NCBI RefSeq assembly: GCF_000144625.1
Contig: NC_014376.1
Coordinates: 1,364,001 to 1,428,000, forward strand
Direction: 5' to 3'
Length of the DNA: 64,000 nt
Source of the DNA: [Clostridium] saccharolyticum WM1
Lineage (GTDB): Bacteria; Bacillota; Clostridia; Lachnospirales; Lachnospiraceae
The first letter of the stretch is position 1, and each line of letters begins with the position of its first letter. A program made the position numbers and the translations under genes. The notes under the pieces were generated by a model, which saw nothing but the letters and a program-made list of their open reading frames with translations, did no database searches and was not told where the DNA came from. Below are positions 1 through 64,000 of this stretch, in pieces.

Positions 1-81
1 TTCGGAGCCTTTGATTCATTTATTGACAGCGTTAAGACATTGATCCATGACATCAATGCCTTTCGCAGAGGGACAGATTAA
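1..81 (+). CDS. 3' end of an unidentified gene (partial)
   Basis: Frame 1 is open from the first base to a TAA at 79-81 and gives the last 26 residues of a protein, ending FRRGTD. The fragment is too short to assign a family. It is called because the frame is open to the window edge and the next gene follows on the same strand after about 80 bases. It could be a chance open frame. Confidence 0.4.
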   Translation, partial: FGAFDSFIDSVKTLIHDINAFRRGTD

Positions 82-97
82 CATCGGATGAATCATT

Positions 98-157
98 GAA
101 GAATAAACACCCTGGGGGTATGCCTTTATGCCTGAAAAGCGTGGGCAGGAAAGAGGA
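98..157 (+). repeat. Family 1 repeat, single copy, upstream of the GH25 gene
   Basis: This segment contains ACACCCTGGGGGTATGCC followed by TTATGCCTGAAAAGCGTGGGC and ends in AAAGAGGA, the ribosome binding site of the next gene. It matches the repeats at 31957-32119 and 32684-32790. The short ACCC/GGGT stem and the TGCC/GGCA pairing are kept in all copies. The frame reading KHPGGMPLC is open and runs into the lysozyme gene, but the better start for that gene lies after the repeat. Confidence 0.65.
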
Positions 158-161
158 AATG

Positions 162-1112
162 ATGAAAAAGAATACAAAACGGAAAGCGGTCTTATGCCTA
201 GCGGCAGGCCTTATGTGTTTCATGACAACGGCAGCACCGGCCACCGGATTTTCTGCGGAAGCCTGGAAGCTGGAAAACGGACAATATGTGGATGCCTCCG
301 GCCTTCCCATTGCAGGTGCAATAGCTAAGGGAATTACCGTAACAAAGTACCAGAACCGCCAGAATGAGTCAAATGGAGGGATCGACTGGAAGAAGGTGGC
401 GCAGGACGGAGTATCCTTTGCCATGGTACGCATCGGTTATCTCAATGACAGGGATCCCTACTATACGATAAACATGGAGGGAGCGGCGGCTAACGGGCTT
501 AAAACCGGAGTGTTTTTTTATACCCAGGCTCTAGATACCCAGACTGCCGTGGAGGAAGCCAAATATGTGCTTCGGATGGTTAAGGATTACCAGGTTTCCT
601 ATCCCATTGCCTATGATGTGGAATCCCAGCACCTTCTTGACAATCATCTGTCAAAGCAGCAGATTACGGATAACATCAATGCGTTCTGCAAGACGATTGC
701 CGATGCAGGCTATCGTCCCATTGTCTATGCCAATAACCAGTGGCTGACCAATTACATTGATATGGACCAGGTCCCATATGATGTATGGTATGCCAGGTAC
801 GGGACCGTCAACAATTTTAAGAACCGAACCATCTGGCAGTGTACGGATCAGGGAAAAGTGGAAGGAATCAGCGGAGATGTGACCCTTGAATTTTCCTTTG
901 CAGATTACGGGGCTCTCATCCCTTCCGAGGGCTGGAAGACCATTGACGGAAATAAATATTATACAAAGAATTATATAAAACAGACCGGCTGGGTCCAGGT
1001 GGAAGGAATCTGGTATTATCTGGATTCCAATGGCATCATGATTCATGATACCACCATGAATATTGACGGAGCTTCCTATACCTTTGGGGCTGACGGGGCC
1101 ATGGTCCAGTGA
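162..1112 (+). CDS. GH25 family lysozyme with cell-wall-binding repeats
   Basis: This is a secreted muramidase-like protein of 316 aa, expected to act on peptidoglycan. A signal peptide (MKKNTKRK, then a hydrophobic run ending near TGFSA) precedes a GH25 domain at about residues 50-235. The domain has GGIDWKKV, the FAMVRIGY strand and the catalytic DVE motif (AYDVESQ). The C-terminal 60 residues carry WYYLDSNG-type choline/cell-wall-binding repeats. The first conserved Asp of GH25 enzymes (usually GIDVS) is Thr here (GITVT), so activity is uncertain. ATG at 162 is chosen over 96 because AAGAGGA at 151-157 gives correct spacing and the signal peptide starts there; 159 is an adjacent alternative. 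The gene is probably monocistronic or loosely linked to the MATE gene 21 bases downstream. Confidence 0.9.
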   Translation: MKKNTKRKAVLCLAAGLMCFMTTAAPATGFSAEAWKLENGQYVDASGLPIAGAIAKGITVTKYQNRQNESNGGIDWKKVAQDGVSFAMVRIGYLNDRDPYYTINMEGAAANGLKTGVFFYTQALDTQTAVEEAKYVLRMVKDYQVSYPIAYDVESQHLLDNHLSKQQITDNINAFCKTIADAGYRPIVYANNQWLTNYIDMDQVPYDVWYARYGTVNNFKNRTIWQCTDQGKVEGISGDVTLEFSFADYGALIPSEGWKTIDGNKYYTKNYIKQTGWVQVEGIWYYLDSNGIMIHDTTMNIDGASYTFGADGAMVQ

Positions 1113-1133
1113 CCGGATTAACGGAGTTATGAA

Positions 1134-2519
1134 GTGAAAACAGAAAATAATTTAGATACAGATCAAATCAGGGGCCTGGTGTGGAGGCTTGCGATTCCCT
1201 CCATGCTGGCCCAGTTTGTTAGTGTTTTTTACAGCATTGTAGACCGGATGTACATAGGGAACATCGCCGGAACCGGTGAGATTTCATTGGCAGGCGTAGG
1301 AATCTGCGGCCCCATTATTACCATGATCTCTTCTGTGGCTTTTTTAGTGGGCGTAGGCGGCTCCCCTCTGATGAGCATCCGCATGGGCGAGAAAAACCAG
1401 CGGGCTGCCAGTCAGATACTGGCAAACTGCTTTTTACTTTTAGCGGTTTTATCGGTGCTGTTTACTATTTCTTCTTTTTTGGCAAAGGAAAAGCTGCTGA
1501 TGTGGTTTGGAGCCAGCGAAGCCACCTTTTCTTATGCCAATGATTACATTACCATATGCCTTCTGGGGACTGTTTTTGCACTTTTGTCTACGGGGATGAA
1601 TCAGTTCATCATCTGTCAGGGCTTTGCAAAGACCGGTATGAAATCTGTTCTTCTGGGGGCTGTTTGCAACATTGTGCTGGACCCTGTATTCATGTTCGTA
1701 TTTGGCCTGGAAGTACGGGGAGCTGCAATCGCTACGGTGCTGTCTCAGATGGCTTCCTGCTTTTATGTTCTCCGGTTCCTGTTTGGAGACAAGCCCCCCA
1801 TTCGGATCACCTTTGGCAATTATGACTGGCAGGTTATGAAGCGTGTGCTGATGCTGGGCTTAAGCCCCTTTCTTATTATTGCATTTGACAATGTTTTGAT
1901 CATATCCTTAAACATGCTGATTCAGCGGTACGGCGGAGAGAGCCAGGGAGACATGCTCCTTACCTGCATGACCATTGTACAGAGCTTTATGCTTATGGTC
2001 ACCATGCCTCTTGGGGGAATTACAGGAGGAACACAAACCATACTAGGCTATAATTACGGGGCAGGAAGGCCGGACAGGATTAAGAAGGCAGGCATTCATA
2101 TTTCAAGCCTTGCCCTTGGTTTTACCACCATCATGTTTATCCTGGCTCATACGGTTCCCCAATACTTTGTCCGCATTTTTACCCAGAATGAGGCTTATGT
2201 GGAGCTGACGGTCTGGGCCATTAAGATTTATACCATGGGCATTATACCTCTTGCGCTGCAGTATGCGGTGGTAGATGGGTTTGTGGGAATGGGAGTAGCA
2301 AAGGTGGCTATTTCTCTTTCCATGTTCCGGAAGGTAATATTTTTAGGCGGAGCCGCCCTTATTCCCGTATGGTTTGGGATCGACAAAATATTTTATACGG
2401 AACCGGTATCGGATTTCATCAGTGTTTTGGTATCGGTGACCGTGACATTGCTGGTGTTTGACCGGGTTTTGAAAAAAAGGGAGGCGAATAAGCCGTTGAC
2501 ATACGAAGGGGTAGAATGA
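1134..2519 (+). CDS. MATE family multidrug/Na+ antiporter
   Basis: This is an integral membrane exporter of 461 aa, the usual MATE length, with about 12 hydrophobic segments in two related halves. Family features include the N-terminal LVWRLAIPSMLAQFVSVFYSIVD segment that opens the first half and the LLGAVCNIVLDPVFMFVFGL segment typical of the DinF/NorM-like MatE domain. Known members exchange Na+ or H+ for cationic drugs or metabolites; the substrate here cannot be read. The start is GTG at 1134 with ACGGAG about 8 bases upstream. An 11-bp inverted repeat (2510-2520 with 2537-2547) spans the stop codon and lies just before the strong terminator at 2551. Confidence 0.9.
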   Translation: MKTENNLDTDQIRGLVWRLAIPSMLAQFVSVFYSIVDRMYIGNIAGTGEISLAGVGICGPIITMISSVAFLVGVGGSPLMSIRMGEKNQRAASQILANCFLLLAVLSVLFTISSFLAKEKLLMWFGASEATFSYANDYITICLLGTVFALLSTGMNQFIICQGFAKTGMKSVLLGAVCNIVLDPVFMFVFGLEVRGAAIATVLSQMASCFYVLRFLFGDKPPIRITFGNYDWQVMKRVLMLGLSPFLIIAFDNVLIISLNMLIQRYGGESQGDMLLTCMTIVQSFMLMVTMPLGGITGGTQTILGYNYGAGRPDRIKKAGIHISSLALGFTTIMFILAHTVPQYFVRIFTQNEAYVELTVWAIKIYTMGIIPLALQYAVVDGFVGMGVAKVAISLSMFRKVIFLGGAALIPVWFGIDKIFYTEPVSDFISVLVSVTVTLLVFDRVLKKREANKPLTYEGVE

Positions 2520-2550
2520 TTTTGTGGTTTGCCATGATCATTCTACCGTA

Positions 2551-2605
2551 AAAAAGACCAGGGAGCAGGCGGATTTATGAATTCCGCCTGCTCCCTGGTC
2601 TTTTT
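2551..2605. terminator. Bidirectional intrinsic terminator (MATE / ABC exporter)
   Basis: A perfect 23-bp stem (2551-2573 with 2583-2605) has a 9-base loop, with A5 on the left and T5 on the right. It therefore works on both strands between two convergent genes. Confidence 0.95.
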
Positions 2606-2613
2606 GCTATTGT

Positions 2614-3399
2614 TTAAGATCCGGTCGACTGATACCGGGATAGTCCGAAGTTCCATAGGAAACCCGCAGGAACCAAAAATAAACAGGCGGCCAACGGAAG
2701 AAGGCTGTACCATGGGTTAGAAGTCCTGCCTGTAAGAAATAAAAAAGGATAATACTGAAACAGGGCAAAGGGGACCAGATAGGTACATATGGTAAAAAGT
2801 GTCTTCCCATAGATGCCGATGGGATATTTTCCATATTCTCTTGCTCCGTCTGTGAATATATTCATAAATTCCAGGCCTTCCAGGGTAAAGAAGCATATGG
2901 AGGCAAAAATCAGGTAAATGCCGGCAAACACTGCCACACCTCCAGTGATCATAAGAACAACAGTAAGGGCGCGGACAGGGGTCCAGACGATGGTACTGGA
3001 GTGCAGTCCGTAGGCAAGCATGATCACAGCCTGCATAAGCCGGCCCATTCTGGTCAGCTCTATTTTACTGCACAGAACCAGAAATAAGCTGTCTCTTGGT
3101 TTTAAAAGGATGCGGTCAAATTCTCCGTTTCCGATGATGGTCTCAAAGGTGTCCAGGCTCCGGAATACGGTTTCGGCTATGGTAAAGGCCATAAGTGTAA
3201 TGGAAAAGCAAAGGAGAACCTCCCCATAGGAAAATCCCTTTACCTCATTAAAACGATCCATCATAAAAAGAACCCCAAGAAATATATTAAAGGATATGAG
3301 AAACTGCCCTATGGTGGTGAAAAAGAAGGAGGTTTTATGCTGCATCATGCTTTTTAAATGCATGAGCAGATATTTTTCATATAACCGGATGGATTTCAT
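2614..3399 (-). CDS. ABC-2 type transporter permease (second permease)
   Basis: This membrane protein of 261 aa has about six transmembrane helices and resembles the COG3694 ABC-2 permease family. It is the last gene of a minus-strand operon of ATPase, permease and permease, starting 13 bases after the upstream permease ends. Family members pair as a heterodimer with the neighbouring permease and the COG4586-type ATPase to export an unknown compound. A hydrophobic stretch with FSYGEVLLCFSITLMAFTIAE and FLVLCSKIELTRMGRL is typical. The 3' end abuts the bidirectional terminator. The substrate is unknown; lipid, peptide or drug export are all possible. Confidence 0.85.
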   Translation of the reverse strand: MKSIRLYEKYLLMHLKSMMQHKTSFFFTTIGQFLISFNIFLGVLFMMDRFNEVKGFSYGEVLLCFSITLMAFTIAETVFRSLDTFETIIGNGEFDRILLKPRDSLFLVLCSKIELTRMGRLMQAVIMLAYGLHSSTIVWTPVRALTVVLMITGGVAVFAGIYLIFASICFFTLEGLEFMNIFTDGAREYGKYPIGIYGKTLFTICTYLVPFALFQYYPFLFLTGRTSNPWYSLLPLAACLFLVPAGFLWNFGLSRYQSTGS

Positions 3400-3412
3400 A
3401 GTTTGCCTCCTT

Positions 3413-4216
3413 TCAACCGCCCTGGATCACAACACGTTTTAAAGCATTGCGCTCCATGGTCCGTCCGATAATCAGAAACACTGCCAGCCAGAACACCTGT
3501 ACCAGAAGACTGACATACATATCTTGCCCATTTAAGTCTCCGCCGAATATCCGGAAGGGAACGTTCTGAGCCGATGCAAAGGGCAGAAAATTCACCACCT
3601 GCCGGATTCCATCCGGAAGAAAGGGAAGCGGAATGACCGCGCCGCTTAAAAACTCGGAAAGAGAGGTGACGATTAGTTTGATCCCCTGGGAGGAAATGGT
3701 GTAAAAAACGGACATGTATACGGTCATGCCGAAGGCAACGACAAAAAGAAGTCCAAGGGTCATGGATAAAAGGGTGAAGAACCATGTATGGAAGCTTCCG
3801 GGCAGTGCCAGGCCATAGGGGTCCGGCAGCAGCCAGGCAAACAGCAGAATTGGCATGCACCGCAGGACTGCTTTGGAAAGACGGACCGCCAGGCCTCTGG
3901 CAAACCACATATCATAAAGGCGGACCGGGCGGCATAATTCATAGGCCACGTTACCAGTTGTGATGGAATCAAACAGCTCAGATTCCCAGAACCAGGTCAT
4001 GTAAAGGGCCAGAAAGGCCTGCTGCAGCCACACATAGGTAGAAAGTGCCTGAAACTCCATGGGAAAGCTTTCCGGTGCAGCCTCATAAAAGGCACGGAAT
4101 AAAAGAATCTCCATGGTTCCCCATACGAACTGAGTCACCATTCCGGAAAGGGCTGCTGCCCGGTACTGAAGTCCCCGGATAAAACGGATGCGGAAAAAAG
4201 ACCAGTATTTTTTCAT
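3413..4216 (-). CDS. ABC-2 type transporter permease (first permease)
   Basis: This integral membrane protein of 267 aa has about six helices and matches the COG4587-like ABC-2 permeases that always accompany COG3694 and COG4586 proteins. It starts with MKKYWSFFRIRFIRGLQYRAAA, a basic amphipathic N-terminus followed by the first helix. It lies 11 bases downstream of the ATPase gene and 13 bases upstream of the second permease, so the three are surely co-transcribed. GAGGGAAAG upstream of the ATG (minus strand) is the ribosome binding site. It forms the transmembrane pore with its partner; the exported substrate is not known. Confidence 0.85.
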   Translation of the reverse strand: MKKYWSFFRIRFIRGLQYRAAALSGMVTQFVWGTMEILLFRAFYEAAPESFPMEFQALSTYVWLQQAFLALYMTWFWESELFDSITTGNVAYELCRPVRLYDMWFARGLAVRLSKAVLRCMPILLFAWLLPDPYGLALPGSFHTWFFTLLSMTLGLLFVVAFGMTVYMSVFYTISSQGIKLIVTSLSEFLSGAVIPLPFLPDGIRQVVNFLPFASAQNVPFRIFGGDLNGQDMYVSLLVQVFWLAVFLIIGRTMERNALKRVVIQGG

Positions 4217-4227
4217 GGCTTTCCCTC

Positions 4228-5028
4228 CTATATCCTGTAATCCCGGTAAAGGGCGGCAATGATTTCATCCAGTGTGGCATCTTCCCTGGGGCGGTGGGAT
4301 TTTAAATCGGACAGGGCGCCGTCTAAAAGCAGCCTTCCTTTTCCGATTAAAAGGACCCTGTCTGCCAGGGCGTCAATGTCCTGCATATCATGAGTGGTGA
4401 GAAGCACCGTGGTTTTATGCTTCTGGTTCTGCTTTCGGATAAAATCCCGGACCGCCAGCTTGGAGACTGCATCAAGGCCGATGGTGGGTTCATCCAGAAA
4501 AAGGATTTTTGGTCTGTGGAGAAGGGAAGCTGCAATCTCGCAGCGCATCCTCTGGCCTAAGGACAGATGTCTGGCAGGTGTGCGCAAGAGCTCTCCTAAG
4601 TACAAAAGTTCTGTCAGCTCGTCCAGGGTTTCCTGGTATTGGGGTGTGGGGATTTCATAGATGTCGCGGAGCAGTTCATAGGAATCCAGGATGGGAACAT
4701 CCCACCAAAGCTGGCTTCGCTGTCCGAAGACAACGCCTATGTCCTTAACATGTGCCTTTCGTTCCTTCCATGGAATCCGGCCATTGATCCGGCAGATACC
4801 GTCGTCCGGTGTAAGGATTCCGCTTAGAATCTTAATGGTGGAGCTTTTTCCAGCGCCATTGGGGCCAATATAGCCTACCATTTCTCCGTCTCCTATGGTA
4901 AAGGAGATATCGTAAAGGGCGTGGATGCGTTCCGCCTCTCTGTGAAAAAGGGCCTTGACTGCTTCAGAAAAGCCGGCACTTCTTCTTGTGACCTTGAAGG
5001 TCTTGTTCATGTGTTCCACTTGAATCAT
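4228..5028 (-). CDS. ABC transporter ATP-binding protein (ABC-2 exporter)
   Basis: This cytoplasmic ATPase of 266 aa drives the two permeases encoded after it. Walker A is GPNGAGKS, the Q-loop region reads VFGQRSQLWWD, the signature is LSLGQRMR, Walker B is ILFLDEPTIGLD and the H-loop is LLTTHDMQD. The N-terminal stretch before Walker A (about 30 residues with FHREAERIHAL) and the QLWWD segment are features of the COG4586 family. A ribosome binding site AGGAGGAAC precedes the ATG. A good minus-strand promoter lies at 5284-5312, which gives an unusually long leader of about 250 bases. It is the first gene of a three-gene operon. Confidence 0.92.
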   Translation of the reverse strand: MIQVEHMNKTFKVTRRSAGFSEAVKALFHREAERIHALYDISFTIGDGEMVGYIGPNGAGKSSTIKILSGILTPDDGICRINGRIPWKERKAHVKDIGVVFGQRSQLWWDVPILDSYELLRDIYEIPTPQYQETLDELTELLYLGELLRTPARHLSLGQRMRCEIAASLLHRPKILFLDEPTIGLDAVSKLAVRDFIRKQNQKHKTTVLLTTHDMQDIDALADRVLLIGKGRLLLDGALSDLKSHRPREDATLDEIIAALYRDYRI

Positions 5029-5283
5029 AAAAGTTCCTCCTGGTAGTAATATTTGTGAACCTGTTCCTTCCGGCAGCGGGCAGCTTTATGCAATGAAAAA
5101 ATCCTGTCATAACCGGTTGAAAAGGGTCCTAATATCTTGCCAAGCGGTGAGCGCCGCCAGTGAATGCTATGGAAACGCTGCTCTCCGAAAGAAGAGATTC
5201 TCTTTTTCCGGGGACTCTACCGTGGTATCAATATTCTCTTTTCCTTTATGTAAGATGTGAAATTAGATTGGAAAAGGACTTTA

Positions 5284-5312
5284 AGTCTACCACTGCCATA
5301 ACAGGCTGTCAA
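5284..5312 (-). promoter_or_regulatory. Candidate sigma-A promoter of the ABC exporter operon
   Basis: On the minus strand a TTGACA -35 (5307-5312) is separated by 17 bases from a TAGACT -10 (5284-5289). The predicted transcript starts near 5277, leaving about 250 bases before the ATPase start. This leader holds a hairpin at 5185-5210 (CCGAAAGA..TCTTTTTCCGG on the plus strand). No known riboswitch class was recognised. Confidence 0.5.
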
Positions 5313-5328
5313 GTAAGTAAAAAAATGG

Positions 5329-5380
5329 TTGACTTTTCCTGAAAATGTGATAATATAAACATATGAACAGATATTCATAT
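5329..5380 (+). promoter_or_regulatory. Promoter and SmtB/CadC-type operator of the metal-resistance operon
   Basis: A TTGACT -35 (5329-5334) and TAATAT -10 (5351-5356) are 16 bases apart. Just downstream, 5361-5380 reads ATATGAACAGATATTCATAT, an imperfect inverted repeat that closely resembles the operators of SmtB/CadC-family metal sensors (core TGAAC..TTCA). A repressor there would cover the transcription start. The adjacent gene encodes such a repressor, so autoregulation with metal-induced release is the expected logic. Confidence 0.75.
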
Positions 5381-5408
5381 ATTAATAATAAGATGAAGGA
5401 GGTTCCAA

Positions 5409-5792
5409 ATGGAGCAGGACATTAAGAAAAGCATTCAGGACTGTGAAATTGACCAATGTGATTTTATCTGCGTTCATGAAGAGGTGGTGAATCATGTTCT
5501 GGAGGCTATGCCCCAGGAGCAGGAGCTTCTTGATCTGGCGGATTTTTTCAAAGTATTTGGAGATGCAACCAGGATAAAAATCCTTTATGTGCTCAGCAGG
5601 TCGGAGATGTGTGTATGCGATATCGCCAATCTTTTAAAGATGGGGCAGTCAGCTATTTCCCATCAGCTCCGGGTGCTGAAGCAGATGCGACTGGTAAAGT
5701 TCCGAAGAGAGGGAAAAACCGTATTCTATTCACTGGCCGATGGTCATATTGAGACAATTCTGGCCCAGGGTATGGAGCATATTAGTGAGTGA
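5409..5792 (+). CDS. ArsR/SmtB family metal-sensing repressor, CadC-like
   Basis: This winged-helix DNA-binding protein of 127 aa represses the metal-efflux operon until metal binds. The alpha-3 metal site SEMCVCDIANLL carries the CVC pair of ArsR/CadC proteins. The N-terminal arm has extra cysteines (DCEIDQCDFICVHEE), as in CadC, which uses N-terminal Cys plus the CXC pair for Cd/Pb/Zn. The recognition helix is GQSAISHQLRVLKQMRLV. The start follows AAGGAGG with good spacing. It is the first gene of an operon with the HMA protein and the P-type ATPase. The Cys set points to soft metals (Cd, Pb, possibly Zn) rather than arsenite, but the exact inducer is inferred. Confidence 0.92.
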   Translation: MEQDIKKSIQDCEIDQCDFICVHEEVVNHVLEAMPQEQELLDLADFFKVFGDATRIKILYVLSRSEMCVCDIANLLKMGQSAISHQLRVLKQMRLVKFRREGKTVFYSLADGHIETILAQGMEHISE

Positions 5793-5840
5793 AGAATTGA
5801 ATAAGAAAAGAATGAAGAGTCAAAAAGGAGAGAAGCGGTT

Positions 5841-6065
5841 ATGAAGAAGATTATTAAGCTGGAAGGTTTATGCTGTGCCAATTGTGCGGCCAAGATTGAA
5901 GAAGAGGTAAAAAAGCTGGATGGTGTGGAAAGCGCATCAATCAGCTTTATGACCCAGAGGATGACCATGGAAGTCCAGGACGGAAAGACTGATGAAATTC
6001 TGGAGGCAGCCAAAAAGATATCAAATAAAATTGAACCGGAAGCAGAATTTAAGGTACTTCGGTAA
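5841..6065 (+). CDS. Stand-alone heavy-metal-associated (HMA) domain protein
   Basis: This 74-aa protein is a complete ferredoxin-like HMA domain with the metal-binding loop LCCANCAAKIE (a CxxC with an additional preceding Cys). The rest matches the family: DGVESASISFMTQRMTMEV, then the last helix and strand. In most CadA/ZntA pumps this domain is fused to the N-terminus of the ATPase; here it is a separate gene 16 bases upstream of an ATPase that lacks it. It probably delivers metal to that pump or acts as its detachable regulatory domain. GGAGAAG precedes the ATG. It is co-transcribed with the CadC-like repressor. Confidence 0.88.
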   Translation: MKKIIKLEGLCCANCAAKIEEEVKKLDGVESASISFMTQRMTMEVQDGKTDEILEAAKKISNKIEPEAEFKVLR

Positions 6066-6081
6066 GAGCAAAGGAGCAGTT

Positions 6082-7950
6082 ATGACGAAGAAACAGAAAC
6101 GGATGGCAATAAGGCTTGCAGCCAGCGCCCTGTTTTTTGCAGCAGGAATGCTTTGGGAGGAAAAGACGGCCTGGTATTGGATGCTCTTTTTGGTTTCCTA
6201 TCTGGCAGCAGGATATGACATTCCTTTAAAGGCGGCACGCAATATTAAAAACGGCCAGTTTTTCGATGAGAATTTTCTTATGACGGTGGCCACCTTCGGT
6301 GCCATCGGCATTGGGGCTATGGAAGAAGCAGTGGGAGTTATGCTGTTTTACCAGATCGGCGAACTCTTTAATGATTACGCAGTAAACAAATCCAGAAAAT
6401 CCATTACCGAGCTTATGGATATTAATCCGGAATATGCCAACCTTATCAAAGATGGCAGAGAAGAGAAAGTAGACCCGTATGAGGTTTCCGTAGGGGATAT
6501 TATCGTGATAAAACCGGGCGAAAAGGTTCCTCTTGACGGAATCGTTGTAAAGGGTGCCGGAGGCCTGGACACAAAAGCCCTGACAGGAGAATCCATGCCG
6601 GTAGAAGTAAAGGAAAACGATGCGGTATACAGCGGCTCCATTAATTTAAACGGTGTTTTGGAGGTTCGGGTAACAAAACTGTTTGATGACTCCACAGTGG
6701 CAAAAATCCTGGAGCTGGTGGAAAATGCCAGCTTTCGAAAAGCAAAAGCGGAAAACTTCATCACCAGGTTTGCAAGGGTATATACGCCGGTTGTAGTAAT
6801 TCTTGCCCTGATTCTTGCAGTGGTTCCTCCGCTCCTTTTAGGCGGCTCATGGGGGACCTGGATATACCGTGCATGCAGCTTTCTGGTGGTTTCCTGTCCC
6901 TGCGCTCTGGTGATTTCCGTTCCCTTAAGCTTTTTCGGAGGGCTGGGAGCTGCTTCCAGGCACGGGATCCTTATGAAGGGAAGCAATTACCTGGAAGCCA
7001 TGGCTTCCCTGGATACCGTTGTGTTTGATAAAACGGGAACTCTTACTACAGGAAAATTCCGCGTCACAAGGGTTGCCCCTGTGGAAGGAACCGAAGAAGA
7101 GCTTTTAAGGCTTGCGGCTCATGGAGAGTTTCACTCCAACCATCCCATTGCTTTATCCGTTAAGGAAGCCTATGGGAAGCCTGTTGATGAGACCTTAATC
7201 GGAGGGGTGGAAGAAATTGCAGGATACGGCATCAGGGCAGAGCTGAAAGAGGAAGGAAATGAACAGGAACTTTATATCGGCAATGCAAGGCTTATGGAAC
7301 AGCAGGGCATTACAGTTCCAGCCCAGGAGACAGTATCAGGAACCTCTCTTTATGTGGCTGACAGCGGGCGTTATCTTGGCTCTATTACCATTTCCGACAC
7401 CATCCGGGAGGATGTTCCCATGGCCTTAAAGGGCTTAAGGGAAGCAGGGGTCAGGAAACTGGTGATGCTGACCGGTGATAAGCCGGAGGTGGGCCAGGCG
7501 GTTGGGGAACAGCTGGGACTTGATGAGGTTCACGGCGGACTGCTACCCGGTGATAAGGTTGGCAAGGTAGAAGAACTGCTGTCAAGGAAACGGGAAGGAC
7601 AGAACCTGGCCTTTGTAGGCGACGGTATCAATGATGCACCGGTTCTAGCCCGCGCCGATGTTGGAATTGCCATGGGAGGAATCGGTTCCGATGCTGCAGT
7701 GGAAGCTGCGGATGTTGTGATTATGACCGATGAGCCGTCAAAGCTTATTGATGCCATAGCAATCGCAAGGAAAACAGCCGTCATAGTGAAGCAGAATATC
7801 ATTTTTGCCATAGGGGTGAAAGTGCTCATACTCTTACTTTCAGCGGCAGGAATTGCCACCATGTGGGCGGCTGTATTCGGTGACGTAGGAGTCTCCGTGC
7901 TTGCGATATTAAATGCCATACGGGCTTTAGGATATAAAAGTCATAAATAA
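6082..7950 (+). CDS. P1B-type Zn/Cd/Pb-translocating ATPase lacking its HMA domain
   Basis: This membrane pump of 622 aa exports divalent soft metals. It shows the actuator motif LTGES, the membrane CPC motif (SCPCALVISVP), the phosphorylation site DKTGTLTTGKF, the HP motif (SNHPIAL), the nucleotide-binding segment and the hinge VGDGINDAPV. The last two helices contain the Lys (GVKVLILLL) and Asp (FGDVGVSV) that mark the ZntA/CadA P1B-2 class. The start is placed at ATG 6082 behind AAGGAG rather than at 5992, where an upstream ATG overlaps the HMA gene without a ribosome binding site. The missing N-terminal HMA domain is supplied by the gene before it. A 13-bp direct duplication overlaps the stop codon (about 7936-7964). 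Confidence 0.93.
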   Translation: MTKKQKRMAIRLAASALFFAAGMLWEEKTAWYWMLFLVSYLAAGYDIPLKAARNIKNGQFFDENFLMTVATFGAIGIGAMEEAVGVMLFYQIGELFNDYAVNKSRKSITELMDINPEYANLIKDGREEKVDPYEVSVGDIIVIKPGEKVPLDGIVVKGAGGLDTKALTGESMPVEVKENDAVYSGSINLNGVLEVRVTKLFDDSTVAKILELVENASFRKAKAENFITRFARVYTPVVVILALILAVVPPLLLGGSWGTWIYRACSFLVVSCPCALVISVPLSFFGGLGAASRHGILMKGSNYLEAMASLDTVVFDKTGTLTTGKFRVTRVAPVEGTEEELLRLAAHGEFHSNHPIALSVKEAYGKPVDETLIGGVEEIAGYGIRAELKEEGNEQELYIGNARLMEQQGITVPAQETVSGTSLYVADSGRYLGSITISDTIREDVPMALKGLREAGVRKLVMLTGDKPEVGQAVGEQLGLDEVHGGLLPGDKVGKVEELLSRKREGQNLAFVGDGINDAPVLARADVGIAMGGIGSDAAVEAADVVIMTDEPSKLIDAIAIARKTAVIVKQNIIFAIGVKVLILLLSAAGIATMWAAVFGDVGVSVLAILNAIRALGYKSHK

Positions 7951-7968
7951 AAGTCATAAATAAAAGCA

Positions 7969-7997
7969 TTGACAAATTTTTTTGAAGCTGTTATATT
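7969..7997 (+). promoter_or_regulatory. Sigma-A promoter of glnA
   Basis: A TTGACA -35 (7969-7974), a 17-base spacer and a TATATT -10 (7992-7997) predict transcription from about 8004. This gives a leader of about 115 bases before the glnA start at 8119. Confidence 0.8.
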
Positions 7998-8010
7998 TTA
8001 CACATATGAC

Positions 8011-8090
8011 GGGGTGGTGCGAAGATGGTCCATGTGGTGACTGTTTTTGCCTGCCCTTTTTGCTTTTGCAGGAAAACTGGACTTTTTAAT
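8011..8090 (+). promoter_or_regulatory. glnA leader with attenuator-like hairpin
   Basis: The leader can fold so that GGTCCA (8027-8032) pairs with TGGAC (8078-8082), enclosing an inner stem TTTTGCCTGC / GCAGGAAAA. A run of five T (8083-8087) follows, which is the shape of an intrinsic terminator. ANTAR proteins act by antitermination on such leaders, and an ANTAR gene follows glnA directly. The paired hexaloop hairpins that ANTAR proteins usually bind could not be recognised with confidence. Confidence 0.4.
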
Positions 8091-8118
8091 TCTGGATGTT
8101 GAGAAGGGAGAACGCAAT

Positions 8119-9456
8119 ATGAGCAAATATAGCAAAGAAGATATATTCCGGATCGTAGAGGAAGAAGATGTGGAATTTATCCGCCTTCAGTTCACTGACA
8201 TTTTCGGTATGCTGAAGAATGTAGCCATTACTAAAAGCATGCTTAATAAGGCTTTGGAGAACCGATGCATGTTTGACGGCTCTTCCATTGAGGGCTTTGT
8301 AAGAATAGAAGAATCCGATATGTACCTTTATCCGGACCTTGATACGTTTGAGATCTTTCCATGGCGTCCCCAGCAGGGGAAGGTTGCCCGCTTAATGTGT
8401 GATGTATATTGCCCGGACAGGACGCCTTTTGAAGGCGATCCCAGATTCGTGCTTAAAAAAGTATTGAAAAAGGCCAGGGATATGGGATTTGAATTCCATG
8501 CGGGGCCAGAATGTGAATTCTTTCTTTTCCATACCGATGAAGAGGGGCGCCCCACAACAGATACTCATGAAATGGCAAGCTATTTTGATGTGGCTCCCAT
8601 TGACCTGGCTGAGAATGTCCGCCGGGATATCGTGCTGAACCTGGAAGAAATGGGATTCATGATTGAGGCTTCCCATCATGAAATTTCTCCGGGGCAGCAT
8701 GAAATTGATTTTCAGTATGCAGAGGGCATGGTAACGGCGGATAACATCATGACCTTTAAGATGGCAGTGAAGTCCATTGCAAAGCGCCACGGACTTCATG
8801 CTACCTTTATGCCAAAGCCAAAGGCAGGCGTCAACGGCTCAGGGATGCACATCAATATGTCCCTGTCTGATTTAAAGGGCAGGAACATGTTTGAGGACGC
8901 ATCCGATGAGCTTGGCTTAAGTAAGGTTGCCTATCAGTTTATAGCCGGTATCCTTTATCACATGAAAGGGATGGCCATACTCACCAATCCTCTGGTCAAT
9001 TCCTATAAGCGCCTGGTTCCCGGTTACGATGCACCGGTTTATATTGCATGGTCGGCCAAGGCGAACAGAAGCCCCCTGATCCGCATCCCCGCCTCCAGAG
9101 GCGCAGGAACCAGGATTGAGCTTCGCTGCCCGGATCCTGCCGTCAATCCTTACCTGGCTCTGGCTGCCTGCCTGGCTGCCGGCCTTGATGGAATCGAAAA
9201 AGAGATGACTCCTCCGGAGAGCGTTGACAGGAACATTTTCGACATGCTGCCGGAGGAAATTCTGGAAAAAGGAATGGAACATCTTCCGGAAACTCTGGGA
9301 GAAGCTATTGAGTTCTTCCGCAAGGATGATTTTATGAAAAAAGTGCTGGGCGAACATATCTTTACCAAATACCTGGAGGCCAAGGAAACCGAATGGCATC
9401 TGTTCCGGGCCCAGGTAACAGATTGGGAAGTGGAAGAATACCTGTATAAATACTAA
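8119..9456 (+). CDS. glnA: Glutamine synthetase, type I
   Basis: It makes glutamine from glutamate, ammonia and ATP and is the central step of nitrogen assimilation. The 445-aa length is that of the GSI-alpha enzymes of Gram-positives. Motifs seen are [31 protein letters not shown], the ATP-binding [12 protein letters not shown] and the active-site [13 protein letters not shown]. The adenylylation-site motif of GSI-beta is not evident. The start is ATG 8119 behind GAAGGGAG; an upstream in-frame start at 8047 lies inside the leader hairpin and has no ribosome binding site. An ANTAR regulator gene follows 42 bases later. Regulation is probably by leader antitermination as well as by feedback. 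Confidence 0.97.
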
Positions 9457-9498
9457 TGGTTTCTGTTTTCTGATACGGTTATCTGGAGGTGAGAGTGT

Positions 9499-10047
9499 TT
9501 GACCAATGTGATAGTGGCATTTTCCAGAGAAGAGGATGCAAAAAATATTAGAAATATTCTTGTAAGGAACGGCTTTATGGTAGCAGCGGTCTGCACCTCC
9601 GGTGCCCAGGCGGTAAACAGTGCCGACGAATTGGGCAGTGGAATCGTAGTATGCGGCTGCAGGTTTGCAGATATGGTGTTTAATGAGCTTTATGAATGCC
9701 TTCCCAAAGGCATGCAGATGCTTCTTTTGGTGTCCCCCAGCCAGTGGAGCGGCAGGGCGCCGGAGGGGGTGGTCTGTCTGGGCCATCCATTAAAGGCCCA
9801 GGATCTGGTAAGCACTCTTGAAATGATGGTAGCTTCTCTTGCCAAAAGACGGAAGAAATTAAAAAGCCAGCCAAAGGAGCGGAGCAGCGAAGAAAAGGAA
9901 TTGATCAAACAGGCAAAGGAGCTTTTAATGGAACGGAACCATATGTCCGAAACTGATGCCCACCGGTACATCCAGAAATGCAGCATGGACAGCGGAACCA
10001 ATATGGTGGAAACCGCCCAGATGATCATGAGCCTGATCAATCGGTAG
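9499..10047 (+). CDS. ANTAR-domain RNA-binding regulator with degenerate receiver
   Basis: This 182-aa protein has an N-terminal receiver-like domain (about 1-115) and a C-terminal ANTAR domain (about 125-180: KELIKQAKELLMERNHMSE, then DAHRYIQKCSMDSG). ANTAR proteins bind leader RNA and prevent termination. The receiver lacks the acidic pocket: the start reads NVIVAFSREED and the phospho-acceptor position reads VVCGCRF with no Asp, so classical phosphorylation is unlikely. In clostridia an ANTAR protein (NitR) is known downstream of glnA. The start is TTG at 9499 behind GGAGGTGA at good spacing. It probably reads nitrogen status for glnA or related transcripts; the signal is unknown. Confidence 0.85.
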   Translation: MTNVIVAFSREEDAKNIRNILVRNGFMVAAVCTSGAQAVNSADELGSGIVVCGCRFADMVFNELYECLPKGMQMLLLVSPSQWSGRAPEGVVCLGHPLKAQDLVSTLEMMVASLAKRRKKLKSQPKERSSEEKELIKQAKELLMERNHMSETDAHRYIQKCSMDSGTNMVETAQMIMSLINR

Positions 10048-10062
10048 CTATGGGAGAGAATG

Positions 10063-10875
10063 ATGAAATTTACGAAGATGCAGGGAATCGGCAACGATTA
10101 TGTATATATTAATTGTTTTGAGGAAATTGTGGAAACCCCGGAGAAGCTGGCGAAAAAGGTCAGTGACCGCCATTTTGGCATCGGCTCCGATGGTCTGATC
10201 CTTATCTGTCCGTCAGAAACAGCGGACTGCCGTATGAGGATGTTTAATGCGGACGGCTCGGAGAGCCAGATGTGCGGCAATGGTATCCGCTGTGTTGGAA
10301 AATATGTTTACGATCACGGACTGGTGGAAAAAACGGAATTTAACGTGGAAACCGGTGCTGGAATCAAACATCTAAAGGTCAGCACTGAGGACGGAAAAGC
10401 TGTCCGTATTACGGTGGACATGGGCGTGCCGGAGGTTACCAGCCAGGTGCCGGAACCCATATGGGTTAACGGGATGGAGTATGAATTTATCGGTATCTCC
10501 ATGGGCAATCCCCATGCCATTTATTATATGGATTTTATTGACGGCCTGGATTTAGAGGCCATTGGTCCTGCCTTTGAGCACCATGAGCGTTTTCCGGAAC
10601 GGACGAATTCAGAATTTATCCAGGTAGTGAACCGGAATTACATTCGCATGCGGGTATGGGAACGGGGCAGCGGGGAGACCTGGGCCTGCGGGACAGGAGC
10701 AGCAGCCAGTGCAGTTGCCTCGGCCTTAAGCGGCCGCACTGCCCATATGGTTGAAGTAGAATTAAAGGGCGGCAATCTGACCATTCACTGGGATCGGGAA
10801 GGAAGCGGCCATGTGTTCATGACCGGGCCGGCGGTTGAGGTTTTTGAAGGAGAATTTGATATAAATAATCTGTAA
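10063..10875 (+). CDS. dapF: Diaminopimelate epimerase
   Basis: It converts LL-diaminopimelate to the meso form for peptidoglycan and lysine synthesis. The 270-aa protein has two similar halves, each carrying a catalytic Cys: SQMCGNGIRC at about residues 70-80 and ETWACGTGAA near 215. The opening KFTKMQGIGNDYV is a family hallmark. ATG at 10063 is preferred over the adjacent 10060 ATG for spacing from GGGAG. It lies 15 bases after the ANTAR gene and 17 bases before dapL, so the two dap genes form one unit that makes meso-DAP by the aminotransferase route. Confidence 0.96.
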   Translation: MKFTKMQGIGNDYVYINCFEEIVETPEKLAKKVSDRHFGIGSDGLILICPSETADCRMRMFNADGSESQMCGNGIRCVGKYVYDHGLVEKTEFNVETGAGIKHLKVSTEDGKAVRITVDMGVPEVTSQVPEPIWVNGMEYEFIGISMGNPHAIYYMDFIDGLDLEAIGPAFEHHERFPERTNSEFIQVVNRNYIRMRVWERGSGETWACGTGAAASAVASALSGRTAHMVEVELKGGNLTIHWDREGSGHVFMTGPAVEVFEGEFDINNL

Positions 10876-10892
10876 GGAAACAGGAGGAACTT

Positions 10893-12122
10893 ATGGTAAA
10901 AATCAATGAAAACTACTTAAAGCTTCCGGGAAGCTATCTTTTTTCCACCATTGGAAAAAAGGTAAACGCCTATATCCAGGCACATCCGGATAAAAGGATC
11001 ATACGGCTTGGGATCGGTGATGTAACACAGCCTATTGCGCCTGCCATTACTTACGCACTTCACGAAGCGGTGGATGAAATGGGCCATAAAGAAACCTTTC
11101 ATGGCTATGCGCCGGATCTGGGCTATGGATTTTTAAGGGAAATCATTGCAAAGGAAGATTACGCTGCCAGAGGCTGCAACATATCCCCCGACGAGATTTT
11201 TATCTCGGATGGGGCGAAAAGCGATTGCGGCAATATTCAGGAGATTTTTGACGAGAGCTGCCGTATTGCGGTCTGCGATCCGGTTTATCCGGTTTATGTG
11301 GATTCCAATGCCATGGCTGGAAGAACAGGGGAATATGAGGAAGAAACCGGCAGGTGGAGCAGGGTGATTTATATGCCATGTACGGCTCATAACCATTTTG
11401 TTCCGGAGCTTCCCCAGGAAACGCCTGATCTGATTTACTTATGCGTTCCCAACAATCCTACTGGTACGACCCTGACACGGGACCAGCTGAAGGTATGGGT
11501 GGATTATGCCAATCAAAAGGGGGCAGTGATCCTTTATGATGCCGCTTATGAGGCCTATATCGCCCAGGATGATGTACCGCATTCTATTTTTGAGATCCAG
11601 GGTGCAGAAACCTGTGCCATTGAATTTCGCTCCTTTTCCAAAAATGCCGGCTTTACCGGGGTCCGTCTGGGCTTTACGGTCATACCAAAGGCCTTGGAAA
11701 GGGGAGGGGTTGCCCTTCATTCCTTATGGGCCAGACGTCATGGGACCAAATTTAACGGTGCGCCCTACATCGTTCAGAAGGCCGGCGCTGCGGTCTATTC
11801 GGAAGAAGGAAAGGCTCAGTTAAAAGAACAGGTAGCTTACTATATGAGAAATGCCAAAACCATCTACACTGGGTTGAAGGAAGCCGGATATGAGGTTTAT
11901 GGAGGTGTCAATGCTCCTTATATTTGGTTAAAGGTGCCGGAAGGAATGACCTCCTGGGAATTTTTTGACCGTTTGCTGGAGGAAGCCGGCGTGGTGGGAA
12001 CTCCTGGAAGCGGGTTCGGACCAAACGGCGAGGGATATTTCCGTTTGACGGCATTTGGTACCTATGAAAATACGGCAGAAGCCATAGAACGGATGAAAAA
12101 GATGCCATCCCTTAAAAAATAA
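10893..12122 (+). CDS. dapL: LL-diaminopimelate aminotransferase
   Basis: This PLP enzyme of 409 aa turns tetrahydrodipicolinate and glutamate directly into LL-DAP, bypassing the acylated intermediates. The PLP lysine sits in EFRSFSKNAGFTGVRLGF, the Asn/Pro substrate motif is CVPNNPTGT and the DAAYEAYI strand carries the conserved Asp. The N-terminus (LPGSYLFSTIGKKV, then IRLGIGDVTQPI) is diagnostic for DapL rather than for aspartate aminotransferase. AGGAGG precedes the start. Pairing with dapF gives two consecutive steps of the same pathway. Confidence 0.96.
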   Translation: MVKINENYLKLPGSYLFSTIGKKVNAYIQAHPDKRIIRLGIGDVTQPIAPAITYALHEAVDEMGHKETFHGYAPDLGYGFLREIIAKEDYAARGCNISPDEIFISDGAKSDCGNIQEIFDESCRIAVCDPVYPVYVDSNAMAGRTGEYEEETGRWSRVIYMPCTAHNHFVPELPQETPDLIYLCVPNNPTGTTLTRDQLKVWVDYANQKGAVILYDAAYEAYIAQDDVPHSIFEIQGAETCAIEFRSFSKNAGFTGVRLGFTVIPKALERGGVALHSLWARRHGTKFNGAPYIVQKAGAAVYSEEGKAQLKEQVAYYMRNAKTIYTGLKEAGYEVYGGVNAPYIWLKVPEGMTSWEFFDRLLEEAGVVGTPGSGFGPNGEGYFRLTAFGTYENTAEAIERMKKMPSLKK

Positions 12123-12125
12123 GCA

Positions 12126-12177
12126 TTGACAAGCAGATTTTGATTGGTTATGATCATTTTATGAGAAGTTCATAAAC
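12126..12177 (+). promoter_or_regulatory. Promoter and downstream dyad before the Lrp-family gene
   Basis: A TTGACA -35 (12126-12131), a 17-base spacer and a TATGAT -10 (12149-12154) are present. A palindrome TTTATGA-GAAGT-TCATAAA follows at about 12159-12177, over the predicted start region, and could be an operator for the Lrp-like protein encoded next. Autoregulation is typical of the family, but the operator call is inference. Confidence 0.55.
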
Positions 12178-12197
12178 GTGCAGTTTTATTTAAAGGA

Positions 12198-12238
12198 ACA
12201 AAAGCGTTCGGTGCCTGGGTGGTGCTGACGCTTTTTTC
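12198..12238 (+). terminator. Terminator-like hairpin in the Lrp-gene leader
   Basis: AAAAGCGT (near 12200) pairs with ACGCTTTT before a run of six T, immediately upstream of the ribosome binding site AGGAGG at 12244. Because it lies between a good promoter and the start codon it may act as an attenuator. It could instead simply terminate transcripts from dapL. Confidence 0.45.
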
Positions 12239-12254
12239 TTTTCAGGAGGAAAAC

Positions 12255-12710
12255 ATGGATGACATCGATAAAAAAATAGTGAAGATATTACAAAAATATG
12301 CCAGGGAATCCTTAAAAAATATAGCAGAAGCCACTTTTTTGTCTTCTCCTGCGGTATCCGCCAGAATTGAAAAGCTGGAGAGGGAAAAAATTATTACAGG
12401 CTATCATGCGGCAGTGGATGCAAGGAAGCTGGGATACCATATCACCGCATTTGTAAGCCTGGATGTTCCGCCTGTGGAAAAGATCCAGTTTTATGAAGAG
12501 ATGGAGACCATTCCCAATGTTCTGGAATGCAACTGCGTCACAGGAGATTACTCCATGCTGGTCAAAGTAGCCTTTCCCAGCACCATGGAGCTGGATGTTT
12601 TTATCGGCCGGATACAAAAATACGGAAAGACCAGCACTCAGATTGTATTTTCCACTCCGGTAGGACCAAGAGACGTGGATGTAATGGCGGAATTGGGAGA
12701 AAAAGAATAA
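12255..12710 (+). CDS. Lrp/AsnC family transcriptional regulator
   Basis: This 151-aa regulator has an N-terminal helix-turn-helix (DIDKKIVKILQKYARES, then AEATFLSSPAVSARIEKLE) and a C-terminal RAM ligand-binding domain (VSLDVPPVEKIQFYEEM and VTGDYSMLVKVAF). Family members sense amino acids and form octamers that wrap DNA. The start is ATG 12255 behind AGGAGG; an upstream in-frame start at 12219 lies inside the leader hairpin. Its position after dapL suggests a link to amino-acid metabolism, but targets and ligand cannot be read here. Confidence 0.92.
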   Translation: MDDIDKKIVKILQKYARESLKNIAEATFLSSPAVSARIEKLEREKIITGYHAAVDARKLGYHITAFVSLDVPPVEKIQFYEEMETIPNVLECNCVTGDYSMLVKVAFPSTMELDVFIGRIQKYGKTSTQIVFSTPVGPRDVDVMAELGEKE

Positions 12711-12790
12711 ATATGGTACGAAAAAGTGGTACCCAGAAGGCTGCCTTTACATACTTTATAGAATAGAAGTATGTGAAGGGAGTTTTTCTT

Positions 12791-13573
12791 TTGGCTGAGA
12801 GAACGATCGTAGTAATAGATGCCGGACACGGCGGCGCGGACCCAGGTGCATCCTTTGAAGGACGGCAGGAAAAAAATGATAACTTAAAGCTTGCGATGGC
12901 TGTGGGAAGAATTCTAGCAGACAACGGAGTTGACGTCAGATATACCAGAACTGACGATACCTACAATACCCCTCTTGAAAAGGCCGTGATGGCCAACGAT
13001 GGGGAAGCAGATTTTCTTGTTTCCATTCACCGCAATGCCATGCCGGTACCTGGCACCGGCTCCGGAATAGAAGTTCTTGTATTTGAAGATAAAGGGGTAC
13101 AGGGCATTCTTGCCAGGAATATAGGAGACGTCTTAAATAAGACAGGATTCGCTAATTTAGGCACAGTGGAACGTCCGGGCCTGGTTATTCTCAGGCGGAC
13201 AAATATACCAACAGTTCTTGTAGAGGTGGGTTTTATTGACAATGAAGAGGACAATAATTTCTTTGATCAGAACTTTGAGGCCATTGCCCAGGCCATAGCC
13301 GATGGCATTTTGAAATCCGTGAAAGAGCAGGAGGAATTACGTCCCGAATATTATCAGGTACAGACGGGAGCGTTCCGGGTTCATACCCTGGCGGAAGAGC
13401 AGGTCAGCACGTTAAAAGCCCAGGGTTTCCCGGCGTTTGTTGTTTATGAAGACGAAATATACAAGGTCCGGGTGGGAGCATTTCGTAATCTGGATAATGC
13501 GGTGCGTATGGAGCAGGCACTGAGGCAATGCGGCTACAGCACGTTTATGGTAAAAAGACCGGCAGTATTCTGA
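12791..13573 (+). CDS. N-acetylmuramoyl-L-alanine amidase with SPOR domain (CwlC-like)
   Basis: This zinc amidase of 260 aa cleaves the bond between muramic acid and the stem peptide. The Amidase_3 domain (about 5-175) shows VVIDAGHGGADPG, the zinc His in SIHRNAM and the catalytic Glu in VLVEVGFIDN. A SPOR peptidoglycan-binding domain fills the last 75 residues (YYQVQTGAFRV and YKVRVGAFRN). No signal peptide is present. That architecture and length match B. subtilis CwlC, which accumulates in the mother cell and helps lyse it. TTG at 12791 is chosen over ATG 12773 because GAAGGGAG at about 12775-12782 is the ribosome binding site. CATACTTTA (12750-12758) resembles a SigE/SigK -10 element. Confidence 0.88.
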   Translation: MAERTIVVIDAGHGGADPGASFEGRQEKNDNLKLAMAVGRILADNGVDVRYTRTDDTYNTPLEKAVMANDGEADFLVSIHRNAMPVPGTGSGIEVLVFEDKGVQGILARNIGDVLNKTGFANLGTVERPGLVILRRTNIPTVLVEVGFIDNEEDNNFFDQNFEAIAQAIADGILKSVKEQEELRPEYYQVQTGAFRVHTLAEEQVSTLKAQGFPAFVVYEDEIYKVRVGAFRNLDNAVRMEQALRQCGYSTFMVKRPAVF

Positions 13574-13579
13574 AATCTG

Positions 13580-13630
13580 GCCGCCGGGACGCAGGCTTTT
13601 CCATAAAGTCACGCCCCTGCGGCTTTTTTT
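13580..13630 (+). terminator. Intrinsic terminator after the amidase
   Basis: GCCGC-C-GGG pairs with CCC-CT-GCGGC and a run of seven T follows at 13624-13630. Confidence 0.8.
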
Positions 13631-13743
13631 GCGTGAATCTTGATCCTTCTGATGCCTGATGGCCGGAACCAGAGGAAAGGTGTATTAGAAGCGGTCAGAA
13701 AGGCATAGGATATACCATACATCATTCATTCAGGAGGAATTGC

Positions 13744-14646
13744 TTGGAATATATCAGTGAGATTCTAAGAGGTGTTATCATTGGTGTGGCAAATATACTT
13801 CCCGGCATCAGCGGAGGAATGCTGGCCATTACCATGGGAGTGTACGATAAGATTATTCATGCGGTAACGCAGCTTTTCCGGGAACCTATAAAAAGCCTGC
13901 GGGTTCTTCTTCCCTACGGGATTGGAGCGGCGGCAGGCATTGTTTTTCTATCTCTGGCATTTGAATATCTCTTCCATACATATCCGCTCCAGACCAAAAT
14001 GGCATTTTTAGGGCTGATCGGCGGAGGGCTTCCATCCCTCTTTCAAAAATCGTTTTCCAAAGACCGTACAGACAGAAAAAAAGGGATCATCACGGCGATC
14101 CTTACCTGCTGCGTGGTCCTTCTCATTACTTATATTGCGGAAACAACCATCACTTCCGGCCATAGCGGGGAAGGAATGGATATGGCTTCCGGTGCGGCCT
14201 ATCTATCCTCCGGAAAGCTTTGGATGCTCTCAATGTTTCTGGTGGGACTGCTGGCTGCGGCCACCATGGTGGTTCCGGGAGTGAGCGGTTCCATGATCAT
14301 GATGATGATAGGTTATTATGAACCGATATTGCAGACGAACAATGCCTGTATAAGAGCCTTGTCATCTTTTGACTTCCAAAGCCTTCTGGTAAATGGGATG
14401 GTGCTTGCTCCCTATATAACTGGTTTATTACTCGGGGTTTTTCTGTTTGCAAAAGTAGTGGAACGCCTGCTCACCCATCATGAACGCCAAATGTACCGTG
14501 TCATCATTGGTCTGGTTTGTTCCTCTCCTTTCGTTATCTTATGGGATATGCCGTGGGAAATGGTGAAGCTGTATGAGCTTCTTGGAGGGATCGCGCTGGC
14601 TTTGCTGGGATATGTGGCGGCTGATCTGCTGGGGGGAGAAGGTTAG
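13744..14646 (+). CDS. DUF368 membrane protein (PopT-type undecaprenyl-phosphate translocase family)
   Basis: This polytopic protein of 300 aa has about eight hydrophobic helices. It carries the two DUF368 signatures, GVANILPGISGGMLAITMGVY near residue 15 and a similar VVPGVSGSMIMMMIGYY near residue 180, which form the inverted repeats of the fold. Published work on DUF368 proteins (PopT) assigns recycling of undecaprenyl phosphate across the membrane for cell-wall synthesis. TTG at 13744 follows AGGAGG with 6-base spacing. It stands alone between two terminators. Its neighbours (amidase, SpoIID-like protein) are also cell-wall proteins, but no operon is implied. Confidence 0.88.
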   Translation: MEYISEILRGVIIGVANILPGISGGMLAITMGVYDKIIHAVTQLFREPIKSLRVLLPYGIGAAAGIVFLSLAFEYLFHTYPLQTKMAFLGLIGGGLPSLFQKSFSKDRTDRKKGIITAILTCCVVLLITYIAETTITSGHSGEGMDMASGAAYLSSGKLWMLSMFLVGLLAAATMVVPGVSGSMIMMMIGYYEPILQTNNACIRALSSFDFQSLLVNGMVLAPYITGLLLGVFLFAKVVERLLTHHERQMYRVIIGLVCSSPFVILWDMPWEMVKLYELLGGIALALLGYVAADLLGGEG

Positions 14647-14654
14647 GATAAAAG

Positions 14655-14691
14655 GAGGAAGACCCTGTTTATGAGGGCCTTCCTCTTTTTT
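14655..14691. terminator. Intrinsic terminator after the DUF368 gene
   Basis: GAGGAAG-A-CCCT pairs with AGGG-C-CTTCCTC, then six T. A minus-strand gene ends 32 bases downstream, so it may serve both. Confidence 0.85.
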
Positions 14692-14722
14692 ATGAACTGA
14701 TTTTTGGGATTAGTGACTGTTT

Positions 14723-15988
14723 TTAAGAGTATTCTGCGATCCGGGTAATCCCTACATAGATGTGGGAGATCTTATACCATGTGGCAAAATCAATGACCCC
14801 GGTTACCGGAAGTCCGAAAATAGACTGGAACTGCCGGACAGCTTCAGCGGTTGCGGGACCGAAGATTCCGTCAGCCCTGATACGGGGGATGGCGGTATAG
14901 ACCGTTGCAATGGTATCAAGCTGTTCCTGGACCTGGCGTACCTTATCTCCGCTGGCGCCGACGGTTAAATTAAAGCCGGGCCAGGAAGAGGGAACTCCGG
15001 ATACCTGTTCGGCAGTGTTGATATACATATCACTTCCGTAAAAATGACGCAGTATTTCAATGGCGGAATAGCCCTGTTCTCCAAGGGTGCAGCTTCCCCA
15101 CTGAGACATCCAGTTGGGGCATTGGACTCTGTTCCCGTCACAGTACTGGGTAAGTATGGGCTGCCTGATACCCGGGCGGGATAAGTAGCTGTTAAAGATT
15201 TCGTCCACTACCTGTGATATGCTTTCATAAAGATTCCGCCCGTAAATCCATTTGTGGTCAAAGGCTGTGGAGGATGTAATGGTAAAGTCATATCCCTGGT
15301 TCCGGTACCATTCCGTATAGACCCGGTTTAAGGTAAAACTCATAATAGCTAGCACATTGGCGGTAATGGATGCTCTGGGCCAGGTGGCATAAATCTCACT
15401 GGATGCCACATTTTTAATATAATCCCGGTAAGGAACGTAATAATTGGGAGCAGTGGGATCCGTGGGAACTCCGTCGTGGACAATGATGGTCTGGGGAACA
15501 ACCACACGGCTTAAAACGATTTCCCCGGTTTCTGCCACGGTTTTAACTTCAGCTTCCGCAATTTTGGGAGGATATTCACCATAAAGGGTGTGGTCCGGGA
15601 TGACAATGGGAACGTCCGGAGTGATTTCATCCTGGACAGGAGTCATGCGAACCGGCTGGATGGCCGTCGTATCTGCCAGAATCTCCGTACCGGAGATAGC
15701 AACAGGTTCAAAGCCCTGGGCACGGATCATAAGTATGTATTCCGAGTAAGGCTGGACAAGGCCGGGTGATAAGCTGTAGTCGACGGGAGGAGCAGCAAGA
15801 CTTACCTGCTCTGTCTGACCGGATGAATTGGTGGTGAGCTGCTCTACCGTACTTTCAGGATCTCCCTTGTAGGCAATGGAAACCTCCGCATCCCGGATCG
15901 GAAAGTTATTTTCCCGGGAAACAACATCTACCTGAAGAATGCCGGTAGCAGTGGTTTCCTGTTGCGCAGCCATCATGTATTTTTTCAT
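14723..15988 (-). CDS. SpoIID-like protein with peptidoglycan-binding domain
   Basis: This 421-aa protein has three regions. Residues 15-115 form a carboxypeptidase-regulatory/Ig-like domain (ILQVDVVSRENNFPIRDAEV). Residues about 185-345 resemble SpoIID/LytB lytic transglycosylase: VPYRDYIKNVASSEIYATWP keeps the catalytic Glu, and MSQWGSCTLGEQGYSAIEIL matches the SpoIID C-terminal motif. Residues about 350-415 are a PG_binding_1 domain (VGASGDKVRQVQEQL and DGIFGPATAEAVRQFQ). There is no signal peptide or membrane anchor, which is odd for SpoIID and suggests a spore-coat, cortex or mother-cell role. AAGGGG precedes the ATG. It is a single gene facing the DUF368 gene. The domain calls are good; the role is inferred. 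Confidence 0.75.
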   Translation of the reverse strand: MKKYMMAAQQETTATGILQVDVVSRENNFPIRDAEVSIAYKGDPESTVEQLTTNSSGQTEQVSLAAPPVDYSLSPGLVQPYSEYILMIRAQGFEPVAISGTEILADTTAIQPVRMTPVQDEITPDVPIVIPDHTLYGEYPPKIAEAEVKTVAETGEIVLSRVVVPQTIIVHDGVPTDPTAPNYYVPYRDYIKNVASSEIYATWPRASITANVLAIMSFTLNRVYTEWYRNQGYDFTITSSTAFDHKWIYGRNLYESISQVVDEIFNSYLSRPGIRQPILTQYCDGNRVQCPNWMSQWGSCTLGEQGYSAIEILRHFYGSDMYINTAEQVSGVPSSWPGFNLTVGASGDKVRQVQEQLDTIATVYTAIPRIRADGIFGPATAEAVRQFQSIFGLPVTGVIDFATWYKISHIYVGITRIAEYS

Positions 15989-16045
15989 AGAATGCCCCTT
16001 AATGAATTGATTATTATTAAATATATTAAAGGGGAAAAGGAATAA

Positions 16046-16098
16046 TTACAAAAGCCCCCGCAGGGAAAGATAAAATTTAATCCTGCGGGAGGCCTTTT
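16046..16098 (-). terminator. Terminator after the 65-aa protein gene (minus strand)
   Basis: On the minus strand CCTCCCGCAGG pairs with CCTGCGGGGG across a 17-base AT-rich loop and is followed by CTTTTGTAATTATT. It begins at the stop codon of the small gene. Confidence 0.75.
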
Positions 16099-16294
16099 AG
16101 AAAAAGGATGATTTTGTTTCTTGAAACATGGACTCCACATAGTTTCGCATTTCATCCCGGCTTTCAACGGATCTTGCTCCGTCTACGATCCGGTTTCTCT
16201 GTTCTTCCGGAAGTCCGGCGAACCGGGTCAGAATATCCGAGTGCTGTGCCAACTCCATGGTAAAGCCAATGGGAAGTTCGCTGTTATCAATCAT
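16097..16294 (-). CDS. Small conserved-looking protein of unknown function
   Basis: This is a 65-aa acidic, Met/Glu-rich helical protein with no membrane segment. The second half (LPEEQRNRIVDGARSVESRDEMRNYV) looks like a compact helical domain. GAGGTGAT lies 7 bases before the ATG, and a terminator hairpin starts at its stop codon, so it is probably a real monocistronic gene. No function was recognised. It sits next to the SpoIID-like gene on the same strand, but about 110 bases and the terminator separate them. Confidence 0.75.
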   Translation of the reverse strand: MIDNSELPIGFTMELAQHSDILTRFAGLPEEQRNRIVDGARSVESRDEMRNYVESMFQETKSSFF

Positions 16295-16448
16295 AATTTA
16301 TCACCTCAGTCATAGTCTGTACGGTTTATGAAAAACTATACTTTTGAAAAATCAGCCAGGTACAATGTATTATTATACAATTTTTTTTAATAAAATTATA
16401 AATTATGCATGATTTATAAGTAAATATAAAAAAATATATAAGAAGAAA
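16295..16448. other. AT-rich intergenic region with inverted repeat
   Basis: This AT-rich stretch lies between a minus-strand gene and the carA promoter. It contains an 8-bp inverted repeat TTATAAAT-N8-ATTTATAA (16396-16403 with 16412-16419), about 35 bases upstream of the carA -35. It could bind a regulator of either side, but no known operator consensus was recognised. Confidence 0.4.
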
Positions 16449-16452
16449 ACAG

Positions 16453-16481
16453 TTGAAAAATGTCGCAGTATCATGTATAAT
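16453..16481 (+). promoter_or_regulatory. Sigma-A promoter of carAB
   Basis: A TTGAAA -35 (16453-16458), a 17-base spacer and a perfect TATAAT -10 (16476-16481) are present. The leader to the carA start is about 160 bases and holds a small CTCC-TTTC-GGAG hairpin near 16541. No PyrR-binding motif or riboswitch was recognised in it. Confidence 0.8.
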
Positions 16482-16648
16482 CTATTCAATTTGGGCATTA
16501 CCGTTCAGACATGCAGAACCATTTAAACGGCATACATATTCTCCTTTCGGAGTTATTTTCTTCTGCCAAAATAGGAATGGCATGGCTGAACAGAAGCATT
16601 CGGGCAGCTCAATAACCATAGCATTGAGAAAGGACAAGGACTTTGCGT

Positions 16649-17722
16649 ATGAAAGCTTTTTTAATACTGGAAGACGGTACTGTGTTTACAGGATCGAGCA
16701 TTGGATCCACCCGGGAAGTGATCAGTGAGATCGTATTTAATACTTCCATGACAGGTTATCTGGAAGTCCTCACCGACCCCTCCTATGCGGGGCAGGCAGT
16801 TGTAATGACTTATCCCCTGATAGGGAATTATGGTATTTGTCATGAAGATATGGAATCATTAAACCCATGGCCGGATGGCTACATTGTCAGAGAATTATCT
16901 AGAATTCCCAGCAACTTTAGAAGCGGGGATACACTTCAGCATTTCTTAAAAGAACACAACATTCCAGGTATCAGTGGTATCGATACAAGAGCCCTTACAA
17001 AAATTCTAAGAGAAAAAGGTACGATGAACGGCATGATCACAACCGATGAAGGTTATGACCTTGACGATGTCATTTTGCGTACGAAACAATATTCGGTGAC
17101 CGGAGTGGTTAAGAAAACCACCTGCGGAGAGAAATATATTCTTCCGGGCAGCGGGAAAAAGGTGGCCCTGCTGGATCTTGGAGCCAAGAGGAATATTGCA
17201 GGGTCCTTGCAGGAAAGAGGCTGTGAAGTGACGGTTTACCCTGCTTTGACGAAAGCAGAGGAGATCCTGTCTTCCTGTCCCGATGGTATAATGCTTTCCA
17301 ACGGGCCGGGGGATCCGAAGGAATGCGTGGAGATCATTGAAGAAATAAAGAAATTATATGAATCCAATGTCCCCATATTTGCCATCTGCTTAGGGCATCA
17401 GCTGATGGCCCTTGCAGCCGGTGCAGATACCCACAAATTGAAATACGGCCACAGGGGAGGCAACCATCCGGTAAAGGATCTGGAAACCGGCCGGGTGTAT
17501 ATTTCCTCCCAGAACCATGGTTACGTGGTGGATGTGGAGACCATGGATCCATCAGTGGCTGTTCCTGCCTTTGTCAATGTAAACGACGGAACCAACGAAG
17601 GGTTAAAATATACGGGCAAAAATATATTTACCGTGCAGTACCATCCGGAGGCCTGCCCGGGACCAAAGGATTCCGGGTACTTATTTGACCGGTTTATAAA
17701 AATGATGGAGGTGGGAAAATAA
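16649..17722 (+). CDS. carA: Carbamoyl-phosphate synthase, small (glutaminase) subunit
   Basis: It hydrolyses glutamine and channels ammonia to CarB to make carbamoyl phosphate for arginine and pyrimidines. The 357-aa protein has an N-terminal CarA domain (FLILEDGTVFTGSSIGS, NTSMTGYLEVLTDPSY) and a C-terminal class I glutamine amidotransferase with the Cys nucleophile in FAICLGHQLMALA and the His/Glu pair in QYHPEACPGP. ATG 16649 is preferred over TTG 16643 because AAGGA lies 8 bases upstream. Its stop codon overlaps the carB start (TAATG), so translation is coupled and the subunits are made together. Confidence 0.97.
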   Translation: MKAFLILEDGTVFTGSSIGSTREVISEIVFNTSMTGYLEVLTDPSYAGQAVVMTYPLIGNYGICHEDMESLNPWPDGYIVRELSRIPSNFRSGDTLQHFLKEHNIPGISGIDTRALTKILREKGTMNGMITTDEGYDLDDVILRTKQYSVTGVVKKTTCGEKYILPGSGKKVALLDLGAKRNIAGSLQERGCEVTVYPALTKAEEILSSCPDGIMLSNGPGDPKECVEIIEEIKKLYESNVPIFAICLGHQLMALAAGADTHKLKYGHRGGNHPVKDLETGRVYISSQNHGYVVDVETMDPSVAVPAFVNVNDGTNEGLKYTGKNIFTVQYHPEACPGPKDSGYLFDRFIKMMEVGK

Positions 17723-20700
17723 TGCCGAAGAATCAGGATATTAAAAAGGTGCTCGTGCTTGGCTCCGGTCCTATCGTTATCGGCCAGGCAGCGGAATTTG
17801 ACTATGCCGGTACTCAGGCCTGCCGTTCCTTAAAAGAAGAAGGAATCGAAGTAGTTCTGCTAAACTCCAATCCGGCGACCATCATGACGGATAAGGATAT
17901 TGCAGATAAGGTTTACATTGAACCACTGACCGTAGAGGTGGTGGAACAGCTGATCTTAAAGGAACGGCCAGACAGCGTCCTGCCTACCCTTGGAGGTCAG
18001 GCAGGGTTAAACCTTGCCATGGAGCTGGAGGATCGGGGATTCTTAAAGGAGCACAAGGTGCGCCTGATCGGAACCACAGCCCTTACCATTAAAAAAGCAG
18101 AGGACCGGGAGCTGTTTAAAGAGACGATGGAAAAAATCGGCGAGCCGGTGGCACCCTCTGATATTGTGGAGCATGTGGAGGATGGCCTGAAAGTTGCGGA
18201 AAAGATCGGATATCCGGTGGTGCTCCGTCCTGCCTATACCCTGGGAGGTTCCGGAGGCGGTATTGCCGAAAATCCGGTACAGTGCCGTGAGATCCTGGAA
18301 AACGGACTTCGTTTGTCCCGGGTGGGACAGGTTCTTGTGGAACGCTGCATTGCAGGGTGGAAGGAAATCGAATACGAGGTGATGCGGGACGGCGCAGGCA
18401 ATGTGATCACTGTGTGCAACATGGAAAATATCGATCCCGTGGGCGTGCATACCGGAGACAGCATTGTGGTTGCTCCCTCCCAGACCCTGGGGGATAAAGA
18501 ATACCAGATGCTGCGCACCTCAGCATTAAAGATCATCAGTGAGCTGGGAATCACCGGAGGCTGCAACGTACAGTATGCCCTTCATCCGGAAAGCTTTGAA
18601 TACTGTGTGATCGAGGTAAATCCCCGTGTCAGCCGATCCTCCGCTCTGGCCTCCAAGGCTACCGGCTATCCCATTGCAAAGGTTGCTGCAAAAATTGCTC
18701 TGGGCTATACCCTGGATGAAATAAAAAATGCGGTGACAAAGAAGACCTATGCCAGCTTTGAACCAATGCTGGATTACTGTGTGGTCAAGATGCCCCGCCT
18801 TCCCTTTGACAAATTCTTAAGCGCAAAGAGAAGCCTGGGAACCCAGATGAAGGCGACAGGCGAGGTCATGAGCATTTGTACCAATTTTGAAGGCGGCCTT
18901 ATGAAGGCCATCCGTTCCCTGGAACAGCATGTGGACAGCCTTATGTCCTACGATTTTTCAGGACTTACGGATGAATTACTGGCTGAAACCCTACACCTTG
19001 TAGATGACAGAAGGATATGGGTCATAGCTGAGGCCTTAAGAAGAGGCTTTTCCTATGAAACCATCCATGATATTACAAAAATAGATGTGTGGTTCATTGA
19101 TAAGCTGGCCATTCTTGTGGAAATGGAAGAAGCCCTTAAGAAAGGTCCTTTGACTCTGGATCTTCTGAAGGAGGCAAAAAGGCTGGAATTTCCGGATACG
19201 GTCATTTCCAGTCTGACTAAAATTCCGGGGGAGGAGATTCACCGGATGAGAAAGGAGAACGGCATTGTAGCTGCGTTTAAAATGGTAGATACCTGTGCCG
19301 CTGAATTCGCCGCCGAAACCCCTTACTATTATTCCTGCTTTGGAAGTGAGAATGAAGCGGTAAACACCCGGGGGAGAAAAAAGGTACTGGTTCTTGGCTC
19401 CGGCCCTATCCGTATCGGACAGGGGATCGAATTCGACTTCTGCTCGGTCCACAGTACATGGACCTTCCGCAGGGAAGGATATGAAACCATCATTGTTAAT
19501 AACAACCCTGAGACAGTAAGCACGGACTTTGATATCGCTGATAAGCTATATTTTGAGCCTCTTACCCCAGAGGATGTGGAAAGCATCGTTGATATGGAAA
19601 GGCCAGACGGGGCGGTGGTCCAGTTCGGCGGACAGACGGCTATTAAGCTGACACAAGCGCTGATGAAAATGGGGATTCCTATTCTTGGAACTGCGGCAGA
19701 GGATGTGGATGCGGCAGAGGACCGGGAATTGTTTGATAAGATCCTGGAGGAATGCAGGATCCCAAGACCTGCAGGACAAACGGTATTTACAGCGGAGGAG
19801 GCCAAGAAGGCAGCAGGAGAGCTGGGATACCCGGTACTGGTAAGACCCTCGTATGTTCTGGGAGGACAGGGCATGCAGATTGCCATTTCTGACCAGGATA
19901 TTGATGAATTTATGGGAATTATCAACCAGATCGCTCAGGAGCATCCGATCCTGGTGGATAAATATATCCCGGGTAAGGAAATCGAGGTGGATGCGGTTTG
20001 TGATGGGGAGGATATTCTGATTCCCGGCATTATGGAGCACATGGAAAGGGCCGGCGTGCACTCCGGTGACAGCATCTCCATATACCCGGCTCAGAGCATC
20101 AGCGAAGCGGTAAAGGAAAAGCTGGTGGAGTATACAAAAAGGCTTTCCAGAGCCCTTCACGTAAAGGGAATGATCAACATTCAGTTCATTGTAAGCGGGG
20201 AAGAGGTCTATGTCATTGAGGTGAATCCCAGGTCTTCCCGTACGGTGCCTTATATCAGCAAGGTGACCGGAGTCCCCATTGTTCCCTTAGCCACCAGGGT
20301 GATCTGCGGACACTCCATCAGGGAGCTGGGACATGAGCCGGGACTTTTGCCGGATGCAGATTATATTGCTGTAAAAATGCCGGTGTTTTCTTTTGAAAAG
20401 ATCCGGGGGGCGGATGTAAGCCTTGGGCCGGAGATGAAATCCACCGGAGAGTGCCTGGGCATAGCAAAGACCTTTAATGAGGCTTTGTATAAAGCATTTG
20501 CAGGAGCCGGGATCAAACTTCCAAGACATAAGAACATGATCATAACTGTAAAGGATTCCGATAAAGAGGAGATGATTGACATTGCCGGAAGGTTTCAGGC
20601 CCAGGGTTATAAGATATTTTCCACATCTGGTACGGCCAAAGTACTGAACGAGCATGGGATAAAGGCCTTCATGGTGCGTAAGCTGGAACAGGAATCCCCA

Positions 20701-20922
20701 AACCTTCTGGATTTAATCCTTGGACATGAAATTGACCTGGTCATTGATACGCCGACCCAGGGAGCTGACAGAAGCAGGGACGGTTTTGTAATCCGCAGAA
20801 ATGCCGTAGAAACCGGAGTAACGGTATTGACTTCCTTAGATACGGCAGCCGCTTTAGTCACAAGTATGGAAAACAGGGCAAAAGAATTAACGCTGATCGA
20901 TATTGCAAGTATATCAATATAA
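17722..20922 (+). CDS. carB: Carbamoyl-phosphate synthase, large subunit
   Basis: It makes carbamoyl phosphate from bicarbonate, ammonia and two ATP in complex with CarA. The 1066-aa protein is full length with two homologous ATP-grasp halves. Each begins KKVLVLGSGPI (about residues 8 and 553), with LRPAYTLGGSGGG in the first and VRPSYVLGGQGMQ in the second. The C-terminal MGS-like allosteric domain (about 930-1066) starts near NMIITVKDSDKEE. Start and stop are tight: it overlaps carA by one base and is followed by a bidirectional terminator. Confidence 0.98.
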   Translation: MPKNQDIKKVLVLGSGPIVIGQAAEFDYAGTQACRSLKEEGIEVVLLNSNPATIMTDKDIADKVYIEPLTVEVVEQLILKERPDSVLPTLGGQAGLNLAMELEDRGFLKEHKVRLIGTTALTIKKAEDRELFKETMEKIGEPVAPSDIVEHVEDGLKVAEKIGYPVVLRPAYTLGGSGGGIAENPVQCREILENGLRLSRVGQVLVERCIAGWKEIEYEVMRDGAGNVITVCNMENIDPVGVHTGDSIVVAPSQTLGDKEYQMLRTSALKIISELGITGGCNVQYALHPESFEYCVIEVNPRVSRSSALASKATGYPIAKVAAKIALGYTLDEIKNAVTKKTYASFEPMLDYCVVKMPRLPFDKFLSAKRSLGTQMKATGEVMSICTNFEGGLMKAIRSLEQHVDSLMSYDFSGLTDELLAETLHLVDDRRIWVIAEALRRGFSYETIHDITKIDVWFIDKLAILVEMEEALKKGPLTLDLLKEAKRLEFPDTVISSLTKIPGEEIHRMRKENGIVAAFKMVDTCAAEFAAETPYYYSCFGSENEAVNTRGRKKVLVLGSGPIRIGQGIEFDFCSVHSTWTFRREGYETIIVNNNPETVSTDFDIADKLYFEPLTPEDVESIVDMERPDGAVVQFGGQTAIKLTQALMKMGIPILGTAAEDVDAAEDRELFDKILEECRIPRPAGQTVFTAEEAKKAAGELGYPVLVRPSYVLGGQGMQIAISDQDIDEFMGIINQIAQEHPILVDKYIPGKEIEVDAVCDGEDILIPGIMEHMERAGVHSGDSISIYPAQSISEAVKEKLVEYTKRLSRALHVKGMINIQFIVSGEEVYVIEVNPRSSRTVPYISKVTGVPIVPLATRVICGHSIRELGHEPGLLPDADYIAVKMPVFSFEKIRGADVSLGPEMKSTGECLGIAKTFNEALYKAFAGAGIKLPRHKNMIITVKDSDKEEMIDIAGRFQAQGYKIFSTSGTAKVLNEHGIKAFMVRKLEQESPNLLDLILGHEIDLVIDTPTQGADRSRDGFVIRRNAVETGVTVLTSLDTAAALVTSMENRAKELTLIDIASISI

Positions 20923-20932
20923 AATAAGAAAT

Positions 20933-20974
20933 AAAAAAAGGCTGGAACATATGAAACCTGTTCCAGCTTTTTTT
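20933..20974. terminator. Bidirectional terminator (carB / cotJC)
   Basis: GCTGGAACA pairs with TGTTCCAGC, flanked by A7 on the left and T7 on the right, between two convergent operons. Confidence 0.95.
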
Positions 20975-20975
20975 A

Positions 20976-21596
20976 TTATTGCATATTATTTTTTACAAAT
21001 TGTTTGTCAAACTCCGGGTTATAATAATAGAAGTTTTTCGAATTTAAGTTGGATTTGATTTTTTCAAGTGCTTCCCCAAACCGCTGGAAGTGCACCACTT
21101 CCCTTGCCCTAAGGAATTTCAGTGGTTCTCTCACATCAGGATTCGGTATGATGCGGATTAAGTTGTCATAGGTGGTTCTTGCCTTCTGTTCTGCTGCCAG
21201 GTCCTCCACTAAATCGGTAATTGCATCGCCTTTGGATTGGAATTCACAGGCATTAAAGGGTACTCCGGCTGCTGCAGTAGGCCAGAGAGCCGTAGTATGA
21301 TCAATATAATAGGCATCAAATCCAGCTGTTTTTGCCTGTTCCACAGACAAGTTTTTTGTCAGCTGGTAAATAATGGCGCAGACCATTTCCAGATGTCCAA
21401 GCTCTTCTGTTCCAATATCTGTCAAAAGACCTCCAACTTCCTTGCATGGCATGGAATACCTTTGGGAAAGATAACGCATGGAAGCTGCCAGCTCTCCATC
21501 CGGCCCGCCAAACTGGCTGATGATCAGGGAAGCTGTTTTCGGACAGGTTTCCTTGATATTTACAGGGAACTGCAATCTCTTTTCATAATTCCACAT
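20976..21596 (-). CDS. cotJC: Spore coat protein CotJC, manganese-catalase family
   Basis: This 206-aa protein of the Mn-catalase-like ferritin fold is part of the inner spore coat. The start MWNYEKRLQFPVNIKE and the di-metal helix motifs (QRYSMPCKEVGGLLTDIGTEELGHLEMV) match CotJC. ATG 21596 is used because AAGGAGG lies upstream and the codon overlaps the cotJB stop by one base (TAATG). The gene is last in a translationally coupled cotJABC operon, which in B. subtilis is made in the mother cell under SigE. Whether it has catalase activity here is unknown. Confidence 0.95.
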   Translation of the reverse strand: MWNYEKRLQFPVNIKETCPKTASLIISQFGGPDGELAASMRYLSQRYSMPCKEVGGLLTDIGTEELGHLEMVCAIIYQLTKNLSVEQAKTAGFDAYYIDHTTALWPTAAAGVPFNACEFQSKGDAITDLVEDLAAEQKARTTYDNLIRIIPNPDVREPLKFLRAREVVHFQRFGEALEKIKSNLNSKNFYYYNPEFDKQFVKNNMQ

Positions 21597-21892
21597 TATA
21601 CAGTACCTCCTTCCCAAGGCAGCGGGCCGTCTGTCCAGGTAAAATGCTTTTGCCCCGCATATTTCGTCTGGGTTTCTGTTTTATTGTTGGTATCAGGGCA
21701 GACACAATTTATGGTGAGAGGTTCAAAGTTTTCCGCATAGGTTTTTAAAAGCTGCTTTCTTTGATCCATGGCCTGCTTAAAGGCTGTCAATGCATTATCA
21801 TCCAATGGGTGAGTATCCAGATACAGAGTCAAATCATTAACAGTAAAGCTTATTTCCGTGATCTGCTTTAAAAGTGTTTTTTGATCTGCCAT
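21596..21892 (-). CDS. cotJB: Spore coat protein CotJB
   Basis: This 98-aa protein resembles CotJB: QITEISFTVNDLTLYLDTHP near the N-terminus and a short C-terminal Pro/Trp-rich end (FTWTDGPLPWEGG). It is needed with CotJA and CotJC to form one spore-coat layer. Both ends overlap neighbours by a single base (TAATG), showing translational coupling across the operon. Confidence 0.93.
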   Translation of the reverse strand: MADQKTLLKQITEISFTVNDLTLYLDTHPLDDNALTAFKQAMDQRKQLLKTYAENFEPLTINCVCPDTNNKTETQTKYAGQKHFTWTDGPLPWEGGTV

Positions 21893-22074
21893 TATTGACC
21901 ACCTCCTGTTACGTAGAATGGAAGATTAAGGCTTGGGAATATGGTTCCGTGTTTTAAAGCTGTCTGAGGATCATAGGGCTGTTCCCATGGCTGCATGGGA
22001 ACAGTGGCGATAGCCAGCTGAACCGTTTTTGAAGGCGTAGCAGAACTTCCGTTTGATGTGTCACTTGAATTCAT
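21892..22074 (-). CDS. cotJA: Spore coat-associated protein CotJA
   Basis: This 60-aa protein has the CotJA core VPMQPWEQPYDPQTALKHGTIFPSL, which recruits CotJC to the coat in B. subtilis. GAAAGGAGTG precedes the ATG. It is the first gene of cotJABC and overlaps cotJB by one base. A SigE-like promoter lies about 90 bases upstream (22163-22190). Confidence 0.92.
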   Translation of the reverse strand: MNSSDTSNGSSATPSKTVQLAIATVPMQPWEQPYDPQTALKHGTIFPSLNLPFYVTGGGQ

Positions 22075-22162
22075 AATAACACTCCTTTCTTATTTCCTGC
22101 CCATATTTTCAGAGCATAAAGGTGCACCTTTAAGATGCTTCCGTGATTCATTGCTTTCTTCC

Positions 22163-22190
22163 TTAGTATGGTTGGATTAAAGTAAAATAC
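22163..22190 (-). promoter_or_regulatory. Candidate SigE promoter of cotJABC
   Basis: On the minus strand GTATTTT (22184-22190) and CATACTAA (22163-22170) are about 14 bases apart. The -10 fits the CATAC core of SigE promoters; the -35 fit is moderate. SigE control is known for cotJ in Bacillus. Confidence 0.6.
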
Positions 22191-22228
22191 GTTGCAAAAA
22201 TTCTCCCAGTTTATCCATTGAGATGTTA

Positions 22229-22257
22229 TTGTAATAAATGAAAAAATGAAATATAAT
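22229..22257 (+). promoter_or_regulatory. Sigma-A promoter of the NYN-domain gene
   Basis: TTGTAA (22229-22234), 17 bases and TATAAT (22252-22257) lie about 58 bases before the GTG start. The region up to cotJA is shared by this promoter and the opposite SigE-like one. Confidence 0.65.
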
Positions 22258-22314
22258 GGAAAAGCAGGATTGAATTGGCAGAATATTGAAAATAAATGAA
22301 GACAGGAGAACAGA

Positions 22315-23241
22315 GTGTTGAGCGACAAGAAATTTGCAGTATTGATTGATTCGGATAATATCTCCGCAAAGTATATTACATGCATTCTGGATGAGATGAC
22401 ACGCTACGGCGTCATTACTTACAAAAGAATATACGGAGATTGGACAAGCTCCCAGATGGGAAAATGGAAAATGGAACTTCTTGAAAATTCAATCACTCCG
22501 ATCCAGCAATTTTCCAATACCGTGGGAAAGAATGCGACCGATTCCGCCCTGATCATTGATGCTATGGATTTGCTTTATACGGACCATGTGGATGGATTCT
22601 GTATCGTATCCAGCGACAGCGATTTCACCCGGCTGGCCAGCAGGCTTCGAGAATCCGGCAAGGAAGTTATCGGAATGGGAGAGGATAAAACGCCCAAGTC
22701 CTTCCGGGCTGCCTGTACGGTTTTCACCAATCTGGAAGTACTTCTTGATCAGGATGAAGAAGGAACAGGAGGAGGAGCCATTGGAAAAGAAGTGATCGAA
22801 CAGGATATCACTTCGATTATTTTAGAAAATGAAGATAAGAATAAGGCAACGGGCCTGGGAGAGATCGGCAACCGCCTTGTGAAAAAATACTCTGATTTTG
22901 ACGTGAGAAACTACGGATACAGCTCCCTTTCCAAATTTTTAGAGGAAATGGGCAGCTTTGAGCTTAAAAAGTCCAACAATGTGGTGACTGTGCGGATGAA
23001 GGATAACCGCACCAGGAAACAGGAACTGGATGATTATGCAGTATGGCTGGTAAAGGGCAGCGGAAAGAACGGCATGGAGCTGGCGGCTCTGGGCAACGGC
23101 ATGCACCGGAAGTTTACGGATTTCAAGGTAAAGGATTATGGATATTCCACCTTTTCTAAATTTGTCCACAGCATCGGACAATTAGAGGTCAGGGAAAATA
23201 AAAACAATAATAAGACCGTGTATCTGAAAAAAGAGGAATAA
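22315..23241 (+). CDS. NYN-domain protein with two OST-HTH/LOTUS domains
   Basis: This 308-aa protein has an N-terminal NYN (PIN-like, LabA/DUF88) domain, about residues 1-145, with FAVLIDSDNIS, ALIIDAMDLL and FCIVSSDSDFTRLA supplying the acidic residues of a nuclease-like site. Two OST-HTH/LOTUS-type domains follow (about 160-230 and 235-305), each with a matching segment (VRNYGYSSLSKFLEEMG and VKDYGYSTFSKFVHSIG). NYN proteins are predicted RNases and LOTUS domains bind RNA, G-quadruplexes or proteins, so an RNA-processing role is likely. GTG 22315 follows AGGAGA. It is monocistronic with a terminator downstream. The target is unknown. Confidence 0.88.
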   Translation: MLSDKKFAVLIDSDNISAKYITCILDEMTRYGVITYKRIYGDWTSSQMGKWKMELLENSITPIQQFSNTVGKNATDSALIIDAMDLLYTDHVDGFCIVSSDSDFTRLASRLRESGKEVIGMGEDKTPKSFRAACTVFTNLEVLLDQDEEGTGGGAIGKEVIEQDITSIILENEDKNKATGLGEIGNRLVKKYSDFDVRNYGYSSLSKFLEEMGSFELKKSNNVVTVRMKDNRTRKQELDDYAVWLVKGSGKNGMELAALGNGMHRKFTDFKVKDYGYSTFSKFVHSIGQLEVRENKNNNKTVYLKKEE

Positions 23242-23247
23242 AGACCG

Positions 23248-23287
23248 GCGGCCAGGAAAACACGATCCATGTTTCCTGGCCGCTTTT
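23248..23287. terminator. Terminator between the NYN gene and yeiH
   Basis: GCGGCCAGGAAAACA pairs with TGTTTCCTGGCCGC (one bulged A), followed by TTTT. It separates two convergent genes. Confidence 0.85.
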
Positions 23288-23320
23288 CAACCCCCGAAGT
23301 AAACTGAGGGTGATTTGACG

Positions 23321-24319
23321 TTACCAGATTCCCAGTAGTATTTGGAGAATCAGACTTACCGCTGAGATACCAAGCCAGCAGCAGAAGCCTAAAAAAAGGG
23401 GCTTTTTCCCGGTTCGTATCAGCCGGATCAGATCTGTATTGGTACCAATGGCTCCCATAGCCAGGATAATAAAAAGCTTGCTTAATTCTTTTAAGGAGCC
23501 GGTAACGCCTGCCGGTATAGGAAAGGCCGTAGTGATGATAGAAGCCAGCAGGAAAAAGAGTACAAAGGACGGAAAAACTTTTTGAATGGTTACGGAGCGT
23601 CCGGAAGTTTTCTTTTCTTTTCCGGTCCGGTAACATGCTAAAAACAGGGTGATGGGAATGATGGCCAGGGTTCTGGTCAGTTTAACTATGGTGGCTGTTT
23701 CCAGGGTATTGCTGCCGTATATGCCATCCCAGGCAGAAGCAGCTGCCGTTACAGAAGAGGTATCGTTAATGGCAGTTCCGGCAAAAAGGCCAAAGCCTTC
23801 ATTGGAAAGTCCCAAAGCCGCGCCCAAAGCAGGGAAAAGCAAAGCTGCAATAATGTTGAATAAAAAGATCACCGAAATGGACTGGGCAATTTCGCTGTCA
23901 TCGGCATCAATAACAGGTGCTGTTGCAGCAATGGCAGAACCGCCGCAAATGGATGAGCCAACGCCGATTAATATAGAGGTTTTGCCGGGAAGCCTTAATT
24001 TTCTGGAAAGCAGGTAAGCAATTACCAGGGAAGTGGTGATGGTTGCCAGGATTATGGGAAGGGCTTCCCTGCCCTTTTGAAGTACTGTGGCCAGATTCAT
24101 GGAAAAACCCAGGAGAATCACGGCATACTGCAGGACTTTTTTAGAAGCAAAGGCCACCCCCGGGCGGAAAAAATCTTTCCCTTTTACAAAGGGCGCCATT
24201 GTCATGCCAATGAGAATTGCAAAAACAGGGCCGCCGATGACCGGGAAGGCTTTTCCTAAAAACCATGAGGGTACGGAAATTAATAGGCTGAGAAGAACAC
24301 CTGGGGCGTATTTTTTCAT
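23321..24319 (-). CDS. YeiH family putative sulfate exporter (UPF0324)
   Basis: This membrane protein of 332 aa has about ten helices. Family motifs include GVGSSICGGSAIAATAP and FAGTAINDTSSVTAAA. The family is annotated as putative sulfate/sulfite exporter, with weak experimental support. AGGAGG precedes the ATG on the minus strand. It is transcribed divergently from a LysR regulator gene across a 128-base AT-rich region, the arrangement seen for yeiH and yeiE in enterobacteria, where YeiE is a LysR-type regulator. The substrate remains inferred. Confidence 0.85.
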   Translation of the reverse strand: MKKYAPGVLLSLLISVPSWFLGKAFPVIGGPVFAILIGMTMAPFVKGKDFFRPGVAFASKKVLQYAVILLGFSMNLATVLQKGREALPIILATITTSLVIAYLLSRKLRLPGKTSILIGVGSSICGGSAIAATAPVIDADDSEIAQSISVIFLFNIIAALLFPALGAALGLSNEGFGLFAGTAINDTSSVTAAASAWDGIYGSNTLETATIVKLTRTLAIIPITLFLACYRTGKEKKTSGRSVTIQKVFPSFVLFFLLASIITTAFPIPAGVTGSLKELSKLFIILAMGAIGTNTDLIRLIRTGKKPLFLGFCCWLGISAVSLILQILLGIW

Positions 24320-24447
24320 AAGTAAAATCCTCCTTTTTGATATGCTTTATTATATTGGAGAACAATAATAAAATAAAATTATTTATATTTATCAAATCAT
24401 AAGATTTTGTTATGGTTATTGGAGGAACATAAAGGAGATCATAATTT

Positions 24448-25329
24448 ATGCTGGATTTCAGAGTCGATACATTTCTTGCAGTTTGCCGTTATATGAACTT
24501 CACAAAGGCAGCCGGCGAGCTTCACATCACCCAGCCTGCCGTATCCCACCACATTCATTTCCTGGAGGAGAAGTATGGGGTCAGGCTGTTTGAATATAAC
24601 GGGAAAAAGGTAAGCCTGACGGAGGCGGGAAACGTTTTTCTATCTGCCGCAGTCACCATGAAGGCGGATGAGCTGCACTTAAAGAAAATGATGGAGCAGC
24701 AGTCAGGGAAAGGCAGAAGGCTGGTATTTGGTGCTACCATGACCATCGGAGAGTATGTGATGCCTGAAGCACTGGTGCGGTTCCTTGGTGTTTATCCTGG
24801 GACAGCGGTTCAAATGGCAGTTGGAGATACCAGGGAGCTGCTTGCTAAGCTTAACAACGGAGAGATTGAGTTTGCATTGGTGGAGGGTTTTTTTCAGAAA
24901 AAGGAGTATGATTTCCTGGTCTTTGCTTCGGAACCATTTGTAGCCGTCTGCGCACCTGGCTATGAATTTCATCAGGCTGTGAGAAAGCTGGAGGATCTTC
25001 TGCCGGAACGGATCTTTATCCGGGAGCCTGGCTCAGGTACCAGGTATGTTTTTGAACGCTATTTAGAGGGGAAGAATTTGTTGCTTCAAGATTTTCCTGA
25101 TTTAATGGAAATCAGCAACATCGGCGCCATGAAGCATTTGGTGGCAAGAGGTCAGGGGATCACCTTTCTTTATGAAGCAGCGGTAAAAGAGGAACTTAAC
25201 AAGGGAACGTTAAAAAAAATCCAATTAGAAGACTTTCATCTGATCCATGATTTTACGTTTATCTGGAGGAAGGGAAGTATTTTTGAACCTTATTTCCAGG
25301 AGCTGTTTCATATTCTTCATGGAGATTAA
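24448..25329 (+). CDS. LysR family transcriptional regulator
   Basis: This 293-aa regulator has an N-terminal winged helix-turn-helix (TFLAVCRYMNFTKAAGELHITQ, then SHHIHFLEEKYG) and a periplasmic-binding-like effector domain (about 90-290). AAAGGAG lies upstream of the ATG. It is divergent from the yeiH-like gene and probably controls it from the shared intergenic region, as is usual for LysR pairs; a sulfur-compound inducer would fit but is not shown by the sequence. Confidence 0.92.
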   Translation: MLDFRVDTFLAVCRYMNFTKAAGELHITQPAVSHHIHFLEEKYGVRLFEYNGKKVSLTEAGNVFLSAAVTMKADELHLKKMMEQQSGKGRRLVFGATMTIGEYVMPEALVRFLGVYPGTAVQMAVGDTRELLAKLNNGEIEFALVEGFFQKKEYDFLVFASEPFVAVCAPGYEFHQAVRKLEDLLPERIFIREPGSGTRYVFERYLEGKNLLLQDFPDLMEISNIGAMKHLVARGQGITFLYEAAVKEELNKGTLKKIQLEDFHLIHDFTFIWRKGSIFEPYFQELFHILHGD

Positions 25330-25446
25330 GTTCTATAGGAAATGCCCTGGCAACCGGTCTCATATCCGTGAAAAATGGCGGAAACCCTGATGGAATCAGA
25401 GAGAAAGTAGGTACAGGAAAAAATGAAAATAATTGACAAAAAAGTG

Positions 25447-25475
25447 TTGACAATTAATACAATTCATATTATACT
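25447..25475 (+). promoter_or_regulatory. Sigma-A promoter of the tRNA-Val/tRNA-Met unit
   Basis: TTGACA (25447-25452), 17 bases and TATACT (25470-25475) lie about 55 bases upstream of tRNA-Val. A second TTGACA at about 25434 shares no obvious -10. The 120 bases between the LysR stop and this promoter show nothing else. Confidence 0.85.
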
Positions 25476-25529
25476 AATGGAGCAGTCGGGAACGAAAGAA
25501 AAAAAGTGCTCCTGACCGAGACAAACACC

Positions 25530-25602
25530 GGGATCTTAGCTCAGCTGGGAGAGCATCTGCCTTACAAGCAGAGGGTCACAGGTTCGAGCCCTGTAGGTCC
25601 CA
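25530..25602 (+). tRNA. tRNA-Val (anticodon TAC)
   Basis: This 73-base cloverleaf has an acceptor stem GGGATCT/AGGTCCC, D arm GCTC/GAGC, anticodon arm TCTGC-CTTACAA-GCAGA and T arm ACAGG-TTCGAGC-CCTGT. The discriminator is A, and the 3' CCA is not encoded in full. Confidence 0.97.
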
Positions 25603-25639
25603 TTGATAAGCAATTTTGTTTATCCATTTAATTGAATAT

Positions 25640-25713
25640 GGCGGAATAGCTCAGTTGGCCAGAGCACACGGTTCATACCCGTGGTGTCGAGAGTTCGAAT
25701 CTCCCTTCCGCTA
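25640..25713 (+). tRNA. tRNA-Met (anticodon CAT)
   Basis: This is a 74-base cloverleaf with acceptor GGCGGAA/TTCCGCT, anticodon arm CACGG-TTCATAC-CCGTG and T loop TTCGAAT. The G1-T72 pair and lack of initiator features point to an elongator Met tRNA (or tRNA-Ile with modified CAT, not separable here). One T-stem pair (A-C) is mismatched. It is co-transcribed with tRNA-Val, and a terminator follows. Confidence 0.93.
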
Positions 25714-25720
25714 CTTTTTG

Positions 25721-25753
25721 AGACATCTGTTTTCTAGCAGATGTCTTTTTTTT
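25721..25753 (+). terminator. Terminator of the tRNA unit
   Basis: AGACATCTG pairs with CAGATGTCT across an 8-base loop and leads into seven to eight T. The 220 bases from here to the next promoter are AT-rich, with no gene seen. Confidence 0.93.
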
Positions 25754-25973
25754 ACCATAAATCCGCAAAGCCGGACCAACACCATATAGGGAAGTCAGGT
25801 CATGGGAATCCTCCCAGGTTCCTTATGAGTGACGCAGGGAAGCTGAAAATGCCGGAAACACTTTGCTCGGTATAAACTTGCATCTTACCATAGACAGAAA
25901 TGGAACAATAAGGCAAAGTGAACAAAATAAAAATTATATAGAAAGAAAAATATATAAAATGACGGAAGATGTA

Positions 25974-26002
25974 TTGACAAGTAATAATAACAGTGGTATT
26001 AT
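25974..26002 (+). promoter_or_regulatory. Sigma-A promoter of the URO-D/ABC importer operon
   Basis: TTGACA (25974-25979), a 17-base spacer and TATTAT (25997-26002) lie 36 bases before the first start codon. Confidence 0.8.
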
Positions 26003-26038
26003 CAGTGATATAAACAGAAGCTTAAAGGAGATATTAGT

Positions 26039-26998
26039 ATGACAAAAAGAGAGCGGGTATTGGCAGCGATTCATGGGAAGGAGGTGGATTATGTACCCAC
26101 CGGATTTTCGTTACACTTTCCGGAAAACCAGGCGAAGGGTGAGAAAGGGGTAGAGTCTCATCTTGAATTTTTTCGTCAGACAGATACGGATATTATCAAG
26201 ATTATGAATGAAAATCTGGTTCCGGATGCAGGGGAAATCAGGACTCCGGAGGACTGGAATAAAATACCTCATTATTCCTTGAATGATCCCTTCATGAAAA
26301 GCCAGATTGAAATGGTAAGGAGCATCATGGAAAAGGCAGATCCTGATGCATTCTCCCTGGGCACACTTCACGGAATTTGCGCTTCCGCCATTCATCCCAT
26401 TGAAGTACGTTATGGCTATGAGGGCGTTAGAGAATTATTCTGTACCCATATCAGGGAGAATAAGCAGCCGGTTCTGGAGGCATTTAAGAGGATTGCAGAT
26501 GGAATGTGCCAGCTGGCAGCAAAATATAAGGAGCTGGGCCTGGATGGAATTTATTACGCAGCATTAGGCGGAGAAAAGCATTACTTTACGGATGAAGAAT
26601 TTTCAGAAATGATAGAGCCTTTTGACAAGGAGATATTAAAGGCTTCCAAAGAAGCCGGATGTATCAATTTCCTGCATATGTGCAAAAATAACTTGAATAT
26701 GAAGAGATATGAATCCTACAACAGCCTGGCTGATGTGGTGAACTGGGGAATTTATGAAACGGATTTCAGCCTTGAAGAGGGGAGACGGCTGTTCCCGGGT
26801 ACGGCGGTTATGGGCGGACTTGCCAACAGAAGCGGTGTTATGGTAGAGGGGACTATGGATGAGCTGAAAGCCGAAGCAAAGAAGGTAATTCGTGATTATG
26901 GGAAAACATCATTCATCCTTGGTGCTGACTGCACACTTCCCACAGAGATTCCTTATGACAGGATCCGGGCGATTGCAGAAGCGGCAAGAGAGAGGTAA
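26039..26998 (+). CDS. Uroporphyrinogen decarboxylase/MtaA-like family protein
   Basis: This 319-aa TIM-barrel protein of the URO-D superfamily opens with the typical MTKRERVLAAIHGKEVDYVP. It carries FLHMCKNN and, near the C-terminus, GADCTLPTEIPYDRI, which together place a His-x-Cys and a distant Cys as in the zinc-binding corrinoid methyltransferases MtaA/CmuA; true HemE lacks these. A zinc-dependent methyl- or C1-transfer role is thus more likely than haem synthesis. It is the first gene of an operon with a solute-binding protein and two permeases, 14 bases upstream of the binding-protein gene, so it probably acts on the imported compound. The substrate is unknown. Confidence 0.8.
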   Translation: MTKRERVLAAIHGKEVDYVPTGFSLHFPENQAKGEKGVESHLEFFRQTDTDIIKIMNENLVPDAGEIRTPEDWNKIPHYSLNDPFMKSQIEMVRSIMEKADPDAFSLGTLHGICASAIHPIEVRYGYEGVRELFCTHIRENKQPVLEAFKRIADGMCQLAAKYKELGLDGIYYAALGGEKHYFTDEEFSEMIEPFDKEILKASKEAGCINFLHMCKNNLNMKRYESYNSLADVVNWGIYETDFSLEEGRRLFPGTAVMGGLANRSGVMVEGTMDELKAEAKKVIRDYGKTSFILGADCTLPTEIPYDRIRAIAEAARER

Positions 26999-27012
26999 GA
27001 GGAGGATAAAAG

Positions 27013-28431
27013 ATGAAAAGAACAGTAGCAATTCTAATGGCAGCAGCGATGACAGCAGGCATGATCGCAGGCTGCGGAGGGAACAACGGCAGCTCAGAAA
27101 GTACAGCAGCAACTGCAGGCAGCAGTACCCAGCCGGCAGACAAAGAAAAGGGGGCGGCTGCGGATAAAACCGTATATCCGGCAGGCACCATCACCATCTA
27201 CGGCACAGGACAGCCTCAGTATCTTCAGGAGTACTATGATGCCTGGCTGGCCGACCACAAAGAGATTGCACCGGATGTAAAGATTGAGATCGTGCAGACA
27301 GAGGGGCATGCACAGAGCCGCGAGAAAATCACCATGACTGCACTGTCGGGCGCAGAGGATGACCTTCCGGATGCTACATATTTAGACCCGGTGAATATCA
27401 TGGATCTTTCTCAGGCAGGGATATTAAAGGATGAAACAGAGTTTTTAAAGCCCTATATGGACAAGATGGTGGAAGGCGCAGCCAATGATGCCACCTTAAA
27501 CGGCAAGATTTACGGACTTCCGGAATCGGTGCGTCCCAATGTGTTATTCTATAACAAGGACATTTTTGAAAAGTATGGTGTAGATCCGGCTATGATGGAG
27601 ACCTTTGACGGTTATGTGGAAGCAGGCCGCCTGTTAAAGGAAAAGAGCAGCGGCGAGGTGTATTTGTCTTACATCAGCCCCGGCAGCAAGACCTGGAGGT
27701 ACTGGGGGAGAAGAGGTCTTATGCCCCAGGCCAATGCAAGAATCTGGGATGAAAACGGCGGTATTGTCATAGGAGAGGATGAAGGGACGAAGCTGGCTTT
27801 GGGTACGCTGGATACCTTATATTCGGAAGGCCTGCTGTTAAAATCTGAAATCATGGAGCCTGCATTATATGATGCAATCAACGGACAGAAAGTGGCTACC
27901 TTCTATATCGGTGCTTTCTGGGATGAGTTTATGAGAAAGAACTGCCAGACGACCGCAGGACAGTGGAGGGTTATGTCATCTCCCGTGTTTGAAAACATAG
28001 GCAAGGCGGGAGCTCCGGTATCCTCCTATTTCTGTATCGTTAACAAGGGGGATAATGTATATGCCGGACTTCTGGAACAGATGTGGAAGGATTTCACCTT
28101 TGACACTCAGTCCAGGAATACCTGGGTAAAATCCATGGAGTCCCAGAATGCTCCCTATGCCAACCCTATTTCCCTGGAAATGCTTCAGGATGATTTCTGG
28201 AAAGAACCTTCCAGTTTCTATGGCGGCATGTCTTTCCGTGAAACGGAGGGCAAGTGTCTGGAAAACGGTGCAGTCAATCTGGTTGTCACTCCCCAGGATG
28301 CAGAGGCAGACGGAATAATTTCGGCAGAGCTTGAAAATTACGTGGCAGGTAATCAGACTATGGATCAGGCCATTGCCAATATGGATAAGAATTTAAAGGC
28401 AAAAATCGGCAAGGCAGAAATTGCCAAGTAG
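27013..28431 (+). CDS. ABC importer solute-binding lipoprotein (family 1, carbohydrate type)
   Basis: This 472-aa lipoprotein carries a signal ending in the lipobox MIAGC (Cys at about residue 21), followed by a Ser/Thr/Ala linker and a bilobal binding domain. GKIYGLPESVRPNVLFYNKDIFEKYG is the typical motif of family 1 extracellular binding proteins (carbohydrates and related compounds). AGGAGG precedes the ATG. It works with the two downstream permeases. No ATPase gene is present in the cassette, so a shared MsmK-type ATPase elsewhere is expected. Confidence 0.9.
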   Translation: MKRTVAILMAAAMTAGMIAGCGGNNGSSESTAATAGSSTQPADKEKGAAADKTVYPAGTITIYGTGQPQYLQEYYDAWLADHKEIAPDVKIEIVQTEGHAQSREKITMTALSGAEDDLPDATYLDPVNIMDLSQAGILKDETEFLKPYMDKMVEGAANDATLNGKIYGLPESVRPNVLFYNKDIFEKYGVDPAMMETFDGYVEAGRLLKEKSSGEVYLSYISPGSKTWRYWGRRGLMPQANARIWDENGGIVIGEDEGTKLALGTLDTLYSEGLLLKSEIMEPALYDAINGQKVATFYIGAFWDEFMRKNCQTTAGQWRVMSSPVFENIGKAGAPVSSYFCIVNKGDNVYAGLLEQMWKDFTFDTQSRNTWVKSMESQNAPYANPISLEMLQDDFWKEPSSFYGGMSFRETEGKCLENGAVNLVVTPQDAEADGIISAELENYVAGNQTMDQAIANMDKNLKAKIGKAEIAK

Positions 28432-28457
28432 TAAGTGGCTCTATGAGGAGAAATCAT

Positions 28458-29327
28458 ATGCTTAAAACATGGAATAAATACAAAGCTCCCTATTTGTTCA
28501 TATTGCCGTTTTTTCTGCTGTTTCTTGTATTCCAGCTGATTCCTTCCCTCTGGACCATTGCCATCAGCCTTACAAACTGGAAAGGAATCGGGACCCCGGA
28601 GTTTTGCGGGATGGACAACTATAAAAAGCTGGTGATTGATAATATGTTCTGGGAGGCTTTAAGGAATACCGTTGTATACTGGATTACAGGCCTTGTATTC
28701 ATACTGGCGCTTTCAGTACTCATTGCAAGCCTGTTAAATTCCGACATGCTGAGAGGAAGGGCGTTTTTCAGGACAGTTACATTCCTGCCGAACATTTGTG
28801 CAGCCATTGCCATGGGGTTGATTTTTCGAATGCTTTTTGATGAAAATGCAGGCTTGATCAATGAACTAATGGTTTTCGTTGGATTTGAAAAAGTCCCCTG
28901 GCTCACCAGTACCAGGTATTCCAGAATTCCGGTTATTATGCTGAATGTGTGGAGGAATACTCCCTGGTTTACCATGATTGTATTTTCCGGTCTGTTAAAC
29001 ATATCCAGGGATTACTATGAAGCAGCTACGGTAGATGGGGCCAACAGGTGGAAACAGTTTTGTTATATTACCCTTCCCTCCCTGGGCAATATTCTGTTTT
29101 TCTGCTCCATTACCCTTACGGTGGACAGCTGGAAGCTTTTTAATGAATCCTATATTTTGCCTGGGCCGGGAACGTCCAATACCTCCTTGTTCCAGTATAT
29201 GTATGAATCAGGATTTAATATTTTTAATATGGGCTATGCATCTGCCATCGGTGTGATACTGATTGTGATACTGGCTGTTTTGTCTATGGTACAGATGATC
29301 GTGAAAAAAAGACAGGGTGAATGGTAG
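28458..29327 (+). CDS. Carbohydrate ABC transporter permease (MalF-like)
   Basis: This 289-aa membrane protein has six helices and the EAA loop (YYEAATVDGANRWKQFCYITLP) that contacts the ATPase. It is typical of the MalF/UgpA branch. ATG 28458 is preferred over 28443 because GAGGAG at 28445-28450 then has proper spacing. It lies 26 bases after the binding-protein gene and overlaps no neighbour. Confidence 0.93.
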   Translation: MLKTWNKYKAPYLFILPFFLLFLVFQLIPSLWTIAISLTNWKGIGTPEFCGMDNYKKLVIDNMFWEALRNTVVYWITGLVFILALSVLIASLLNSDMLRGRAFFRTVTFLPNICAAIAMGLIFRMLFDENAGLINELMVFVGFEKVPWLTSTRYSRIPVIMLNVWRNTPWFTMIVFSGLLNISRDYYEAATVDGANRWKQFCYITLPSLGNILFFCSITLTVDSWKLFNESYILPGPGTSNTSLFQYMYESGFNIFNMGYASAIGVILIVILAVLSMVQMIVKKRQGEW

Positions 29328-29337
29328 GAGGAGCGTT

Positions 29338-30177
29338 ATGGGTTATAAGAATAAGAAGAATCTGGCATCCATTGCTGTGCATGGAGCCTTGACTGTAATT
29401 TCCTTCATCTGCATTCTTCCGATTTTATGGATGTGCCTGATTTCCTTAAAGCCAGCCTCAGAAAGCATCAGCGGGTTCCGGTCCATTTGGGTTGCCGATC
29501 CAACATTGAGTAACTTTCACAAGCTGTTTTCCATGATACCAGTGGCCGCCAATTTTTTTAACAGCGTATTTACCACTGTTTTGGGAACTGTGACCTCCCT
29601 GTTCTTCTGCGCATTGGCAGGCTTTGCCTTTGCAAAATATAAGTTTCCCGGAAGAAATTTCCTGTTTTATTTTGTTATTGCAACCATGCTTGTTCCGCCG
29701 GAGGTAGGGGCAGTTCCTCTGTTTGTTATCATGAAAAAGCTGAACCTCATCAACAGCCTGTGGTCCCTGGTGATTCCCCGTATTGCCACCGCAGTAGGTA
29801 TTTTCTATATGCACCAGTATATAAACGATGTGCCCGATGAGCTGATTGAAGCGGCTAAAATTGACGGATGCAGGGATTTTGGGATCTTTCGGCAGATTAT
29901 CCTGCCGGTCATTAAACCGGCCCTGGCTTCCTGGGCCTCCGTGACCCTGATCGCCAGATGGAATGACTTTTTCTGGCCGTTGCTTTACCTAAGAAAACAG
30001 GCGAAATATACGTTGATGGTAACCATTTCCCTGCTTCCGGTCAGTGAAGGTCTTTCAACGCCCTGGCCTGTAATTCTTTCAGGGACAACACTTGTAATTA
30101 TTCCAATAATTGTGTTATATTTAATATTGCAAACATTTCAGAAAGCCGGAATGATGGCGGGGGCTGTAAAAGGCTAA
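29338..30177 (+). CDS. Carbohydrate ABC transporter permease (MalG-like)
   Basis: This 279-aa membrane protein has six helices. The EAA motif reads LIEAAKIDGCRDFGIFRQIILP. The start ATG 29338 follows TAGGAGGAG; a GTG at 29317 in frame overlaps the preceding gene and was not used. It pairs with the permease 10 bases upstream to form the import channel. Confidence 0.93.
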   Translation: MGYKNKKNLASIAVHGALTVISFICILPILWMCLISLKPASESISGFRSIWVADPTLSNFHKLFSMIPVAANFFNSVFTTVLGTVTSLFFCALAGFAFAKYKFPGRNFLFYFVIATMLVPPEVGAVPLFVIMKKLNLINSLWSLVIPRIATAVGIFYMHQYINDVPDELIEAAKIDGCRDFGIFRQIILPVIKPALASWASVTLIARWNDFFWPLLYLRKQAKYTLMVTISLLPVSEGLSTPWPVILSGTTLVIIPIIVLYLILQTFQKAGMMAGAVKG

Positions 30178-30203
30178 TAACGAAAAGAAAAAGGGGAAAC
30201 GTG

Positions 30204-30836
30204 ATGCAGGGCCAATCGATTAAAAACCAGGTATACGAGGGGATCATGAAAGATATTCTCAATGGCGTCTACCAGGCAAATGATATTATTAATGAAAGAA
30301 CCATCATGGAAAAATACGGAGTCAGCAAAACTCCGGTGAGAGAGGCCCTGGTACAGCTGTGCAGCGAAGAGGTGCTTAATAATATTCCAAGATTCGGTTA
30401 CCAGCTTACTGCCATACTTCCTGGACAGATCGTAGAGATTATAGAATACAGGAAGGTGATTGAACTGGGCGCTTTGGAGTTGTGTTTTTTCCGTCTTACC
30501 AAAGAACAGATTCATGAATTAAAGCGTCAGAACGAAGAGGCAATACGTATTACCGATACCAGGGATTCAAAGATCCACTGGGAAGCCAATAATCTTTTTC
30601 ACAGAACTTTGTGCAGCTACTGCGGAAACGGCTATATACAAAAATCACTGGCAGATGCCATGAATATCTGCACCAGAATATCCAACCAGTATTTCACAAA
30701 GCTATGGAACGAGAGCAAGGTAACCGATGGGAGCAATCATGTTCATCTGGTAGAGGCCATTGAGTCCGGTGATTTGGAGCGGGCAAAGTCAATTTTAATT
30801 GATGATGTGGAATCGTTTAAGAAGGAAATATTATAA
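30204..30836 (+). CDS. GntR family regulator, FadR/FCD subgroup
   Basis: This 210-aa protein has an N-terminal winged helix-turn-helix (EKYGVSKTPVREALVQLCSEEV) and a C-terminal FCD ligand-binding helical bundle with the metal-site histidines in NLFHRTLC and NHVHLVEAI. FCD regulators respond to small acids and sugar derivatives. It ends the importer operon, 26 bases after the second permease, and probably controls it. ATG 30204 is used; GTG 30201 immediately upstream is an alternative. A strong terminator follows. Confidence 0.9.
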   Translation: MQGQSIKNQVYEGIMKDILNGVYQANDIINERTIMEKYGVSKTPVREALVQLCSEEVLNNIPRFGYQLTAILPGQIVEIIEYRKVIELGALELCFFRLTKEQIHELKRQNEEAIRITDTRDSKIHWEANNLFHRTLCSYCGNGYIQKSLADAMNICTRISNQYFTKLWNESKVTDGSNHVHLVEAIESGDLERAKSILIDDVESFKKEIL

Positions 30837-30868
30837 AAAACGATCGGAATAAGGAAATGTAGAGAAGG

Positions 30869-30920
30869 GCGGCTTTGGCCTGACTGGATTGATCAGTCAG
30901 ACCAGCCGCGCTCTTTTTTT
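30869..30920 (+). terminator. Terminator of the importer operon
   Basis: GCGGCT pairs with AGCCGC and GG-C-CTGACTG with CAGTCAG-A-CC, followed by seven T (30914-30920). Confidence 0.9.
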
Positions 30921-31015
30921 GTCAGGGATAAGTGACAATGGTTTTTCCATAATTTTTATATTCATTTCTCCTGTTTTATGTTATACTAACAAATAGCAAA
31001 AAGTGGAGGGATTCC

Positions 31016-31942
31016 ATGTACTATTTTATTGTAAACCCGAACTCACGCTGCGGACGGGGAAGAAACATTTGGAAAAAAGTGGAAAGAATGTTAAAAGCCA
31101 GTTATACGGAATATCAGGCCTTTTTTACGGAGAAGCCGGGAGATGCCAGAAGATTTGCCAGAGAGCTGACGGAAGGCTGCAGGGATTCAAGCGTTATCAT
31201 CGGTGTAGGCGGAGACGGGACTGTAAATGAAATCCTTGATGGACTTTCCTTTTGCGGATCCATTACCTTAGGGTATATTCCTGCCGGATCCGGTAATGAT
31301 CTGGCAAGGAGCTTAAAACTTCCCAAAAATCCAGTCCGTTGCCTGAAGAAAATACTGCATCCAAAATACTATAAGCTTATGGATTACGGAGTTTTGTCCT
31401 ATGGAGAAGGGGAAATTTCCCACCGCCGATTTATGGTCAGCGCGGGGATCGGTATGGACGCTGCCGTTTGTCACAGCATTCTTTATTCTAAGTCAAAGGG
31501 ATTGCTTCATAAGATTTGTTTTGGAAAGCTTATCTACCTCCTGGTTGGAGTCAGACAGCTTGTTTTTGCCAAGCCTTCAAAGGGATATATTCTCCTTAAT
31601 GGGGTGCAGAAAATTGAGTTCAGCAATGCTTATTTTGTATCCGTCCACATTCACCCTTACGAAGGCGGGGGGTTTAAATTCGCCCCGGATGCAAGTTTTG
31701 AAGACGGGCAGTTGTGTGTCTGTGTTATGAGCAACAGGAAGAAACGAAAGCTGATACCTGTGCTTCTTCGATCCCTCATGGGAAGGAAGTCCTTGCATAG
31801 GGGAATCAGGTATTACTCCTGTGAGGAAGTTACAATCCATATGGACCGTCCAATGGCAGTCCACGTAGATGGTGAAAGCTGTTTTTGCCAAAACGACGTG
31901 CAGCTTCGATGTATCGGAAGAAAGCTGCGCATGATTGTATAG
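31016..31942 (+). CDS. Diacylglycerol/lipid kinase family protein
   Basis: This 308-aa cytoplasmic or membrane-associated kinase of the DAGK catalytic superfamily is likely to phosphorylate diacylglycerol or a related lipid for phospholipid recycling. The nucleotide-binding loop GVGGDGTVNEIL and the GYIPAGSGNDLARSL motif are diagnostic, and MYYFIVNPNSRCGRG is the typical opening. GTGGAGGG precedes the ATG. It stands alone; the family 1 repeat array starts 15 bases after its stop. Confidence 0.9.
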   Translation: MYYFIVNPNSRCGRGRNIWKKVERMLKASYTEYQAFFTEKPGDARRFARELTEGCRDSSVIIGVGGDGTVNEILDGLSFCGSITLGYIPAGSGNDLARSLKLPKNPVRCLKKILHPKYYKLMDYGVLSYGEGEISHRRFMVSAGIGMDAAVCHSILYSKSKGLLHKICFGKLIYLLVGVRQLVFAKPSKGYILLNGVQKIEFSNAYFVSVHIHPYEGGGFKFAPDASFEDGQLCVCVMSNRKKRKLIPVLLRSLMGRKSLHRGIRYYSCEEVTIHMDRPMAVHVDGESCFCQNDVQLRCIGRKLRMIV

Positions 31943-31956
31943 AATGATATGTATAT

Positions 31957-32119
31957 AGAAGAAACACCCTGCGGGTATACCACTATGCCCAAATAGCATG
32001 GGCAATAAAGAAGAAACACCCTGCGGGTATACCACTATGCCAAAAAGCATGGGCAATAAAGAAGAAACACCCTGCGGGTATACCACTATGCCCAAAAAGC
32101 ATGGGCAATAAAGAAGAAA
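31957..32119 (+). repeat. Family 1 repeat, three tandem copies before ispF
   Basis: Three units of 52, 51 and 52 bp are nearly identical and differ only within a short A/T-run. Each has ACCC-TGC-GGGT and TGCCCA-N7-TGGGCA stems, and GGGTATA can also pair with TATGCCC. The array starts just after the lipid-kinase stop and ends in GAAAGGAAG, the ribosome binding site of ispF. The unit lengths are not multiples of three, so no continuous reading frame is conserved across units. Confidence 0.9.
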
Positions 32120-32128
32120 GGAAGAATT

Positions 32129-32671
32129 ATGAGGATTGGACAGGGATATGATGTGCATAAATTGGCGGAAGGAAGGGATTTGATTCTGGGCGGCGTAAAG
32201 ATCCCCTATGAAACGGGACTTTTGGGCCATTCTGACGCAGATGTGCTGGTCCATGCAGTCATGGATGCCCTTTTAGGTGCGGCAGCTTTGGGTGACATCG
32301 GAGAGCATTTCCCGGATACGGATCCCCAATACAAAGGCGTATCCAGTATAGAACTTTTAAAGCGAGTAGGCGAGCTTTTGGAGGAGCGGGGATATGTGAT
32401 TGAAAATATTGATGCCACTGTCATTGCTCAAAAGCCAAAGCTTCTGACCTACCGGCCGGAGATGGCAAGAAACATTGGGCAGGCGTTAAAGCTTCCAGAT
32501 GGAAAGGTCAACATAAAGGCCACAACAGAGGAAGGACTTGGCTTTACCGGAAAGGGAGAGGGGATATCCTCCCAGGCCATCGTCCTGCTTACCTCCATGG
32601 AGGATTACTGTTATGACGACAGGATCATGGAGGAAGGCTGCAAAGGCTGCTGCAAAGGCTGCGGGAAATAA
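32129..32671 (+). CDS. ispF: 2-C-methyl-D-erythritol 2,4-cyclodiphosphate synthase with Cys-rich tail
   Basis: It forms the cyclic diphosphate in the non-mevalonate isoprenoid pathway. The trimeric zinc enzyme shows [12 protein letters not shown], the metal motif [25 protein letters not shown] and the C-terminal [16 protein letters not shown]. The family core ends near residue 157 (AIVLL). This protein continues to 180 residues with a tail carrying six cysteines: MEDYCYDD, then [13 protein letters not shown]. That extension is unusual and encoded by a repetitive GGCTGC/AAAGGCTGC stretch. The start uses the ribosome binding site at the end of the repeat array. Confidence 0.95.
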
Positions 32672-32683
32672 AACAGAAAGAAT

Positions 32684-32790
32684 GACCATCGGGTATCCCT
32701 GCATGCCGGGAGTATGGGCAGTAATGAGGAAGCACCCTGGGGGTATCCCTTTGTGCCGGGAGAATATAGGCAGAAATGAGGAAAGGAAGA
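32684..32790 (+). repeat. Family 1 repeat, two copies before cysS
   Basis: Two diverged units lie 50 bp apart (GGGTATCCCT at 32691 and 32741). The second reads AAGCACCCTGGGGGTATCCC, then TTTGTGCCGGGAGAATATAGG, and ends in GAGGAAAGGAAG, the ribosome binding site of cysS. The TGCC/GGCA pairing is retained. The frame reading KHPGGIPLC runs to a TGA that overlaps the cysS ATG (ATGA). Confidence 0.8.
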
Positions 32791-32794
32791 TACT

Positions 32795-34198
32795 ATGAAA
32801 ATTTATAATACATTATCCAGACAGAAAGAAGAATTTGTCTCTTTAGAACCTGGAAAGATCAAGATGTACGTTTGCGGTCCAACGGTTTACAATCTCATAC
32901 ACATTGGAAACGCAAGACCCATCATTGTATTTGATACGGTACGGAGATATTTTGAATATAAGGGCTATGAGGTAAACTTTGTATCAAACTTTACCGATAT
33001 AGATGATAAGATTATAAAAAAGGCCATTGAAGAAGGGGTGGATGCGAACACCATTTCCAAGCGTTATATTGAGGAATGCAAAAAGGATATGGAAAGTCTG
33101 AACATAAAACCGGCCACCAAAAACCCCCTGGCAACAGAAGAAATCTGCGGTATGCTGGATATGATCGAAAAACTGATTGCCTCCGGCCATGCTTATGAAG
33201 CAGCGGATGGAACGGTCTATTTCCGCACCAAAACCTTTGGGGAGTATGGGAAGCTGTCTCATAAGAATCTGGAAGATTTACAGTCCGGCTTCCGTGAGAT
33301 CAAGGTGACCGGAGAAGACGGTAAAGAGGATCCATCGGATTTCGTCCTTTGGAAGCCGAAAAAAGAAGGAGAGCCTTACTGGGAGTCCCCATGGTGCCAG
33401 GGACGGCCGGGATGGCATATTGAGTGCTCTGTAATGTCCAAGAAATATCTTGGGGACCAGATTGACATTCATGCAGGCGGAGAAGATTTGATTTTCCCCC
33501 ATCATGAGAACGAGATTGCTCAGAGTGAAGCGGCCAATGGCAAGGAATTTGCTAAATATTGGATGCACAATGGCTTCTTAAATATTGATAATAAAAAGAT
33601 GTCCAAATCTCTTGGGAATTTTTTCACGGTCCGGGACATTGGCGAAAAGTATGATTTACAGGTGCTTCGCTTCTTTATGTTGAGTGCACATTACAGAAGC
33701 CCCATTAATTTCAGTGCCGATTTAATGGAAGCATCAAAGAACGGATTGGAAAGAATCCTGACCGCTGTGGATAAATTAAAGAGCCTGGAGGCTACTGCTA
33801 CAACAGAAAAGCTTCTGGAAGGCGAGGATAATAACTCGGTACAGGAGCTGGTTTCCAAATATGAGGCTGCCATGGATGACGATTTTAACACGGCAGATGC
33901 CATATCCGTTATTTTTGAGCTGGTAAAATTAAGCAATTCCACCGCAAACGGAGACAGCTCCCGGGAGTATGTGACCTATTTAAGAGATACCATTGAAAGA
34001 CTGTGCGAAGTTCTTGGAATCATTACGGAAAAAGAAGAAGAGATTCTGGATGACGAGATCGAAGCTATGATCGCCGGCAGGCAGCAGGCCAGAAAAGATA
34101 AGAATTTTGCCCTTGCTGATGAGATCCGCGGAAAGCTTCTGGAAAAGGGGATCGTTCTGGAGGACACCAGGGAAGGTGTAAAATGGAAGAGAGTATAA
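32795..34198 (+). CDS. cysS: Cysteinyl-tRNA synthetase
   Basis: It charges tRNA-Cys. This class I synthetase of 467 aa has the HIGH-type motif LIHIGNARP, the zinc Cys in YVCGPTVY and in HIECSVMSK with downstream His (PHHENEIAQSE), and KMSKS at about residue 268. The length is normal. No T-box leader was found; the family 1 repeat lies directly upstream. It overlaps the mrnC gene by 16 bases, forming a cysS-mrnC-rlmB operon that is conserved in Firmicutes. Confidence 0.98.
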   Translation: MKIYNTLSRQKEEFVSLEPGKIKMYVCGPTVYNLIHIGNARPIIVFDTVRRYFEYKGYEVNFVSNFTDIDDKIIKKAIEEGVDANTISKRYIEECKKDMESLNIKPATKNPLATEEICGMLDMIEKLIASGHAYEAADGTVYFRTKTFGEYGKLSHKNLEDLQSGFREIKVTGEDGKEDPSDFVLWKPKKEGEPYWESPWCQGRPGWHIECSVMSKKYLGDQIDIHAGGEDLIFPHHENEIAQSEAANGKEFAKYWMHNGFLNIDNKKMSKSLGNFFTVRDIGEKYDLQVLRFFMLSAHYRSPINFSADLMEASKNGLERILTAVDKLKSLEATATTEKLLEGEDNNSVQELVSKYEAAMDDDFNTADAISVIFELVKLSNSTANGDSSREYVTYLRDTIERLCEVLGIITEKEEEILDDEIEAMIAGRQQARKDKNFALADEIRGKLLEKGIVLEDTREGVKWKRV

Positions 34199-34641
34199 CT
34201 TCACTGTCAGCGTTTTCTGATTATTTTAAGAATACGCTAAAGTTAAAAGAAGTGGATGTGAAAACCTATTCCCCGCTGGCACTTGCCTATATCGGGGATG
34301 GGGTCTATGAATTGATCGTGCGGACTAAGGTGATGAACCATGGAAGCACCCAGGTGCATAATATGCATAAGAAGAGTGCAAGACTGGTGAACGCAGGAGC
34401 CCAGGCAGAGATCATCCGACGGCTTCTTGAAGATGAGGACTTAACTCCGGAAGAGGTTGCAGTATACAAGCGTGGCCGCAATGCGAAATCAGTGACCACT
34501 GCGAAGCATGCTACCGTAGCCGATTACAGAACTGCCACCGGATTTGAAGCCTTATGCGGCTATCTGTATTTAAATGGCAGTTTAGACCGGCTGGTCACTC
34601 TGATCGGCAAGGGACTTGAACGAATAGGAGAATTGGAATGA
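34183..34641 (+). CDS. mrnC: Mini-ribonuclease III
   Basis: This 152-aa RNase III-like catalytic domain without a dsRNA-binding domain matures 23S rRNA ends in Bacillus. The signature LALAYIGDGVYELIVRTKV carries the conserved acidic residue, and LCGYLYLNGSLDRL supplies the second. The start lies within the cysS 3' end behind GGAAGGTG. It overlaps rlmB by four bases (ATGA), so the operon is translationally coupled. Confidence 0.93.
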   Translation: MEESITSLSAFSDYFKNTLKLKEVDVKTYSPLALAYIGDGVYELIVRTKVMNHGSTQVHNMHKKSARLVNAGAQAEIIRRLLEDEDLTPEEVAVYKRGRNAKSVTTAKHATVADYRTATGFEALCGYLYLNGSLDRLVTLIGKGLERIGELE

Positions 34642-35378
34642 TAGAGGAATTTACGATAGAGGGAAGGAATGCAGTGTTGGAAGCATTCCGTTCCGGAAAG
34701 ACGATTGATAAGCTTTATGTGCAAAAGGGAGTCCAGGATGGCCCTATCCAATCCATTATCCGTGAAGCAAAAAAGAAAGATACCATCCTTAATTTCGTGG
34801 AAAGAGAGCGCCTGGACCAAATGTCGGAAGAAGGTCATCATCAGGGTGTCATTGCCCATGCGGCAGCATACGAATACGCAGAGGTGGAGGACTTATTAAA
34901 GGCGGCAGAGGAAAAGGGAGAGCCTCCCTTTCTCTTTCTGTTAGATGGGATCGAGGACCCTCATAATCTGGGAGCAATCATTCGTACAGCTAATTTAGCA
35001 GGAGCCCATGGTGTCATTATCCCGAAGCGGCGGGCCGTAGGCCTTACGGCTACGGTTGCCAAGACCTCCGCAGGGGCACTTAACTATACGCCGGTTGCAA
35101 AGGTTACCAACTTAACGGCAACCATGGAAGAATTAAAGAAAAGGGGTATGTGGTTTGTCTGCGCCGATATGGGGGGAGAAGTGATGTACCGCCTTGATTT
35201 AAAGGGACCGATCGGTCTTGTGATCGGCAGCGAAGGAAACGGTGTTGGAAAGCTGGTGAGGGAAACCTGTGATATGGTGGCTTCCATACCCATGAAGGGG
35301 AACATTGATTCTCTCAATGCTTCTGTGGCAGCAGGCGTGCTGGCATATGAAATCGTAAGACAGCGATTGGGACAATAG
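34638..35378 (+). CDS. rlmB: 23S rRNA (guanosine-2'-O-)-methyltransferase RlmB-type (SPOUT)
   Basis: This TrmH-family RNA methyltransferase of 246 aa has an N-terminal substrate-binding domain (EEFTIEGRNAVLEAFRSG) and a C-terminal SpoU knot domain with LDGIEDPHNLGAIIRTANLAGAHG, the LVIGSEGNGVG motif and SLNASVAAGVLAYE. It probably makes Gm2251 or a close site in 23S rRNA. Its start overlaps the mrnC stop. The operon thus combines tRNA charging, rRNA trimming and rRNA methylation. Confidence 0.93.
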   Translation: MIEEFTIEGRNAVLEAFRSGKTIDKLYVQKGVQDGPIQSIIREAKKKDTILNFVERERLDQMSEEGHHQGVIAHAAAYEYAEVEDLLKAAEEKGEPPFLFLLDGIEDPHNLGAIIRTANLAGAHGVIIPKRRAVGLTATVAKTSAGALNYTPVAKVTNLTATMEELKKRGMWFVCADMGGEVMYRLDLKGPIGLVIGSEGNGVGKLVRETCDMVASIPMKGNIDSLNASVAAGVLAYEIVRQRLGQ

Positions 35379-35391
35379 AGGAGTGATGATT

Positions 35392-36375
35392 ATGAAGAAA
35401 AATGGTACGGCAATGGCAGCTGTTTGCGCGGTGATACTGTTTTCTTTCAGCGGGTTTGTATCTGGCAGTAAGATTGCTTCGGCGGACAGTACCAATGGAA
35501 GCATTGAGTGGAAGACCGTGGTAAGCATTGAGGATGAGGCAGTACCTCTTTATTCAAAGCCTTCAGGGAGCAAAGTAAGGACCCCTCAGGCAACCGGAGC
35601 AGTCACCTTTGGAAATGATACTGCGCTAATCGATGCTTCCAATACCGGCCATGGCTATGTGATGGTCCAGTACAGTGGAAAAGCATCCAGGATCAAAGTG
35701 CAGGTAATTAAGAGCGGTGGAGAGACCTATTCCTACGATCTCAATGCCAGATCTGCTTACGAGGTGTTTCCTTTGACAGAAGGAAACGGAAAATATACAG
35801 TCCGGGTGCTGGAACAGGTACAGGGGACCCAGTATGCCATAAAATCCAGCAGTGATATTAATGTAACACTGGCAGATCAGTTTGATCCATTCCTTTATCC
35901 CAACCAGTATGTGAATTTTTCCGCAGGAAGTGCGGTGGTAAAAAAAGGGGAGGAGCTTGCGGCTTCTGCAGTGGATGACATTGGCATTGTGACCAATGTA
36001 TATAACTTTGTGACCAAGAATTTTACCTACGATACAGCGCTGGCTAGCTCCGTCCAGTCCGGCTATCTGCCGAATGTGGATCAGGTGCTTGCTCAGAAAA
36101 AGGGAATCTGCTTTGACTATGCAGCTGTTATGACTGCTATGCTGCGGTCCCAGGATATTCCCACAAAGCTTGTGGTAGGATACACTGGCAGCCTTTACCA
36201 TGCATGGGTCAATGTTTATATAGATGGTCAGGGCTGGGTTGACAATATTATTTATTTTGACGGATACGACTGGAAGCTGATGGATCCCACCTTTGCCTCT
36301 TCAGGAGGCAATGACCCGGCCATACAGCAATACATTACAAACAGCTCCAATTATAAAGCAAAATACACATACTAA
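35392..36375 (+). CDS. Secreted transglutaminase-like protein
   Basis: This 327-aa protein has an N-terminal signal peptide (MKKNGTAMAAVCAVILFSFSGF) and a C-terminal transglutaminase-like domain with the catalytic Cys in KGICFDYAAVMTAML, the His in LYHAWVNVYI and the Asp in LMDPTFAS. Residues about 60-170 form an Ig-like beta-region. Bacterial members of this superfamily are proteases or amidotransferases on the cell surface. ATG 35392 is used because AGAGGAG lies 8 bases upstream. It precedes the pilus-like operon by 28 bases and may be co-transcribed. No membrane anchor is seen. Confidence 0.85.
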   Translation: MKKNGTAMAAVCAVILFSFSGFVSGSKIASADSTNGSIEWKTVVSIEDEAVPLYSKPSGSKVRTPQATGAVTFGNDTALIDASNTGHGYVMVQYSGKASRIKVQVIKSGGETYSYDLNARSAYEVFPLTEGNGKYTVRVLEQVQGTQYAIKSSSDINVTLADQFDPFLYPNQYVNFSAGSAVVKKGEELAASAVDDIGIVTNVYNFVTKNFTYDTALASSVQSGYLPNVDQVLAQKKGICFDYAAVMTAMLRSQDIPTKLVVGYTGSLYHAWVNVYIDGQGWVDNIIYFDGYDWKLMDPTFASSGGNDPAIQQYITNSSNYKAKYTY

Positions 36376-36403
36376 AGAACTTGAATAAAAGGAGATACAA
36401 CCG

Positions 36404-37456
36404 ATGAAAACGAAAGCGAAAAAGCCATATTCTTCCAGGGAACTTTCCGCTTTCTGCCTCCAAATATCAATTCTTCTCCATTCAGCAATCCCTCTTGACG
36501 AGGGATTGTCTGTTATGGCGGAGGATGCGGTATGGGAGGAAGAGAAAAAGCTACTTATGCAAATGGCAGAAGAGGCAGAGCTGGGCATTCCTTTCTCAAA
36601 AGTACTGGAGCATGCAGGAGTTTATCCGTCCTATGTGATCCGGATGGCAGAGCTGGGGGAGGAGACAGGGACTTTGGATCAGATCATGGAATCTCTGGCC
36701 GGATATTATGAAAAAGAGCACGTCCTTCTGAAAAATATAAGAAATGCCCTCACCTATCCGATCCTTATGATCTTCATGCTTCTGGTGGTCCTTCTGGTTT
36801 TATTCACAAAGGTTATGCCTGTATTTGAAAATGTATATCAACAACTGGGGGCAGAGATGTCGCCGGTATCTCTGGCTGCGACAAGGCTTGGAGGCGTATT
36901 CTGCGGGGCAGCCCTGGCTCTGGGAATCCTTCTGGCCCTTTCGTCCGCTCTGGTGTGGCTTTTGGGAAGGAAGGGGAAAAAGCTTCTGATCGCGCAACGG
37001 CTGATCCGGTGGATGAAAAGAAGGAGCCATATGGCTCTTTCCGTAGCAAACCGGCGCTTTACAGCGGTTCTGGCATTGACCCTTCACAGCGGCCTTGACT
37101 TAGAAAAGGGCATGGAGCTGGCAGAACAACTGGTGGAGAATCCATCAGTGGAAGAAAAGATCAAAGGGTGTGCAAAGGAACTTGAGGCGGGAGCGGACTA
37201 TTATACCGCCATGAAGAATACAGGATTGTTTAAAGGCTTTTATGCACAGATGATAAAGGTGGGAACAAGAAGCGGGCGCCTGGACCGGGTCATGGATGAA
37301 ATATCCAAAAGCTATGAAGAAGAGGCAGATGCTGCTATGGAGCACATGATCAGCAGGTTCGAGCCTACGGTGGTGGCGGTGCTGGCTGTCGCAGTGGGAC
37401 TGGTGCTTTTGTCTGTCATGCTTCCTCTTGTCAGTGTATTATCGGCCATCGGATAG
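36404..37456 (+). CDS. pilC: Type II secretion/type IV pilus inner membrane platform protein PilC/GspF
   Basis: This 350-aa membrane protein has the duplicated GspF domain (about 12-135 and 215-345) and three hydrophobic segments. LRNIRNALTYPILMIFMLLVV is typical of PilC platform proteins, which anchor the pilus motor ATPase. AAAGGAG precedes the ATG. It heads an operon with four small membrane-anchored proteins and a PilT-type ATPase. Confidence 0.9.
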   Translation: MKTKAKKPYSSRELSAFCLQISILLHSAIPLDEGLSVMAEDAVWEEEKKLLMQMAEEAELGIPFSKVLEHAGVYPSYVIRMAELGEETGTLDQIMESLAGYYEKEHVLLKNIRNALTYPILMIFMLLVVLLVLFTKVMPVFENVYQQLGAEMSPVSLAATRLGGVFCGAALALGILLALSSALVWLLGRKGKKLLIAQRLIRWMKRRSHMALSVANRRFTAVLALTLHSGLDLEKGMELAEQLVENPSVEEKIKGCAKELEAGADYYTAMKNTGLFKGFYAQMIKVGTRSGRLDRVMDEISKSYEEEADAAMEHMISRFEPTVVAVLAVAVGLVLLSVMLPLVSVLSAIG

Positions 37457-37468
37457 GAGGATGTCTTG

Positions 37469-37792
37469 ATGAAGATATGGAAACGATCTCCCAGGGAAGC
37501 CCTTGGCCACCTGATCTCCTTAGGAGCCTTTGCATGTGCGGTGGCCCTTTTTGTGTCAGGAGCGCTTCTGTTTTCTGAAAAAGCCGATGCAAGGGGAGCC
37601 GAAACCCTGCGGGATGCCATACGCAGAGCCTCGGTACAGTGTTATGCCATTGAGGGAAGATATCCGCCTAATGTGGAATATCTGGAAGAAAATTACGGAA
37701 TACAGATTGACAGGAACCGGTATGATGTTTTTTACAGTGGATTTGCTTCCAACTTTATGCCGGATATTACGGTTAATCCCCATGTAAAATAA
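37469..37792 (+). CDS. Small membrane-anchored pilin-like protein
   Basis: This 107-aa protein has one N-terminal hydrophobic helix (LGHLISLGAFACAVALFVSGALL) followed by a helical and globular part (LRDAIRRASVQCYAIEGRYPP, NVEYLEENYGI) that resembles GspG-like minor pilins. A canonical prepilin cleavage site with Glu at +5 is not evident. ATG 37469 follows AGGAGG; TTG 37466 is adjacent. It lies 12 bases after pilC. Confidence 0.75.
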   Translation: MKIWKRSPREALGHLISLGAFACAVALFVSGALLFSEKADARGAETLRDAIRRASVQCYAIEGRYPPNVEYLEENYGIQIDRNRYDVFYSGFASNFMPDITVNPHVK

Positions 37793-37807
37793 CCGGGAGG
37801 TGGGTAT

Positions 37808-38299
37808 TTGAACGAGAAAGAAAACCAGAGAGGCCAGATGGCCAATACATTGTTTACCATACTGCTGTTTCTTGTATTTGTACTCTGCGCTCTTTTTTCG
37901 GTGTTGATCGGTGGGAAAGTCTATGAAAATATTAATGGCAGGGCAGAGGATACCTATCAAAAGGATGTGGCTTTAAGCTACATTGCCAATAAGGTGAGGC
38001 AGGGGGATGAAGCCGCCAGGGTTACTCTCGAAGAGATGGAGGGGATCCCTGTTCTTAAGCTGGAACAGAAGATCGAAGAATCTGTTTATGTGACCAATAT
38101 TTACTACCGGGATGGCAGGCTGTGGGAATTGTTTACAGATGCAGAAAGCGGTCTGGGAGTAGGCGACGGAAATGAGATTCTGGAATGCAGTCCGGTTACC
38201 ATGAATATGGATGGCAGGTTTCTTCATATAAAAACGGAAGGGGAAGGCGGAGGCAGTCTCTGGCTATCCTTAAGAAGCGGAGGATCGGATGATGAATAG
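37808..38299 (+). CDS. Membrane-anchored protein of a pilus-like operon (DUF4860-like)
   Basis: This 163-aa protein has one hydrophobic N-terminal helix (LFTILLFLVFVLCALFSVLIG) and a beta-rich outside domain (KLEQKIEESVYVTNIYYRDGRLWELFT). It resembles DUF4860 proteins, which occur in clostridial pilus clusters. TTG 37808 follows GGGAGGTGGG. It overlaps the next gene by about 10 bases. Its job is probably that of a minor pilin or tip/assembly factor, inferred from context. Confidence 0.7.
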   Translation: MNEKENQRGQMANTLFTILLFLVFVLCALFSVLIGGKVYENINGRAEDTYQKDVALSYIANKVRQGDEAARVTLEEMEGIPVLKLEQKIEESVYVTNIYYRDGRLWELFTDAESGLGVGDGNEILECSPVTMNMDGRFLHIKTEGEGGGSLWLSLRSGGSDDE

Positions 38300-38711
38300 A
38301 AAACACCCTTCAGGCGTTTTTATGATGGAGATGATAGCCGTTGTTTTTTTCTTTATTGTTTGTGCTGCTATCTGTATAAAAACATTTGTAAAAGCAGATT
38401 TTATGAGCCGGGGAGCTGCAGAGTTAAATCAGGGCGTATTGATAGCCCAAAGCGTGGCAGAGGTCTGGAAAGGGGAGGGCACAGCGGGGCTTGAAAAAAG
38501 GTTTCAGGCAAAAGAGCAGGAGCTTGGCACTGACTCCTATGCCATGGGTTTGGACCGGGCCGGCAATCCCTGTGAGAAAGAGATGGCAGTCTATGAAGTA
38601 AGGGTTGAGAATACCGGGACAGGACAGGCAGATGTGGTTGTAAGCAGAAACGGGAAAGGGATTTATTCCCTTACGGTGAAAAAACACGAAACCCAACATG
38701 GACGGAGGTGA
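38289..38711 (+). CDS. Type IV prepilin-like protein
   Basis: This 140-aa protein has a short basic leader followed by SGVFMMEMIAVVFFFIVCAAI. That is a class-III-type prepilin signal: Gly at -1, Glu at +5 and a hydrophobic stalk, although +1 is Val rather than Phe/Met. The rest is a soluble domain with repeated Gly/Asn stretches. The start overlaps the preceding stop (adjacent ATGs at 38289 and 38292). No prepilin peptidase gene is present in the window. Confidence 0.75.
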   Translation: MMNRKHPSGVFMMEMIAVVFFFIVCAAICIKTFVKADFMSRGAAELNQGVLIAQSVAEVWKGEGTAGLEKRFQAKEQELGTDSYAMGLDRAGNPCEKEMAVYEVRVENTGTGQADVVVSRNGKGIYSLTVKKHETQHGRR

Positions 38712-38715
38712 AAAA

Positions 38716-39210
38716 ATGGCGAAACAAGAGAGGGCCTACAAGGCGAATATCGGTACGCCTTCCCTTATTCTCATATTTATTGTCATGTGTTTAATTACCT
38801 TTGGGATGCTGTCCTTAAGCGCTGCCAAAAGTGAGTGGAATCTGGCAGAACGCAATGCTGCTGCCGTTACGGAGTATTACCGGGCGGATGGAGAAGGAGA
38901 GGCTTTTTACCAGATGGTATCAGAACAGGCGGAACAGGTCCGGGAAATAAGCCTTGATCCTGAAGAGCAAAAGCAGCTTTTGGCCAGGTCACTTAAAGGA
39001 GCCTATCATCCGGAGGATGAAACTGTGACAGTGCAGATCCCCATGGAACGGTCCCAGGCCCTTTCTATTGAGCTGGTTTTGCAGTCTGAGGGAAGGGAAA
39101 AGATCCGGATATCCAGATGGAAGGTGATTCAGACAGAGGATTATGAGATTGATGATTCCATGCCGGTATGGACCGGCGGGGAAATGAAAGAGCAGGAGAC
39201 TGGAAAATGA
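38716..39210 (+). CDS. Membrane-anchored protein of the pilus-like operon
   Basis: This 164-aa protein has a hydrophobic helix (SLILIFIVMCLITFGMLSL) near the N-terminus and an acidic exterior domain (YYRADGEGEAFYQMVSEQAEQV). ATG 38716 is used because GGAGGTG at 38704-38710 is well placed; the 38698 ATG overlaps the previous gene. Its stop overlaps the pilT start (ATGA). Position and topology suggest a minor pilin-like or assembly component. Confidence 0.7.
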   Translation: MAKQERAYKANIGTPSLILIFIVMCLITFGMLSLSAAKSEWNLAERNAAAVTEYYRADGEGEAFYQMVSEQAEQVREISLDPEEQKQLLARSLKGAYHPEDETVTVQIPMERSQALSIELVLQSEGREKIRISRWKVIQTEDYEIDDSMPVWTGGEMKEQETGK

Positions 39211-40274
39211 AGGTAATTGACTTGTTAGGTGCTGCTGTGGCACAGAAAGCATCCGATATTTTTCTGGTGCCAGGCATGCCGTTTTCATATAAAATAGGAA
39301 GCAGGATTGTGTATCAGAATGAGGAAAAGCTGTTTCCTCTTCAGTTGGAGGCATTGATCACGGAATTGTATGAGCTGGCAGGAAACCGGAGCATGGAAAA
39401 AGTGAGAGAGCATGGGGATGATGATTTTTCCTTTGCACTTCCCGGTGTTTCCAGGTTTCGTTCCAGCGTGTTCCGCCAGAGAGGTTCTCTTGCGGCGGTG
39501 ATCCGGGTGGTGACCTTTGAGCTGCCTGATTACAGTGCGCTTCATATACCTGAGGCGGTTATGGAGATTGCCAGGATGACAAAAGGTTTTGTCCTTGTTA
39601 CAGGGCCGGCGGGAAGCGGCAAGACCACTACCCTGGCCTGTATCATAGATAAGATCAACAACTCCCGCAATGCTCACGTGATTACCCTGGAAGATCCTCT
39701 TGAGTATCTTCACCGCCATAAGCAAAGTGTGGTCACCCAGAGAGAAGTCGTTACGGATACGGACAGTTATGTGACCGGACTTCGGGCGGCCCTACGCCAG
39801 GCGCCGGATGTGATCCTTGTAGGAGAAATGAGGGATTATGAGACCATACGGATTGCCATGACGGCTGCGGAAACAGGACATCTGGTAATATCCACCCTTC
39901 ATACGGTGGGGGCGGCCAATACCATTGACCGCATCATTGACAGTTTTCCTCCTAACCAGCAGCAGCAGATCCGGATGCAGCTTTCCATGGTGGTTCAGGC
40001 TGTGGTTTCCCAGCAGCTTATTCCTGCTGTGGATGGCAGTGTCTATCCTGCATTTGAAATCATGTTTTTCAACAATGCCATCCGGAATATGATCCGAGAG
40101 TCGAAAACCCATCAGATCGATTCTGTGATTGCCACCGGTCAGGGGGAAGGCATGGTCACCATGGATGCAAGTCTTCTGAATTTATATAAAGAGGGAAAGA
40201 TCACAAGGGAAAGCGCCATCATATACAGCAGCAACAGCGAATTAATGACAAAAAAGATGGACCGGGGACTGTAA
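39207..40274 (+). CDS. pilT: PilT-type motor ATPase
   Basis: This 355-aa hexameric ATPase of the secretion/retraction family opens with QKASDIFLVPGMPF. It shows Walker A GPAGSGKTTT, the Asp box ITLEDPLEYLH, Walker B APDVILVGEMRD, the His box (ETGHLVISTLHT) and the C-terminal AIRNMIRESKTHQI helix that marks PilT rather than PilB. ATG 39207 overlaps the preceding stop. It is the only motor ATPase in the cluster. PilT drives retraction in known systems; here it may be the only motor or share an assembly ATPase encoded elsewhere. Confidence 0.9.
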   Translation: MKVIDLLGAAVAQKASDIFLVPGMPFSYKIGSRIVYQNEEKLFPLQLEALITELYELAGNRSMEKVREHGDDDFSFALPGVSRFRSSVFRQRGSLAAVIRVVTFELPDYSALHIPEAVMEIARMTKGFVLVTGPAGSGKTTTLACIIDKINNSRNAHVITLEDPLEYLHRHKQSVVTQREVVTDTDSYVTGLRAALRQAPDVILVGEMRDYETIRIAMTAAETGHLVISTLHTVGAANTIDRIIDSFPPNQQQQIRMQLSMVVQAVVSQQLIPAVDGSVYPAFEIMFFNNAIRNMIRESKTHQIDSVIATGQGEGMVTMDASLLNLYKEGKITRESAIIYSSNSELMTKKMDRGL

Positions 40275-40339
40275 AGGTGTATAGTTTGTATTTCTTGCAG
40301 ATACACTATCCATAATAATGAAAGGAGAGTGGCAGGATT

Positions 40340-41287
40340 ATGAGAACCGATAAAAGAAAGATCGCCTTAGTGGGCACGGGTATGGTGGGGATGAGCTATG
40401 CCTATTGTCTTCTGAATCAGGGAGTCTGCGACGAACTGGTTTTGATTGATATTAACCGGAAAAGGGCGGAAGGTGAAGCGATGGATTTAAACCATGGGCT
40501 GGCGTTTTCTACCTCCCATATGAAGATTTACGCTGGGGAATACCGGGACTGCTCGGATGCGGACATTGTTGCGATCTGTGCAGGGGTAGCCCAGAAGTCC
40601 GGAGAGACAAGGCTTGACTTATTAAAACGAAATGCTTCCGTGTTTCAGTCCATTGTACAGCCGGTAACAGAATCCGGCTTTAACGGAATTTTCCTTGTGG
40701 CTACCAATCCGGTGGATATTATGACGAGAATTACCTACTCCCTGTCAGGCTTTAATCCTAAAAGGGTGCTTGGTAGCGGAACTGCTCTGGATACAGCCAG
40801 GCTACGGTATCTGTTAGGTGAATCCCTGCGGGTGGATCCAAGAAATGTCCATGCCTATGTCATGGGGGAGCACGGAGACAGTGAATTTGTCCCTTGGAGC
40901 CAGGCCATGATCGCAACAAAGCCTATCCTGTCCCTTTGCAATGAGGATGATGACATGGTATGCAGGGAAGAGCTGATGCGGATTGAAGATGAGGTCCGGG
41001 GAGCGGCTTACCGGATCATTGAGGCCAAGCAGGCCACCTATTATGGGATCGGCATGGCTCTTACCAGGATCACCAGGGCCATCCTGGGGGATGAAAACAG
41101 TGTTTTTACAGTATCAGCCATGCTGCGGGGAGAATACGGGCAGACAGAGGTTTACGCTGGAGTTCCCTGTATCATCAATAAAAACGGGATACAGAGAGTT
41201 CTTTCGCTGTCTCTGTCAGAAGAAGAAAAAAAGCAGTTCCAAAAGTCCTGTGATACTCTTCGGGAGAGCTTTGAAGGAATATTGTAA
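40340..41287 (+). CDS. ldh: L-lactate dehydrogenase
   Basis: It interconverts pyruvate and lactate with NADH. The 315-aa NAD-dependent enzyme shows the Rossmann KIALVGTGMVGMSYAYCLL, NPVDIMTRI, GSGTALDTARLRYLL and the catalytic His in YVMGEHGDSEFVPWSQ. The active-site loop KSGETRLDLLKRN carries an Arg where malate dehydrogenases differ. GAAAGGAG precedes the ATG. It is followed by a strong terminator; a single-gene operon is likely. Confidence 0.95.
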   Translation: MRTDKRKIALVGTGMVGMSYAYCLLNQGVCDELVLIDINRKRAEGEAMDLNHGLAFSTSHMKIYAGEYRDCSDADIVAICAGVAQKSGETRLDLLKRNASVFQSIVQPVTESGFNGIFLVATNPVDIMTRITYSLSGFNPKRVLGSGTALDTARLRYLLGESLRVDPRNVHAYVMGEHGDSEFVPWSQAMIATKPILSLCNEDDDMVCREELMRIEDEVRGAAYRIIEAKQATYYGIGMALTRITRAILGDENSVFTVSAMLRGEYGQTEVYAGVPCIINKNGIQRVLSLSLSEEEKKQFQKSCDTLRESFEGIL

Positions 41288-41297
41288 TAGTTGTGAA

Positions 41298-41347
41298 GGA
41301 GGCAGAATAGGAAGCGGCAGGCCGTTTTCCTATTCTGCCTCCATTTT
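41298..41347 (+). terminator. Terminator after ldh
   Basis: GGAGGCAGAATAGGAA pairs with TTTCCTATTCTGCCTCC (12-base loop) followed by ATTTT. Confidence 0.9.
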
Positions 41348-41431
41348 ATGGGTGCGATATACGGGTAATTAGAAGGAAAAATCCTGAAGTTTTTGTTATT
41401 TTTTGTATTTTAGAAAAAACTTAAAAAAGCG

Positions 41432-41460
41432 TTGACAAACAGATTTTCCCATGCTATGAT
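41432..41460 (+). promoter_or_regulatory. Sigma-A promoter of tRNA-Thr
   Basis: TTGACA (41432-41437), 17 bases and TATGAT (41455-41460) lie 31 bases before the tRNA. Confidence 0.85.
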
Positions 41461-41491
41461 ATACGAGGTTCAGGCGATGAACCAAAAAGAT

Positions 41492-41564
41492 GCTGATGTG
41501 GCACAGGTGGTAGCGCACCTCATTGGTAGTGAGGAGGTCACGGGTCCGAGTCCCGTCATCAGCT
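41492..41564 (+). tRNA. tRNA-Thr (anticodon GGT)
   Basis: This 73-base cloverleaf has acceptor GCTGATG/CATCAGC, anticodon arm CCTCA-TTGGTAG-TGAGG and T arm ACGGG-TCCGAGT-CCCGT. The T loop has C at position 55 instead of the near-universal U (TCC rather than TTC), and the D stem GCAC/GCGC has an A-C mismatch. It has its own promoter and terminator, so it is probably transcribed, but the oddities are worth checking. Confidence 0.85.
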
Positions 41565-41573
41565 CTGAAAACA

Positions 41574-41608
41574 AACGGGAAGTCTTAATAAAGAGGCTTC
41601 CCGTTTTT
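41574..41608 (+). terminator. Terminator of tRNA-Thr
   Basis: AACGGGAAG pairs with CTTCCCGTT across a 14-base loop and runs into five T. Confidence 0.9.
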
Positions 41609-41613
41609 GTCAT

Positions 41614-41700
41614 ATGAAAAGGCGAAGCAGATCTGTCTTTCGGCCTTTCAGTTGTGGATCAACTGGATATGCAAGCATATCCCTTTGATTTCTTCGTACA
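41614..41700 (+). repeat. Family 2 repeat, single diverged copy before the PBP gene
   Basis: ATCAACTGGATATGC-AA-GCATATCC at about 41658-41682 and the following TTGATTTCTT match the tandem repeat at 47682-48053. Upstream, AAAGGC and GCCTTT form the counterpart of its other hairpin, with changes on both arms. The open frame from ATG 41614 ends in STGYASISL at TGA 41688, like the STGYAGISA mini-ORF of the array, but has no ribosome binding site. Confidence 0.75.
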
Positions 41701-41729
41701 CAAAAATGATGAAAAGGAGGCAAATTGAT

Positions 41730-44282
41730 ATGGGGAAACATAAGAAGAAGCGCAAAAGTCCATGGTCCATATTTTTTCGGCCGATTAAAGCTATTCTTTT
41801 TGTATTTCTGGGGATTATGGTTTTGGGATGCCTTGCAGGGGGCGTGGTATTTTTAAAATACCAGAATGAAATCATGGCCTGCAAGGAAAAGGCGGATTCC
41901 ATAATGAGCAAGACGGTGAAGACTGATTTCTCCCAGCCGACGGACACGAGGATCTATGATTCTGCCGGAGGTTTAATAGGAACCATTAACTCCGGCCACT
42001 ATGAATACGTCCCGATTTCGGGGATTAGCAAAAACCTTCAGAATGCTTATATCGCACAGGAGGACAGACGTTTTTATAAACATCATGGGATTGATTACAA
42101 AGGCCTGATGCGTGCAGGCGTAGTATACATAAAGAACAAGGGTGCCATCACTCAGGGCGGAAGCACCATCACCCAGCAGGTGATTAAGAACACCTATCTG
42201 ACCCAGGAGAAGACCTTCCAGAGAAAGCTGACGGAATTTTTCGCTGCTCCCCGCATGGAGGAAAAATATTCCAAGTCAGACATTCTGGAATTTTACTGCA
42301 ATACCAATTTCTTTGCCAACCGGTGCTATGGAGTATCTGAAGCCAGCCGCTATTATTTTGATAAGGAAGCAAAGGACCTTACCGTCTGGGAGGCAGCCAC
42401 CCTGGCAGGCATCAGCAATAACCCGTCCAAATATGACCCGGTCGCCCATCCGGAAACCTCAAAAAAGAAAAGGGACCAGGTCATCGACAATATGGCTCTA
42501 TGCAAGTTTATTACGGAAGAGGAAAAGGACAATGCCAAGGCACAGCCATTGACGGTAGCGAAGATCTATGAGCCGGGAACAAAGGAAAATTATCTGACAA
42601 GCTATGCCATACACTGCGCTGCCATGGAATTAATGAAAAATGACGGATTTGCTTTCCAGTATGTGTTTCATAACCAGGCTTCTTATGATTCCTACAAGGA
42701 GCAGTACCAGGAGCTTTATCAGGCAAAGAGCGATATGATCCGCAACGGAGGATTTGAAATACATACCAGTCTGGAAACCAATATCCAGAATACTCTCCAG
42801 GGAACCATTGACGAACGTTTGAAAGGCTTTAAGGATCTCCAGGAAAACGGTAAGTTTGCCTTACAGGGGGCGGCGGTGTGCATCGACAATCAGACCGGAT
42901 ATGTGGTGGCCATTGTAGGCGGCCGGGGGACTGATGACGAGTACAACCGGGGATTTTTAAGCAGACGGCAGCCAGGATCTACCATAAAGCCGCTGATTGA
43001 CTATGCGCCTGCCTTTGAAACCGGGTATTATTATCCTTCCAGACTGGTGAATGACCACCTGTTTGACAAAGGTCCTAAAAACAGCGGAGGCAGCTATTAT
43101 GGTAACGTTTCTGTAAGAGAAGCATTAAACCGCAGTTTAAATACGGTGGCCTGGCAGGTGCTGGGGGACATTGGTGTCAATACGGGCATCGGTTATCTGG
43201 GAAAGATGCACTTTGCAGGCTTAAGTTATTTAGATAACGGAAACAGCAGCATGAGCATCGGAGGTTTTACAGAAGGCGCCAGAGTGGTGGATATGGCAAA
43301 GGGGTACTCTGTCCTGGCAAATAAAGGGATGTACAGCAACAATACCTGTATTGTCAGCCTGCAAAGCCAGTATGACGGTGAAATATATAATGGAAACCAG
43401 GCAGATGAAAGAATATTTACGGAAGATACCGCTTATATGATCACGGATGTGTTAAAAGGCACCCTGGAAAAGCCTTACGGTACGGGCTATGGTCTGGGGC
43501 TTGGCATACCGGCTGCAGGGAAGACAGGAACCACCAACAGCAATAAGGATACCTGGTTCTGCGGTTATACAAAGCATTATACCACGGCTGTCTGGGTGGG
43601 ATATGATACGCCCAAGGCCATGCCCGGAGTTTATGGGAAAACCTATTCGGGAAGAATCTGGCATGATTTTATGGCAGAGATAAACAACGGGCTTCCGGTC
43701 CAGGATTGGGATATGCCTGCAACGGTTTCCCTTTGGAATGTAGATTCCAGAGGAGAAAAAACAGATGCTGCAACAGGAAATAAGGACCTGTTTTCCTCTG
43801 TGGCAGAGTCTGCGGCCAGATCCGATGGCAGTAAATGGAAGGAAGAGGAAGAACGGAAAAAGCTGGAATCCCAGGTGCAGAAAGACTTGGAGGCTTCTCA
43901 GCAGGCCAGACAGTCAGTGGAACAGGCGGCAGCCTCTCTCCAGTCCCTGATCGGGGAATTAGCTGCTTTAAGCCATCGGGACAGTTCTACAGAAGAAAAA
44001 ATCAGCACTGCCTACGGTCTCTTAGATCAGTTGGCTGGAACGGAATTTTATGAAGGGTTGAAGAGTCAGCTTGATGGAGCGGCAGATCATGCCTCATCCC
44101 TTCCGAAACAGGAGGATTCTGCAGGGAAGCCACAGGAGATCGGTCCGGGTGTTACAAAGCCCAGAGAGACCACTGCCCCTGTTTTCCCTGGGGATTTTGA
44201 TCCGGATGAGGATGTTGACTCCGGCATTGGGCCGGGCGGTCCTGATTCCACAGTGGAAGCGGTAGGGCCGGGAATGGAATAG
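41730..44282 (+). CDS. Class A penicillin-binding protein (PBP1A family)
   Basis: This bifunctional peptidoglycan synthase of 850 aa is anchored by one N-terminal transmembrane helix after a basic cytoplasmic tail (MGKHKKKRKSPW). The GT51 glycosyltransferase shows AQEDRRFYKHHGIDYKG and QGGSTITQQVIKNTYL. The transpeptidase has PGSTIKPLIDY (SxxK), SLNTVA (SxN) and GKTGTTNSNKD (KTG). The last about 150 residues form a charged, coiled-coil-like and Pro/Gly-rich tail (WKEEEERKKLESQVQ, then FDPDEDVDSGIGPGG). ATG 41730 is used behind AAAGGAGG; an upstream in-frame start at 41607 lies in the repeat. The tail length exceeds that of minimal PBP1 enzymes. Confidence 0.95.
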   Translation: MGKHKKKRKSPWSIFFRPIKAILFVFLGIMVLGCLAGGVVFLKYQNEIMACKEKADSIMSKTVKTDFSQPTDTRIYDSAGGLIGTINSGHYEYVPISGISKNLQNAYIAQEDRRFYKHHGIDYKGLMRAGVVYIKNKGAITQGGSTITQQVIKNTYLTQEKTFQRKLTEFFAAPRMEEKYSKSDILEFYCNTNFFANRCYGVSEASRYYFDKEAKDLTVWEAATLAGISNNPSKYDPVAHPETSKKKRDQVIDNMALCKFITEEEKDNAKAQPLTVAKIYEPGTKENYLTSYAIHCAAMELMKNDGFAFQYVFHNQASYDSYKEQYQELYQAKSDMIRNGGFEIHTSLETNIQNTLQGTIDERLKGFKDLQENGKFALQGAAVCIDNQTGYVVAIVGGRGTDDEYNRGFLSRRQPGSTIKPLIDYAPAFETGYYYPSRLVNDHLFDKGPKNSGGSYYGNVSVREALNRSLNTVAWQVLGDIGVNTGIGYLGKMHFAGLSYLDNGNSSMSIGGFTEGARVVDMAKGYSVLANKGMYSNNTCIVSLQSQYDGEIYNGNQADERIFTEDTAYMITDVLKGTLEKPYGTGYGLGLGIPAAGKTGTTNSNKDTWFCGYTKHYTTAVWVGYDTPKAMPGVYGKTYSGRIWHDFMAEINNGLPVQDWDMPATVSLWNVDSRGEKTDAATGNKDLFSSVAESAARSDGSKWKEEEERKKLESQVQKDLEASQQARQSVEQAAASLQSLIGELAALSHRDSSTEEKISTAYGLLDQLAGTEFYEGLKSQLDGAADHASSLPKQEDSAGKPQEIGPGVTKPRETTAPVFPGDFDPDEDVDSGIGPGGPDSTVEAVGPGME

Positions 44283-44628
44283 AAAGAAAAGCATATTAGG
44301 GGTTGCTTTTTATGGCAGTAACTGTTATCCTTAATTAGGAAAAACATTAAGAAAGGAAGTGAACCAGAGTGGAAGGTCGAAGTCAAAAGATGGAAGCAGA
44401 TAATGATCATAGGCGTAAGGCAGTGAAGGCGGAATCCGGTACTTGGGGTCTGCTCTGGTATCGCTGCCGTTAAAAGAGAAACGTTCTCTGCGTTTATGAT
44501 AGCCATGGATTACAGACCAGTTCTGTAATTATGGCTATTTTGCGTTGCCGGAAGTTCCGGCAGGGCAGTAAGGATTCTGGTTCCATATTCACCGCGACAA
44601 AAAAAGGTTCATATGGAGGAAGAGTAAA
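44283..44628 (+). promoter_or_regulatory. Structured leader of mgtE
   Basis: About 345 bases separate the PBP stop from mgtE. They contain a possible GTG-started ORF with ribosome binding site (44369-44473), the small hairpin AGAGAA-ACG-TTCTCT (44476-44490) and a strong one in which ATAGCCAT-GG-ATTACAGA pairs with TCTGTAAT-T-ATGGCTAT (about 44499-44540), followed by TTTT. The layout looks like a regulated leader ending in a terminator, as Mg2+ transporter genes often have. It does not match the M-box core. Confidence 0.5.
44369..44473 (+). CDS. Possible 34-codon leader ORF before mgtE
   Basis: GTG at 44369, preceded by AAAGGAAG, opens a frame of 34 codons ending at TAA 44471-44473. The peptide is charged at first (EGRSQKMEADNDHRRKAV) and ends WGLLWYRCR. 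Its stop lies just before the two hairpins of the leader, the position expected for a translation-coupled attenuator. No homologue is recognised. It may be a chance ORF. Confidence 0.3.
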   Translation: MEGRSQKMEADNDHRRKAVKAESGTWGLLWYRCR

Positions 44629-45978
44629 ATGCAGGAAAATTACAATATGGAAGAGCTGATGGAGCTGGCTGACAGCCGTCAGTTCCGAAAGCTGAAGGAT
44701 GTGCTGATGGAGTTCAATGAAGTGGATATTGCGGCTTACATTGAAGCTTTGGACTGGGAAAAAACAGTGGTGGTATTTCGGATGCTTCCCAAGGAAATGG
44801 CCAGCGATGTGTTCGCATGCCTGGAGGTGGAGAAGCAGAAGCATATTATTAACAGTATTACAGATCATGAATTGGGAACAATCATAGAAGATTTGTTTGT
44901 AGATGATGCGGTGGATATGCTGGAGGAGCTGCCTGCCAGTGTGGTAAAAAGGGTGCTGCAGAATGCAGCTCCTGATACCAGAAAGCTGATCAACCAGTTT
45001 TTAAACTATCCGGAAAACAGCGCCGGAAGTATTATGACGGCAGAATATGTGGGGCTGAAGAAAACCATGACCGTTGCCCAGGCCTTTGACTATATCAGAA
45101 AGAATGGAATCGATAAGGAAACCATTTATACCTGCTATGTGATGGATGCCACAAGAAGGCTGGAGGGAGTGGTCACGGTCAAGGATTTACTGATGAACCC
45201 CTATGAAGTTGCTATCGGCGATATCATGGATACTCATGTAATAAAAGCCGTCACAACAGAAGACCAGGAGGAGGTAGCCGACAGCTTCCGGAAATACGGC
45301 CTTTTGAGCCTGCCTGTGGTGGATCACGAAGACCGTCTGGTAGGAATCGTTACGGTTGATGACGTTGTGGATGTTATGGAACAGGAGGCCACAGAGGACT
45401 TTGAGAAAATGGCAGCTATGCTCCCCAGCGAGAAACCCTATTTAAAGACCAGCGTATTCCAGCTGGCGAAAAACAGGATTATGTGGCTTCTTGTCCTGAT
45501 GATCAGCAGCATGGTGACAGGAGGAATTCTGTCAAGATATGAGGCAGCCTTTGCGGTGATCCCACTGCTTGTAACCTTTATCCCCATGCTGACGGATACC
45601 GGCGGCAATGCCGGCAGCCAGAGCAGCACCATGATCATCCGGGGAATGGCCGTGGGAGAGATCGAAACAAGAGATATTTTCCGCGTGGTTTTAAAGGAAC
45701 TTAAGGTGGCTCTCCTTGTAGGTGTGATCCTGGGGCTTGTGAATTATGTCCGGCTGATCCTTCTTTATCCAGGGCAGGAAATGCTTTGCCTGACTGTTGT
45801 ACTGAGCCTTTTGGTCACCGTTATTCTGGCAAAGACCATCGGCGGAGTTCTACCCATTGCAGCCAAGGTGTTTCATATGGATCCGGCCATTATGGCGGCT
45901 CCCCTCATTACCACCATTGTGGATGCGTTCAGCCTGATCATATATTTCCAGTTGGCATGCAGGCTCCTGGGATTATAA
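44629..45978 (+). CDS. mgtE: Magnesium transporter MgtE
   Basis: This 449-aa dimeric Mg2+ channel has an MgtE_N superhelical domain (about 5-125: DIAAYIEALDWEKTVVVFRMLP), two CBS domains (about 130-250, with GSIMTAEYVGLK and DIMDTHVIKAVTT) and five C-terminal transmembrane helices with the pore-lining segment TDTGGNAGSQSSTMIIRGMA. The cytosolic domains sense Mg2+ and close the pore. AGGAAGAG precedes the ATG. Transcription is probably controlled by the long structured leader. Confidence 0.96.
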   Translation: MQENYNMEELMELADSRQFRKLKDVLMEFNEVDIAAYIEALDWEKTVVVFRMLPKEMASDVFACLEVEKQKHIINSITDHELGTIIEDLFVDDAVDMLEELPASVVKRVLQNAAPDTRKLINQFLNYPENSAGSIMTAEYVGLKKTMTVAQAFDYIRKNGIDKETIYTCYVMDATRRLEGVVTVKDLLMNPYEVAIGDIMDTHVIKAVTTEDQEEVADSFRKYGLLSLPVVDHEDRLVGIVTVDDVVDVMEQEATEDFEKMAAMLPSEKPYLKTSVFQLAKNRIMWLLVLMISSMVTGGILSRYEAAFAVIPLLVTFIPMLTDTGGNAGSQSSTMIIRGMAVGEIETRDIFRVVLKELKVALLVGVILGLVNYVRLILLYPGQEMLCLTVVLSLLVTVILAKTIGGVLPIAAKVFHMDPAIMAAPLITTIVDAFSLIIYFQLACRLLGL

Positions 45979-46004
45979 TTGCACCGGAAATTTCTGGGAA
46001 ATCA

Positions 46005-46033
46005 TTGTTTTTTCCGGTGGTTCGTTATATAAT
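46005..46033 (+). promoter_or_regulatory. Sigma-A promoter of gltX
   Basis: TTGTTT (46005-46010), 17 bases and TATAAT (46028-46033). The -35 lies inside an inverted repeat (CACCGGAAA near 45983 with TTTCCGGTG near 46012) that may also end mgtE transcripts. Confidence 0.6.
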
Positions 46034-46104
46034 GTTCTATACGGCTTGGGCAGATTTTCCTTTTTCTAGCCCATACGAGAAAGAAAATATAGGAGTGTGT
46101 TCAC

Positions 46105-47565
46105 ATGAGCAAAATAAGAACAAGATACGCACCGAGCCCTACAGGCCGTATGCATGTAGGGAACTTAAGAACTGCATTATATGCTTACCTGATTGCAAAA
46201 CACGAAGGCGGCGATTTCCTTCTGCGCATCGAGGATACGGATCAGGAGCGTTTTGTGGAAGGTGCTGTCGAGATTATTTATAGAACCTTAAAAGAAACAG
46301 GGCTTAACCATGACGAAGGTCCGGACAAGGATGGCGGCGTAGGTCCTTATGTACAGAGTGAGCGACAGGCCTCCGGCATTTATCTGGAATATGCGAAAAA
46401 GCTGGTGGAAAAAGGAGAGGCTTATTACTGCTTCTGTTCCCAGGAAAGACTGGATTCCCTTAAAAAAACTGTGGAAGGCCAGGAGATCATGACTTATGAC
46501 AAGCACTGCCTTCATCTTTCCAGAGAAGAGGTAGAAGCCAATCTGGCGGCAGGAATGCCTTATGTCATCCGCCAGAACAATCCTACCGAAGGAACCACTG
46601 CCTTTCATGATGAGATATACGGGGACATCTCCGTGGACAACTCGGAGCTTGATGATATGGTTCTGATCAAATCCGACGGATTCCCCACTTATAATTTTGC
46701 AAACGTGGTGGATGATCATCTTATGGGGATAACCCACGTAGTACGGGGGAACGAATATTTATCTTCCTCACCCAAGTACAACCGCCTTTATCACGCCTTT
46801 GGCTGGGAGGTTCCGGTATATGTTCATTGTCCGCTGATCACCAATGAAGAGCACAAGAAGCTGAGCAAGAGAAGCGGCCATTCCTCCTATGAGGACCTGA
46901 TCCTGCAGGGCTTTATTTCCCAGGCTGTTGTGAATTATGTGGCTCTTTTAGGCTGGTCCCCTGTAGGCAACCAGGAGATCTTCTCTCTGGATGAACTGAT
47001 AAAGGAGTTTGACTATCACAATATCAGCAAATCCCCGGCTGTTTTTGACATGACAAAGCTGCGCTGGATGAACGGCGAATATATGAAAGCCATGGACTTT
47101 GACCAGTTTTATGAACTGGCTGAGCCTTATTTAAAGGATGTGATCAAGAAGGATCTGGATTTAAAGAAGATCGCTGCCATGGTAAAGACAAGGATCGAGG
47201 TATTTCCGGATATAGCAGATCACATTGACTTTTTTGAGACTCTGCCGGAATACGATACTGCCATGTACACCAATAAGAAAATGAAGACTGGCATCGAAAG
47301 TTCCCTTGGCTTACTGCAGGATGTGATTCCCATCCTGGAAGCCCAGGAGGATTACAGCAATGATGCTTTGTACGAGACACTTTCAAAATATGTTTCCGAA
47401 AAGGGGTATAAAACCGGATTTGTTATGTGGCCCATTCGTACAGCGGTTTCCGGTAAGCAGATGACACCGGCAGGAGCTACTGAGATTATGGAAGTCCTGG
47501 GTAAGGAAGAATCCCTCATAAGAATAAGAAAGGGAATCCAGCTTTTAAGCAATGGGGCTCAATAG
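46105..47565 (+). CDS. gltX: Glutamyl-tRNA synthetase
   Basis: This class I synthetase of 486 aa charges tRNA-Glu. It has [21 protein letters not shown] (HIGH motif), the [14 protein letters not shown] segment and KKLSKRSG as its KMSKS loop. The length is normal for a bacterial GluRS. The start is behind AGGAGTG. A terminator follows, so it is a single-gene unit. Confidence 0.97.
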
Positions 47566-47580
47566 GTTATAATAATAGAA

Positions 47581-47615
47581 GCAGAGGCTCCGGCTTTGAC
47601 CGGACCCCTGCTTTT
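47581..47615 (+). terminator. Terminator after gltX
   Basis: GCAG-A-GG-C-TCCGG pairs with CCGGA-CC-CC-TGC (imperfect), followed by TTTTCTT. Confidence 0.7.
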
Positions 47616-47681
47616 CTTATAGCCTGGTCCGGACTTTGCAGGAAATGGCAGACTGAGGCATTCGGGCTGAAGGAAGCAGGT

Positions 47682-48053
47682 TATGAGCATATCCGCTTGA
47701 TTCCTTGGGAGGCCAAGGTTGAAAGTAAGCGTCTTTCAACCTTAAGTTGTGAATCAACTGGATATGCAGGCATATCCGCTTGATTTCTTAGGAGACCAAG
47801 GTTGAAAGAAAAGCGTCTTTCAACCTTAAGTTATGAATCAACTGGATATGCAGGCATATCCGCTTGATTTCTTAGGAGACCAAGGTTGAAAGAAAAGCGT
47901 CTTTCAACCTTAAGTTATAAATCAACTGGATATGCAGGCATATCCGCTTGATTCTTTGGGAGACCAAGGTTGAAAGAAAAGCGTCTTTCAACCTTAAGTT
48001 ATGAATCAACTGGATATGCAGGCATATCCGCTTGATTCTTTGGGAGACAAATT
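47682..48053 (+). repeat. Family 2 repeat array, four tandem 83-84 bp units before the helicase gene
   Basis: Repeat boundaries CCAAGG fall at 47713, 47796, 47880 and 47964; a partial unit precedes and another (ACAAATTATGAAAG) runs into the helicase start. Each unit has an 11-bp perfect stem, AAGGTTGAAAG with CTTTCAACCTT, and a second stem, GGATATGC-AG-GCATATCC extended by AATCAA/TTGATT. Each unit carries a GGAG ribosome-binding-like site followed by TTG. The units are nearly identical, which suggests recent duplication or gene conversion. There are no unique spacers, so it is not a CRISPR array. Confidence 0.95.
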
Positions 48054-49898
48054 ATGAAAGAACGGGTTATATATGAGGGGGCGCAGAAGGAAGCGATCCT
48101 TCATCATCAGGGTCCCATGCTGGTCCTTGCCGGGCCGGGTTCAGGAAAGACCTTTACCATCACTCACCGGATATGCCACTTGATTAAAGAATACGGCGTG
48201 GACCCATCAAATATTTTGGTTATTACATTTACCAAGGCGGCTGCCAGGGAGATGAAGGAGCGCTTTGAGAGCCTTGTGGACGGCAGGCCGTCCGGGGTCA
48301 GCTTTGGAACCTTTCATGCCATATTTTTCCGTATCCTTAAATTTGCTTACCGGTATGATGCCGGCAGCATTGTGAGAGACGAGCAGAAGATCCGATACAT
48401 AAAAGAGGCCATGGATAAGTTCCAGGTGGAGGTGGAGGATGAGGCGGAATTCGTAACCTCCATCCTGTCGGAAATCAGCTCTGTAAAGGGGGATATGATC
48501 GACTTAAGCCATTATTATTCAAAAAACTGCTCGGAAGAAATATTTAAGCAGCTTTATCTGGAGTATGAAAACCGGCTTCGGAAGGCCAATCTCATTGACT
48601 TTGACGATATGATGGTGATGTGCTATGAATTATTTGTCCAGAGAAAAGACATTCTGGAAGCGTGGCAGAAAAAGTACCGGTACATCCTGGTGGATGAATT
48701 TCAGGATATCAACCGGGTGCAGTACGAAATCGTCCGGATGCTGGCAGCTCCGGAAAATAATCTGTTCATCGTAGGGGATGACGACCAGTCCATCTACCGT
48801 TTCCGGGGGGCAAAGCCGGAAATCATGCTGGGCTTTGAAAAGGATTATCCGGGGGCCAAAAAGGTTCTTTTAAATATAAATTTCAGGAGTACAAAAGAAA
48901 TTGTGGAGGCGGCGGGAAAGCTGATTGCCCATAATGAAATGCGCTTTCCCAAAAGGATCATTACGAAAAAAGGGACTGGAAAACCGGTGATCACAAGAGT
49001 ATGGCAGGATCCACAGGAGGAGACACTGGAAATTGTCCGGGAAATCATGGCTTATGCCAAGGCGGGATTTGACTGGCCGGATATGGCAGTCCTGTTCAGG
49101 ACAAATTTAGGCCCCAGACTGCTGATTGAAAAGCTTATGGAATTTAACATCCCTTTCTCCATGAAGGATTCTGTGCCCAATCTATACGATCATTGGATCG
49201 CAAAAAATATAATTTCTTATATCCATGTGGCCTCCGGGGATCTGACCAGAGCCAATGTGCTCCAGATCCTCAACCGGCCCAACCGTTACGTCAGCCGGGA
49301 TGCCGTCGAAACCAGTCCTGTGAGCTGGGAGGGGATAAAATCCTTTTACCAGGATAAGGGCTGGATGGTAGAAAGAATCGAGCAGCTGGAGTATGATTTG
49401 AAAATGATCAGGAATATGGCTCCGGTAGCCGCTGTAAACTATATCAGAAAGGCGGTGGGGTATGACGACTACATCAGGGAGTACGCCCAATACCGGAGGA
49501 TGAAGCCGGAGGAGCTATTGGAGGTATTAGACCAGCTTCAGGAAAGTGCAGCCGGTTATCTCACTTCGGAGGAATGGTTCCGCCATATGAAGGACTATGG
49601 GGAGGAGTTAAAAGCTCAGGCCCAGTCAGGAGAAGGAAGAGCCAGGGGGGTGGCCCTTATGACCATGCACAGTGCCAAAGGCCTGGAATACCGGATCGTC
49701 TATATTTTAGATGCCAATGAAGGCGTAACTCCTCACCATAAGGCAGTGCTTCCGGCAGATATGGAGGAGGAGAGGCGCATGTTTTATGTGGCAATGACAA
49801 GGCCGAAGGAAAGGCTTCATGTGAATTATGTACGGGAGAGGTACAGCAAAAAACAGGAGGTCTCCCGTTTTGTCCGGGAATATCTGGGACGGGAATAA
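48054..49898 (+). CDS. UvrD/PcrA-like superfamily 1 DNA helicase
   Basis: This ATP-dependent 3'-5' helicase of 614 aa is shorter than PcrA/UvrD (about 730). Motifs are AGPGSGKTFTITHRI (Walker A), FTKAAAREMKER (Ia), VDEFQDINRVQYE (II), VGDDDQSIYRFRGA (III), NINFRSTKEI (IV), TMHSAKGLEYRIVYI (V) and FYVAMTRPKERLHV (VI). The ribosome binding site GGGAG (48042-48046) and the ATG lie within the last partial unit of the family 2 repeat. It probably acts in repair or in removing blocks to replication. It is not in an obvious operon. Confidence 0.93.
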   Translation: MKERVIYEGAQKEAILHHQGPMLVLAGPGSGKTFTITHRICHLIKEYGVDPSNILVITFTKAAAREMKERFESLVDGRPSGVSFGTFHAIFFRILKFAYRYDAGSIVRDEQKIRYIKEAMDKFQVEVEDEAEFVTSILSEISSVKGDMIDLSHYYSKNCSEEIFKQLYLEYENRLRKANLIDFDDMMVMCYELFVQRKDILEAWQKKYRYILVDEFQDINRVQYEIVRMLAAPENNLFIVGDDDQSIYRFRGAKPEIMLGFEKDYPGAKKVLLNINFRSTKEIVEAAGKLIAHNEMRFPKRIITKKGTGKPVITRVWQDPQEETLEIVREIMAYAKAGFDWPDMAVLFRTNLGPRLLIEKLMEFNIPFSMKDSVPNLYDHWIAKNIISYIHVASGDLTRANVLQILNRPNRYVSRDAVETSPVSWEGIKSFYQDKGWMVERIEQLEYDLKMIRNMAPVAAVNYIRKAVGYDDYIREYAQYRRMKPEELLEVLDQLQESAAGYLTSEEWFRHMKDYGEELKAQAQSGEGRARGVALMTMHSAKGLEYRIVYILDANEGVTPHHKAVLPADMEEERRMFYVAMTRPKERLHVNYVRERYSKKQEVSRFVREYLGRE

Positions 49899-49986
49899 GC
49901 AATAACCTGGGATAGCTCATTACACCCCATAGAATGGGGGGGTCTGCCTGGAGTGATTGACAGGAATTAAAGAAAGGAGAAGAAGA

Positions 49987-50511
49987 ATGAAGTCATGTAT
50001 CCACATATACTGCGGGGATGGAAAGGGAAAGACAACGGCTGCCCTGGGACTGGCCGTGCGTGCCTGCGGATGCGGGAAAAAGGTGCTTGTCACCCGTTTT
50101 TTAAAGAATGATCATTCCGGAGAGGTAAATGCATTCACCCGGCTTTCGGGCATCACGGTCACGCCCTGCGGGCAAAGCTTTGGCTTTTTCTCCAGAATGT
50201 CCCCTGATCAGAAAAAAGAAGCCGCAATCTATTACTCCCAGATGTTGGAATCAACCATAAACAAAGCGGTAACTGAAAATTTTGACCTGCTTGTACTAGA
50301 TGAGATCATGGCCGTGTGCAATTTCGGACTTGCAGAGGAACGCAGGGTTCTGGAGTTTCTTTCTTCACGGCCGGAAGGGCTTGAGGTTGTTCTTACAGGG
50401 AGAGATCCATCGGAAAAGCTTGTAGAAATGGCAGATTACGTATCCGAAATCAGAAAGGTAAAGCATCCCTACGACAGAGGAATTCCGGCAAGGCAGGGAA
50501 TTGAATATTAA
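49987..50511 (+). CDS. cobO: Cob(I)alamin adenosyltransferase, CobA/CobO type
   Basis: This 174-aa P-loop enzyme transfers adenosyl to cob(I)alamin. The Walker A is CGDGKGKTTAALGLAVRA and a Walker-B-like LLVLDEIMAVCNFGL follows. HPYDRGIPARQGIEY is the typical C-terminus. The start is ATG 49987 behind AAAGGAGA; 49957 in frame is too close to the previous gene. It would support B12-dependent enzymes. No other cobalamin genes are nearby. Confidence 0.93.
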   Translation: MKSCIHIYCGDGKGKTTAALGLAVRACGCGKKVLVTRFLKNDHSGEVNAFTRLSGITVTPCGQSFGFFSRMSPDQKKEAAIYYSQMLESTINKAVTENFDLLVLDEIMAVCNFGLAEERRVLEFLSSRPEGLEVVLTGRDPSEKLVEMADYVSEIRKVKHPYDRGIPARQGIEY

Positions 50512-50523
50512 AGACAAAATCCC

Positions 50524-50552
50524 TTGATTTTTGCCGTATAGTTTGATAGAGT
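50524..50552 (+). promoter_or_regulatory. Candidate promoter of the DUF1292 gene
   Basis: TTGATT (50524-50529), 17 bases and TAGAGT (50547-50552) lie about 60 bases before the start codon. The match is moderate. Confidence 0.4.
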
Positions 50553-50612
50553 GGAAACAGGTGCAATAAGAAAGCAACCTACAACTAGATTAAGAAAAAG
50601 AGAGGTATCAGG

Positions 50613-50957
50613 ATGGCACAGGATCCTAATTTAGAACGGGATGAGATGGAACCCCAGGAGGAAATGACAGTTACGCTGACCCTTGATGACGGATCAGAGC
50701 TGGAGTGCGTAGTACTTACCATTTTCACAGCAGGCGAAAGAGATTATATTGCACTGCTTCCTACGGATGGCCCTGAGGCGGAAGAGGGAGAAGTTTATCT
50801 GTATCGTTATTCTGAGAAGGAAGACGGACAGCCGAATCTTGAGAATATTGAAGATGACGAAGAATATGAAATCGTAGCAGATGCTTTTGATGAATTACTG
50901 GACGAAGCAGAATACGATGAGTTAGTAGGCGAAGACGAGGAACCAGATACCCCGTAG
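50613..50957 (+). CDS. DUF1292 acidic protein (YrzB family)
   Basis: This 114-aa, very acidic protein has the DUF1292 core VTLTLDDGSELECVVLTIFTAGERDYIALLP, then EVYLYRYSE and a Glu/Asp-rich C-terminus. Family members (B. subtilis YrzB) usually stand near yrrK/yrrL and have no clear function. AAGAGAGG precedes the ATG. It is a single gene with its own weak promoter; a terminator lies about 100 bases downstream. Confidence 0.9.
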   Translation: MAQDPNLERDEMEPQEEMTVTLTLDDGSELECVVLTIFTAGERDYIALLPTDGPEAEEGEVYLYRYSEKEDGQPNLENIEDDEEYEIVADAFDELLDEAEYDELVGEDEEPDTP

Positions 50958-51052
50958 CAAGACAGGGGCTATGACCCTTGGGGCATTGGCCTGATGCAGG
51001 TATGCTACCAACCCTGCGCATGGTTCTTTGCTGGCAGAAATAAACCGAGAAA

Positions 51053-51093
51053 AAGCCGGGGCAGGTCCTTTTTAAGGGACTGGTCCCGGTTTT
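51053..51093 (+). terminator. Terminator downstream of the DUF1292 gene
   Basis: CCGGG..AGGTCC pairs with GGGACT..CCCGG followed by TTTTAAAA. The 95 bases between the stop codon and this hairpin contain further small hairpins (GCAGG/CCTGC) but no recognised RNA class. Confidence 0.75.
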
Positions 51094-51242
51094 AAAATTT
51101 ATTCGGAACTCATGATTGAAGATCCTTACAGATCATAGAATAGTACGTAAAATAGAAGCATGTACAACAAGTATTACAATCTATTAAAGCTGCGTTCTGT
51201 ATACTACTATAATCGTATCTATGGGAAGTGAGGAATATCTGT

Positions 51243-51629
51243 ATGGACAACGAGGCGGTACTAAAGAAAATCGAGGAAATCAACAAAAGCAAAGAGTGGT
51301 CTATGTACAGGTTATCAAAAGAAAGCGGGATCGCTCAGTCTACTTTGTCCAGTTTGTTTGGCAGAAGGGCCAATATCAGCCTTCCGAAACTTGGCAGGAT
51401 TTGTCAGGCTTTTGGCCTGAAAATGTCAGATTTCTTTTCCTTATTGGAGGAAGAGCCCGGTGACAGGGAAGTTTGCCAAAATAATTACGAAATCATTGAG
51501 ATGGTCCAAATGGCGGCAACGCTGTCCAAGAATAACCGGCGTCTGCTGCGGTCCATGATTCTTGTGATGGAAGAACTGGAAAGAGAAAATAGAAGAAAAG
51601 GAGAATGTAATAATGGAAAAGATTGTTGA
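51243..51629 (+). CDS. XRE family helix-turn-helix regulator
   Basis: This 128-aa protein has an N-terminal Cro/C1-type HTH (SMYRLSKESGIAQSTLSSLFGRRANISLPKLGRICQAFGLKMSDFF) and a helical C-terminal region (NNYEIIEMVQMAATLSKNNRRLLRSMILVMEELERENR) that may dimerise. The start ATG 51243 is preferred because GTGAGG lies upstream. A TATAAT lies at about 51208. Its 3' end overlaps yedF by 17 bases, which implies co-transcription and perhaps a shared function, although YedF partners are usually selenium/sulfur genes. Confidence 0.88.
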   Translation: MDNEAVLKKIEEINKSKEWSMYRLSKESGIAQSTLSSLFGRRANISLPKLGRICQAFGLKMSDFFSLLEEEPGDREVCQNNYEIIEMVQMAATLSKNNRRLLRSMILVMEELERENRRKGECNNGKDC

Positions 51630-52227
51630 CGCCAGAGGTCTTGCATGTCCTCAGCCGGTGATTAAGGCAAAAGAGGCATTAAAAGGCATGGGAGAGGGGA
51701 CATTAAAGGTTCTTGTGGATAATGAAATCGCAGTTCAGAACGTAATGAAACTTGGAAATTTTGAAGGACTTGCCCCTGTTTCTGAGAAAAAGGGTGAAAA
51801 GGAATTTGAGATCCTGTTCCACGTAAGCGGAACATCCGGTCAGGTGAAAGAAACGGTGCTGGAGGAAGAATGCATTCCCGACACCAGAAAGAAAGGTCTT
51901 GTGGCCGTACTATCCTCAGATCAGATGGGGGGAGGCAATGAAGAACTTGGCCGCATTCTCATGAAGGGCTTTGTGTATGCGCTGACCCAGTTAGAGGAGC
52001 TTCCCGAAACGGTTCTTCTTTATAACGGGGGAGCCAGATTGTCTGTGGAAGGCTCCCAGTCCCTGGAGGATTTAAAGAGTCTGGAAGCCCAGGGTGTGGA
52101 GATCCTTACCTGCGGCACCTGTCTGAATTACTATGGAATGTCCGATCAGTTAAGAGTAGGTGCTGTCACAAATATGTATGAAATTGCAGAAAAAATGGCA
52201 GGTGCCCGTCTGGTCATGAGGCCTTAA
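51613..52227 (+). CDS. yedF: YedF family sulfurtransferase-like protein (TusA-DsrE fusion)
   Basis: This 204-aa protein has an N-terminal TusA/SirA domain with the active Cys in DARGLACPQPVIKAKEAL and a C-terminal DsrE/DsrF-like domain (VAVLSSDQMGGGNEELGRILMKGFV, then ILTCGTCLNYYGM with two cysteines). Family members are linked to selenium metabolism in clostridia, where they occur near selD. It overlaps the XRE gene. Persulfide or selenide carrier function is inferred. Confidence 0.92.
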   Translation: MEKIVDARGLACPQPVIKAKEALKGMGEGTLKVLVDNEIAVQNVMKLGNFEGLAPVSEKKGEKEFEILFHVSGTSGQVKETVLEEECIPDTRKKGLVAVLSSDQMGGGNEELGRILMKGFVYALTQLEELPETVLLYNGGARLSVEGSQSLEDLKSLEAQGVEILTCGTCLNYYGMSDQLRVGAVTNMYEIAEKMAGARLVMRP

Positions 52228-52261
52228 AAACGTCCGGTTTCCCAGACAGGGGTAGTTTTTA

Positions 52262-52291
52262 TTGACAAACCAGGGGATTTCGTTCTATAAT
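52262..52291 (+). promoter_or_regulatory. Strong sigma-A promoter with no obvious protein-coding target
   Basis: TTGACA (52262-52267), 18 bases and TATAAT (52286-52291), consensus in both boxes. No plus-strand coding region begins within 800 bases. It probably drives the small RNA candidate next to it. Confidence 0.75.
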
Positions 52292-52297
52292 TCACTC

Positions 52298-52431
52298 AGC
52301 TATTTTTAACATCAAAGCAGGAAGATTCTGCAGTAAAAACCATGCCCCCTGCATGCTCTCTTTCTGGGGGCCGGCCCGGAACAATGGAAGTGCCCGTAAG
52401 AAATCTTCTTTCTTCCGGGTACTTTCCTTTT
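52298..52431 (+). ncRNA. Candidate small RNA
   Basis: The promoter at 52262-52291 would start a transcript near 52298. About 130 bases later lies a terminator-like hairpin: GTGCCCG (52390-52396) pairs with CGGGTAC (52416-52422), extended by AAGAA/TTCTT, followed by TTTCCTTTT. The interior includes the hairpin GCAG-N7-CTGC and a GC-rich block CCCCCTG..GGGGG. There is no substantial ORF. It lies antisense to nothing known. The class is not recognised (not 6S, SRP or RNase P RNA by the motifs known to me). Confidence 0.45.
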
Positions 52432-52444
52432 GACCACGGGCTTT

Positions 52445-53008
52445 TTATCTCCAAAGGATTTTTGGAACACGGTTCCGGCGGTAAAGCTTTTGAAGCATGA
52501 TGGTACAGGAGAGGGTGAAGAATATTTCCAGTACCGTGCTCACGATTCCGGTCAGGAAAAAGAGAAAGGCGGATACGGCTGTTATCATCAGCAGGCAATG
52601 CAGGTAAGGCCGGTAAACCTCCTGGTTCATGCAGTAAAGCTTCCAGATGATCATATACAGGCAGACCAGAAGAGAAATGGATGCCAAAAAGGATAATACC
52701 ACATGAAGGACCGCATGAATCGGCTGGGAATCCGGCAGATAAGGCGTGACGACAGCCAGAGCCAGAAGCAATAGGGCAGAGGTGCTGACCAGGGTTTCCT
52801 TTTTATTTCTGGGCAGGCCGCCTATGATCTGTTTTAGAACGTAATAAAAATACGTTCCCACAATGACGCCCCATAGGAGGAATAAATTTTTCCTGTCAGC
52901 CAGATTCCCTAAAACGGAAAAATTCACATTGAACCAGTCAGTTCCCCAGGCAAACAAAATGGTATATATGGGAATAATGAAATAAGCGGTTATGGTTAAT
53001 AAGGACAT
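52445..53008 (-). CDS. Polytopic membrane protein of unknown function
   Basis: This 187-aa protein has about six hydrophobic helices. The first includes ITAYFIIPIYTILFAW and is followed by NFSVLGNLADRKN. The pattern of short loops and basic C-terminus (LYRRNRVPK) is that of a small integral membrane protein, perhaps DUF998-like. GGAGGTG precedes the ATG on the minus strand. No operon partner exists. Function is unknown. Confidence 0.75.
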   Translation of the reverse strand: MSLLTITAYFIIPIYTILFAWGTDWFNVNFSVLGNLADRKNLFLLWGVIVGTYFYYVLKQIIGGLPRNKKETLVSTSALLLLALAVVTPYLPDSQPIHAVLHVVLSFLASISLLVCLYMIIWKLYCMNQEVYRPYLHCLLMITAVSAFLFFLTGIVSTVLEIFFTLSCTIMLQKLYRRNRVPKILWR

Positions 53009-53114
53009 AAAGCACCTCCGGAGATTTGTCTCTTCCTATTTTGGCATTTAATTCGGAAATTAATAAGGAAACTGCGTTATTTTTATATAAAATTTAAAAT
53101 TCAGAGGAAAAATA

Positions 53115-54515
53115 ATGATTCAATTACCGGATGGGTTCAGGGAAAAAATGAAAGGGCTTTTAGAGGAGGAATATGATTCCTTTATGGAAAGCTATCATAA
53201 GGAGCGGGTTCAGGGGCTGAGGATAAATCCTTTAAAGATTTCCCGGGAAAATTTTATGGAGATATGTCCCTTTCAGCTTAAGAAGATCCCATGGGCAGAA
53301 GAAGGGTATTATTATCCGGCTGATGAAAGGCCGGGAAAGCATCCATACCATGAAGCAGGACTTTATTATATCCAGGAGCCGAGCGCCATGGCTGTTGTGG
53401 AGCTCCTCGATCCCAGGCCCGGAGAGCGGATCCTTGATTTATGTGCTGCGCCGGGAGGGAAAACCACCCATATTGCAGGTCGGCTTAAGGGAAACGGATT
53501 TCTTTTAAGCAATGAGATCCATCCCGCCAGAGCCAGGATCCTTTCCCAGAACGTAGAACGTCTGGGGATCGGAAATTGTGTGGTGTCTAATGAGGATTCC
53601 CAAAGCCTGTCCCGGCGCTTCCCTAGTTTTTTTGACCGTATTGTGGTGGATGCGCCCTGCTCCGGGGAGGGCATGTTCCGAAAGGATGAGACGGCCAGGC
53701 AGGAATGGACGCCAGGTCACGTTACGGTTTGTGCCGCCCGTCAGGAGGAGATTCTTTCCAATGCTGCTGTAATGTTAAAGCCTGGAGGAACCATGGTTTA
53801 TTCCACCTGCACCTTTTCCCCTGAAGAAAATGAACAGGTCATAGAAGCCTTTCTATTTTCTCATCCTGATTTTTCCATTAAGGACGAAGGAAAACGGCCC
53901 GGGCTGTCCCCCGGACGGCCGGAATGGAGCAGAACCGGTCTGGGAGACTTAAAAAAGACCTTCCGCATCTGGCCTGACCGGTCAGAAGGAGAAGGACATT
54001 TTCTTGCTGTATTAAAAAAATCTGGGGAGCACATGTCTGAAAAAAAGAAAACGATGCCGGAGTATACCAGGGACAAGACTGTGTTAACGGAATTGGCTGG
54101 GTTTCTGAAGGATTTTCTGGTAGACCCTGCTCCCCTGATGTCACGGAAGGAATTTATTCTTTTTGGGGATCAGCTTTATCTGCTCCCCCCGGAAATGATT
54201 GATTTTAAGGGCATGAAAATCATCCGTCCGGGACTGCACATTGGAACCGTGAAAAAGAACCGGTTTGAGCCTTCCCATGGGTTTGCCCTTTCCCTTAAAA
54301 AAGAAGAGGTAAAATGCTGGATCGACCTGCCGCCGGACGGAGAGGAGATTGTCAGATATTTAAAGGGAGAGACCCTGCCCCAGGATGCTGCTTTTTCCCG
54401 GGACAATAAGAAAGGCTGGATACTGGTAAACACCGGAGGATACTCTATCGGGTTTTCCAAGCTGGCCGGGGGAATCCTTAAAAATCATTATCCCAAAGGC
54501 CTTCGGTGGATGTGA
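53115..54515 (+). CDS. rsmF: RsmF/RsmB-type RNA (cytosine-5-)methyltransferase
   Basis: This 466-aa SAM-dependent methyltransferase of the NOL1/NOP2/Sun family has an N-terminal RNA-binding part (residues 1-90), a catalytic domain with ILDLCAAPGGKTTHIAG, DAPCSGEGMFRKDET and YSTCTFSPEENE (the two catalytic Cys), and a C-terminal PUA-like RsmF_B domain (about 370-466). It probably methylates C1407 or a nearby site of 16S rRNA. AGAGGAAA precedes the ATG. Its last 38 bases overlap the 3' end of the opposite-strand pseudouridine synthase. Confidence 0.92.
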   Translation: MIQLPDGFREKMKGLLEEEYDSFMESYHKERVQGLRINPLKISRENFMEICPFQLKKIPWAEEGYYYPADERPGKHPYHEAGLYYIQEPSAMAVVELLDPRPGERILDLCAAPGGKTTHIAGRLKGNGFLLSNEIHPARARILSQNVERLGIGNCVVSNEDSQSLSRRFPSFFDRIVVDAPCSGEGMFRKDETARQEWTPGHVTVCAARQEEILSNAAVMLKPGGTMVYSTCTFSPEENEQVIEAFLFSHPDFSIKDEGKRPGLSPGRPEWSRTGLGDLKKTFRIWPDRSEGEGHFLAVLKKSGEHMSEKKKTMPEYTRDKTVLTELAGFLKDFLVDPAPLMSRKEFILFGDQLYLLPPEMIDFKGMKIIRPGLHIGTVKKNRFEPSHGFALSLKKEEVKCWIDLPPDGEEIVRYLKGETLPQDAAFSRDNKKGWILVNTGGYSIGFSKLAGGILKNHYPKGLRWM

Positions 54516-55401
54516 CTCCAATGTACTGCATGTCCTTCGGCAGAGGCGCCTCAAAGGACAGAGGCTCCTTTTTGATTGGGTGAAGGAAATCCAGCCGGAA
54601 GGAGTGGAGTGCCTGACGACTGATGTAACGGTAATCCGGATGATAAAGAAAATCTCCCGGCAAGGGGTACCCAATGGATTTTAAATGGACCCGGATCTGA
54701 TGTGTCCGGCCGGTTTCCAGGCAAAGACCAACAAGGGATTGTCCGGTTACAGGATCATAATAAAGCCGTTTATAATGGGTACGGGCCTTTTCTCCCCGGA
54801 TGAAGTCCACACACCGTTCAATGGTGGAACCATCCACCCGGGCAATGGGAGCGTCAATGGTTCCTTCCAGGGGAGGCTTTCCGCAGGTAATAGCAAGATA
54901 TCGGCGGCGGATCTCTCTTTTTTGCACCATATCCGATAGGATGCAGGCGCTTAGAGGATTTTTTGCCAGCACCAGAAGTCCGGTGGTGTCCCGGTCCAGA
55001 CGGTTGATGGCCCGGTAGACAAAGGACTCCCCCCTCTTCATAAAATAATATGCCATGCCGTTGGCCAGGGTATGGTCAAAATTGCCCTGAGACGGATGGA
55101 TGGGAACGCCTGCCTCCTTATTGACTACCAGGATATGCTCATCCTCGTACTCAATTTGAAGGGGCATTGGAGTTGGGACGATGTTTTCAGAGCTTTCATC
55201 TTCACAAATAAAGACGGATAAATGGTCCCCCGGTTTCAGAATCCGGGTGGAGGATACAGGTTCTCCTCCCACCACAATTCCGTTGGATCTGCTGCGCAGC
55301 TGCCGGATAAGGCTCTGGGAGTATCCTAGGTCTAAGAGATACTGTTTTACGGTCATTGCTTCATGGGTTTGGGTTATGGTATAATTCATAGTCAGTTTCA
55401 T
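54478..55401 (-). CDS. RluA-family pseudouridine synthase
   Basis: This 307-aa enzyme has an S4 RNA-binding domain (about 15-75) and a catalytic core with the Asp in INRLDRDTTGLLVLAKN and the KRLYYDPVTGQSLVGLCLETGRTHQIRVHLK segment. It isomerises uridines in 23S rRNA or tRNA. The start ATG 55401 lacks a clear ribosome binding site; MNYTI a few codons later is an alternative. A minus-strand promoter (TTGTCA-17-TAGAAT at 55408-55436) would start transcription at or near this ATG, so the mRNA may be leaderless. The 3' end overlaps rsmF on the other strand. Confidence 0.9.
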   Translation of the reverse strand: MKLTMNYTITQTHEAMTVKQYLLDLGYSQSLIRQLRSRSNGIVVGGEPVSSTRILKPGDHLSVFICEDESSENIVPTPMPLQIEYEDEHILVVNKEAGVPIHPSQGNFDHTLANGMAYYFMKRGESFVYRAINRLDRDTTGLLVLAKNPLSACILSDMVQKREIRRRYLAITCGKPPLEGTIDAPIARVDGSTIERCVDFIRGEKARTHYKRLYYDPVTGQSLVGLCLETGRTHQIRVHLKSIGYPLPGDFLYHPDYRYISRQALHSFRLDFLHPIKKEPLSFEAPLPKDMQYIGVTSTEGLWDNDF

Positions 55402-55407
55402 AAACCG

Positions 55408-55457
55408 ATTCTACCATGGAGGGGAGTGATTGACAAGGAGAATCTATGGGTTATAAT
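55408..55457. promoter_or_regulatory. Overlapping divergent promoters
   Basis: On the plus strand TTGACA (55430-55435), 16 bases and TATAAT (55452-55457) face the small acidic gene at 55490. On the minus strand TTGTCA (55431-55436), 17 bases and TAGAAT (55408-55413) face the pseudouridine synthase. The two -35 boxes overlap on the same TTGACAA, so only one polymerase can bind at a time. Confidence 0.65.
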
Positions 55458-55489
55458 TAGCTGGTAGAAAATAAAAGAGGGAGTTAATC

Positions 55490-55759
55490 ATGTTTGATCA
55501 GGATACTTATGAAGCGCTGGAAATGGAATTTGAGAAAAACCATATCTTGGAGGATGTGGAGGAGGTTCTGCTGGATTTTGCGGAAGCCCTTGCAGATAAG
55601 GGTTTGATGGATAAAGAACTGGTTTTAACGGAATCCTATGGAAAGATACCAATTCAGGTGTCAGGGATCTGCTCCGAAGAAGAGGGAGATGTAAATGTCC
55701 TCATCAAACGTCTGCGGATCGGTAAAAGGGAATTTGAAATTGACGATTATTTTCTTTAA
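55490..55759 (+). CDS. Small acidic protein of unknown function
   Basis: This 89-aa protein is Glu/Asp-rich and without membrane segments. It begins MFDQDTYEALEMEFEKNHILEDVEEVLL and ends with alternating hydrophobic and charged residues (LRIGKREFEIDDYFL), suggesting a small alpha/beta fold. GAGGGAG precedes the ATG and a good promoter lies 33 bases before that. It precedes the YitT gene by 38 bases and is probably co-transcribed. No function recognised. Confidence 0.75.
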   Translation: MFDQDTYEALEMEFEKNHILEDVEEVLLDFAEALADKGLMDKELVLTESYGKIPIQVSGICSEEEGDVNVLIKRLRIGKREFEIDDYFL

Positions 55760-55797
55760 GAGGAAAGCAGGGCGGAAGAAATGGAGGCAGCACACTT

Positions 55798-56676
55798 ATG
55801 ATGACAATCAGACAGGAATATTCGCCGAAGGAGCTGGGGGTGGATCTCCTGTGCGATCTGGCGGGAGCATTTTTATTTAATATTGGAATCTATAATTTTG
55901 CAGTAAACGCAGAGTTTGCACCAGTGGGAGTCTCCGGCATTGCACTGATTCTGCGATATCTGTTCGGCTTACCCATGGGAATCACCAGCATGGTCTTAAA
56001 CATTCCTATCGTACTGGTGAGCTACAGGCTTTTGGGCAGGCGTTTTTTACTCCGTTCCATGAAAAGTATGATCATCTTTGCTCTTGTGCTGGATTATGTG
56101 GTGCCTTATCTGCCGGTTTACCAGGGAAATCCACTGTATGCTTCCGCCTGCACCGGGATTTTCTCCGGTCTGGGACTGACCATCGTATATTTAAGAAACT
56201 GCTCCACAGGAGGAACCGACTTCCTGGTCATGGCTATCCGTAAGCTGCTTCCTCACCGGACCATCGGTCAAATATCACTTGTGGTAGATGCCATTGTAAT
56301 CATTGCCGGTGGATTTGTATTCCGCAACCTGGATGCAGTTATTCTGGGTTTAGTCTCCTCCATAGTGACCACCATGGTAATTGATAAGATTATGTATGGA
56401 CTGGGAGCCGGAAAGCTGGTCTTTGTTGTTACTTCCCGCGAGTCAGAGGTGGCTCAGAGGATTGAAGAAAATACCGGGAGAGGCTGTACCTTCCTTAAGG
56501 GCCAGGGCTCTTATTCCTTAGATGAGAAGAAGGTGGTCATGTGTGCCTGCAACAACAGCCAGGTGGTGCCCATCCGGCGTGCCATCCATGAGATTGACAA
56601 AGAGGCTTTTATTATTATCACGGATTCCAACGAAGTTTATGGCGAGGGGTTTAAAGCCATCGGAGGACAGCTTTAG
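55798..56676 (+). CDS. YitT family membrane protein (first paralogue)
   Basis: This 292-aa protein has five N-terminal transmembrane helices (YitT/DUF161, with NCSTGGTDFLVMAI) and a cytoplasmic C-terminal DUF2179 domain (about 220-290, ESEVAQRIEENTGRGCTFLKGQG, then FIIITDSNEVYGEGF). The family is widespread in Firmicutes and has no assigned transport substrate. Start at 55798 or the adjacent ATG 55801, behind GGAGG. A second paralogue lies at 59637. Confidence 0.9.
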   Translation: MMTIRQEYSPKELGVDLLCDLAGAFLFNIGIYNFAVNAEFAPVGVSGIALILRYLFGLPMGITSMVLNIPIVLVSYRLLGRRFLLRSMKSMIIFALVLDYVVPYLPVYQGNPLYASACTGIFSGLGLTIVYLRNCSTGGTDFLVMAIRKLLPHRTIGQISLVVDAIVIIAGGFVFRNLDAVILGLVSSIVTTMVIDKIMYGLGAGKLVFVVTSRESEVAQRIEENTGRGCTFLKGQGSYSLDEKKVVMCACNNSQVVPIRRAIHEIDKEAFIIITDSNEVYGEGFKAIGGQL

Positions 56677-56679
56677 CAG

Positions 56680-56728
56680 AAGGGGGGTGCCGGAAAACTC
56701 ATAGAGTTTTCCGGTGCCCCCTTATTTT
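56680..56728. terminator. Bidirectional terminator (YitT / dinB)
   Basis: GGGGG-TGCCGGAAAACTC pairs with GAGTTTTCCGGTGCCCCC around a 3-base loop, followed by TTATTTT. It lies between convergent genes. Confidence 0.92.
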
Positions 56729-57966
56729 ATGCCTGATTTTCCTCTCCCCGCCGTATGATCCACAATGGCATCCTTTTTTAAAAAGCTGGCTCTTTTCACG
56801 CTGTCGGTCCCGAATTTGCTGCGGATGCGATCCACAGCCTTTTCCATTTCCTTCATCTTTCGGGTATGCTCTGATTCAAAAAGATTAAGCTGGAAATAGC
56901 CTTCTTCAGAAATCTTGGTGGTCCGTACACCGATTAAGCGCAGGGGAGTACGGTCCCAAAGCTCCTTAAGCAATTTGCAGGCATTCTCATAAATGACTGC
57001 GGTGGAGTCTGTCGGATTGTTTAAAGTTATCTGATGAGACCTGGTCTGAAAATTCCAGTCCTTGATCTCCACACAGATGCAGTCGGACATGACATGGTCC
57101 GTCCGGAGACGGGCACCTACGGTCTCACTTAAGGATAACAGGACCTGGCAGGCCACATCAAAATCGTCGATATCATGGGAAAGGGTGGTGCTGTTTCCGT
57201 AACCCTTATTGAAAGACTCCCGCTCTGCCACCGGGGAGGAATCAATGCCCCAGGCATAATCATGGATTAAAAGCGCGTATTTTTCTCCCAAAAGAGGTTT
57301 TAAATGGCTTATACTGCAGGAGGCCAGCTCTCCGATGGTGTGTATGCCGATGCCTTCCAGCTTTTTCCGGGCAGAATGGCCCACAAAAAACAGATCCCCT
57401 ATGGGCAGGGGCCACATTTTAGAGGAAATTTCATGGGTAAATAAGGTATGGCAGAGATTGGGTTTTTTAAAGTCCGATGCCATCTTTGCCAGGAGTTTAT
57501 TTGGAGCCACGCCGATATTCACTGTAAAGCCAAGTTCCCGCCATATTCTTTCCCGTATCCGGTTTGCCGCCACTAAAGGGGGGCCGAAGAGGTGGATGGT
57601 GGAGGACATGTCCAGAAAGGCTTCGTCAATACTGAATTTTTCCATGTCAGGCGTGTAATCGGACAAAATTTCCATAAGCTGTTCGGATTTCTTAAGATAC
57701 ACATCAAACCGGGCAGGAACAACAGTCAGTGACGGGCATTTTCTCAGGGCCTGGCTGATGGATTCCCCGGTGGAGATACCAAATGCTTTGGCAGGGGTAG
57801 ATTTTGCCAATACGATCCCATGCCTGAGAGAGGCGTCGCCGCCCACTGCCGACGGAATGGTGCGCAGATCCAGGGCACTTGAATCTTCCTCCAGACGTCG
57901 GACGGATTCCCAGCTTAAATATGCGGAATTAACGTCTATATGAAAAATTAAGGGTTCCGTTGCCAT
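56722..57966 (-). CDS. dinB: DNA polymerase IV (Y-family)
   Basis: This 414-aa translesion polymerase shows FHIDVNSAYLSW, the YSIDEAFLDMS-type catalytic motif (FSIDEAFLDM), ASDFKKPN, the HhH thumb region (LEGIGIHTIGEL) and a little-finger domain at the C-terminus. It copies damaged DNA at the cost of errors. ATG 57966 follows AAAGGAGGAGG; an in-frame start at 58002 overlaps the promoter. A near-consensus LexA box lies between its -35 and -10, so SOS induction is expected. Confidence 0.94.
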   Translation of the reverse strand: MATEPLIFHIDVNSAYLSWESVRRLEEDSSALDLRTIPSAVGGDASLRHGIVLAKSTPAKAFGISTGESISQALRKCPSLTVVPARFDVYLKKSEQLMEILSDYTPDMEKFSIDEAFLDMSSTIHLFGPPLVAANRIRERIWRELGFTVNIGVAPNKLLAKMASDFKKPNLCHTLFTHEISSKMWPLPIGDLFFVGHSARKKLEGIGIHTIGELASCSISHLKPLLGEKYALLIHDYAWGIDSSPVAERESFNKGYGNSTTLSHDIDDFDVACQVLLSLSETVGARLRTDHVMSDCICVEIKDWNFQTRSHQITLNNPTDSTAVIYENACKLLKELWDRTPLRLIGVRTTKISEEGYFQLNLFESEHTRKMKEMEKAVDRIRSKFGTDSVKRASFLKKDAIVDHTAGRGKSGIK

Positions 57967-58004
57967 AGTTCCTCCTCCTTTGATGTAAAATCTCCTTTTC
58001 ATTT

Positions 58005-58034
58005 ATTATACCGAAAATACGTTCGGAAAGTAAA
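58005..58034 (-). promoter_or_regulatory. dinB promoter with LexA (SOS) box
   Basis: On the minus strand TTTACT (58029-58034), 18 bases and TATAAT (58005-58010). The spacer contains CGAACGTATTTTCG (58012-58025), one base short of the symmetric Gram-positive LexA box CGAACNNNNGTTCG. LexA binding would block polymerase. A LexA gene is not in this window. Confidence 0.75.
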
Positions 58035-58093
58035 GGGAATAATTAAAAAAAATGCGGAATAGGATAAAATAAATTCATGGGGGAGGCTCTTTC

Positions 58094-59413
58094 ATGAGGC
58101 ATGCCATAGGAATGTTACTGACAGCGGTATTTGTCCTTCTTTTAGTGACAGGAACTGCTGGGATCAGGCTGGCAGGAAAAGAGGCCGTCAATGAGAAGAC
58201 AACAGTGACAGAGGAGAAAGGAGAAAAGAGTGGGTCGGTTCAGACAAAGGATGAATTAAATCTTTATGCCCAGTCAGCAGTTTTGATGGATGCCTCTACC
58301 GGCCGCATCTTATATGGGAAGAACGAGGATATCGCCCGTCCCATGGCCAGTACCACGAAGATCATGACTTGCATCCTTGCCCTGGAGTATGGGAATCTTT
58401 CTGACACAGTGACTGCCAGCCAGAATGCATCTTCCCAGCCCAAGGTACATTTAGGGGTTTATAAGGGAGAGACGTTTCTGCTGAAGGACCTTCTTTACAG
58501 CCTGATGCTGGAATCCCACAATGATGCTGCAATGATGATCGCGGAGCACATAGGTGGGAGTCAGGAGGGGTTTGCCGGACTGATGAACCAGAAAGCAAGG
58601 GATTTAGGCTGCACGGATACATACTTTATTACACCCAATGGCCTTGATGCCAGGGAAGAAAAAGATGGACAGGTGAAGGAGCACTCCACTACGGCAGCTG
58701 ACCTGGCCAGGATTATGAATTACTGCATCGGACAGTCTCCGAAAAAAAAGGAATTCCTTGAGATTACGGGAACGAAAAGCTATTCTTTTACCGATCTGGA
58801 AGGAAAGCGTTCCTATTCCTGCAACAATCACAATACCCTTCTTGCCATGATGAACGGAGCCTTTTCAGGAAAAACAGGATTTACGGGAGGAGCCGGATAT
58901 TCCTATGTTGGAGCTGCCCAGGATAATGGTAGAATCTATACCATTGCGCTTTTAGGATGCGGCTGGCCGCCTCATAAAGCCTATAAATGGTCAGATGCAA
59001 GAAAGCTGTTTCAATACGGAATGGAGCGTTTTCATTACAGGAACGTATACAAAGACTTAAGCCTTCCGGATATACCGGTAAAGGAGGGAATCCCGGCTTC
59101 CGGCCGTTTGGATGAACCGGTCACCGTATCCTGCATCATAGGAGGAGAGGAAGAGAAAGACTTAACCCTTCTTCTGGCAGATGAGGAGGAGGTCACAGTA
59201 CAGACAGAAATCCCAAAGGAATTAATTGCTCCGGTGCGTAAGGGTCAGGCAGTGGGAAATGTCATTTACCGTTTAAACGGAGAGGTCATAAAAAGCTATA
59301 CGGTATGTTTAAACCAGGGGGCGGACCGTCTGACAAGGGCCTGGTGTATAAAAAACATTGTTTCTAAATACATTTCCATGCCCGGAGTTAAGGGAATTCT
59401 CTCCGGTTTTTAA
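58094..59413 (+). CDS. D-alanyl-D-alanine carboxypeptidase (PBP5/DacF-like)
   Basis: This 439-aa serine peptidase trims D-Ala from peptidoglycan stem peptides. A signal-anchor helix (AIGMLLTAVFVLLLVTGTAGI) is followed by the S11 domain with ASTTKIMTC (SxxK), ESHNDAAMM (SxN) and SGKTGFTGGAGYS (KTG). A C-terminal PBP5_C-like beta domain (about 330-410) and a short helix follow. GGGAGG precedes the ATG. DacF-like enzymes act in sporulation or vegetative growth; which one is not evident here. Confidence 0.92.
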   Translation: MRHAIGMLLTAVFVLLLVTGTAGIRLAGKEAVNEKTTVTEEKGEKSGSVQTKDELNLYAQSAVLMDASTGRILYGKNEDIARPMASTTKIMTCILALEYGNLSDTVTASQNASSQPKVHLGVYKGETFLLKDLLYSLMLESHNDAAMMIAEHIGGSQEGFAGLMNQKARDLGCTDTYFITPNGLDAREEKDGQVKEHSTTAADLARIMNYCIGQSPKKKEFLEITGTKSYSFTDLEGKRSYSCNNHNTLLAMMNGAFSGKTGFTGGAGYSYVGAAQDNGRIYTIALLGCGWPPHKAYKWSDARKLFQYGMERFHYRNVYKDLSLPDIPVKEGIPASGRLDEPVTVSCIIGGEEEKDLTLLLADEEEVTVQTEIPKELIAPVRKGQAVGNVIYRLNGEVIKSYTVCLNQGADRLTRAWCIKNIVSKYISMPGVKGILSGF

Positions 59414-59478
59414 GAAAAACAGGCAGGAATTATAGGAAAGGGTGGGAAATCCTTGTCTTTCCGTGATTCCTGTTTTTC
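59413..59478 (+). terminator. Terminator after the carboxypeptidase
   Basis: AAAAACAGG..GGAAT..GGAAAG pairs with CTTTCC..ATTCCTGTTTTT across a 16-base loop, then TC. The 155 bases after it hold no other clear feature. Confidence 0.75.
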
Positions 59479-59636
59479 ATTGTCAGGAAATCCGGGCATG
59501 AACGGTTTCAATGAGATGGGGGATTGCGTTCCGTGGAAAACATCTTTTCAAATTGATGTTTCATGCACTGGTTTTGGATTCCTTCTTGTGATATAGTAAA
59601 GGTGTTTGTTATCCAAGGAAAGGAAGTCACAAAAGT

Positions 59637-60482
59637 ATGAATATGAGAAAAATTGCCACAGTTCTTGCAGGCAATACCATTTATGCCCTTGCCGTATCCC
59701 TGTTCATTCTGCCGGGGGGGCTGATTACAGGCGGAACCACCGGACTTGCCCTGGTGGCCTATCACCAGCTCGGCATCCCTGTATCCGTCTTTGTTGGGGG
59801 CTTTAATCTTTTAATGTTTGCGGCAGGAGCCATGGTTTTGGGAAAGCAGTTTGCTTTTACCACCATGATAAGTACCTTTTACTATCCGTTTATACTGGGA
59901 GTATTTGAAAATCTCTTCGGCCAGGCGGCTATGACCGGGGATCGTATGCTTGCCACCGTTTTTTCCGGGCTTTTCATCGGCGTGGGAATCGGCATGGTGA
60001 TAAGGGCCGGCGCTTCCACCGGAGGAATGGATATTCCCCCTCTGATCCTGAACAAAAAATGGAATCTTTCCGTATCCATGACCATGTCGGTCTTTGACTG
60101 CCTGATCCTGCTGTCACAGATGATATTTTCCAATAAAGAGCAGATCCTTTACGGCATCCTGCTGGTGCTTACCTATTCCATGGTTCTTGATAAGGTGCTT
60201 TTGATCGGACGTAACCAGATGCAGGTGAAAATCATAAGCGAAAAATATGAGGAGATCAACCAGGCCATCCAGACCAGAATGGACAGGGGAACCACGCTGC
60301 TTGCCAGCGAGGGGGGATATTTAAGAACGGCTTCCTTTACCGTCCTTACGGTAATATCAGGGAGACAGGTTTCCAGGCTCAATGAGCTGGTTATGGGAAT
60401 AGATCCGAATGCATTCATGATCATTAACCAGGTCAATGAGGTGCGGGGGAGAGGATTTACCCTTCATAAAGAATACAAATAG
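59637..60482 (+). CDS. YitT family membrane protein (second paralogue)
   Basis: This 281-aa protein has the same plan as the 55798 gene: five membrane helices with VIRAGASTGGMDIPPLILNK, then a DUF2179 domain (about 205-278) ending FMIINQVNEVRGRGFTLHKE. Sequence identity between the two is modest, so they are old duplicates. AAGGAAG precedes ATG 59637; ATG 59643 is possible. Role unknown. Confidence 0.9.
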   Translation: MNMRKIATVLAGNTIYALAVSLFILPGGLITGGTTGLALVAYHQLGIPVSVFVGGFNLLMFAAGAMVLGKQFAFTTMISTFYYPFILGVFENLFGQAAMTGDRMLATVFSGLFIGVGIGMVIRAGASTGGMDIPPLILNKKWNLSVSMTMSVFDCLILLSQMIFSNKEQILYGILLVLTYSMVLDKVLLIGRNQMQVKIISEKYEEINQAIQTRMDRGTTLLASEGGYLRTASFTVLTVISGRQVSRLNELVMGIDPNAFMIINQVNEVRGRGFTLHKEYK

Positions 60483-60546
60483 TATACAAAGGACCGGCGA
60501 GAATCTTACAGAAAAATGACTAAGGTTTACGGTTTTTGAAACTCTA

Positions 60547-60576
60547 TTGACTTATATTCCTGACTGGTGCTATACT
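60547..60576 (+). promoter_or_regulatory. Sigma-A promoter of the lipoprotein gene
   Basis: TTGACT (60547-60552), 18 bases and TATACT (60571-60576) lie 41 bases upstream of the start. Confidence 0.75.
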
Positions 60577-60617
60577 GTGGCCGAACTAGAAAATGGACGC
60601 AGGGAGGAACCAGGAAA

Positions 60618-61196
60618 ATGCTGAGAAAGAAAATCGGTTTGTTTTGTTTTGCTGCTGTATTTGTTGTAGCACTGGCAGCCGGATGCGCCAGGAAGGAAGC
60701 CGGAGATTTGGGCGGCTCACTTCCGGAAGCGGCACAATCAGAGACTGCGGCCGTCAGGATGGAGAAAGCCAGGATAGAAGAAGAGGCTGATGATGAGGCT
60801 GCAGTAAAAGAGGATATGGACCAGTCAGGGCCGGGAACAGAGGCCACGGAGGAAGTGGAAAGTACCGGGCCTGGAAAAAAGGTGGAAGCCTTTGCTGAAA
60901 AGATCCAGGAAGCGGTTGGAGACCGGGATCTGCAGGCATTTGGCGATCTGCTGTTTTATCCCTGTGTTCTTCTAACAGGGGATGAGGAAACCATCACTCT
61001 AAAAAGCCGGGAGGACTTACTGAAGCAGAACCCGGATATGGTATTTGGAGATGATTTGATGATCGCAGTGGCCAATGTGGATACTGTTTCATTGAAAAAG
61101 ACAGACCAAGGCGTGGTCATGGGAGAAGGAGATTCCAGGATCACCTTTCAGGAACGATCAGACGGCAGCTATGGGATAACAGAAATCAGGGAATAG
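60618..61196 (+). CDS. Putative lipoprotein of unknown function
   Basis: This 192-aa protein has a signal peptide ending in the lipobox VALAAGC (Cys near residue 22). An acidic low-complexity linker follows, rich in Glu, Asp and Ala (EEEADDEAAVKEDMDQSGPG), then a small alpha/beta domain (about 90-190, with KIQEAVGDRDLQAFGDLLFYPC). The start ATG 60618 lies behind GGGAGG. It is expected to be on the outer face of the membrane. No known domain name is recognised. Confidence 0.8.
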   Translation: MLRKKIGLFCFAAVFVVALAAGCARKEAGDLGGSLPEAAQSETAAVRMEKARIEEEADDEAAVKEDMDQSGPGTEATEEVESTGPGKKVEAFAEKIQEAVGDRDLQAFGDLLFYPCVLLTGDEETITLKSREDLLKQNPDMVFGDDLMIAVANVDTVSLKKTDQGVVMGEGDSRITFQERSDGSYGITEIRE

Positions 61197-61273
61197 GCAG
61201 AAAAAAGCCTGTTGATAAAAAAAAACCAAGGCGAACCACCCAGAAACAATGATTGTGATAAAATGCTAACATA

Positions 61274-61329
61274 AAAAAAGGGCAGGAAATGATGGATTGT
61301 AAGAAATTCATAATTTCCTGCCCTTTTTT
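61274..61329. terminator. Terminator after the lipoprotein gene
   Basis: AAAAAAAGGGCAGGAAAT (61273-61290) pairs with ATTTCCTGCCCTTTTTT across a 22-base loop. Strong in both directions. Confidence 0.92.
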
Positions 61330-61376
61330 ATGTGGAAAGTACTTGAAATTTGCCTAAATTAGTTATACAATTATAA

Positions 61377-61434
61377 TTGGCATAAATTGGTGTTATTCTA
61401 TATTTCTTTGTTAATAACTTAACAAAGAAATATA
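61377..61434 (+). promoter_or_regulatory. Promoter with Rex-type redox operator before the decarboxylase operon
   Basis: A 16-bp perfect inverted repeat with 4-base spacer (61399-61414 and 61419-61434) contains TTGTTAATAACTTAACAA (61408-61425), an exact match to the clostridial Rex consensus TTGTTAANNNNTTAACAA. A candidate promoter TTGGCA (61377-61382), 16 bases, TATATT (61399-61404) would be covered by it. Rex is a repressor released by a high NADH/NAD+ ratio. Confidence 0.8.
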
Positions 61435-61462
61435 AAAAAATTACAAAATGGAGGATTGCAAA

Positions 61463-62917
61463 ATGAGTAATTCAACAGAAACATCGGCAAGTGATCGGAT
61501 TCATGCTTTGCTTGATGAGAACAGTTTTGTTGAAGTTGGCGGCTATGTTACCGCAAGGAGCACAGACTTCAACATGACGGCAAAGGAAACTCCTGCTGAC
61601 GGCGTTGTTACAGGCTATGGTACCGTTGAAGGATGCCTTGTTTATGTGTATAGCCAGGATGCATCAGTTCTTGGCGGCTCTGTAGGAGAAATGCATGCAA
61701 GGAAGATCACGAAACTCTATGCCATGGCGATGAAGACTGGTGCACCAGTCATCGGCCTGGTTGATTGTGCAGGTCTGAGGCTTCAGGAAGCAACCGACTC
61801 TCTTAACGGATTTGGTGAAATCTATATGAGCCAGACCCTGGCATCCGGAGTAATTCCTCAGATAACAGCAATATTTGGAACCTGTGGCGGCGGCATGGCT
61901 GTTTCCGCAGCAATGGCAGACTTCACCTTAATGGAAACCAGGGGCGGCAAACTATTTGTGAATTCCCCCAATGCCATTGAGGGAAATTATACAGGAAAAT
62001 GCAATACTGCTTCCGCGGACTATCAAAGCAGGGAAACCGGCCTGGTGGATTTCACGGGAGATGAGGATGACATTTTAAATAAAATCAGGACTCTTATTTC
62101 CATACTTCCTTCCAATAGTGAGGATGACATGTCTTATGATGAGTGCAGTGATGATTTAAACCGTGTTTGCTCCGATCTGGAAAATTATGTGGGAGATACG
62201 GCGGTCGCATTGGCACAGATTTCCGATAATCAGTTCTTTATGGAGACCAGGAAGGAATATGCGGCTTCCATGGTAACCGGCTTTATCCGTTTAAACGGCA
62301 TGACAGTGGGCTGTGTTGCAAACAGAACGGAGTCTTATAATGAAAGCGGCCTTAAAACAGCAGAATACGATGCCTTATTAAGCGGGCAGGGCTGTGAAAA
62401 AGCTGCAAGATTCATTAATTTCTGTGATGCGTTCAGCATTCCTGTACTTACCTTAGTAAATGTAAAAGGATATGAGGCGACTCCATGTTCCGAGAAAAGG
62501 ATTGCAAGGGCTGCCGCAGGGCTTACCTATGCCTTTGCCAACGCCACTGTGCCCAAAGTAACGGTTATTCTCGGTCAGGCCCTTGGAACGGCATATCTGA
62601 CTATGAACAGCAAGTCCATTGGAGCCGATGTGGTTTATGCCTGGCCGTCTGCGACCATTGGCATGATGGAACCGTCCGAAGCGGTCAAGATCATGTATGC
62701 CGATGAGATATCGAAAGCAGAGGATGGAAAGGCCCTTATTAACGATAAGGCAGAAAGCTACCGAAGCCTTCAGTCCAGTGCCCTTTCTGCGGCAAAGAGA
62801 GGATATGTTGACGATATCATTGATGCCGGTGAAACAAGAGCCCGTGTCATTGCGGCATTTGAGATGCTGTTCACAAAGAGAGAGGATCGTCCCGCGAAAA
62901 AACATGGCACGATATAG
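61463..62917 (+). CDS. Acyl-CoA carboxyltransferase subunit (decarboxylase alpha, MmdA/PccB-like)
   Basis: This 484-aa protein of the carboxyltransferase superfamily moves CO2 between an acyl-CoA (or oxo acid) and biotin. Both halves of the fold are present, e.g. ADGVVTGYGTVEG and YSQDASVLGGSVGEMHARKITKLY in the first and NVKGYEATPCSEKRIARAAAGL in the second. The GGGMAVSAAMADF oxyanion segment is evident. GGAGG lies 8 bases before ATG 61463. It is followed by an OadG-like subunit and a biotin carrier, the usual set of a Na+-pumping methylmalonyl-CoA or related decarboxylase. The substrate is not fixed. Confidence 0.88.
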   Translation: MSNSTETSASDRIHALLDENSFVEVGGYVTARSTDFNMTAKETPADGVVTGYGTVEGCLVYVYSQDASVLGGSVGEMHARKITKLYAMAMKTGAPVIGLVDCAGLRLQEATDSLNGFGEIYMSQTLASGVIPQITAIFGTCGGGMAVSAAMADFTLMETRGGKLFVNSPNAIEGNYTGKCNTASADYQSRETGLVDFTGDEDDILNKIRTLISILPSNSEDDMSYDECSDDLNRVCSDLENYVGDTAVALAQISDNQFFMETRKEYAASMVTGFIRLNGMTVGCVANRTESYNESGLKTAEYDALLSGQGCEKAARFINFCDAFSIPVLTLVNVKGYEATPCSEKRIARAAAGLTYAFANATVPKVTVILGQALGTAYLTMNSKSIGADVVYAWPSATIGMMEPSEAVKIMYADEISKAEDGKALINDKAESYRSLQSSALSAAKRGYVDDIIDAGETRARVIAAFEMLFTKREDRPAKKHGTI

Positions 62918-62934
62918 AATGAGGTGACAGGTAT

Positions 62935-63705
62935 ATGAAACTGAATATGAAACGAGTAGCATTGGGACTAATTATGGCAGTCTGCCTCTTTTCATTATCT
63001 GCATGCAGCAAAGCCGATACCGGATCACAGGAAATCGATGCCGGTGTCCAGACGCAGATGGAGAAGCTTCCCGGTTCTTTCCTGGAACTGTATGCCGGTC
63101 TTGAAGACAGCCAGGTGGCTGAATTTAAGAAGAACATGCTATCCCAGGATCAGTATGCTGCTTTGGCAGAGGGAGTGGATTCCTGGGAAAATGTAAAAGA
63201 TGATCTTGGGGCTTTGGTATCCATTGGCGATACAGTAAAGGTAGAGGCCATTGATCATGGATACAGCGCCACGGTTGATGCGGCATTTGAAAAGAGAAAT
63301 CTGGAGTTTTCTATTACAACGGATTTAAAGCTTACAAAGATCACCGGTGTGGCGTTTGTACCGGAATATACGTTGGGCGAACGGATGGAAAAGGCTGTGT
63401 TCAATACCCTGATGGGCATGGGTACCGTATTCCTTGTACTGATTTTTATCAGCCTGCTGATCGGGGGCTTTCAGTATATCGGTAAATTTGAATCGAAGAT
63501 GAAGGGCAAGGCGCAGGAGCCTGCTTTACAGCCAATTCCTGCAGCTCCTGTCCCTGTTGCAGAAGAGGCAGAAGAACTTGTGGATGACTTAGAGCTGGTG
63601 GCAGTGATCACCGCAGCAATCGCAGCATCTACAGGAGGTTCTCCCCAGGGTCTGGTGGTCCGTTCCATCAAACGAGCACCGGTCAGTAAATGGAAAAAAG
63701 CTTAA
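62935..63705 (+). CDS. OadG-like gamma subunit fused to a lipoprotein domain
   Basis: This 256-aa protein has an N-terminal lipobox (FSLSACSKA, Cys near residue 24), a small soluble domain (about 40-145) and a single transmembrane helix typical of OadG/MmdD gamma subunits (LMGMGTVFLVLIFISLLIGG), followed by a Pro/Ala-rich cytosolic tail (LQPIPAAPVPVAEEAEELVDD). Ordinary OadG proteins are about 80-110 aa and start near the helix; the exported lipid-anchored front part is an addition. It lies 17 bases after the carboxyltransferase gene and 21 before the biotin carrier. Confidence 0.85.
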   Translation: MKLNMKRVALGLIMAVCLFSLSACSKADTGSQEIDAGVQTQMEKLPGSFLELYAGLEDSQVAEFKKNMLSQDQYAALAEGVDSWENVKDDLGALVSIGDTVKVEAIDHGYSATVDAAFEKRNLEFSITTDLKLTKITGVAFVPEYTLGERMEKAVFNTLMGMGTVFLVLIFISLLIGGFQYIGKFESKMKGKAQEPALQPIPAAPVPVAEEAEELVDDLELVAVITAAIAASTGGSPQGLVVRSIKRAPVSKWKKA

Positions 63706-63726
63706 TCAATCAGGAGGATGATCATC

Positions 63727-64000
63727 ATGAAGAATTATACAATTACAGTAAACGGAAATGTATATGAAGTAACCGTGGAAGAAGGCTCATCATTAAGTGC
63801 ACCCGCAGCGGGTAAGAAACCATCGGCTCCTGTACCAGCGGCAGCTCCGGCCCCGGCGGCAGCTCCGGCAGCGGCTCCCATGAAAGCAGCCAGTGCAGGT
63901 ACGGAAGGCTCTGTCAAGGTGGCAGCTCCCATGCCGGGCAAGATCCTTGGCGTAAAGACCAGCGCAGGCCAGGCCGTAAAGAAAGGCGATGTGCTTGTTG
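63727..64000 (+). CDS. Biotin carboxyl carrier subunit of the decarboxylase (partial)
   Basis: The gene runs off the window after 91 codons. It starts MKNYTITVNGNVYEVTVEEG, has an Ala/Pro-rich flexible linker (about 30-62) and begins the biotinyl domain with VKVAAPMPGKILGVKTSAGQ. The expected biotin-lysine motif (EAMKM) lies beyond the window. Ribosome binding site GGAGG is at 63712-63716. It carries CO2 from the alpha subunit to the membrane pump. Confidence 0.93.
   Translation, partial: MKNYTITVNGNVYEVTVEEGSSLSAPAAGKKPSAPVPAAAPAPAAAPAAAPMKAASAGTEGSVKVAAPMPGKILGVKTSAGQAVKKGDVLV

Follow-up and report, generated by a model that had tools for sequence, protein, structure and literature searches.

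The tandem repeat array between gltX and a UvrD/PcrA-type helicase gene of [Clostridium] saccharolyticum WM1, an anaerobe of soil and gut type, probably consists of piled-up copies of a small mobile element that is non-autonomous, measures ~85-92 bp and is built of a first hairpin, a second hairpin and a tail (probability roughly 0.7). The unit belongs to a dispersed family with empty orthologous sites, a location at start codons, a tail that carries a Shine-Dalgarno (SD) motif, covarying hairpins and local expansion. The most economical account is that of a mobile hairpin element with an SD as its end motif by chance, for which insertion between an SD and its ATG would do almost no harm. The array was studied within a window of 64,000 nucleotides (contig NC_014376.1, positions 1,364,001 to 1,428,000), to which the coordinates below refer unless the genome is named.

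The array consists of four units of 83-84 bp and a 5'-truncated copy (47687-48053), and its 3' end abuts the ATG (48054) of the helicase gene (48054-49898, + strand; best NCBIfam match PcrA, below its cut-off). Tandem Repeats Finder (TRF) placed it at 47687-48062 with a period of 84, 4.5 copies and 94% matches, direct repeats are spaced 84/84/84, and every full unit contains hairpin 1 (AAGGTTGAAAG/CTTTCAACCTT) and hairpin 2 (GAATCAA-CT-GGATATG..CATATCC-GC-TTGATTC) and is closed by the purine tail GGAGAC. These results bear out the tandem array of near-identical double-hairpin units described in an earlier note on this DNA; the units do not, as that note had it, fill the whole space between the two genes, since gltX (46105-47565, + strand) ends at 47565 and the array begins at ~47687. 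The folding of the array is far more stable than that of shuffled sequence (z = -11.3; 0 of 100 shuffles equally stable).

All parts of the array lie on the + strand. The truncated first copy (47687-47714), recognised from its sequence within the TRF array, comprises the 3' arm of hairpin 2 and a tail, GGGAGGC. It is followed by unit 1 (47715-47797; 82.1 bits at 47715-47796 with R1, a covariance model built from 16 copies), unit 2 (47798-47881; 87.2 bits at 47798-47880), unit 3 (47882-47965; 83.2 bits at 47882-47964) and unit 4, which runs up to the helicase ATG (47966-48053; 104.6 bits at 47966-48056). In unit 4, hairpin 1 spans 47966-47995 as a 12-bp inverted repeat with a 6-nt loop, hairpin 2 spans 48003-48038 as a palindrome also matched on the other strand, and the final tail leads into the ATG as GGGAGACAAATTATG, with the element-borne helicase SD, GGGAG (48042-48046), separated from the ATG by a 7-nt spacer. 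Because the unit register, common with the dispersed copies, runs from AAGGTTG at the start to GGAGAC at the end, it is the last complete unit whose tail forms this SD, and the copy that is only partial stands at the 5' end of the array. The element thus does supply the ribosome-binding site of the helicase, as had been proposed, but from a complete unit and not from a last partial one.

Past gltX, a GC-rich inverted repeat followed by a T-run (47577-47615) is similar in relatives; by eye it looks like a candidate gltX terminator, and the helicase may therefore have its own promoter. A sigma-70 promoter scan of the array region found none, with 1.1 expected in shuffles. Terminator-like matches in the array region fell mostly on hairpin 2, with its TTGATT arm as the T-run, and were not read as terminators. 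When the window and the two array regions (the second is introduced below) were scanned with Rfam, only tRNAs reached the gathering score and other matches stayed far below it; the best match in the array was to a microRNA family (E 0.019, 25.5 bits against a gathering score of 90).

The unit is dispersed over the genome. A BLAST search with a single unit returned 22 matches in the own genome, five of them inside the helicase array. With R1 at E<=0.001 the own genome gave at least 41 matches, which correspond to at least 35 sense copies at at least 29 sites after removal of 6 antisense echoes; these counts are lower bounds from the best 150 of 2345 candidates (in other genomes, the best 150 at most), and 49 of 85 rows were taken further, antisense echoes and two weak rows being left out. 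Four-unit arrays occur at two sites, that of the helicase and that of a glycosyltransferase-like gene (genome positions 4105734-4106083). A further site in the window (41618-41709, + strand; R1 79.6 bits) precedes a penicillin-binding-protein-1A-like gene (just below the family cut-off), whose own SD comes after the element.

R1 matches were found in 8 of 16 Lacrimispora genomes, the own genome counted, and 80 regions were taken from among the matches listed in the relatives. What sets the eight carriers apart is a helicase of at least 87% identity to the own protein, against at most 82% in the 17 other genomes. An R1 search of 8 of 17 more distant Lacrimispora genomes gave no match, nor did R2 under strict filters in the more distant Lacrimispora genome G031. 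At least one copy lies outside the carrier clade, in another more distant Lacrimispora (G028), before the same gene as a clade-wide site. Nine of 250 Lachnospiraceae genomes, the own included, had matches at E<=1e-4, and eight other genera carry 17 copies in which the architecture is kept and the hairpin 2 stem is mostly different; that of the G160 copy is close to the Lacrimispora type. Across 391 Clostridia genomes, strict filters returned matches only in the own genome and in one genome of another family of the order, where the copy stands before an ORF that, by eye, resembles IspG. One exact pattern searched against genome contigs, a spot check and no census in which records near the window's own were left out, hit a single record (Lacrimispora celerecrescens 152B). 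The same kind of search of viral contigs with one exact pattern found none, and blastn against plasmid and phage collections gave no match. Term searches of the open-licence PMC literature found no description of this family.

A genome-wide search with distances to start codons, proposed in the earlier note, found the copies strongly biased towards start codons. A sense ORF of at least 90 codons starts between -12 and +90 nt from the element end at 52 of 59 sites, and between -12 and +3 nt at 33 of them; an ORF of that length on the other side and strand was found at 10 of the 59 site families. This count covers 59 of 66 sites, seven weak or hairpin-only own-genome matches having been dropped by hand. 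The downstream genes are diverse (e.g. recR, ruvX, secE, parA, mnmE and rnhB, read from N-termini without a family search), and at this level of reading they form no coherent set of the kind that marks a cis-regulatory RNA or riboswitch.

Two kinds of tail can be distinguished, an SD-bearing a-type (AGGAGRC) and a GTATAC-like b-type, and the commoner tail (ATTAGGAGACAAATTATG) constitutes a correctly spaced SD of its own. Among the 42 site clusters (of 65) in which the 5' end could be recognised, an SD-like motif occurs in the 14 nt before the element at 15 of 25 a-type sites against a background of 17%, and at 2 of 17 b-type sites, which is at background. Copies from other genera have such a motif before the element in 12 of 17 cases (background 11%), and a tail SD in 11 of 17 by eye (13 of 17 by script, where the match in L369 and L370 lies in a hairpin).

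Comparison with close relatives indicates insertion: many sites lack the element there and show the native leader (13 analysable loci). Three pairs illustrate this, with slashes at the junctions: native GAAGGGTGAT/AAAATATG against filled GAAGGGTGAC/AAGGTTG..ATTAGGAGAC/AAAATATG; native CCAGGAGGAA/TAGATAATG against filled CCAGGAGAAAA/GAGGTTG..ATTAGGAGGC/AAATAATG; and native GAGAGGT/AATGCATG against filled GAGAGGC/AAGGTTG..ATTAGGAGGC/AATGAATG. When the right-most near-best breakpoint was taken, 9 of the 13 native sites had an SD-like motif within 14 nt to the left together with an ATG within 14 nt to the right, compared with 6.2% of positions in the same sequences (ATG window 16 nt). First-best breakpoints gave an SD in 7 of 13 and an ATG in 10 of 13, in a run that used another empty allele for one site. 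With flanks rich in purines or in A on either side, the near-best breakpoints of a site extend over 3-19 positions. The 13 loci were drawn from 15, S5 and S6 being dropped as not alignable or composite, and S12 and S14 were not included. Four of the 13 do not fit or cannot be placed: S4 and S7 are poorly placed, and S11 and S13 lie in leaders without SD/ATG context.

Two insertions are informative for their position. L073 in G001 entered at a fortuitous GGAGG..CATGG within a reading frame that all 4 of the 4 empty alleles examined keep open, and at site S2 the element entered at an ATG other than the predicted start. Target duplication was not significant by permutation on 36 of the 42 site clusters (p=0.18 for 17 a-type sites, 0.67 for 19 b-type sites); the breakpoints are ambiguous, and a short target duplication may occur, L080 and L095 having the look of one. 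The helicase leader itself exists in several states among the other seven carriers: G002, G006, G008, G013 and G014 have a short native GGAGG..ATG, G001 has a possible remnant of the element, and in G009 only TTGATTCATTAGGAGGGAAAATT, the tail of a decayed copy, is left as the helicase SD before the ATG. Similarly, 4 of 8 orthologues at site S8 have a decayed copy in which most of hairpin 1 is gone and the SD tail is kept.

Taken as a mechanism, the element would insert mostly between an SD and its ATG. In the commoner form, the tail would end with an SD-like motif a few nucleotides before the junction and the start codon would regain an SD at the usual distance, so that the insertion would be close to neutral and could be kept. 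The recreated SD would in turn offer a new target, a later copy could enter behind the SD of an older one, and the units could then be multiplied in place by ordinary tandem duplication. The start-codon bias and the covarying stems support a mobile palindromic element settled in a 5' UTR, which was one of the explanations offered in the earlier note.

The two arrays are consistent with such growth. Over their first 80 nt, the four helicase units agree with each other at 91-99% and with the units of the other four-copy array at 78-82%, in line with the recent expansion suspected at the outset. In the array of the glycosyltransferase-like gene, the three upstream units are 94-99% alike and the ATG-proximal unit is only 84-85% like them; the same site holds a single copy in G002, G009 and G008. 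Both arrays open with a 5'-truncated copy, and their units join in the same phase (GGAGAC or a close variant, then a single base, then AAGG). From these sequences we infer that each array may have arisen when a later copy landed behind the SD of an earlier one and units were then duplicated locally.

The hairpins covary, as the covariance analysis of aligned copies revealed. In a cross-genus alignment, 16 of 25 pairs change on both sides against 8.1 in shuffles, and 79 cells were counted against 23.5 +/- 4.0 (0 of 500 shuffles as high), with slid controls at 3-6 pairs; this alignment of 29 rows, one of them antisense (L105), was fitted to the model and so leans to structure. The first 16 copies alone gave weak covariation (4 pairs; 53 of 500 shuffles as high). 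G-U outnumber A-C mismatches both overall (145 against 82; 120 of 135 elements used) and as changes within orthologous sets (43 against 23, p=0.019; 17 clusters of at least 3 genomes each), and paired columns vary less than unpaired ones (0.12 against 0.41 changed states per column, 17 clusters), figures that are limited by the escape from the model of copies that lost the fold.

Conservation after insertion was assessed on the 17 clusters with at least 3 genomes that were also used for base-pair changes; the ORF is doubtful in three of them (protein identity <=0.30). Element identity lies within 0.05 of third-codon-position identity in 12 of these 17 orthologous sets and 0.09-0.16 above it in five, two of which rest on a misassigned ORF (protein identity <=0.30). 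The clearest two sets reach 0.96 against 0.80 and 0.88 against 0.76. At genome sites 4356532 and 195148 the element is higher than third codon positions in 21 of 21 genome pairs each, and judging from these sequences the copies may have been put to use. The copy at 4356532-4356623, with its counterparts L076, L077, L078, L082, L083 and L087, is almost unchanged in 7 genomes, and the ORF downstream of it appears to start with TTG.

Occlusion or exposure of the SD by the hairpins had no clear effect in folding predictions: the mean probability of being unpaired was 0.54 against 0.48 with shuffled upstream sequence, and higher at 17 of 28 sites. For the last helicase SD, the predicted probability of being unpaired was 0.70-0.81 and showed no trend as upstream units were added. 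These predictions, together with downstream genes that look unrelated and near-background conservation in most orthologous sets, do not support the copy-number-dependent translational control by the array that the earlier note had considered.

It is unlikely that the family is instead a conserved cis-regulatory RNA serving a regulon, in which a factor binds the double hairpin of the 5' leader and so controls how the following gene is translated. Sense orientation, start-codon position, strong covariation across genera, the G-U excess, the low variation of paired columns and the two sites much more conserved than third codon positions would all suit such an RNA. The downstream genes are unrelated, however, close relatives have empty sites, 12 of 17 orthologous sets are no more conserved than third codon positions, and the decayed S8 copies (4 of 8 orthologues) lost most of hairpin 1 and kept the SD tail. 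The structural signals are also less specific than they appear: covariation and a G-U excess would be expected as well if transposition needs a folded single strand, C-to-T bias could add to the excess, and copies that lost the fold escape the model.

The insertion sites bear on two other alternatives. An ordinary small interspersed repeat without target preference, whose apparent SD/ATG preference reflects survivors with translation intact, would account for the leader insertions upstream of the native SD (S11, S13 and many b-type copies), but the gap between SD and ATG should be among the most damaging places to insert, and the SD and ATG context of 9 of 13 native sites, including L073 inside a reading frame and S2 at an ATG that is not the predicted start, makes this quite improbable. 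It is hardly credible that the array is a tandem duplication of the native leader unrelated to mobility: its units are 91-99% identical, as a duplication would leave them, but further copies of the unit are scattered over the own genome, and the helicase leader is short and native in five carriers, a decayed tail in G009 and a possible remnant in G001.

For the mobile hairpin element, the closest known parallel is IS200/IS605. According to the accessible part of PMC5934647, these elements leave the target motif in the left flank and have the cleavage motif at the 3' end. Relative to that part of the source, IS608 and its deletion derivatives share with the present element hairpins near the ends and a 3'-end motif, and may share with it a left-flank target motif and insertion without target duplication; here, hairpins lie at or near both ends on one strand. 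By analogy, the end logic resembles the single-strand 'peel-and-paste' type. Unlike IS200/IS605, the target context would be SD-like and not TTAC, the flank is purine-rich with no fixed tetranucleotide, and hairpin 1 begins right at the boundary, which leaves no separate guide tetranucleotide 5' of it. The search for a Y1 transposase that shares these ends found none, the best R1 match in 30 transposase loci having E 0.096, and the element is for this reason not filed under IS200/IS605. PF01797 (Y1) matches occur in 15 of 17 genomes, with none in carriers G009 and G014 and some in non-carriers, and the presence of an IS200-type transposase did not correlate with element copy number. The family would be moved by an enzyme, and an extinct or unsampled Y1 transposase is a possible partner. 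In the own genome, an IS200-type element of ~780 bp occurs in several almost identical copies (1321551, 1798465 and 3359632), the ends of which have no R1 match.

REP/BIME sequences moved by TnpA-REP (RAYT) are likewise short, palindromic, dispersed and often intergenic. Their defining mark in the accessible parts of PMC8266576 and PMC3733652 is a GTAG or CGTC tag; by that description they differ from the present family, in which neither tag lies beside the palindromes (alignment and left-flank profile) and two different hairpins stand in fixed order. The MITE-like Correia/NEMIS, ERIC, RUP and BOX repeats are also small, mobile, able to enter transcribed regions and to fold. The present element differs from classical MITEs in having no terminal inverted repeats (ends AAGGTTG.. 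and ..AGGAGAC, by eye), and its start-codon bias differs from the over-representation of BOX and RUP between convergent genes given in the portion of PMC3049150 available. A 2024 review of prokaryotic MITEs (PMC10969869) uses none of the terms 'Shine', 'ribosome binding' and 'start codon' in its main text, as available. Riboswitches and other Rfam leaders share the structured 5' leader before an SD, but no Rfam family except tRNA reached its gathering score in the window.

A second, unrelated repeat family has a 52-bp unit of two short hairpins and a purine tail and lies directly before start codons. In the window, three tandem units (31963-32124, + strand; TRF array 31953-32119) precede an ispF-like ATG at 32129, and a copy at 32731-32789 (+ strand; R3 65.0 bits) precedes a cysS-like ATG at 32795, both gene names being assigned by eye; a degenerate unit seems to precede the latter (region 32690-32789). 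Another copy (106-164, + strand; R3 71.7 bits) runs into the ATGATG start of an ORF, and one on the - strand (22081-22139; R3 44.1 bits) ends 6 nt 5' of an ATG on that strand. Elsewhere, the own genome has four units in tandem before a permease-like gene. At the L095 site, relatives carry one unit between the native GGAGG-type SD and GAACCATG, and the own genome and more distant relatives have GGAGG..ATG without the unit. The few copies compared gave a mixed covariation result, with cells above the shuffles (17 against 7.1 +/- 1.7; 0 of 500 as high) and pairs level with them (3 against 3.0).

The two families raise a broader reading, which we hold only tentatively: a class of elements that targets the translation-initiation region, enters the gap between SD and ATG, provides a replacement SD with its 3' end and so rebuilds both the start signal and its own target. 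At least two unrelated families of this kind (~85-92 bp and 52 bp, both tandem-forming) would then coexist in Lacrimispora, the first being thinly spread over Lachnospiraceae, and targeting might use single-stranded DNA or even mRNA during initiation. If this is true, a mobile repeat can enter the few bases where a gene is most sensitive, since it brings a substitute for the signal that it pushes apart from the start codon. Alleles of one start site that are empty, filled, decayed or expanded to an array would serve as natural experiments on how leaders tolerate insertions, genes would have a route to new ribosome-binding sites, and two unrelated repeat families of the same design in one genome would suggest a general rule and not an oddity.

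Some copies of the first family depart from the common architecture. An additional GC-rich hairpin (like GTGCCCCGCTTTACCGGGCATC) is inserted into the 5' arm of hairpin 2 in a variant observed in L067, L115, L084:768-883, L098:768-883 and L145:2210-2325, and at genome positions 3296829-3296866 and 380447-380480 the hairpin 2 core lies within other long palindromes without hairpin 1.
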